From positions 1-28,679 of the IMG/VR virus record IMGVR_UViG_3300005933_000055: DNA of 28,679 nt. One strand, given 5' to 3'. Below the pieces are notes generated by a model. It saw only the letters and a program-made list of their open reading frames with translations. It did not search any database and was not told the DNA's origin. Position 1 is the stretch's first letter, and every line of letters begins with the position of its first letter. A program made the position numbers and the translations under genes. Source of the stretch: a virus. Of this stretch, positions 1 through 28,679 are shown in pieces.

Positions 1-48
1 GCACCCGAGGAAACAGTGGAAGAAAAAACTGAAGAAGTAACTGAATAA
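1..48 (+). CDS. C-terminal end of an unidentified upstream gene
   Basis: The window opens inside a reading frame that ends in TAA at 46-48 and encodes a very acidic tail (APEETVEEKTEEVTE). It lies 22 bases upstream of gene 44 on the same strand, the place where T4 has the sliding clamp gene 45. The fifteen visible residues carry no clamp signature, so the identity cannot be decided. If it is the clamp, the glutamate-rich extension would be unusual. Confidence 0.6.
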   Translation, partial: APEETVEEKTEEVTE

Positions 49-70
49 AATTGCAAGGGAAACTTATATT

Positions 71-1027
71 ATGACTGCTATGAAAATGAAAGAAGACGAA
101 TACCTGTGGGCTCAACGCTACCGCCCACAGGTAGTCGCCGATACTATCCTTCCCGAAAAGACTAAGAATATCTTCCAGAAATTTGTCGACGATAAGAATG
201 TACCTAATTTGTTGCTTGCCGGCTCACCTGGAACTGGTAAAACTACTGCCGCTATTGCAATGCTAGATCAACTTGGCTGTGATTACATAAAGATTAACGG
301 CTCATTAAGCGGCGGTATTGATACTCTTAGGGTTGAAATTTCTAACTTTGCGTCTGCCGTTTCATTCAGCGGCGGGCGCAAATATGTTATTATTGATGAG
401 GCAGATTATCTTACTATTAATACTCAAACTGCGCTTCGTGGTTTCATTGAAGACTATAGCAAAAATTGCGGTTTCATCTTTACCTGCAACTTTAAAAACA
501 GAATCATTGAACCTCTTCGCGGGTCACGTTTCTCTGTAGTAGATTTTGCGGTTGAAAAATCAGAACGCCCTAAACTTGCAGCACAGTTTTTTAAGCGTGT
601 TATGACCATACTGAAAAATGAAAACATTGAGGCTGATCCACAGGTAGTTGCCAAGATCATCGAAAAGTATTTTCCAGATTTTCGGCGTGTGCTAAACGAA
701 CTTCAGAAATATGCTGCCATTGGTACTATTGATGAGGGTATTCTCTCAGCAAAGAAAACTGAATCCCTAGATGAATTATTTGGGTTCCTAAAGGCAAAAA
801 AGTTTACTGAAATGCGTAAGTGGGTTGCCGATAACAGTGACCAGGATGCAACCGAGCTATTTCGTAAATTCTATGATGAGTCACTAGATCGCATCGAATT
901 AAAAAGTATGCCTGGCTTTGTGGTAGAGCTTGCAGATTATCAATATAAGCATGCTTTTGTTGCTGATCCAGAGATTAATCTTATGGCATTCCTTACAAGC
1001 ATTATGGTTGAATGTAGTTTTAAATGA
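71..1027 (+). CDS. 44: Sliding clamp loader ATPase subunit gp44 (AAA+)
   Basis: Large subunit of the T4-type clamp loader. With gp62 it uses ATP to open the gp45 sliding clamp and load it at primer-template junctions for replication and late transcription. The 318-residue length matches T4 gp44 (319). Walker A GSPGTGKTT is at residues 51-59 and Walker B VIIDEAD at 106-112. The N-terminal WAQRYRP (13-19) corresponds to the EQKYRP region of T4 gp44, and FPDFRRVLNEL in the C-terminal half matches the conserved FPDFRK segment. The arginine-finger 'SRC' motif reads SRF (152-154), keeping the arginine. The start ATG follows AAGGGAAA about ten bases upstream. The stop overlaps the next start as ATGA. 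RegA, encoded downstream, represses this mRNA in T4; the same is likely here but is not shown by the sequence. Confidence 0.97.
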   Translation: MTAMKMKEDEYLWAQRYRPQVVADTILPEKTKNIFQKFVDDKNVPNLLLAGSPGTGKTTAAIAMLDQLGCDYIKINGSLSGGIDTLRVEISNFASAVSFSGGRKYVIIDEADYLTINTQTALRGFIEDYSKNCGFIFTCNFKNRIIEPLRGSRFSVVDFAVEKSERPKLAAQFFKRVMTILKNENIEADPQVVAKIIEKYFPDFRRVLNELQKYAAIGTIDEGILSAKKTESLDELFGFLKAKKFTEMRKWVADNSDQDATELFRKFYDESLDRIELKSMPGFVVELADYQYKHAFVADPEINLMAFLTSIMVECSFK

Positions 1028-1218
1028 GTATCTTTCGGCGAGTATTTGTAAAGTGTTTTTATTGCAAAACAAAGGTCGATGGAAAGAAGGCATTTACCTT
1101 GCAGTACACTGCTGCGGATGGAATGGGTAATGTGCAGCTTTGCGAGGATTGTTCCAAGGATCTAAATCAATTGGCAGATAATGTAGAGGAAGTATATGAT
1201 GAACCACGACGAATATGA
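1024..1218 (+). CDS. Small CxxC...CxxC putative zinc-ribbon protein between gp44 and gp62
   Basis: A 64-residue protein with two cysteine pairs, C11-x2-C14 and C40-x2-C43, spaced as a four-cysteine zinc ribbon. The N-terminus is basic (FRRVFVK) and the C-terminus acidic. The ATG overlaps the gp44 stop (ATGA) and its own end overlaps the gp62 start by 23 bases, so translation of the three is probably coupled. T4 has no gene here. The position suggests a role around the clamp loader or RegA-controlled translation, but that is inference from context only. I do not recognise a named family. Confidence 0.85.
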   Translation: MSIFRRVFVKCFYCKTKVDGKKAFTLQYTAADGMGNVQLCEDCSKDLNQLADNVEEVYDEPRRI

Positions 1219-1693
1219 TATGCTAGCAGCAATCGAAGAAGCAAAGATTAAACAGGCTGAACGTGATAAATTCGATGAAGAGGTTGGAATTACTACTAAG
1301 TACACACCTTTTGACTTTATTAATAGCGTATCACAGAATAAGAAAAACCTAATTTTATCAGATGATCAGCCTGATGTAATCGAAAAACAATACAACCCAT
1401 ATATTGTAAATAGAGGCTTTGCTTTACATAGTGATACTGTTCTACATGCAAACGAAATGAATATGCGGCATCACTTGTTTAAAGGTGCTCAATATCATTA
1501 TTACCTAGGCTCACTTAGAGCTCGCGACCGCAGGTCAAAATGGCACAAATTGGAAAAGGATAGTGATCTCGATGCAATTCAAGAATATTATCAGTGCAAT
1601 AGGTTGATCGCTAAGCAATATATCAAGGTTCTGCCGCCCGAAGAACTTATAGTTATAAATAACAAGGTATCCAAAGGTGGAACAAATAAGTGA
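1196..1693 (+). CDS. 62: Clamp loader small subunit gp62
   Basis: Small subunit of the T4-type clamp loader, forming a 4:1 complex with gp44. The protein has 165 residues (T4 gp62 187). The conserved core is visible: TPFDFIN near residue 37, then NRGFALHSDTVLHANEMN, then a basic segment RDRRSKWHKLEKD resembling the 'GKRYGKWAKL' stretch of T4 gp62, followed by a helical C-terminus. The start is ATG 1196 after GAGGAAG; an ATG three bases later is equally placed. It sits between gp44 with its zinc-protein partner and regA, the T4 order 44-62-regA with one gene inserted. Confidence 0.92.
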   Translation: MMNHDEYDMLAAIEEAKIKQAERDKFDEEVGITTKYTPFDFINSVSQNKKNLILSDDQPDVIEKQYNPYIVNRGFALHSDTVLHANEMNMRHHLFKGAQYHYYLGSLRARDRRSKWHKLEKDSDLDAIQEYYQCNRLIAKQYIKVLPPEELIVINNKVSKGGTNK

Positions 1694-1726
1694 TCTATAA
1701 CAATAAAAATAAAGGTGATCAATACA

Positions 1727-2131
1727 ATGGGCCAAGATATATTCAGAGGGGTAGGTGTAGAGATTATATTGCCGTCCCCTGATAATTTTCTAAAAATAAA
1801 AGAAACATTAACTCGTGTGGGTATAGCATCCAAAAAAGACAAAAAGCTATATCAGTCCTGTCATATTCTGCACAAACAGGGCAGATATTCAATTTTGCAT
1901 TTTAAGGAATTGTTCATCCTAGATGGTAAGGAAAATAATCTTACCGACGATGATATTGCTCGCCGCAATACAATTGTGAATCTATTAGAAGAATGGAAGT
2001 TACTAGAGGTTCTGGATTCCTCACGGATTGAAGATCCTATTGCCCCATTAAGCCAAATCAAGATACTATCTCATAAAGAAAAAGCCGAATGGTCTTTAGA
2101 GTCAAAATATAATATCGGAAAGAAACGTTGA
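1727..2131 (+). CDS. regA: RegA translational repressor of early genes
   Basis: RNA-binding repressor that in T4 blocks ribosome access on early mRNAs, including 44, 45, 62 and its own. The segment FLKIKETLTRVGIA followed by KDKKLYQSCHILHKQG is almost identical to T4 RegA, as is HFKELF. The usual RegA core ends with KYNIGK. With the ATG at 1727 the protein is 134 residues (T4 122). I prefer this ATG to the in-frame GTG at 1715, because AAAGGTGAT at 1711-1719 is a good Shine-Dalgarno for 1727 and would lie inside the coding region if GTG were used. The residues MGQDIFRG are an extension relative to T4. Confidence 0.96.
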   Translation: MGQDIFRGVGVEIILPSPDNFLKIKETLTRVGIASKKDKKLYQSCHILHKQGRYSILHFKELFILDGKENNLTDDDIARRNTIVNLLEEWKLLEVLDSSRIEDPIAPLSQIKILSHKEKAEWSLESKYNIGKKR

Positions 2132-2144
2132 AAGGAACTACACT

Positions 2145-2657
2145 ATGAAAGTTTACATTGATAATCCCGCAGCTGAATTGCCTGCATTTGCAACTGAAGG
2201 ATCAGCCGCGTTTGATCTTCGTGCGTGTCTAACCGAAGGTAGCCTAATTAAGGCATTTAATCCACATAATAAAGAAATGAATCTACCTGTTCGTATGGCA
2301 TCCAATGGAAAGATGACATTTCAGATTCAGCCACAATTCAGAACACTAGTACCTACTGGGCTAATTTTTGATATACCGTCTAAGCATGTATTGAAACTAT
2401 ATATACGCTCGAGTATGGCTCTAAAGTTTGGGCTGGCCCTTGCAAATAATGTTGCAATCATCGATTCAGATTATATCGACCCTACATATATTATGTTATA
2501 TAACATGGGTGATACTCCTATCAATCTATATCATGGCGATCGAATCGCACAAGGTATTTTGGAAAAGACTGTGACATATACCTTATCCGAAAGCAAGACA
2601 AAGCCAAAGCAAAAGACTGATCGTGATGGCGGCATGGGCTCAACCGGAGTCGCATAA
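2145..2657 (+). CDS. dut: dUTP diphosphatase (trimeric dUTPase family)
   Basis: Hydrolyses dUTP to dUMP and pyrophosphate, keeping uracil out of phage DNA and feeding dTMP synthesis. The 170 residues show all five trimeric-dUTPase motifs: I, EGSAAFDLRA (18-27); II, RSSMALKFG (88-96); III, IIDSDY (105-110); IV, GDRIAQ (131-136); V, GGMGSTG (162-168). Motifs I and II are separated by an insertion typical of phage enzymes. Deviations: motif III continues DYIDP rather than DYRGE, and motif V has Met where the uracil-stacking Phe is usual. AAAGGAA lies nine bases before the ATG. It follows regA by 13 bases; in T4 the DNA polymerase gene is at this place. Confidence 0.93.
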   Translation: MKVYIDNPAAELPAFATEGSAAFDLRACLTEGSLIKAFNPHNKEMNLPVRMASNGKMTFQIQPQFRTLVPTGLIFDIPSKHVLKLYIRSSMALKFGLALANNVAIIDSDYIDPTYIMLYNMGDTPINLYHGDRIAQGILEKTVTYTLSESKTKPKQKTDRDGGMGSTGVA

Positions 2658-2717
2658 ATAGAATAGGTCGCCGGTGCCTTCTCATCCGCAACACAAATAC
2701 ACACAAAGGAGACTATA

Positions 2718-2918
2718 ATGATCTACAATTTTGATCAGCTTATGAAGCACAACAAAAAATTTACAGATGCCTTTATTGATCTAAAGGTAACTGGCTGGAA
2801 TACCTATTCAGCAGCACTAAACGAATACACTGGTAATTTCTTCAAAGCACAGCTTAAGGAAATGGACCAGAAAGTAGAACAGCTTGGTATGAAAATGAAG
2901 GGTGATACAAATGAATAA
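2718..2918 (+). CDS. Small helical protein of unknown function
   Basis: A 66-residue protein preceded by a strong Shine-Dalgarno (AAAGGAGA, 5-6 bases before the ATG). It is predicted to be almost entirely helical, with an aromatic/hydrophobic first half (FTDAFIDL, WNTYSAAL) and a charged coiled-coil-like end (KEMDQKVEQLGMKMK). No catalytic or metal motif is visible. It overlaps the next small gene by eight bases and follows dut by 60 bases. The look is phasin-like, but that is only a compositional resemblance. Confidence 0.8.
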   Translation: MIYNFDQLMKHNKKFTDAFIDLKVTGWNTYSAALNEYTGNFFKAQLKEMDQKVEQLGMKMKGDTNE

Positions 2919-3156
2919 GAATGCATATGAAATACGCCTTGAAGTTCTAAAAATGGCCAAGGAAATGATGGATCAGCAATACAATGAGACATCGAATGCT
3001 TATTGGAGTACTATCAATAGCATGGCTGAGAACTGGGGCAAATCTGCTGAGGAACTTATCAAGCAAACCCAAGCAGTAAAGCCTGCGATGTACTCTCCAA
3101 AAGAGATCATGGATAAAGCACAAGAACTTTACGGTTTTATCAACAAAAAAGACTAA
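2911..3156 (+). CDS. Small conserved-looking helical protein
   Basis: An 81-residue protein when started at the ATG at 2911, which is preceded by GAAGGGTGA. An in-frame GTG at 2902 would place the start inside this Shine-Dalgarno and is rejected. The N-terminus NAYEIRLEVLKMAKEMMDQQY is helical and the C-terminus PKEIMDKAQELYGFINKK forms another helix. My recollection is that similar small 'NAYEIR...KAQELYGF' proteins occur in T4-like cyanophages without assigned function. It is translationally coupled to the preceding 66-aa gene and is the last gene before the 3157-3261 gap. Confidence 0.85.
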   Translation: MNKNAYEIRLEVLKMAKEMMDQQYNETSNAYWSTINSMAENWGKSAEELIKQTQAVKPAMYSPKEIMDKAQELYGFINKKD

Positions 3157-3161
3157 ACTGA

Positions 3162-3169
3162 TATAAATA
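3162..3169 (+). promoter_or_regulatory. T4-type late promoter box TATAAATA
   Basis: Exact match to the T4 late promoter consensus in one of the few real intergenic gaps, 93 bases upstream of the Hsp20 start. By T4 geometry the transcript would begin about six bases after the box, near 3175. Confidence 0.6.
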
Positions 3170-3172
3170 ATT

Positions 3173-3197
3173 GCAGGAATGCCTTAGGGGTTCCTGC
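3173..3197 (+). terminator. Hairpin terminator after the early cluster
   Basis: GCAGGAA (3173-3179) pairs with TTCCTGC (3191-3197) around an 11-base loop that could pair further (CC/GG). Only a short T run (TTT) follows, so it is a modest intrinsic terminator or an RNA-end stabilising hairpin. It sits 16 bases after the last small gene. Confidence 0.5.
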
Positions 3198-3261
3198 TTT
3201 ATCACGGGCTGGTTATATGACGGCCCATACTAACAAAACTCGCTTAATAAGGAGAAAACTG

Positions 3262-3699
3262 ATGACATATCTAAAGACAGAACTTGACCCATTTTTCATT
3301 GGGTTTGATAAATTACTTGGCCGCGCAAATGAGCAAATGCCAATATCACAAAAATATCCCCCGTATAACATTATAAAGGCAGCTAGAGGCCATTATACAA
3401 TCCAGATAGCGGTGGCTGGTTTTGATGAAGATCAGATTGATATTGAATTGCATAATAGCATACTTACAATCAAAGGTTCGGTACAGGATGCAGGTCCGAG
3501 TATCAATTTCATTCACAAAGGTATTGCTGAACGAGCTTTTGAAAGAAAGTTCACGCTATCTGATGCAATAGAAGTTGAATCTGTGTCACTTGATAAAGGC
3601 ATGTTGATTGTTAAGTTAGTCGACAATATCCCAGATGAAAAGAAGCCCCAAAAAATTCCTATCACAAAGCTAGCCGATAAGAAGTTTCTCACAGAATAA
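3262..3699 (+). CDS. Hsp20/alpha-crystallin small heat shock protein
   Basis: ATP-independent holdase chaperone. The 145 residues contain a complete alpha-crystallin domain: PPYNI at the start, the IAVAGF strand, ILTIKG, then the IbpA-like segment HKGIAERAFERKFTL, and GMLIVKL near the end. The C-terminal tail has a KIPI (IxI-like) motif used for oligomer assembly. I place the start at ATG 3262 because TAAGGAGA (3248-3255) is at ideal distance; an ATG at 3217 in the same frame lacks a comparable site. It is likely transcribed from the TATAAATA box at 3162 and ends at the palindromic terminator. Hsp20 genes are common in T4-like cyanophages and may aid virion protein folding. Confidence 0.95.
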   Translation: MTYLKTELDPFFIGFDKLLGRANEQMPISQKYPPYNIIKAARGHYTIQIAVAGFDEDQIDIELHNSILTIKGSVQDAGPSINFIHKGIAERAFERKFTLSDAIEVESVSLDKGMLIVKLVDNIPDEKKPQKIPITKLADKKFLTE

Positions 3700-3700
3700 G

Positions 3701-3728
3701 AAAAGGGGAGCATATATGCTCCCCTTTT
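3701..3728. terminator. Perfect 28-bp palindromic bidirectional terminator
   Basis: AAAAGGGGAGCATA is followed immediately by its exact reverse complement, giving a 14-bp stem with an A-tract on one side and a T-tract on the other on both strands. It lies between the convergent Hsp20 (+) and tape-measure (-) genes. The tape-measure stop codon (3728-3730) touches its edge. Confidence 0.92.
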
Positions 3729-5554
3729 TAATTTGCAAATCTACCAAGTCCAGAGCTTCCCGGACCATTGCCAACAGATGTTATTCTCTGGCTGCTATAG
3801 TTGGTATTTCCCCTAACATTATTATTGACCGGGGCTATGGTAGGTGCTGATGCAATAATAATAGGTGCTGATGTATTAGATATTGCAGATGATTGCACGG
3901 TTTCAATTCGCTGTGTAATTGGTTTAAAATTTTCATCAAAATTAGTAGACAAAAAAGCACCAGCAGGTGTATTTTTGGGTACTATAGCTTCTATGCCATG
4001 CAGAACAGCAGGTGTTCCCATACCAAAATCTACAAACCCTTGGCTACCCTTATTATACTGAGGCAGCGATGAAAGGTCTTCCTCTAGTTCCTGTATAATT
4101 GCTTCCCTTTTTTTGCCTCGCCAATTACGCTCATCGCCTTCGGCAATCATTTGGCGCTGCTGATTTATTTCCTGTGCAATTTCCTGTCTCTGTTGATTAA
4201 CTGAATCTGGCTTCATCCATTCTGGTAGATATGAAAGTAGTGTTGCTTTAATATCCTCAACTGAAGGTAAAAATGAAAACAGGTTTTTTACCCAATCGAA
4301 TATTTCAGTTACCTTTTCATTTATCCAGTCCTGTAATTTAAATGGCTCTTCAGAGTCATCAAATCCGAATATACCTCTTACAAAATTTATTGCCATATTT
4401 ACAGGTGCAAAAACCAAATCCGTCAATTTTCCTAACATACCCAGGGCAGTGAAGTCATCTTCACCGAATGAGAATAGGTCGCCTATCACACTAAAAGCCT
4501 TTGCAATACCGTCAAAGAGTGACGCCGCCATATTAGTAAACAGCTCCCCAAAACTAAAACTATCCAATATAGTTGAAAAATTTTCAAAGCCTAATTTGCG
4601 CGTGGCCCATGATATAATATTCTTTAAGAGATCCAGTGGAGCACCAATCAATGAATTAAGAAAGCCGCGAAGCGCACCTTCTAGGCCGCCTAAAATACCC
4701 CCCTCAGCATATCCTTTCAGACCTTCTCTAATTGTATCAAATACTGTTATTATAATCGCAATAGGCGCAAATAACTTACCCACTGTACCTGCAACTCCTG
4801 CAATGCTACTTCCGAATGTTGAAAATAATGAACGAATAGAAGAAAATACACCAGATAGAGGCGTAACGGTCTTTACTATATCTTTTAAAACATCGGCCGC
4901 GACTATAAACGGCCTTATGATACTGCTGATATAGCCTTTTATTGAGGTTAGTATCTTTGCTATTCTAGAATCTGAGTCGACTGCAAAAATACCTCTAATA
5001 AACGCAAGTGAATCATCAAATATCTTAATAGTTCTTGTAAAAAGATTAGAAATTGATGATCTAAATCTAGTGAAAAGAGATGCAATTGATATTCTTAGAT
5101 CATCAAATAATTTTATTATTGCAGCAGATGTTTTTGGGAAAAATGCTTGTATTGCTTTTAATTGTCCGCTAACTACACCAATTGTGGCACCGATACCTAC
5201 TGCAAGACCACCTAATATTAGACCTAATTTTGAAAGATTGCCAAGCAAACTATCAAAGCCAAGACCAGGTGTTGCCGCAGGTGCGGGTGAGTCGCTTGCT
5301 GCAGCAGGTGCTGGGCTTGGTAGTATATCGCTTCTATTTGCTACCCCAAGTCTTCTTCTTTGCTCGGCTTCTTCATACACAAGCTTATTGAGATCCAACA
5401 TCTCTCGTAGTATATTTGTTTGGTCAAATAATGATGCTGATATATCAACTAAAATATCTTTTGCTGCTTTAATTGAATTAGTACCAGTATTACGTACGAG
5501 CTGACCTTCGGTTTTTAGCCGTTCTATTACGTCTTTCAATGTCGGTTCGGCCAT
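3728..5554 (-). CDS. 29: Tail tape measure protein (gp29-like)
   Basis: A 608-residue protein, close to T4 gp29 (590), which sets tail length. The N-terminal about 70 residues are helical and charged, then an Ala/Pro linker (80-97), a very hydrophobic Gly-rich segment (about 109-130), long amphipathic Ile/Leu/Phe-rich helices with a second hydrophobic stretch near 250-272, a Gln-rich coiled segment (NQQRQEIAQEINQQRQ), and a C-terminal GFVDFGMGTPAVLHGIEAIV. The last resembles the 'G-x-x-AVLHG-x-EA-V-P' signature common at tape-measure C-termini. Its ATG overlaps the preceding small ORF stop as TAATG, and the gene follows a chaperone-like pair, as tape measures usually do. The assignment rests on composition, size and context. 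Confidence 0.82.
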   Translation of the reverse strand: MAEPTLKDVIERLKTEGQLVRNTGTNSIKAAKDILVDISASLFDQTNILREMLDLNKLVYEEAEQRRRLGVANRSDILPSPAPAAASDSPAPAATPGLGFDSLLGNLSKLGLILGGLAVGIGATIGVVSGQLKAIQAFFPKTSAAIIKLFDDLRISIASLFTRFRSSISNLFTRTIKIFDDSLAFIRGIFAVDSDSRIAKILTSIKGYISSIIRPFIVAADVLKDIVKTVTPLSGVFSSIRSLFSTFGSSIAGVAGTVGKLFAPIAIIITVFDTIREGLKGYAEGGILGGLEGALRGFLNSLIGAPLDLLKNIISWATRKLGFENFSTILDSFSFGELFTNMAASLFDGIAKAFSVIGDLFSFGEDDFTALGMLGKLTDLVFAPVNMAINFVRGIFGFDDSEEPFKLQDWINEKVTEIFDWVKNLFSFLPSVEDIKATLLSYLPEWMKPDSVNQQRQEIAQEINQQRQMIAEGDERNWRGKKREAIIQELEEDLSSLPQYNKGSQGFVDFGMGTPAVLHGIEAIVPKNTPAGAFLSTNFDENFKPITQRIETVQSSAISNTSAPIIIASAPTIAPVNNNVRGNTNYSSQRITSVGNGPGSSGLGRFAN

Positions 5555-5730
5555 TATTGCTTATTCCTTTGTTCTTCTCTTTGTTTTTCTATGAAGTCAA
5601 CCAACAACGCAAAATAAATGTCTCTTTCATATGGGATCATTTGTTCTAATTCTGTAATACTATATTTATGATGTTGAGCCATGGCAAAAATCTTCTGATA
5701 ATACAATGACAAATTAGTATGACTCAACAT
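5554..5730 (-). CDS. 58-aa tail assembly chaperone-like ORF, probable frameshift extension of gp26
   Basis: A short ORF read on the minus strand from ATG 5730-5728 to TAA 5556-5554. The start overlaps the gp26 stop (TAATG) and the stop overlaps the tape-measure start (TAATG), so it fills the gap exactly. The protein is helical, with YYQKIFAMAQHHKYSITELE then MIPYERDIYFALLVDFIEKQ. The pattern 'short helix - SI-xx-LE-x-MP - helix' resembles the T region of GT-type tail assembly chaperones. It lies in the -1 frame relative to gp26, and a T_TTT_TTT heptamer at the gp26 end would fuse the two. It has no Shine-Dalgarno of its own that stands out. It is much smaller than T4 gp51 (249 residues), so I do not give it that name. 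Confidence 0.8.
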   Translation of the reverse strand: MLSHTNLSLYYQKIFAMAQHHKYSITELEQMIPYERDIYFALLVDFIEKQREEQRNKQ

Positions 5731-6431
5731 TAGATAAAAAAAGTTTGCGTTCCTTCCATTACAAAAATCTTATTCACACCTTTTGAGTTTTTATATGCGA
5801 TTTCGTGTCTTACTTTAGGCATAGTATCAAAGAATTTTTTAATATTCTTTATGGTATCTGCATGTAGACTTTCTACAAAATCATTAATTTCAGTTTGAGG
5901 AAAATCTTTAAAGTTATATACCTCTTCTTCAGAAGCAAGTTTATCTAAACATGCAATCATTATAGTGTAACTATCCTCGGCTGTTTGTTGCTCATTGCCT
6001 AGTAATTCACCAAATTGATCGATGGTTGGATATTTTAAAAATAAGGTATATTGATCTGATATTTTAATTTTATTGGTATGCGCTTCATTTCTGTATACTT
6101 TTACTAAACCAAGATCTAATTTAAGTTTCACAGTTTCATCAGTTTCAGGATCCTTTATTTCGAATTCAATCTCATTGTCTACTGATTTTGATCTTAGTTG
6201 GATCAAGAGATATTCAATATCAAAAACAGAAAGATCATCTATAGTGTTTTCAACTAAGCAGTTATTTAAAATTTGCTTAATTGAAATCATCATCTGTTCG
6301 GTTTCGCCAGATTCCTGCGCGGTGAGAAGTATTTTTTCTTCCTTTACGGTAAAGGGTACGAACTTAATCTTTTTGCCAGTGGATGGAAGTTCACATTGGT
6401 AAACTGGAAGGTCAATTTTAGGTAGTGCCAT
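5730..6431 (-). CDS. 26: T4 baseplate hub/assembly protein, gp26 family
   Basis: A 233-residue protein. The N-terminus (LPKIDLPVYQCELPSTGKKI, then KFVPFTVKEEKILL) matches what I recall of the T4_baseplate family (gp26/gp51 type) in cyanomyoviruses, whose members read LPSTGKKIKxRPFLVKEEKILL. FDIEYLLIQLRSKSV is a second recognisable family segment. T4 gp26 (208 residues) is described as a hub subunit. The strong Shine-Dalgarno AAGGAG precedes the ATG. The gene sits between the gp54-like tube initiator and the 58-aa ORF/tape measure, and its 3' end holds a slippery run. The position just before the tape measure suggests it acts as the 'G' half of a tail assembly chaperone pair; that function is inference. 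Confidence 0.82.
   Translation of the reverse strand: MALPKIDLPVYQCELPSTGKKIKFVPFTVKEEKILLTAQESGETEQMMISIKQILNNCLVENTIDDLSVFDIEYLLIQLRSKSVDNEIEFEIKDPETDETVKLKLDLGLVKVYRNEAHTNKIKISDQYTLFLKYPTIDQFGELLGNEQQTAEDSYTIMIACLDKLASEEEVYNFKDFPQTEINDFVESLHADTIKNIKKFFDTMPKVRHEIAYKNSKGVNKIFVMEGTQTFFI
5736..5742 (-). promoter_or_regulatory. Candidate -1 ribosomal frameshift site T_TTT_TTT
   Basis: On the minus strand the last gp26 codons read ACT TTT TTT ATC TAA, so the seven T form a slippery heptamer in the correct phase (X XXY YYZ). A -1 slip continues TAT CTA ATG TTG, directly in the frame of the 58-aa ORF. Confidence 0.6.
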
Positions 6432-6449
6432 TATATGTAGTCTCCTTTA

Positions 6450-7172
6450 TTACGAAAATGGTACAGAGGTTAGATCATCTACTAAACTGCTGTTAAACGA
6501 TTGTATTGTTTGGGCTATTGTATTGCCTCTTATTTGAGATCTTTGTCTTCCTATAAATGTGCTTGATGTTTCAAAATTTGTATCAGAAAAGCCAGAGTAT
6601 ATCATTCGGTTGTATGAAAAATTGACTGTAGTTGTTGCCGGCGAGTCGTTTGAGGCCCAACTAAGATCAATTGGGCTTACCTGAGTAGGGTAAACTCCTT
6701 CATACCGACATTCATAAAACTGAAAAGGATTATGTGTAGAATAATGCCGTATAGTAAGTTCTGATGCTGAGTAGGCATCCTTATATTCAATAAGTTTCGG
6801 CGCCAGGCCGTTGGTATTATCGCCACGGTTTCCGCTAATATTAACTACAGATGAAATCCATCTATGGAAATATGTTATAACTCGGTGATTGCTATCCAAC
6901 ATAAAGACAGCATTTAATTGGTCTGGCGATGAATTCATCGGCATTGATTCCGAAAACCCAATTCCACTTGGCTTGTAGGACATTACCTCCAAGTTAATGC
7001 CTGGCATTGATACAGTTTGGCAGAAAAATCTAAGATCATCTGTTGAGATAACACCAGGTACGATGACCTCTCCTCTTCTGTTAGTTGCTGATATCGCAAC
7101 TTCAAAAAGGCTTGATCTACCAGGTCCCCCGTGTCTATCCATTCTTGCCTTGAATTCAGATATATTAAACAT
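6450..7172 (-). CDS. 54: Baseplate tail tube initiator gp54-like (tube-fold protein)
   Basis: A 240-residue protein with the tail-tube fold seen in T4 gp19, gp48 and gp54. SLFEVAI opens the barrel, CQTVSMPGINLEV matches the 'SVKMP-x-x-L' strand of T4 gp54, FMLDSNHRVITYFHRWISSV matches its 'FRMDSEACNYRAMQDWVNSV' strand-helix, and YEGVYPTQVSPIDLSW matches 'FTGCIPVSVSAPELSYD'. In T4 gp54 caps the baseplate and starts polymerisation of gp19. The protein is shorter than T4 gp54 (320), lacking the insertion after the first strand. It lies five bases after the gp2-like gene and 18 before gp26 on the same operon. A second gp19-like tube protein is the alternative. Confidence 0.72.
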   Translation of the reverse strand: MFNISEFKARMDRHGGPGRSSLFEVAISATNRRGEVIVPGVISTDDLRFFCQTVSMPGINLEVMSYKPSGIGFSESMPMNSSPDQLNAVFMLDSNHRVITYFHRWISSVVNISGNRGDNTNGLAPKLIEYKDAYSASELTIRHYSTHNPFQFYECRYEGVYPTQVSPIDLSWASNDSPATTTVNFSYNRMIYSGFSDTNFETSSTFIGRQRSQIRGNTIAQTIQSFNSSLVDDLTSVPFS

Positions 7173-7177
7173 ACCCG

Positions 7178-7774
7178 TTATCCTCTTATGATTTTCTTAG
7201 AATCTGCCCAGACTTTTGTCTTAGAAGCACCAACGAATTGTTCTGTATTTAGAAATAGCGCAATGTCCCACTCAGATGGTTGAATCTGAATAAATCTACT
7301 TCTTACATTACTACTTAGATATCGCTTAAATGTAGGTTGAAATAATTTAAATTTTTCAGCACCTTTTAGCACACCATATGAAAGTTTCAATTTTGTACTC
7401 TCATCATATCTGCTATTTGTAGTAATATCATATAGCGAGTCCATTAATTGTGCGCGTAGTTGCAGTGGCAGATAGTGCAAATTCAACCCATAAAAACCAC
7501 CTTCGGCGCGGTCGACTGGAAAGATCAATGGGAACGTATCATAATATGGTAGACTTTTCTTATGCTTTGGGTCATACATAAAGAAATACATTTTGCCTAT
7601 TGCAAATCTATTTTTAAGTCTGCTTTTATCATCTTTAGCTATTGTGTTTTCAGATACCTTCCCGAGGTCCCTTGCCTTGTCGCGGAACCATTCACGAGCA
7701 GTAGAAGTACGAGCAGGGATCTGTCCTGCACGAACACCTTTTAGTAATAGATCATCAAATAATGATGCTGGCAT
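7178..7774 (-). CDS. 2: Conserved T4-type virion protein, probably gp2-like DNA end protector
   Basis: A 198-residue basic protein. Central segments MYFFMYDPKHKKSLPYYDTF and GFYGLNLHYLPLQLRAQLMD, and the C-terminal PSEWDIALFLNTEQF with KVWADSKK, belong to a family I recall from cyanomyoviruses, usually annotated as the gp2 DNA end protector or as a structural protein. T4 gp2 (274 residues) shields packaged DNA ends from RecBCD. Its position one base after gp4 supports a head-completion role, since T4 genes 2 and 4 are neighbours. I could not compare it directly with T4 gp2, so the family is more certain than the function. Confidence 0.6.
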   Translation of the reverse strand: MPASLFDDLLLKGVRAGQIPARTSTAREWFRDKARDLGKVSENTIAKDDKSRLKNRFAIGKMYFFMYDPKHKKSLPYYDTFPLIFPVDRAEGGFYGLNLHYLPLQLRAQLMDSLYDITTNSRYDESTKLKLSYGVLKGAEKFKLFQPTFKRYLSSNVRSRFIQIQPSEWDIALFLNTEQFVGASKTKVWADSKKIIRG

Positions 7775-7775
7775 T

Positions 7776-8240
7776 TTATTTCCCCAATGGCTTTATTTCG
7801 TCTTCGGTCATAATATGAAAAATCCAACCTCTGTCTCGGCAATATCTCTGAGCAGCATTCCACTTTGCCTCATTTACTGCGTATGTAGCGGCCTCATTTA
7901 TATATCTTCGAGAAACCCTTCCAGTTGGTGTTTTATTTCTGGTTGATGGGTCAGGTGGCTTCGTCTGACTTTTAGGTTTAATTTCAATCATTATCATATC
8001 ATATGTAGTCGGGCTAGTTCTCTTTTTAATTACAATATCTGGAAAATATCTACTAGTCTTGCCCTTTACTGGGTTCAAATACGGTATTGCAATCTCTTCG
8101 GATTGCCATTCTATTATATCAGGATGTTCATCACATTTTCTAAATACTTTTAATTCCCATAGTGATCTGTAAATGATTTTCGTAGGATCGCCTTTATATT
8201 TACTAGGATTCTTAGGTCTAAATCTTCCTCGGTAAGCCAA
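7776..8240 (-). CDS. 4: Head completion protein gp4
   Basis: T4 gp4 (also called gp50/65) acts at head completion before tail joining. From TTG 8240 the protein is 154 residues (T4 150), and its N-terminus LAYRGRFRPKNPSKYKGDP aligns with T4 MAYSGKWVPKNISKYRGDP. YRSLWELKVF, IPYLNPVKGKTSRYFPDI and the MIEIKPK strand follow, then KWNAAQRYCRDRGWIFHIMTEDE against T4 'KWKAAQSLAEKRGIKFRILTED'. The D...EIK pattern is that of a PD-(D/E)xK-type nuclease fold. The frame is open upstream to an ATG at 8303, but that start precedes the minus-strand late promoter box (8279-8286) and adds 21 residues absent from T4. I therefore choose TTG, with AGAAAGA upstream. Confidence 0.9.
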   Translation of the reverse strand: MAYRGRFRPKNPSKYKGDPTKIIYRSLWELKVFRKCDEHPDIIEWQSEEIAIPYLNPVKGKTSRYFPDIVIKKRTSPTTYDMIMIEIKPKSQTKPPDPSTRNKTPTGRVSRRYINEAATYAVNEAKWNAAQRYCRDRGWIFHIMTEDEIKPLGK

Positions 8241-8254
8241 ATCAAATCTTTCTG

Positions 8255-8262
8255 TATAAATA
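8255..8262 (+). promoter_or_regulatory. T4-type late promoter box, rightward
   Basis: Exact TATAAATA, with predicted start near 8268, about 36 bases before the gp48 ATG. It forms the left arm of a 9-bp inverted repeat (TATAAATAG / CTATTTATA). Confidence 0.75.
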
Positions 8263-8278
8263 GAATTACTAATAAAAC

Positions 8279-8286
8279 TATTTATA
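8279..8286 (-). promoter_or_regulatory. T4-type late promoter box, leftward
   Basis: Exact TATAAATA on the minus strand, with predicted start near 8273, about 33 bases before the TTG of gp4. It faces the rightward box, so the two predicted transcripts overlap by a few bases at their 5' ends. Confidence 0.75.
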
Positions 8287-8303
8287 ACAGTACAGTGGAT
8301 CAA

Positions 8304-9227
8304 ATGCCAGATAGAATACGGTTTAAGCCAATAAGGGACGAAATTGCAATAGCGGCAAGAACAAAGGTGTCTGCTAATCTTTCATTCCCAATAGAAGATA
8401 ACGATTATGGTATGCTGTTAATGTTCAGGGAATATCAGTATCGTACCTCATCAGAACGAGGATTTTCGCAAATAAATAGCGCAGGATCAAACGTGACTGA
8501 TACAATCTTTTTGCCGCTGCCTGCTAATATAGCAGATACATTTAATGTTAGAGTACAAAGATTTGAACAAGGTACTACGGGAGATGTTATTTCTAGCTTG
8601 ATTTCTGGAATAAATATTGATGATCTTAGTGTAGGCAATATAACAGGTGCAATAACTACAGGTGCACTAAGAAATATGCCATCAGTACAAGGTTCTAATC
8701 TGGAAGAAATAACTGGTAATTTATCAAAGGATCTTGCTTTTCTAGCAAGAAAGGGTATTGATCAAGCATTTCCTAATCAAGGAAGAAATATAGATGCTGG
8801 CACAGGAACATTAGTAAACCCCAAGGCCGCTCTTTCATTTGATGGAGTTGAAATGAAAACTCATAGCTTTGATTGGTCATTGGTACCTAAGAATTCTCAA
8901 GAGTCCGTTAATCTTCAACTTATATCTGATACAATAAAAAGAAATATGTTACCTAGTTATGTAAACACATCAGTAATTCAAAGGGCTATGTTTAAATATC
9001 CTGCCATGGTTGACATCTTTTTCGTGGGTATTGATCCAGGATATTATTTCCATTTTAAAACTGCTATGATACAAACGTTCTCAGTTAACTTTACTCCTAA
9101 CGGTAATGCTGTGTTACGTGGCGGCCGTCCAGCTGCGGTGCAGATGCAAATGAATCTTATTGAGTCTGATATACACACATCAGAAGATTATGGTGGTTCC
9201 AGCATTGACGTAAACACCGATGCTTAA
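8304..9227 (+). CDS. 48: Baseplate tail tube cap gp48
   Basis: A 307-residue protein of the T4 gp48/gp54 tube-cap group. The N-terminal LSFPIEDNDYGMLLMFREY and IFLPLPANIADTFNVRVQRF followed by TTGD match cyanomyovirus gp48, which has 'LLLPLP-x-x-x-DSYNV'. The C-terminal half has the tube domain: FDGVEMKTHSFDWSLVPKN, then MLPSYVNTSVIQRAMFKYPA and MVDIFFVGIDP. T4 gp48 (364 residues) binds the hub and, with gp54, sets the tube initiation site. I start at ATG 8304; an in-frame GTG at 8295 is possible. It is the first gene of the rightward late run, behind the 8255 box. Confidence 0.82.
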   Translation: MPDRIRFKPIRDEIAIAARTKVSANLSFPIEDNDYGMLLMFREYQYRTSSERGFSQINSAGSNVTDTIFLPLPANIADTFNVRVQRFEQGTTGDVISSLISGINIDDLSVGNITGAITTGALRNMPSVQGSNLEEITGNLSKDLAFLARKGIDQAFPNQGRNIDAGTGTLVNPKAALSFDGVEMKTHSFDWSLVPKNSQESVNLQLISDTIKRNMLPSYVNTSVIQRAMFKYPAMVDIFFVGIDPGYYFHFKTAMIQTFSVNFTPNGNAVLRGGRPAAVQMQMNLIESDIHTSEDYGGSSIDVNTDA

Positions 9228-9258
9228 TAGCCATAATGATAAAAATTTAGAGGTATAA

Positions 9259-9645
9259 ATGTCAAAATATTTTTCAAATTATCCCATTATACAATATCAA
9301 GGGCAAGCAGTACGTGATATTACTAGACGCAGTAAAGTAATTGATGAAACACTTCGCGACCCTTATATCTTTTTGCCATATACGGTTAGAGAAGGTGAAA
9401 AGCCAGAAGATATTGCATATTATTATTACGGATCGGTAGATGATACCTGGTTAGTCTTGTTCTCAAATAACATAACTGATCCCTACACTCAATGGCCTAT
9501 GAATGAAGAAGAATTCAATCAATATTTTATAAACAAATATGCTAAGATTTCCCGCCGTGAAGGACTTGATGTTCTTCAGTGGGGGCAAAACGAAAATAGC
9601 ACAGAAAATATCGTATACTACTATAAGGAAATTGATAATGGTTGA
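9259..9645 (+). CDS. 53: Baseplate wedge gp53, N-terminal part (split gene)
   Basis: A 128-residue protein matching the first part of T4 gp53 (196 residues), the wedge subunit that joins the hub periphery. EGEKPEDIAYYYYGSVDDTW then LVLFSNNITDPYTQWPMNEE corresponds to T4 'SPRPEEISYAIYGNPQLYW' and 'VLLMCNDNYDPYYGW'. The start ATG follows AGAGGT. The frame stops at TGA 9643-9645, where homologues continue into a helical C-terminus. That C-terminus is found in the +1 frame immediately after. Confidence 0.85.
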   Translation: MSKYFSNYPIIQYQGQAVRDITRRSKVIDETLRDPYIFLPYTVREGEKPEDIAYYYYGSVDDTWLVLFSNNITDPYTQWPMNEEEFNQYFINKYAKISRREGLDVLQWGQNENSTENIVYYYKEIDNG

Positions 9646-9889
9646 TGTAGTAAGAATTAGCCCTGAGTCATTTAGAACACTTTTCCTGCGCAGAGAAGAT
9701 GAGGTTATTATAGTAACTGAGGAAGGTAGAAGAATGACAATTCGTCAGATAATACCTGAGGAATGGAGACCTATTAGAGTTTATGAATACGAAAAACAGA
9801 TAAACGAAAATAAAAGAGAAATTATATTGATCGATAAATTACATCGCAATCAGGTAGTAGAGGAATTTAGAAGGTCGCTTCGTGAATGA
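9638..9889 (+). CDS. Baseplate wedge gp53, C-terminal part as separate ORF
   Basis: An 83-residue protein from ATG 9638, which overlaps the gp53 N-terminal ORF by eight bases and has TAAGGA (9624-9629) at normal distance. The end, YEYEKQINENKREIILIDK then LHRNQVVEEFRRSL, matches the C-terminal 'YE-x-x-x-NENKR-x-I-K/L' helix of cyanomyovirus gp53 as I recall it. The first half (MVDVVRISPESFRTL) resembles the hinge before that helix. The two products therefore probably rebuild one gp53 fold as two chains, or are joined by frameshifting. The stop overlaps the gp27 start (ATGA). Confidence 0.75.
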   Translation: MVDVVRISPESFRTLFLRREDEVIIVTEEGRRMTIRQIIPEEWRPIRVYEYEKQINENKREIILIDKLHRNQVVEEFRRSLRE

Positions 9890-11364
9890 GTAAGACATTT
9901 GTAAATCCTACATACTATAATCTTCAAAAAGCAACATTAAGATTTGAATTTACTCCAACTCAAATTGATCTTGATATTACTGTCTTAATCCCATCGTTTA
10001 GCATAACATCATCTATTGATAGCGAAACAATGTACGGAACAGCTAGGATTATTGATTCTGTTGGTCTATTGGAAGGTATAGATGAAAATCCTCCTTTACG
10101 TGGTGAGGAACAAATCATATTGGAGATTGCAGATTCTAGATTAATAAATGAAAATGGAGGAGTCACTAGTGGTATAGTATCAGAACCGTATCGGTTCGTA
10201 GGGTTTATATACAAAATTGATAATGTTTCTACTAAAGATACAAATGACGGTTTACAATACGATATACACTTTATTTCATATCAATCTTATCAGGCAGGCA
10301 CATATCAGGTAGTTAGACCCTTTCGCGATGTCCAAGTCTCGGATATCGCCAGAAATATTTTTAACGATTACTTTGATAATGTAGCTGATACATTTTTATC
10401 GGCAGATCAAAAAAGAAAATTGATAGTAGAAGAAACCAATGGCAGAACAAGATGTGTTATCCCAAGAATGAGACCGGAAGAAGCAATGCAATTTCTTTCC
10501 AGAAGAGCATATTCTGCATCTGAAAGTCCATCTTGCACCTATAGATTCTTTGAGTCGTCACGTGGTTACCATTTCGTTACAGACGAGCATTTATTTAGAA
10601 TGTCAGAGGATATTACTGACCCAGATTATGACCCAACAAGGCTATTTGAGTTTACATTTCTTGATGCAATACCAGATACATTGGATAACTTTGATCTTCA
10701 ACTTAATAATATAGAAACAATTGATAACACACATAGAGTAAACAGTCTTGATGATCTATATAATGGGGCATATCGCAATAAAGTAATCGAACTTGATATC
10801 TTAAGAAGACAAACAAACCTACTCAATGAAGATGGTCAGTATAATTACTTTGTGAATAGAAGAAAGTATTTTGATGTTAAAGCATTCCAGCAGTTAGAAG
10901 ATAGACACACAAGACAGTTCATTGACGAATCCCATAGAGCACTTTCATCTAGTGGTCGTGATGAAGATATACAAAAGCGGTTTCTTGTTATAGTAAACTA
11001 TGATAAAAATAGAGAAAATTCCGAGGACCAAAGTGCTTTGACTGCTGAAACATATTATTCCGAAATTATATCAAACAGACAAGCATATTCAAAACATATC
11101 GAAAGTATAACTGTAAATGCAACAGGTCCGGGCAGGCTTGACATTACAGCTGGTGACATTATTGATCTAGATGTAAAAAAGTTTCAACAACCAGATGGCA
11201 AAAGTTCAAGCGAGCCTGAGCAAAATAAGCACTTGAGCGGTAAGTATATTGTTAAATCAGTTAATCATATTATGGAGCAGGAAGAAATGAAAAATTACTA
11301 TGTGTTAATTAAAAAGGATTGGTCCCAAGCAATTGATATAAGAAGATCTAGGGGCGGAAGATAA
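9886..11364 (+). CDS. 27: Central baseplate hub protein, gp27-like
   Basis: A 492-residue protein encoded immediately before gp5, the place and partner of the hub ring protein gp27. The N-terminus KATLRFEFTPTQIDLDITVL then SITSSIDSETMYGTARIIDS, with ERPLRGEEQ-like ENPPLRGEEQIILEI, has the beta-rich first hub domain with the common 'LxGxExIxLEI' strand. The later RCVIPRMRPEEAMQFLSRRA stretch and VTDEHLF resemble the gp27/gpD 'P-xx-R-P-x-x-x-I-x-x-L' region. The C-terminal VNATGPGRLDITAGDIIDLD with SGKYIVKSVNHIM is the typical closing barrel of phage-tail hub proteins. It is longer than T4 gp27 (391). ATGA overlap upstream and TAATG overlap with gp5 downstream suggest coupled translation for equimolar hub and spike. 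Confidence 0.8.
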   Translation: MSKTFVNPTYYNLQKATLRFEFTPTQIDLDITVLIPSFSITSSIDSETMYGTARIIDSVGLLEGIDENPPLRGEEQIILEIADSRLINENGGVTSGIVSEPYRFVGFIYKIDNVSTKDTNDGLQYDIHFISYQSYQAGTYQVVRPFRDVQVSDIARNIFNDYFDNVADTFLSADQKRKLIVEETNGRTRCVIPRMRPEEAMQFLSRRAYSASESPSCTYRFFESSRGYHFVTDEHLFRMSEDITDPDYDPTRLFEFTFLDAIPDTLDNFDLQLNNIETIDNTHRVNSLDDLYNGAYRNKVIELDILRRQTNLLNEDGQYNYFVNRRKYFDVKAFQQLEDRHTRQFIDESHRALSSSGRDEDIQKRFLVIVNYDKNRENSEDQSALTAETYYSEIISNRQAYSKHIESITVNATGPGRLDITAGDIIDLDVKKFQQPDGKSSSEPEQNKHLSGKYIVKSVNHIMEQEEMKNYYVLIKKDWSQAIDIRRSRGGR

Positions 11365-13661
11365 TGGACACAGGTTTAGGATTTATTCAACCACTTTTCT
11401 TTGTAGGTGTTATCGAAAACAGAGATGACCCTAGAGCGGAAGGTAGAGTACAGGTAAGAGCATTTGGTGTACACGGTTCCAATCAAGATGTACCCACAGA
11501 AGATTTGCCGTGGGCAACATTAATTATAGGAAGCCATGATGTTAATTTCAACATACCTCCGCTTAATGCTTGGGTATTTGGTTTCTTTATTGATGGTCGT
11601 GATGCACAACAGCCGATGATACTAGGCTTGATACCTACACAGTTGACAGCCGTAATTGATCCTGCAACAACGGGTTGGGGTGCGATACCATTAGATAACT
11701 ACGACAGACAGGCTCAGGGCTCTCGGCCAAGAGATCTTGGGTTATCACCTATATCAAAACTTGCATCGGGTGAATTCCTGAATGAAACATACAATGAAGC
11801 ATTAGAAACAAATAGAGCCCGTGATATTGCTATCGGTGGGGGTAAGATTAAAAACCATAATAGCATAGGTAACGGAAATGCTTGGGAAAATGATTTAGGT
11901 GAGAATGAGGGCCAATCAGCTGGTTCTAGATCAACGACAAATGCTAGCACACAAGCAAAAATAGATGCACTAGATTCGGACCCAGATTTCCAAAGAGAAC
12001 TATCAATCATACGGCAAAGACACGGTGTTACTAGAGAGCAAGTTTATGGTATTATTGCAGGTGAAAGCAGCTATAATCCATCTGTAATAAACAGATTTGG
12101 ATATGCCGGTTTCTTCCAGCTTGGTGCTGATGCGCTGAATGATATAAACCAACAAAACGGTACAAGCTACACTCCGCAGTCAGTTGCTCAATTAGCCCCG
12201 GCAGAACAACTAAAGGTTTATGACAAGTATCTAGATAGATGGAATTTTGAAAATACATCGGGTCTAGGTGTTATGCAAGCCGCCCCCGCGTTTGCATCAT
12301 CTTCCGGTAATACCGAGGTATATCCGATAAATTCTTCCGCTTGGCGCAATAATCCAGGCTGGCGAGGTACTGACGGTCGAATTACTGTAAATAGTATAAA
12401 TGCATATTACACTAGAAAAAACCCACCAAGTAAAGATGGTAGTAGTCAGCCCACAGCCGTTGCTGGTACTCAAGTTGCATCAAGTGAGCCGTATGCTGGA
12501 TACATGGACTCTACACCAGCACCGGAGGTTGAAACAAATTCGTGGGAGGAACCGCCGTCAGCATATGCCGCGCAGTATCCATATAACAGAGTAATCGAAA
12601 CAGCTGCCGGCCACTCGGTCGAGTTGGATGATACACCAGGTGCCGAGCGAATTATGATATGGCATCAAAATGGTTCATATATCCAAATAGCAGCAACAAG
12701 TACAACACATAAGAATGTAAGTGATACATATGATATCCATGAGAGAAACCACCATGTTTATATTCGTGGCAATAACCTTGTTACTATAGATGGCGACTGT
12801 CATGTTCTAGTAAAGGGAAACAAGATCGAAGAAATTCAAGGTGATTATAAGCAAATTGTTCATGGCAATATTATGATAGGTAGTGCAGGTAAAATTGAAC
12901 TAAACGGCGCCGACCGAACTGATATCAGAAGTGCTTCTATAGGAATAGATGCAAATGTAGAAAATTTAAATATCAGAACGGCAAAAAATATAGTAATGCA
13001 ATCAACTGATTCTATAAACATGAAATCCAAAAATGTTCGATTGGGTGGAGAATGGACTAGCATCACAGGTGCTCAGGGTATATATCTACAATCCGATGAT
13101 AGTGTTCATGTAAAATCCAAGGGTAATATTTTCATGAGCCCTAACCAAAATCTATATTTAAATTCAGGTGAAGGTGCTATTTCGTTGCAGTCAAAAGGTA
13201 ATCTGCGTATAAATGCCGGACAGGCTATAGTAATGAATTCTCAAAGTTTCATGTCACTGAGTTCAGAATCCACAATGATTTTAGATTCGAAGACGACTAC
13301 AAACATAAATTCCAGTGGAATACTTTCGGTTAAATCGTCCACTATGTTCCTTGATTCTGGCGGTGGCTCATTACATGCTAATGCAGGATCTGAATTAAGA
13401 TTAACTGGTGATGGTAATGTGCATGTCCGTGCACCTATAGTTTATGTTGATGATATCGTGCAGCTAGCAAATAACGGTGCTATAGCTGCTGAGGTTAAGG
13501 AGAAAATCGAAGCACCCGAATTTAAATATGATCCAGCTAACTCATCGGAGAGTGCAGAGGATGCAGAACTACCAATTGAAGCAACAACGCCAGAGCAGGA
13601 TGGTGTAGCTGAGCCGCCCGTAAGATCAATAATATCACCTGACCAGACAAGTTTTGCATAG
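11364..13661 (+). CDS. 5: Baseplate central spike gp5 with transglycosylase-like domain
   Basis: A 765-residue trimeric spike protein. An OB-fold domain comes first (about 10-95: FFVGVIENRDDPRAEGRVQV, LPWATLII, WVFGFFIDGRD, PMILGLIP), as in gp5/VgrG. Residues about 205-355 form a lytic transglycosylase-like domain: VYGIIAGESSYNPS with candidate catalytic Glu234, then GYAGFFQLG, the usual 'G-x-x-G-L-x-Q' motif. T4 has an unrelated GH24 lysozyme in this position. A Pro/Ser linker (356-400) leads into ETAAGHSVELDDTPGAERI and a long beta-helix (about 410-710) of short alternating strands (NIRTAKNIVMQSTDSINMKS), the T4 gp5C/VgrG needle. The tail PIEATTPEQDGVAEPP is acidic and Pro-rich. The ATG overlaps the gp27 stop. 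Confidence 0.93.
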   Translation: MDTGLGFIQPLFFVGVIENRDDPRAEGRVQVRAFGVHGSNQDVPTEDLPWATLIIGSHDVNFNIPPLNAWVFGFFIDGRDAQQPMILGLIPTQLTAVIDPATTGWGAIPLDNYDRQAQGSRPRDLGLSPISKLASGEFLNETYNEALETNRARDIAIGGGKIKNHNSIGNGNAWENDLGENEGQSAGSRSTTNASTQAKIDALDSDPDFQRELSIIRQRHGVTREQVYGIIAGESSYNPSVINRFGYAGFFQLGADALNDINQQNGTSYTPQSVAQLAPAEQLKVYDKYLDRWNFENTSGLGVMQAAPAFASSSGNTEVYPINSSAWRNNPGWRGTDGRITVNSINAYYTRKNPPSKDGSSQPTAVAGTQVASSEPYAGYMDSTPAPEVETNSWEEPPSAYAAQYPYNRVIETAAGHSVELDDTPGAERIMIWHQNGSYIQIAATSTTHKNVSDTYDIHERNHHVYIRGNNLVTIDGDCHVLVKGNKIEEIQGDYKQIVHGNIMIGSAGKIELNGADRTDIRSASIGIDANVENLNIRTAKNIVMQSTDSINMKSKNVRLGGEWTSITGAQGIYLQSDDSVHVKSKGNIFMSPNQNLYLNSGEGAISLQSKGNLRINAGQAIVMNSQSFMSLSSESTMILDSKTTTNINSSGILSVKSSTMFLDSGGGSLHANAGSELRLTGDGNVHVRAPIVYVDDIVQLANNGAIAAEVKEKIEAPEFKYDPANSSESAEDAELPIEATTPEQDGVAEPPVRSIISPDQTSFA

Positions 13662-13678
13662 AGGATACTTATAATCTA

Positions 13679-15901
13679 ATGACCATAAATGATTGCAAAT
13701 ATTCCGAAGAGTTAGTTCAAAGCTTACAGGCAGCATCTGAACAATTGCTATCGGTGCCCTTAGGTGTGGGCAATATAGATGCGGAGCTGTTAAATAAAAA
13801 TACAGCTGCCATTAATAGCGAAATTAAAAAGTATAGAAATACACGAAATAACCTTGCAATATCAAAATTGCAAGGATCAGAGACACTTGACCGCCCTGGA
13901 ACTACAACAGCTTTTGGGCCGATAATATCAATACCGCAGCATATCACTCAAACTATAGACAATCAAAGAAGAACAGAACTCAGAACATTTGATTCTGATT
14001 TTCCTTATATCGACAGACGCGTTAGATTAAGTGACTTGACAAGTGCGGAAGTATCTGAAATTATTACATCCAACGGTCTGAATCCAAGAACGGTGGAAGT
14101 ACAAGTACGGTTGAGCCCTATAAGCATTTTTAGGCTTACTGAAAAGTATCTTGAAAATTTAGGAAACAACGGAATTGATATAGTTGGTTCATGTTTTACG
14201 GTTAATAATGTTTACTCCAAAACTGTTGGGCAAACAGACCCATTTAACAATGCAGGTAGCTTTGTTGACAAATTTTCTGCATTTATAAACTCAATAGGTG
14301 CGAAACTTAGCAATCTGCTTAATTTGATTCAGGACATAATAGCACTAATACAAACTGCACAGGAATTATTATTAAATATCCAGCAGAGTATACAAACCGT
14401 TATTGCTTCTTTAGGTGGTATTTTTGCATCGGATTTCGGTCTTGCAGAAGCAATACAGTTAATATCTATTGTAAACAATATCATCTCATTCATAGAGAGT
14501 GTAAAGGATATTAATAAAGACGGCACATGCCCAATCTCGAAAATTAGTATTAATTCAATATTATCACAATTAACTCAACTTTCTAATCTTACCGCACAAT
14601 TAAATACAAAAATGTACAGTGATTATGTTAATGTTTCAACTACGTTTGATAATCTTACTATAAGCCTATATGCAGAAGCCGAAAGTGTGTCGGTTTCAAA
14701 TCCTGCAAGAACACAGGAGATAAGCACTTTGGTAAAACAAACTATGAACGGGGATTTATCAGATACATTCTCAACACTTGGGAAAACATCGAAGCAGATG
14801 GGATTGCTATTAGAAATTGATTTAGATAATACCAGAGAATTAATGCGTGCGTTTGCAGCGGTTGGTGTTTTGAATAATCTAGAGCAACAGTTATCTTCAG
14901 TAGTTGATAATTCTTCATCGCAGTTGAAATCAAAATTGTATTTTTTTACATCGGAATTACTTAATAACAATTTTAATTTTAATATGGGTCCTATCTATAG
15001 TAAAAATGCTGGGTTAGTTGCATCAACAGAAAAAGCAGCAAGTGATGAAACAGCTGATCAGATGAAGATTGTGATACAGGGCCAGATTGTGATTGCGTCA
15101 GAAAGATATAGAGATCCTAAAAAGGAAGAAGTTGATTTTGTAGTTCTAAGATTCGGTGGCCTTGCAAGAGAAGTAGAGCGATTATTTGATCAATCAGCAA
15201 AGCCATTAGAAAGAGTGCACACCCAATTCAGAGAAACAGATAGAATTTTATCTGCTGCCGGCAATAACAATACACTAAAAGCAATAAATGGTGGCGCGAC
15301 TAGATTTGATACTCAAGCAAGATCAGATGCTTCTAGGCAGTCTGGCTTGATACCTGCAACTACAGCTAATGGCGGAATTGCGAATGTACCCCAAGGTACT
15401 GTGCCGTATGACGGTTATGGCCCTACACCAAAATTGCCATCGGGTTATCAATTTCCTTCTTATGACGATGCAATTGCAGGCAGAAACGGTGTGCGATATA
15501 ATCCTGGGCCGGCATCTAGTTTATCCGGTAAAGCAGGTTTTACTCCGAAGTCTGTAGGTGGCGGAGTAGATGTAGATGCACTATATATGCTATACTTACT
15601 TGCAACCAGATGGGGTCAAACAATAATTATAAATAGCGCATATAGAAACATTCAAGCACAAGAAGCAATATATGGGCGTGGAACCGGTAGAAGAGGTCAA
15701 CATTTTGCCGGAAAGGCATTTGATTGTAGTATCTCAGGCAGATCAAATCAGATACAATTTATGAACCTTGCATATCAAGTAGGTTTTAGAGGGTTTGGTT
15801 CATACGGAACATTTACTCACATTGACACAGGAAGTACTAGAGCATGGGGAAATTTCAACTATTATAACTTATCTGGTCCTGCGGGCACTAAAGGAAATTA
15901 A
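13679..15901 (+). CDS. Large tail/baseplate protein with C-terminal M15-type peptidase domain
   Basis: A 740-residue protein with no T4 counterpart between gp5 and gp25. Residues 1-190 are mixed. About 195-278 are a run of amphipathic, very hydrophobic helices (NLLNLIQDIIALIQ, IQLISIVNNIISFIESV). A long helical region follows, then a Gly/Pro linker (about 560-625). The last 112 residues form an M15/VanY-like zinc peptidase domain: NSAYRN (652-657), GQHFAGKAFD with His675 and Asp682, and THID with His714 and Asp716. This gives the SxHxxGxAxD...HxD zinc-site pattern of D-Ala-D-Ala carboxypeptidases and endolysin endopeptidases. Local peptidoglycan opening during injection is the likely role. 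The start ATG follows GAGGAT. A virion location is inferred from context. Confidence 0.82.
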   Translation: MTINDCKYSEELVQSLQAASEQLLSVPLGVGNIDAELLNKNTAAINSEIKKYRNTRNNLAISKLQGSETLDRPGTTTAFGPIISIPQHITQTIDNQRRTELRTFDSDFPYIDRRVRLSDLTSAEVSEIITSNGLNPRTVEVQVRLSPISIFRLTEKYLENLGNNGIDIVGSCFTVNNVYSKTVGQTDPFNNAGSFVDKFSAFINSIGAKLSNLLNLIQDIIALIQTAQELLLNIQQSIQTVIASLGGIFASDFGLAEAIQLISIVNNIISFIESVKDINKDGTCPISKISINSILSQLTQLSNLTAQLNTKMYSDYVNVSTTFDNLTISLYAEAESVSVSNPARTQEISTLVKQTMNGDLSDTFSTLGKTSKQMGLLLEIDLDNTRELMRAFAAVGVLNNLEQQLSSVVDNSSSQLKSKLYFFTSELLNNNFNFNMGPIYSKNAGLVASTEKAASDETADQMKIVIQGQIVIASERYRDPKKEEVDFVVLRFGGLAREVERLFDQSAKPLERVHTQFRETDRILSAAGNNNTLKAINGGATRFDTQARSDASRQSGLIPATTANGGIANVPQGTVPYDGYGPTPKLPSGYQFPSYDDAIAGRNGVRYNPGPASSLSGKAGFTPKSVGGGVDVDALYMLYLLATRWGQTIIINSAYRNIQAQEAIYGRGTGRRGQHFAGKAFDCSISGRSNQIQFMNLAYQVGFRGFGSYGTFTHIDTGSTRAWGNFNYYNLSGPAGTKGN
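15628..15635 (+). promoter_or_regulatory. Possible late promoter box inside the M15-peptidase gene
   Basis: Exact TATAAATA about 270 bases upstream of gp25. It lies in coding sequence, and in DNA this AT-rich such an octamer can occur by chance. Confidence 0.2.
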
Positions 15902-15906
15902 AACCA

Positions 15907-16347
15907 ATGTCTACATTAAATGATCCATTCAGCCCAATACCTAGAGTATCCCCGCTTAGAAGAAAGCGGATAATCTATACCGATTTTCATAAAAATCTTA
16001 CCATTAATCCTTTGTCGGCTGATATCGCATTAAAGACAAACGAAGAGTCCATAAAAGAATCATTAAAAAATTTAATACTTACCGACAGAGGTGAGAGACT
16101 ATTTCAACCAAATCTTGGATCTGATGTAAGAGCTTCCTTATTTGAAAATGCAACTCCAGTTACATTAAAGATTTTAGAAGAACGCATAAGAGATGTTATA
16201 AATAACTTTGAACCTAGGGTATCACTAATTGATGTTGATGTTACTTCTATATATGATGATAATAGAGTACAAGTTACTATATACTTTTATGTAAAGAATA
16301 GCGAAGATCCTATATCAGTTACTGTGTTTATAGAGCGAGTAAGGTAA
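15907..16347 (+). CDS. 25: Baseplate wedge gp25
   Basis: A 146-residue member of the GPW/gp25 family (T4 gp25 132). It clamps the gp6 dimer in the wedge core and provides the sheath-contacting handshake. The hallmark segment ILTDRGERLFQPNLGSDVR with ASLFE is complete, followed by the IRDVINNFEPRVSLIDVDV helix-strand. NPLSADIALKTNEESIKESL precedes it. The old 'lysozyme' label for this family is not supported by any catalytic motif here. It starts five bases after the M15-peptidase protein and stops four bases before gp6. Confidence 0.97.
   Translation: MSTLNDPFSPIPRVSPLRRKRIIYTDFHKNLTINPLSADIALKTNEESIKESLKNLILTDRGERLFQPNLGSDVRASLFENATPVTLKILEERIRDVINNFEPRVSLIDVDVTSIYDDNRVQVTIYFYVKNSEDPISVTVFIERVR
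16197..16204 (+). promoter_or_regulatory. Possible late promoter box inside gp25
   Basis: Exact TATAAATA about 150 bases upstream of the gp6 start. It is within coding sequence, so chance is a real alternative. Confidence 0.25.
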
Positions 16348-16351
16348 GAAA

Positions 16352-18136
16352 ATGGCATTGAAGACACCAATCACAGAGTTAGACTTCTTTAGAGTAAAAA
16401 CTCAGCTAAAAGATTACCTAAGAGCCGACCCCGCTGGTCGCTTCAAAGATTTTGACTTTGAAGGCTCCAACATGTCAGTATTACTTGATGTGCTTGCATA
16501 CAATACTTATCAAAACAACTTTTATACAAACATGGCAATCTCGGAGATGTTTCTTGATAGTGCTCAAATGGAAAATTCAGTTGTATCTCATGCAAAAGAA
16601 TTAAATTATCTGCCCAGATCTGCGAAATCGGCAAAGGCAGTAGTTACAGTAACAATTAATGATCTAACCGAAACGGCATCCACAATTGCAATTCCAGAAA
16701 ATACAAGATTTTCTACGACACATGAGGGTGCAAGATTTAATTTCTTTACTAATCAGACATACATTGCAAGACGAACATCTGCTGGTGTTTTTGTAGCCTC
16801 CGGAATTGAAATATTTGAAGGTGAATTGTTAGATGAAGCTTTTCTAATTACTGGAAACAGAAAATCAATCAGACTGTTAAATCAAAATATCGATACATCA
16901 AGCATAAAGGTTTTCGAGTCATTTGATCAGCCACTAGATCGTATCGAATATGTGTACAAGGGCGATGTGTTTGGTGTTCAATCTGAAGATGCTGTATTTT
17001 ACATTGAACCAAGCTTTGATGGAACATACGAGGTTTTATTCGGCAATAATAGATTCGGTAGAACTCCAGCGGAAAATGAGCAGATACGAGTTTTCTATAG
17101 AATTTCAAGCGGAATTGAAGCTAATGGCGCTTGTAGGTTCTCTACATCGTTTAGACAAAATGCACCGGTTATTACTACATCAAATGCAATTGGCGGCGCC
17201 GAAAAGGAATCACTAGAGGATATAAAGTTTTTTGCACCTCGGTCAATTCAGATACAGGAGCGCGCAGTTACGTCACGCGACTATGAAGTTCTTTTGAAAC
17301 AACGGTTTAATGAGATTAGAGATATTTCAGTATTCGGTGGTGATGAATTAGACCCACCGCGCTTCGGAAAAGTTGCAATTGCAGTAAATCTAGATGGTGG
17401 TTTGTCTGATGTTGCTGCGGCAACATATGAAGAATATTTGCGAGATAAGACACCGGTTGCAATTCAGCCGATCTTTATTCCCCCAACATTTATGTATGTG
17501 TCTCTTGTCATCAATGTATTCTATTCGCAAAATCAAACTACTCAATCCAAGGATCAACTTGAGCATGCAGTCCGCGATGTATTGCGTGAATATAATATCT
17601 CTACACTTGAAAAATTCGGCGCGGTATTAGAAGTGTCAAGAGTTTCTTCATTAATAGATGAAAGTAATATAGCAATTTCAAGTAATACAATGGATGCTAC
17701 TCCATACATTCTATATTCACCGCAATTTAATCTAAAAGATAACCCTATTTTCGACTTTGGATCCTCACTAGAAAGTCCATGTAGATTTGCACAAGCAAAT
17801 AGAACTGAAAGCTACAACTCATTTATACGCAGCAGTGTTTTTGTTTACGAGGGCACAAATGCAATTTTTGAAGACAACGGTCTGGGTGAAATTAACATCA
17901 TAAATGCCAGCAGAAGAGCTGAAGGTATATTTGAAATTATCAGGCGAAAAGCAGGCACCGTTGATTATGAAAGAGGTATTGCGCGTCTATCTGATTTTAT
18001 AGTAGATTCCTATCAAGACAATGGTATTAGGGTGTCAGCAAATACAAAAGAAAGAAATGTTTCTGCTCCTAAGGTAAGAGTTCTTATGCTTCGTGACGAA
18101 GATGTTAACATAAATGTAATAGAGTCTAGTAAATGA
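16352..18136 (+). CDS. 6: Baseplate wedge gp6 (baseplate J-like)
   Basis: A 594-residue homologue of T4 gp6 (660), the central wedge dimer that forms the inner ring of the baseplate. The N-terminal DFDFEGSNMSVLLDVLAYNT then YQNNFYTNMAISEMFLDSAQ and VVSHAKELNYLPRSAKSAKA are the strongly conserved gp6/gpJ opening. The middle has the baseplate J barrel (FEVLFGNN-type YEVLFGNNRFGRTP) and the SLEDIKFFAPRSIQIQERAV segment with TSRDYEVLLKQRF, typical of J proteins. It is preceded by AAGGTAAGAA and overlaps gp7 by ATGA. Confidence 0.96.
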   Translation: MALKTPITELDFFRVKTQLKDYLRADPAGRFKDFDFEGSNMSVLLDVLAYNTYQNNFYTNMAISEMFLDSAQMENSVVSHAKELNYLPRSAKSAKAVVTVTINDLTETASTIAIPENTRFSTTHEGARFNFFTNQTYIARRTSAGVFVASGIEIFEGELLDEAFLITGNRKSIRLLNQNIDTSSIKVFESFDQPLDRIEYVYKGDVFGVQSEDAVFYIEPSFDGTYEVLFGNNRFGRTPAENEQIRVFYRISSGIEANGACRFSTSFRQNAPVITTSNAIGGAEKESLEDIKFFAPRSIQIQERAVTSRDYEVLLKQRFNEIRDISVFGGDELDPPRFGKVAIAVNLDGGLSDVAAATYEEYLRDKTPVAIQPIFIPPTFMYVSLVINVFYSQNQTTQSKDQLEHAVRDVLREYNISTLEKFGAVLEVSRVSSLIDESNIAISSNTMDATPYILYSPQFNLKDNPIFDFGSSLESPCRFAQANRTESYNSFIRSSVFVYEGTNAIFEDNGLGEINIINASRRAEGIFEIIRRKAGTVDYERGIARLSDFIVDSYQDNGIRVSANTKERNVSAPKVRVLMLRDEDVNINVIESSK

Positions 18137-20712
18137 TAATAGAAGATATAAACGATGTTAGACTTGCAGATTATGCATTATCAGAATCAAAAATAACATC
18201 ATTTTTTGTAGAAAATCAATTTCCTGCAATATACAGAGAAGAGGGCAGAGATCTAATTGAGCTCGTAAAATCCTATTATGAGTTCCTTGAGACGCAAACA
18301 AACCAATCATCATATAATATTAGAAGAATATATGATTACAGAAACATAGATACAACACTTGATAGAATGTTAATCTTCTTCAAGAACAAATATATGAATG
18401 GTCTTTTTCTTGAAGAAGATACTAGATTCCTAGTAAAAAATATATTAGATCTTTATAGAAGAAAAGGCTCTAAGGAAGGTATTGAGTTATTCTTTAAATT
18501 ATTCTTTGATACTGAAGTCGAGATATATTACCCATCAGAAGATATATTCAAGCCTTCTTCATCACAATGGAATGTTGGTACCTTTATTCAACTTTATGCG
18601 GTAGATAATAAAGCCGTATTTAAAGATATTGCAAATAAGAAAATATTCGGCGATAAAAGCCAGGCTGAAGCTTTTGTTGATAATATATATTTTATCAAGA
18701 TAAACAAATCAACTATACCTATTTTGTTCATTAGTGATGTTCGCGGTCGCTTCAGTGGGTTTGATATAATCTACAGCAGAGATCCAGATGTAACATATGG
18801 TAGAGTATATGGTTCCCTTAGAAGTGTGGACATCGACAATACCGCTCTTGTTTCTGGCAGTAATAGAATAGGTGATATTGTAGATATCAGCTCACCGACT
18901 GGCTATGGAGCTAAAGGTCGGGTGTCAAAAATTTCACAGGAGCTATCAGGTGAAATTGATTTCCAGATTGTGTCCGGTGGATATGGCTATACATTAGCAA
19001 ATACAGTTATTGAATTATCAAATCAGACATTATTTTTTGCTGACCCAGATCCAGCAGCAGCGAATACTGACGTAGTGTTTATAGTAGGTGAAACAGTGCA
19101 GCAAACTAATAGCCAAGGCACACTAGTAACTGGATCTGTAATAGGCTTAAATTCAACATCAGTAGGTCTTAAATTAGATCTATCCACCCCAGAAGCCGCA
19201 AACTCGACAAATACATATTTCTTTGAGGGTGGTATTGAAATTGCAACAATTGATAGATTAGACAATATCTCGGTAGAGCCAGTTTTTATAACTGAGGCAA
19301 ATGATACAGCAGCGGCTGACATAGGTACTATAAGAGATACAGAAGATATTTCTATAATTGTGGATCGTATTGGAAATTATCTTGATGTTACTTTAGACTC
19401 ATTAAACTATTCCACAGTACCACCAGCACTACTAGAAATGAGCGGAACTAGAGTTAACAGTGTTATACCTTCACTAACTACTGCTTTAAATGAAGCTTTC
19501 GTACCAGAAGATTTTACACTAGGTGTCATATCATCTCTTTCTAATATAAATCCTGGAATAGATTACTTCAGCGATACATTTGTTTCCGCGCGGGAGAACA
19601 TCATAAGCAGACTTAACCTTAGAGATCAAATCATTAGAATTATACCAGTAGCAGGCATAATTTTATTTGAAGGTGATGAGATCAGACAATTTAAAACAAT
19701 TGAAACATTTGTAGGCGGAACTGTAAACACTGAAGTAAAGGGTAGAGTAGTTAAAATTGAGGGTAGTAACCTATATGTTACCCAATTGACATTTGAATCA
19801 TTTATCTTGTCAGAGCCTATATTTAAACTAGGTAATCCGAATCCTATAACTGTATTGACAATTTCAAAGGATACTGAATCATTACCTATAGGTTTAAATG
19901 CAAAAATAAACGGTACAGTAGAGACCATTACTGGTAAAATTGAAGAAATTGATATCATTGACAGTGGTTTCGGGTATGCTGATGAATCGACAGTAGAGAT
20001 TTACAATCTTACAAAAGCAGTTCGGGACAATATAAATCCGGTTGTACCAATACCCCAATCAGACGGTGGCACATTTACTGAAGAGGTTCTTAAGGTCATA
20101 ACAGATGATCCTAGTAAATCTGAAGAATTGGATCTATTCTTAAAATCGATTTCATTAGATGGATATTCATATGGTGACATCGATCAGACTGGAAAATTCA
20201 CATCAGCCGATGCAGCAATCTTCGAGCAAATTGCGGCGGGAACTGCACCTGTAAGATTTATTTCCAGGTGGAATGATGTAATTGTACCGCCGCTGATCAA
20301 CACAGAATGGTTTAAAGAAAATACCGATTTATTTATCATTGACGAAGGCAGGGTAGATTCTGTGGGATTTGCAAGATCCAGAGACCAAGGATTAACTGAA
20401 GGTAAGTGGGTAAGTTTTATTTCAAATATCAATGGCAATAAAGTAATTCAGGATAGTTTATTCTACCAGGATTATTCATATGAAATAAATACAGATGTGT
20501 CGCCAGAGGTTTATGAAAAAGAATATAGAGAACTATTACATCCATCCGGAATGAAGTTATTTACAAAGTTTACTAAAACAGATATAATTGATGTTACTGT
20601 TACGACACCACAGGGGAGAATAACGGAAGTAGATTTGATTATCGGTGATGATTATATTACAGACGATGCTATATATGTAGCAAATACCAGTTTCCAATAC
20701 CTAACAACCTAA
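18133..20712 (+). CDS. 7: Baseplate wedge gp7
   Basis: An 859-residue protein in the position of T4 gp7 (1032), the wedge initiator that links the inner ring to gp8 and gp10. The N-terminus VENQFPAIYREEGRDLIELV then KSYYEFLE and LYRRKGSKEGIELFFKLFFD is the opening I recall for cyanomyovirus gp7-type proteins. The centre holds repeated small beta domains with GYG turns (SGGYGYTLANTVIELSN, DSGFGYADESTVEIYN). A dockerin-like DQTGKFTSADAAIFEQIAAG segment occurs near residues 679-698. The C-terminus has LLHPSGMKLFTKF. The start overlaps the gp6 stop (ATGA). Sequence similarity to T4 gp7 itself is weak, so order and N-terminus carry the call. Confidence 0.85.
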   Translation: MIIEDINDVRLADYALSESKITSFFVENQFPAIYREEGRDLIELVKSYYEFLETQTNQSSYNIRRIYDYRNIDTTLDRMLIFFKNKYMNGLFLEEDTRFLVKNILDLYRRKGSKEGIELFFKLFFDTEVEIYYPSEDIFKPSSSQWNVGTFIQLYAVDNKAVFKDIANKKIFGDKSQAEAFVDNIYFIKINKSTIPILFISDVRGRFSGFDIIYSRDPDVTYGRVYGSLRSVDIDNTALVSGSNRIGDIVDISSPTGYGAKGRVSKISQELSGEIDFQIVSGGYGYTLANTVIELSNQTLFFADPDPAAANTDVVFIVGETVQQTNSQGTLVTGSVIGLNSTSVGLKLDLSTPEAANSTNTYFFEGGIEIATIDRLDNISVEPVFITEANDTAAADIGTIRDTEDISIIVDRIGNYLDVTLDSLNYSTVPPALLEMSGTRVNSVIPSLTTALNEAFVPEDFTLGVISSLSNINPGIDYFSDTFVSARENIISRLNLRDQIIRIIPVAGIILFEGDEIRQFKTIETFVGGTVNTEVKGRVVKIEGSNLYVTQLTFESFILSEPIFKLGNPNPITVLTISKDTESLPIGLNAKINGTVETITGKIEEIDIIDSGFGYADESTVEIYNLTKAVRDNINPVVPIPQSDGGTFTEEVLKVITDDPSKSEELDLFLKSISLDGYSYGDIDQTGKFTSADAAIFEQIAAGTAPVRFISRWNDVIVPPLINTEWFKENTDLFIIDEGRVDSVGFARSRDQGLTEGKWVSFISNINGNKVIQDSLFYQDYSYEINTDVSPEVYEKEYRELLHPSGMKLFTKFTKTDIIDVTVTTPQGRITEVDLIIGDDYITDDAIYVANTSFQYLTT

Positions 20713-20731
20713 CACTGATCGAGGATTACAA

Positions 20732-22309
20732 GTGGCAACAAAATTAGATAAATTCGATTATGATCTCACAGAAAACTATTATCTTAAAAACCTAATAGAA
20801 AATGATTTTTGGTTGTTTGGTTCATTTGCAGGTGTGAGTGTTAAACCGCTTTCAACAAATGCCCCAAAAACAGCAAGAGATTTTATAGATAAAACAATCT
20901 TTGGTATACAAATAGAACCAAGAGATCTTTCATTTATGCTGCCCATTATTGTGTGGAGACAAGATGTAGTATATGCTGCATATGATGATCAAGCTATTCT
21001 AGATGGCACAAATTTCTATGTCGTAGTTGAGCCAGAAATTGACGGCGGCGACTATCATATCTTTAAGTGTATTTCAAACGCAAGAAATACTACCTCAGTA
21101 AATAAACCAGAATTTACAAATAACATTGCGGACGGTATCTATGAATTGCCAGACGGTTATATATGGAAATATATGTCATCGACGCCATTTGTTAGTTTTA
21201 GAAGATTTTCTGCTAGAAATTTGATGCCCGTAGTAAGAAACGCCAGTGTAGAAGCAGTAGCTGATGATGGCATCTTTTCGGTAGTAGTTGAAAATGCGGA
21301 CACAAATAAAGGTTATGAATTAATAGCAGGTACCGTCGAAAGTTTTGACAGCATAACTGGTATTGTATACATAAACTCAACTGCAAAATTAGATTCATCC
21401 GACGGGTCGCAGTTTTCTTCTATACAAGCATTTGATTTTTCTACACCTAACTTTTATCTAAATAGATCTCTATATATAAGAAAAAATGAAACCTCTTCTA
21501 TTTTAGAAACTGAAGTTTTTGAGATTATCGAATCCGGTATACTAAATTCGAGACCATTTATTAGAGTACAACCGAACACATTTATTGAAGCGTTTGACAT
21601 CATTCAAATAGCCCCTACAATCCAGATAAGAGGAAATGGCACCGGTGCTATTGCAATGCCCGTGTTTGAGGCTGGAAGAATTGTATCAACAAGAATGTTA
21701 TCTTACGGAACGGGATATACTAGAGCTACAGCAACGATAGTAGATCCAACACAGGCATTTGATGTTACCCAGGGCGCTGCCCGCGCAACATTACGCGCGA
21801 TTATATCACCAGACGACGGTCATGGCACAAATATCTTTAGAGAACTTAAATGCAAACAAATTGGTATTGCTAAAAGCATATCAAGCGGTGTGGGATTTGA
21901 TATACCTTCTGTCGGTACATATAGTAAAATAGCCGTTGTTAAAAAGCCAGTGTTTGAAACAGAATTTGATTCATCGACATTTGATAATCGAATTAAACTT
22001 ACATCAAACTCTAGTGTTGCTGCCATTTCAGTCGGACAAACAGTAAGGCAAGGCAATGTTCAGGGTATTGTCCATGAAGTAGACACTGGTACAAATACAA
22101 TATATGTTTCAGATTATACAGGGCCCTATTCGGAAACATTCGTTGATACGGCGCCCATTGATATCGGTACTGGTGGTATTAGTATAAATACAATAGAATA
22201 TTCGCCATATATAGGTGATACGGGAGATGTTCTTTTTATTGCGGATTCAGTACCAATACAAAGAACAGAAGATAAAGTTGAACAAATACGTCTTATAATA
22301 GACTTTTAA
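20732..22309 (+). CDS. 8: Baseplate wedge gp8
   Basis: A 525-residue homologue of T4 gp8 (334), the wedge protein bridging gp7, gp10 and gp6. The conserved N-terminal domain is clear: RDLSFMLPIIVWRQDVVYAA then YDDQAI, FYVVVEPEIDGGDYHIFKCI, and LPDGYIWKYMSSTPF. The extra C-terminal about 200 residues form GYG-type beta modules (LSYGTGYTRATATIV) similar to those in gp7. The start is GTG at 20732, with GAGGA (20721-20725) at good spacing. No ATG is suitably placed. Confidence 0.9.
   Translation: MATKLDKFDYDLTENYYLKNLIENDFWLFGSFAGVSVKPLSTNAPKTARDFIDKTIFGIQIEPRDLSFMLPIIVWRQDVVYAAYDDQAILDGTNFYVVVEPEIDGGDYHIFKCISNARNTTSVNKPEFTNNIADGIYELPDGYIWKYMSSTPFVSFRRFSARNLMPVVRNASVEAVADDGIFSVVVENADTNKGYELIAGTVESFDSITGIVYINSTAKLDSSDGSQFSSIQAFDFSTPNFYLNRSLYIRKNETSSILETEVFEIIESGILNSRPFIRVQPNTFIEAFDIIQIAPTIQIRGNGTGAIAMPVFEAGRIVSTRMLSYGTGYTRATATIVDPTQAFDVTQGAARATLRAIISPDDGHGTNIFRELKCKQIGIAKSISSGVGFDIPSVGTYSKIAVVKKPVFETEFDSSTFDNRIKLTSNSSVAAISVGQTVRQGNVQGIVHEVDTGTNTIYVSDYTGPYSETFVDTAPIDIGTGGISINTIEYSPYIGDTGDVLFIADSVPIQRTEDKVEQIRLIIDF
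22183..22190 (+). promoter_or_regulatory. Possible late promoter box at the end of gp8
   Basis: Exact TATAAATA 135 bases upstream of the giant structural gene. Its distance and the length of the following gene make it plausible, but it is in coding sequence. Confidence 0.35.
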
Positions 22310-22324
22310 GGATAAAGGCACACA

Positions 22325-25300
22325 ATGGGCATTAAAACAGATCTTAATATTGCGCCGTATTTTGATGATTACGATATTGCAAACAAATATTATCGAGTGC
22401 TTTTCAAGCCTGGCTTTGCAGTTCAGGCAAGAGAATTAACACAATTACAGACTAGTCTTCAAAACCAAATTGAGCAATTTGGTGAAAATGTCTATAAGGA
22501 AGGCTCGATTATCAAGGGTTGTACCTTTACAGAATTGAAAAATTTGCAATATATTAAAGTAGTTGATAATATTCTATTTGAGGAAGATTCCAGTAGGGCA
22601 AGACCAGAGGAATTTATCGAGCGCACTGTTATACAAGAAGATGGTACTATCGATGAATACTATTATGAAATAGAAGACGAAAATGGATTGAAGTCCTTAA
22701 TCATACAGGGAAGTGCAGGTTTTCAAAGCCGTGCACCAGATCTAAATACATTCTTTGTTGTGTATCTTAATACCGCCTTGGTAAATGGTACCATAGAAAA
22801 GAAAGTCTATGAGCCAAATGATACCTTAAATATAAGAGAGTACATTTTACGTACACAAACTATCGATGAAGAAGTTCTGGAAACTGTTATTGATAACGGT
22901 ATTATTGCTAGTACTGCGGTCGCGGGCTTTTCAACTCCAATTGGTGCATCCTTCGGCTTAAACGTATCTGAAGGTATTATCTTCCAGCGCGGTTACTTCC
23001 TATTTGTTGATGACCAAACCATTGTTGTTAAGAAATATCTTACTGATTCCATAGATCCCTTCACAATACAGCCAAATGATATTTCTGTGGGTTATGCAGT
23101 AGATGAATCAGTTGTAAACTCGCAGCAAGATACATCACTATTAGATAATGCCAATGGTTCTCCAAATGAAAATGCACCTGGTGCTGATAGATTACTATTG
23201 GTACCTAGACTTATTGCAAGAGATACACCTACCGCAGAAACAGACCCTGAGTTCTTTATTTTGCGTAGATACGAGAACGGATTTGCGGTTGAAACACGAA
23301 ATGTTTCTGACTTTAACTCAATTGGTAAAGAACTTGCTAGAAGAACCTATGAAATAAGCGGTGATTTTACAAAAAATCAATTTCAATTTGAGATCTTAAA
23401 GAATGATGTCACCGATACTTTCTTCGTGGAAATGGGGGAGGGCGTTGCATACTCAAAGGGTTACAGAGTATCTAATGACTCAAAAAGATTATTTGAGGTG
23501 CCGAATGCTAACACAACAACATTTGATGTAAACAACCAACCTGTTAACTTTAATTATGGCGGCTACTGTAATGTTATCGCAGCAACTGGTAGTGTTACAA
23601 TAGGAAGTATGCAAAATGTATCATTGCTAGATTCAGGTTTCGGTGTAATAGGATCGGCTACCGTAAAGAACTATACACCAGAAAGAATATATCTTTTTGG
23701 TATAAGAATGGATGCAGGTGAAACATTTGATGATGTTGTATATGTAAAAGAAGGAACGACTCAAGGTGAAATTGAAATTCTACCTCGGGTAATTAATTCA
23801 TCAGAATCTAGACTTGTGTTTGACGCAAATAAATCGTTTGTTAAATCGGTATCTGATATTTCCTTTTCGGTAAGAAGAAGTAAAATAACACCTTCTTCAG
23901 CGGGCACCATAACAGTAGAGCCATCAGCAGAAGAGGTTTTTGATGCTAAAACACTAGCTAATCTTTTGGTAATTCAAAGCAGTGATAATAACCCGGCAAC
24001 AATTACTGATGCTGTACTTACTAGCGGTAATCTTGTTATAACAGCTTCATCTGGCACAGAAGAGATTACTGTATATTATAATGCTACAATTACAAATGCC
24101 GAACACAGATTAAAACAGCTTCTTGAAGTATATGTAAAAACTACTTATTCTACTATTGAAACACAATATAAACTTGGCTTGCCAGATGTTGCTGAAATTA
24201 TAAGCATCGAAGATTCATTAGGTAATGATTTTACGAATAGCTTCCGACTTCAAAAAAATCAAAAGGATGATTTTTATGATCATTCATATATAGAAAGTAT
24301 ACCAGGCAGACCATTACCTGCTGATACCGAAGTACTTACTATAAACTTGCGGGTTTTCAAGGTAGATACTAGTACAGAAATAAACTTCTTTACAGTAGAT
24401 AGTTATGCAAATATTGATAGTGATTATATTACCTACTTCGAGACAGAAGATGGTCAAATTTATGATCTAAAATCATCACTTGACTTCAGACCTTATAGGC
24501 TACCTATATCTGCATATTCCACAACAACCACCGGTGCAACTCTACTTACTGGTGGAGTTTCATTGCCTGACTATAATGCTGAACTGTTTTCAACTGATAT
24601 TAATCATATAGTCCCAGCGGTTGATACAAGTGCATCAATCGATATCGAATATTATGGCAGTAGAGTTGACCATATAGTAGGAAGTTCTTACGGTCGATTT
24701 AAATACATCGTAGGTGACATCACGGGAACACCAATAGGTAAAATTGATAAAACTGAAAATTCAATAATTGCTGAAATTATTGTGCCTGGTTATCCTCTTC
24801 TTTCGCCAGAAAAAGCATCTAAATTAAATCGTAGAAATGAAACTCTACAGATAAAAAGAAAGATGATAAAAACATACACTATGAAAGATATACATAACAT
24901 ATCTGATAAGATAGATCGTCTAATGTATTACACAAAACTTAGTGCACTAGAATCTGCAACTAGAAATCTTCTAATCCAAGATGAAAACGGTTTAAACAGA
25001 TTTAAAAATGGCATTGTAGTGGATCCATTTAACGATCTTTCAATTGCAGATGTTACCGACCCTATTTTCAACTCATCTGTTGACTTCACAGAAACTACAC
25101 TATACCCAAGTGTTAAGCAATTCCCACTAAATCTAAAGGTAAAACAATTAACAGATACACAATCTTTTGATGTTAATGATAGAGTTGTAACACTTGGTGC
25201 GAATCAACTCGTGCGATTCTTAAGACAGCAGTATGCAACAAACTTCAGATCATGTACCAGTAACTTTTATTCATACAAAGGAACTGGTTTCATAACACCT

Positions 25301-27820
25301 GACTATGATGTTGGATATGATACAGTAACTACACCAGTAAATTTTGAGATTGATCTTGTAACACCATTTTCCGAATTTACGGAGGCACTGAGTGAATTCG
25401 TACCTTTGACCTCTACCCAGAGAAATCTATTGAGCACTGCTGTTTCTGCAACAACAACCGGAAGAACAACTACTACCACTACAAGCCAATCATTCGAAAA
25501 TATCTTTAGAGAACTTACCGTAAATGAAGGTGTCACTCAGGAACAATTTGTTGGCGACTTTGTAACAAATTTTGAGTTGCGGCCGTTTATTCGCTCCATT
25601 GAAGTATCAATTCAGATGTTCGGACTTCGTCCAAATACTACACACTATTTCTTCTTTGATGAAGTAAATGTAGATACCTTCATAGCACCTGGAATTCTAA
25701 ATCAGGATCTATCTGGTATATCTGCTGGCGCGACTGTCCGTAGGGCAGGTGCGTTTGGTTCACCGGTTGTATCAAATGTCAACGGTGAAATCTTCGCAGT
25801 ATTCAATATACCAGAAAACACCTTTATTGTAGGCGAAAGAGAATTGATAATTGCCGATGTGGAAACATTTGAAAATATTGATACTGCATCTGCATCTAGT
25901 GGCAAATTAAAATACAATGCTTACAACTTCAGCATAGATAAAACAGGTCTAACTATATCTACCAGAAGACCTGAGTTTGATGTTGAAACAACAAGATCTG
26001 TTACTACCAATAATTCGGTTACCACTAGAACGGTTCCGCCGCCACCTCCGCCACCTCCGCCACCTCCGCCGCCACGGCCGACAGCACCGCCACGGCCGAC
26101 AGCAAGGCCTCGTCGAGATGGCCCAACCGATCCGCTTTCACAGACATTCTTTGTGAAAGATGTTATGACTCAAGGTGCTGATACATTGTTCCTCGGAAGA
26201 GTAGATGTTTTCTTTAAGCGAAAAAGTCTAACTAACGGCGTTACAATAATGATTCGTGAAGTTGAAAACGGATATCCTAGCTTTGAGATCTTACCTTTTG
26301 CGAAGAAACACCTAAGATCAGTAGACGTGAATGTTTCGGATGATGCATCAGTCGCAACATCTATTATCTTTGATGCTCCTATCCGACTTGATGCAGAAAA
26401 AGAATATGCTCTAGTTGTAATGCCTGATGCAAATGACCCCGATTATCTAATCTTTACTCAAAAGGTAGGTGGCCGTGACTTAATTACTGGTCAGGATGTA
26501 AACTCCGACTGGGGTGATGGTGTGCTATTTACATCTACAAATAACCGCGCTTGGAAATCATATCAGGATGAAGATATAAAATTCGATCTTTATCGCTATA
26601 ATTTCAATGTTGATTCCGGTATAGCAGAATTGGAAACTGATAATGTTGAATTCCTTTCCGTGGAAAATACAGTAGGTCAATTTAACAGTAATGAATTGCT
26701 ATATATGTTCACGGCACCAGAGATAACTACATATCAAGTTATACTTAATTCCACCGATAATATCGTAACCGGATCTGCGCTAAATGCTTATAGTGCGGGC
26801 GATTATTTCTATGTTGAAAATCTTTCCGCTGAAAGAGATCTGCTGCGAGTTGTTTCGGTAACAAGTAGCACTGAAATTATAGTTGATAAAATACCGGCCT
26901 TTGCAGGTACTTTTGGCTCAAGACCTGTAGTAGCTGGAAGGTTGAACTATTTTAATACTAGAAAGCCAGATTTTATGGTAATTGAAGGTTCATCTGCAAG
27001 GGAAACACGTATCTTTTTACCTTCTGGTATTATTTTTGGCATTAACAGTGATGCAAGAACTACAATTGCTTCCGTCGATAACGTAGAGCTTAGCTATATA
27101 CAAGCAATGATTAACCGAATTACAGATGCAGACAATAACGTAAAGATTGCAATTAAAGCAATTGATCCAACAGCTCCTACTAATGTTCCTTATGTACAAG
27201 AATTTGACTTTGCAAACAAAAAATCATTTAACGAAATTGGTTGCTTAGTATTCAGTAAGTCAAATGATACAGCAAGCGAAAAAAATCTACGAATTATTTT
27301 AACACTGGAAAAGGATAGTGTTCCTACAACTACACCCCTAGTAGATGTTGAAACTGCCCAGCTATTTACATACATTTATAACGTAACAGAAAGCGTAGAT
27401 ACGTCATCAAAATATATATCCAAAAAGGTTGAGCTGCAGGAAGGCTTTGGTGCTGAAGACTTTAGATTATATGTAACAGGCTATAGACCTGTAGGTACTG
27501 ACATTAAAGCCTTCATCAAGTTAAAAAATGAAGCAGATCCAGTATCACTACGTAATAATGAATGGATCGAATTGACTAAAATAGAAGGTTCGGCGCTATT
27601 TTCCAGCAGATCAAATGTAAATGATTACAAGGAATTTGTATACGAAATACCAGAGGAATTCTTGCCATATGGTGAAAAGCAAAATGGAGTAGTAAAATAT
27701 ACAAATGACACTGGCACATATTTAGGATATAGATCCTTTGCAATACGAATTGATCTTCTTTCCGATAATGTTGCAAGTGTACCTAAACTACTAGATTACA
27801 GAGGTATTTCGTTCGAATGA
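22325..27820 (+). CDS. Giant baseplate/structural protein with DUF4815-like N-terminus (gp10 position)
   Basis: An 1831-residue protein, the largest here, where T4 has gp9-gp10-gp11. The N-terminus APYFDDYDIANKYYRVLFKP with GFAVQARELTQLQTSLQNQI is the DUF4815 opening known from cyanomyovirus structural proteins. Beta-rich domains follow to about 1020. A Thr-rich patch (about 1040-1055) and a domain containing LRPFIRSIEVSIQMFGLRPN and THYFFF come next. A proline-rich linker occupies about 1233-1265. DPLSQTFFVKDVM then opens a conserved C-terminal lectin-like/fibre-attachment style region (FFKRKSLTNGVTIMIREVEN, EYALVVMPDANDPDYLIF). Preceded by AAGGATAAAGG. A peripheral wedge protein carrying fibres is inferred; no catalytic motif is seen. 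Confidence 0.88.
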   Translation: MGIKTDLNIAPYFDDYDIANKYYRVLFKPGFAVQARELTQLQTSLQNQIEQFGENVYKEGSIIKGCTFTELKNLQYIKVVDNILFEEDSSRARPEEFIERTVIQEDGTIDEYYYEIEDENGLKSLIIQGSAGFQSRAPDLNTFFVVYLNTALVNGTIEKKVYEPNDTLNIREYILRTQTIDEEVLETVIDNGIIASTAVAGFSTPIGASFGLNVSEGIIFQRGYFLFVDDQTIVVKKYLTDSIDPFTIQPNDISVGYAVDESVVNSQQDTSLLDNANGSPNENAPGADRLLLVPRLIARDTPTAETDPEFFILRRYENGFAVETRNVSDFNSIGKELARRTYEISGDFTKNQFQFEILKNDVTDTFFVEMGEGVAYSKGYRVSNDSKRLFEVPNANTTTFDVNNQPVNFNYGGYCNVIAATGSVTIGSMQNVSLLDSGFGVIGSATVKNYTPERIYLFGIRMDAGETFDDVVYVKEGTTQGEIEILPRVINSSESRLVFDANKSFVKSVSDISFSVRRSKITPSSAGTITVEPSAEEVFDAKTLANLLVIQSSDNNPATITDAVLTSGNLVITASSGTEEITVYYNATITNAEHRLKQLLEVYVKTTYSTIETQYKLGLPDVAEIISIEDSLGNDFTNSFRLQKNQKDDFYDHSYIESIPGRPLPADTEVLTINLRVFKVDTSTEINFFTVDSYANIDSDYITYFETEDGQIYDLKSSLDFRPYRLPISAYSTTTTGATLLTGGVSLPDYNAELFSTDINHIVPAVDTSASIDIEYYGSRVDHIVGSSYGRFKYIVGDITGTPIGKIDKTENSIIAEIIVPGYPLLSPEKASKLNRRNETLQIKRKMIKTYTMKDIHNISDKIDRLMYYTKLSALESATRNLLIQDENGLNRFKNGIVVDPFNDLSIADVTDPIFNSSVDFTETTLYPSVKQFPLNLKVKQLTDTQSFDVNDRVVTLGANQLVRFLRQQYATNFRSCTSNFYSYKGTGFITPDYDVGYDTVTTPVNFEIDLVTPFSEFTEALSEFVPLTSTQRNLLSTAVSATTTGRTTTTTTSQSFENIFRELTVNEGVTQEQFVGDFVTNFELRPFIRSIEVSIQMFGLRPNTTHYFFFDEVNVDTFIAPGILNQDLSGISAGATVRRAGAFGSPVVSNVNGEIFAVFNIPENTFIVGERELIIADVETFENIDTASASSGKLKYNAYNFSIDKTGLTISTRRPEFDVETTRSVTTNNSVTTRTVPPPPPPPPPPPPPRPTAPPRPTARPRRDGPTDPLSQTFFVKDVMTQGADTLFLGRVDVFFKRKSLTNGVTIMIREVENGYPSFEILPFAKKHLRSVDVNVSDDASVATSIIFDAPIRLDAEKEYALVVMPDANDPDYLIFTQKVGGRDLITGQDVNSDWGDGVLFTSTNNRAWKSYQDEDIKFDLYRYNFNVDSGIAELETDNVEFLSVENTVGQFNSNELLYMFTAPEITTYQVILNSTDNIVTGSALNAYSAGDYFYVENLSAERDLLRVVSVTSSTEIIVDKIPAFAGTFGSRPVVAGRLNYFNTRKPDFMVIEGSSARETRIFLPSGIIFGINSDARTTIASVDNVELSYIQAMINRITDADNNVKIAIKAIDPTAPTNVPYVQEFDFANKKSFNEIGCLVFSKSNDTASEKNLRIILTLEKDSVPTTTPLVDVETAQLFTYIYNVTESVDTSSKYISKKVELQEGFGAEDFRLYVTGYRPVGTDIKAFIKLKNEADPVSLRNNEWIELTKIEGSALFSSRSNVNDYKEFVYEIPEEFLPYGEKQNGVVKYTNDTGTYLGYRSFAIRIDLLSDNVASVPKLLDYRGISFE
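26042..26104 (+). repeat. 9-bp tandem repeat encoding a proline-rich linker
   Basis: Seven consecutive 9-base units: three CCACCTCCG, then CCGCCACGG CCGACAGCA twice. All are in frame and encode Pro runs followed by R-P-T-A-P type repeats. The patch is GC-rich in AT-rich surroundings. Confidence 0.9.
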
Positions 27821-27993
27821 TTAGAGATATTAATTCAAAAGCATTATTAGAAACCGACACTCAAGAACTAAAGCGGTATAGAGCAGATAAACGAAGGGAA
27901 CGAGAACTACAAGATCTTAGGACGGAAGTAAAGATGCTTAGTGAGTGTATAAATAGAATCGAACAAACCGTTTTGCGAATAGAGAGCAGGTAA
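27817..27993 (+). CDS. 58-aa coiled-coil protein
   Basis: The short ORF starts at ATG 27817, overlapping the stop of the giant gene (ATGA), and ends at TAA 27991-27993. It encodes MIRDINSKALLETDTQEL, then a highly charged stretch (KRYRADKRRERELQDLRTEV) and a heptad-like helix with LSECINRIEQTVLRIE. Small proteins of this type follow large structural genes in T4-like cyanophages, as far as I recall, without a known role. A late promoter box lies inside it. The coiled coil could be an assembly factor for the adjacent fibre; that is a guess from context. Confidence 0.8.
   Translation: MIRDINSKALLETDTQELKRYRADKRRERELQDLRTEVKMLSECINRIEQTVLRIESR
27948..27955 (+). promoter_or_regulatory. T4-type late promoter box before the tail fibre gene
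   Basis: Exact TATAAATA 43 bases upstream of the fibre ATG, a distance matching the boxes before gp48 and gp4. It lies inside the 58-aa gene. Confidence 0.5.
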
Positions 27994-27997
27994 TTAA

Positions 27998-28679
27998 ATG
28001 TCTACAATTAATCCCGTTGTAATTTCTGATACATTTCAGGTTTGGCTAAATCGCACAAACGAAGTAATTGACACTATAAATGATAATGCATTACTTGTAT
28101 CCGCCGGTGCTGCCAACCCACGGATAGGAAATGCCGAAATACAAGGGATATTTACTGCAGATGCATTTATAGGTGATGCTGCAACATTATCTAATGTTAC
28201 TCTAAGCACAATAGCACGGGAAACAAACCCAACAGATTTTATTGCTATAAATTCTCCAGTACAGATTAATGCCCCAGGATCTAGTGAAACTATACTTGAC
28301 TTGAAAACCAATGCTGGTTTCAGACCTATAGTAGGACTCACAAATGGTGCCAATCGAAAATGGGAAGTAGCAGTAGAAACTTCCGATGCAAGTTCTCCAT
28401 TTGTAATAAGAACTGGTACTGGTGTAAACCCACAACTAAGATTAACTACTGGGGGTATTCTAACAGTAACCGCTTTAGAAGGTGATATAATAGGCGATGT
28501 AACAGGCACCGTAAGTAGCATAGCCAATCATACAACTGATGGCCTCCCCGAAGGTTCAACTAATCGTTATTTTACAAATGCTGGAGCACGAGCTGCACTT
28601 TCTGGTGGCACTGGTGTAACATATAATAACTCAACCGGTGTTATAGCTATCGGCCAACCAGTAGCAACTACAAGCAATG
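27998..28679 (+). CDS. Tail fibre / receptor-binding protein, N-terminal part
   Basis: The frame is open from ATG 27998 through the window end (227 codons, no stop). The N-terminal ISDTFQVWLNRTNEVIDTIN is the short 'TF-x-x-W-x-x-x-TN' helix that opens many structural fibres of T4-like aquatic phages. It then turns into Gly/Thr/Ala-rich beta repeats: GIFTADAFIGDAATLSNVTL, ALEGDIIGDVTGTV, and LPEGSTNRYFTNAGARAALS with GGTGVTYNNSTGVIAIG. The last is a module widely shared by marine phage fibres. AATTAA precedes the start without a clear Shine-Dalgarno. The C-terminal receptor-binding end lies outside the window. Confidence 0.85.
   Translation, partial: MSTINPVVISDTFQVWLNRTNEVIDTINDNALLVSAGAANPRIGNAEIQGIFTADAFIGDAATLSNVTLSTIARETNPTDFIAINSPVQINAPGSSETILDLKTNAGFRPIVGLTNGANRKWEVAVETSDASSPFVIRTGTGVNPQLRLTTGGILTVTALEGDIIGDVTGTVSSIANHTTDGLPEGSTNRYFTNAGARAALSGGTGVTYNNSTGVIAIGQPVATTSN

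What the first reader, a model, noticed from the sequence alone, without database searches (positions are those of the whole stretch)
8255..8286. Two late promoters facing each other as a 9-bp inverted repeat
TATAAATAG (8255-8263) and its reverse complement CTATTTATA (8278-8286) are separated by 14 bases. With T4 geometry the rightward start falls near 8268 and the leftward start near 8273. The boxes therefore point towards each other, and each polymerase must cross the other promoter. Occupancy would be mutually exclusive and the two RNAs would share a few complementary 5' bases. This could balance the hub/wedge arm against the tape-measure/head-completion arm.
Basis: partly seen in the sequence, partly recalled or inferred. 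Interest (0 to 1): 0.62.

Follow-up and report, generated by a model that had tools for sequence, protein, structure and literature searches.

The report
Facing late promoters between gp4 and gp48
Two phage "late" promoter boxes that point at each other sit in a 63-base gap between a head gene and a tail gene, and the same facing arrangement recurs beside the head gene in many distantly related T4-type phages, including T4 itself, so it is a real and deeply conserved layout whose regulatory effect has not been shown.

Summary
TATAAATAG (8255-8263) and CTATTTATA (8278-8286) fill the only divergent gap of the window, between gp4 (head closure, leftward) and gp48 (tail tube cap, rightward). Such a pair arose in 7 of 1000 window shuffles and 1 of 20000 shuffles of the gap.

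Among 165 non-redundant gp4 loci, facing boxes occur in 66 (T4 consensus) or 116 (also the published CTAAATA variant), against 0.15 and 0.36 expected. Back-to-back pairs occur in 2 and 4. T4 has the pair in its 47-bp gene 4/53 gap. The partner gene differs (gp48, gp53, others), while the geometry stays.

The spacer varies from 6 to 33 bp without helical phase, and the predicted 5' RNA overlap from -4 to +23. So the "few complementary 5' bases" are not conserved, and a fixed dimer operator is unlikely. Complementarity does not extend beyond the boxes and is often broken inside them, arguing against an RNA hairpin as the general cause.

Best reading: two working late promoters, each at a normal distance from its own gene, interleaved in a short gap. 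Polymerase competition follows from steric overlap. That it balances two arms of assembly genes is untested.

The parts
8255..8263 (+). rightward T4-type late promoter box TATAAATA (8255-8262) plus G, serving gp48
   Evidence: sequence; facing pair conserved beside gp4 in relatives
8278..8286 (-). leftward T4-type late promoter box TATAAATA (8286 to 8279) plus G, serving gp4
   Evidence: sequence; facing pair conserved beside gp4 in relatives
8264..8277 (.). 14-bp spacer holding both predicted start sites; length and sequence not conserved
8268..8268 (+). predicted start of the gp48 late transcript (inferred from T4 geometry; 36-nt leader)
   Evidence: T4 rule from PMC1524935
8273..8273 (-). 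predicted start of the gp4 late transcript (inferred from T4 geometry; 33-nt leader)
   Evidence: T4 rule from PMC1524935
7776..8240 (-). gp4-like head closure/completion protein; TTG start at 8240-8238
   Evidence: phrog_218 E=8e-57; 48% identical to T2 gp4, 49-77% to others in the alignment
8304..9227 (+). gp48-like baseplate tail tube cap
   Evidence: phrog_230 E=1e-42; homology to Sinorhizobium phage phiM12 gp48
7178..7774 (-). gp2-like DNA end protector, next gene of the leftward arm
   Evidence: phrog_429 E=2.5e-56
9259..9645 (+). gp53-like baseplate wedge protein, N-terminal part, next gene of the rightward arm
   Evidence: phrog_232 E=1.4e-29

Best explanation
The inverted repeat is two separate T4-type late promoters (gp55-type TATAAATA boxes), one for the leftward gp4-gp2 operon and one for the rightward gp48-gp53 operon, packed face to face in a 63-bp gap so that each mRNA leader contains the other promoter's box. 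Each box keeps a normal distance to its own gene (leaders of 33 and 36 nt), and facing each other is the arrangement that allows this in so short a gap. Because the polymerase footprints overlap, one template copy can fire in only one direction at a time. I regard this competition as an unavoidable side effect that may keep the two arms co-expressed, not as a demonstrated control device. Shown: sequence, geometry, recurrence, conservation. Inferred: promoter activity, start sites, exclusion.
For: Facing pair in 66/165 gp4 loci with the strict box and 116/165 with the published CTAAATA variant, expected 0.15 and 0.36; back-to-back 2 and 4. T4 has it in the 47-bp gene 4/53 gap. In most relatives scanned whole, the strict pair occurs once per record, at gp4. 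The partner gene is gp48 in 53 clusters, gp53 in 9 and another gene in 2. Leaders are 15-52 nt (gp4) and mostly 17-64 nt (neighbour), in the range of other late boxes in T4 (mostly 8-29 nt) and in relative G014. The fixed-geometry and RNA-stem rivals fail: spacer 6-33 bp, no helical phase (Rayleigh p about 0.57); flanks not complementary beyond permutation; 22/67 pairs have non-pairing -13 bases and 23/116 have unlike -12 bases, yet both are valid boxes. Most loci without the pair have no gap between the two genes (25 of 44 measured at 10 bp or less).
Against: No 5'-end data were found for any of these gaps. The facing layout is also kept where gaps are 85-98 bp, in which side-by-side promoters with leaders of about 30 nt could roughly fit, so packing alone may not explain it (inertia is possible). 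Back-to-back pairs occur in relatives L004 and L034, so the layout is not essential. The set is a seeded sample, not random, and the CTAAATA extension was adopted after looking at the loci.
Confidence: 0.8

Rival explanations
1. The facing geometry is selected as a regulator: competition between two strong, clamp-activated promoters on one template couples or balances the two operons, or lowers noise in their ratio.
For: Facing outnumbers back-to-back 66:2 (strict) and 116:4 (relaxed) and persists in gaps up to 98 bp. At E. coli sigma70 bidirectional promoters, one binding event excludes the other; strong activation in one direction represses the other and lowers noise (PMC12825309). T4 late promoters are activated by the sliding clamp (PMC2988020). 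Facing puts both upstream clamp sites outside the gap (my inference).
Against: Spacer length drifts freely. A phage cell holds many template copies, which would average out exclusion. Back-to-back relatives exist. The same E. coli study found no competition at basal activity. No expression data.
Confidence: 0.25
2. The repeat works as RNA: read-through transcripts form a hairpin that hides the ribosome binding site, while late-initiated RNAs lack the 5' arm. This is the known control of T4 genes e, soc, 49 and I-TevI.
For: Known mechanism in T4 (PMC3014915). In T2 the gene 4 Shine-Dalgarno pairs with the complement of the gene 53 one in the read-through fold. Box arms lower modelled SD accessibility slightly across relatives (about 0.05, p 0.01-0.04). 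Long perfect palindrome in L007.
Against: No flank complementarity beyond permutation. Shuffling the 5' flank does not change SD accessibility. Box mismatches go uncompensated in 22/67 and 23/116. Window folds are ordinary against shuffles (z -0.99 and -0.64).
Confidence: 0.1
3. The 9-bp inverted repeat is an operator for a dimeric repressor or other DNA-binding protein.
For: Perfect symmetric 9-bp arms in the window.
Against: Spacer 6-33 bp with no helical phasing, arms identical to the phage late promoter consensus, and single boxes of the same sequence upstream of other late genes.
Confidence: 0.03
4. Chance: AT-rich sequence yields two boxes by accident and only one or neither is used.
For: TATAAATA is only about 1.7 times over-represented in the window.
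Against: Recurs at the same place in 66-116 of 165 loci against 0.15-0.36 expected.
Confidence: 0.02

Closest known systems
T4 late promoters (gp55/gp33/gp45-dependent, TATAAATA at -13 to -6)
   Same: Same 8-bp box, upstream of the same gene classes, at similar distance to the start codon
   Different: Usually described singly; here two face each other with overlapping initiation regions
T4 gene 4/gene 53 gap (and inh/segE-uvsW gap)
   Same: Facing late boxes in a 47-49-bp divergent gap
   Different: Spacer 7 bp and partner gene gp53 in T4; 16 bp and gp48 here. I found no paper in the open library that describes the facing geometry
Bacterial bidirectional promoters (Warman, Grainger and colleagues)
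   Same: One short DNA stretch drives divergent RNAs; binding in one orientation excludes the other
   Different: Those share one near-symmetric -10 element with starts usually 18 bp apart and pointing away; here there are two separate boxes with both starts between them. The T4 gene 26/51 gap (TATTTATAAATA) is the shared-box type
RBS-sequestering hairpins with an internal late promoter (T4 e, soc, 49, I-TevI)
   Same: A late box inside an inverted repeat near a ribosome binding site; the I-TevI site also shows up as a facing match in T4 (144430)
   Different: One-directional; here genes lie on both sides and pairing is not maintained
Face-to-face promoters with transcriptional interference (lambda PR/PRE, 186 pR/pE)
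   Same: Convergent initiation within one region
   Different: Those are 320-340 bp apart and interfere by collision or occlusion (PMC6593788); here overlap means promoter competition

Membership tests
T4-type late promoter | 8-bp box TATAAATA | tested here: met
   both boxes perfect
T4-type late promoter | position upstream of a late gene with a short leader | tested here: met
   33- and 36-nt leaders to gp4 and gp48
T4-type late promoter | phage encodes late sigma gp55, gp33 and clamp gp45 | not tested
   window is a 28.7-kb fragment; clamp loader genes gp44/gp62 and regA are present, gp55/gp33/gp45 were not sought in a complete relative
T4-type late promoter | RNA 5' end 6 nt downstream of the box, late in infection | not testable with these tools
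   needs transcript mapping
Bidirectional promoter (shared symmetric -10) | one shared -10 element with starts 7-25 bp apart pointing away from each other | tested here: not met
   two separate boxes 16 bp apart; predicted starts 5 bp apart with the RNAs overlapping by 6 nt
Bidirectional promoter (shared symmetric -10) | polymerase binding in one orientation excludes the other | not testable with these tools
   expected from footprint overlap only
RBS-sequestering hairpin with internal late promoter | SD or start codon paired within the stem | tested here: inconclusive
   T2 yes; window gp48 no, gp4 weakly
RBS-sequestering hairpin with internal late promoter | stem pairing maintained across relatives | tested here: not met
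   uncompensated mismatches 22/67 and 23/116; no flank complementarity
Dimeric operator | fixed half-site spacing | tested here: not met
   spacer 6-33 bp, Rayleigh p about 0.57

The most novel reading that the evidence does not exclude
Face-to-face late promoters beside gp4 form a conserved competitive switch: on each replicating template only one direction can fire, possibly chosen by the orientation of the sliding clamp and so by replication fork direction, and this holds head-completion and baseplate gene expression in a fixed ratio across T4-type phages.
Probability: 0.1. Interest if true: 0.8.

Novelty: new variant of a known kind. Interest (0 to 1): 0.5.

Why it matters
The parts are ordinary T4 late promoters, but the facing layout is strongly maintained beside gp4 across very divergent phages and different partner genes, including the model phage T4. 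It offers a natural set of divergent promoters with constant orientation and freely varying spacing (6-33 bp), so whether polymerase competition matters for strongly activated promoters can be tested in a standard laboratory system. It also complements recent work on bacterial bidirectional promoters with a different geometry.

Tried and rejected
Operator for a dimer: rejected by free spacing. RNA hairpin as the general cause: flank permutation, SD-accessibility modelling and mismatch counts do not support it, though it may add to T4 gene 4. Conserved antisense 5' overlap: rejected, overlap -4 to +23 nt. Apparent leftward boxes at +65 inside gp4 of cyanophage-like relatives were not counted: they follow from the conserved codons for IIYR. 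The T4 records (NC_000866, AF158101) carry no promoter features at this gap. The T4 genome review with the late-promoter table is not held. Paper searches found no description of facing late promoters at 4/53 or gp4/gp48, which does not prove absence, since many T4 papers are in journals not held. Seed bias: the first gp4 query included 21 residues read from the promoter gap itself; three other gp4 seeds starting at the annotated start codons still gave 25/107 strict and 70/107 relaxed clusters.

Full report
Observation. The gap between two divergent genes at 8241-8303 holds TATAAATAG (8255-8263), a 14-bp spacer and CTATTTATA (8278-8286). The leftward gene is gp4-like (head closure, phrog_218) and the rightward gene gp48-like (tail tube cap, phrog_230). 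Dinucleotide shuffles give such a pair in 7 of 1000 whole windows and 1 of 20000 gaps. Single boxes are only mildly enriched.

Relatives. From gp4 and gp48 searches of IMG/VR and a spread of isolate phages I collected 284 loci; 277 had enough upstream sequence and fell into 165 non-redundant clusters. In the 120 bp upstream of gp4, a facing pair of NATAAATA boxes occurs in 66 clusters (0.15 expected) and a back-to-back pair in 2 (0.22 expected). Allowing the CTAAATA variant reported for phage Aeh1 (PMC1524935, PMC2988020), a facing pair occurs in 116 (0.36 expected) and a back-to-back pair in 4. I adopted that variant after seeing it in the loci, so the strict count is the cleaner figure. On a gp4 tree the strict facing state covers 9 of 9 in the T-even clade, 36 of 39 in the window's clade, and about half of the clade of the Methylophilales phage Melnitz; it needs at least 14 changes, at least 5 of them forced by well-supported branches. 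Most loci without the pair have no intergenic gap or gp4 in another gene context (44RR, Campylobacter phage).

T4. The gene 4/53 gap (77338-77384, 47 bp) is TGGATTCTCCTTATAAATAGATAATATATTTATAAACAGGAGGGCCC: facing boxes 7 bp apart, each flanked by the Shine-Dalgarno of its gene. The inh/segE gap (49 bp) also has a facing pair, and the 26/51 gap (50 bp) has an overlapping back-to-back box, TATTTATAAATA. So all three divergent gaps of about 50 bp found in T4 that hold late boxes on both strands carry them interleaved. In the 26/51 layout the leaders are 12-15 nt; in the facing 4/53 layout 21-23 nt, the common length for T4 late boxes. This supports packing at normal leader length as the simplest cause. 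Against packing as the whole story, facing pairs persist in gaps of 85-98 bp.

Whole-record control. In 32 relatives' records, the strict facing pattern with up to 30 bp between boxes occurs in 26, in most of them once and at gp4; back-to-back occurs in 10. The extra facing matches in T4 include 144430-144461, beside I-TevI, a known RBS-hiding hairpin with a late promoter (PMC3014915), so a facing match by itself can have another cause.

Tests between explanations. (i) Operator: spacers run from 6 to 33 bp without helical phase. (ii) Hairpin: bases flanking the boxes pair no better than permuted partners; 22 of 67 pairs have non-pairing -13 bases and 23 of 116 have unlike -12 bases, while both remain valid boxes; modelled SD accessibility in read-through RNA is unaffected by shuffling the 5' flank. 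T2/T4 and L006/L007 do show strong local structures, so an added effect there is possible. (iii) Antisense 5' overlap: not conserved. (iv) Two promoters: both boxes stand at promoter-like distance from their own genes, and the partner gene can change (gp48, gp53, other) without loss of the layout.

Mechanism. Late polymerase with gp55 at one box would cover the other box or its start (T4 late open complexes are site-specific and the clamp extends the footprint 13 bp upstream, PMC2988020; the size of the overlap is my inference). Overlapping promoters interfere by competition (PMC6593788). At E. coli bidirectional promoters, competition matters only when one direction is strongly activated, and it then lowers noise (PMC12825309). 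T4-type late promoters are strongly activated (established knowledge of the T4 system), so competition is plausible, but many template copies per cell would dilute it. A facing layout also leaves both upstream sides free for the sliding clamp, which in T4 sits directly behind the polymerase; this is a further reason why it might be tolerated or favoured (inference).

Verdict.

Noticed in passing
window 9259-9645 and 9539-9889: gp53 is split into two ORFs in different frames. The split is identical in contigs L258 and L259, and relatives L005, L006 and L260-L265 also carry the two parts in different frames, while L008 and phiM12 (L278) keep one frame. It looks like a natural gene fission or frameshift in this lineage.
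   Followed up: partly
L006 versus L007, gap upstream of gp4: The 15-bp spacer between the facing boxes (GAAGTGACTTTATTC) is exactly reverse-complemented in L007, as if flipped between the inverted arms; the only such case among 107 distinct spacers.
   Followed up: partly
T4 116429-116478 (gene 26/51 gap; T4 record NC_000866, loci L289 and L304): An overlapping palindromic late box TATTTATAAATA could serve both genes, like a bacterial bidirectional promoter.
   Followed up: no
cyanophage-like relatives such as L082, L087, L283: gp4 and its divergent neighbour overlap by about 2 bp, with no gap. Where a gp4-directed late box is found (e.g. L082, L087, L088) it lies inside the neighbour's coding sequence.
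   Followed up: no
gp4 coding sequence of relatives, codons for IIYR: The conserved codons ATT ATT TAT AGR mimic a leftward late box at about +65 of gp4, a trap for box scans.
   Followed up: yes
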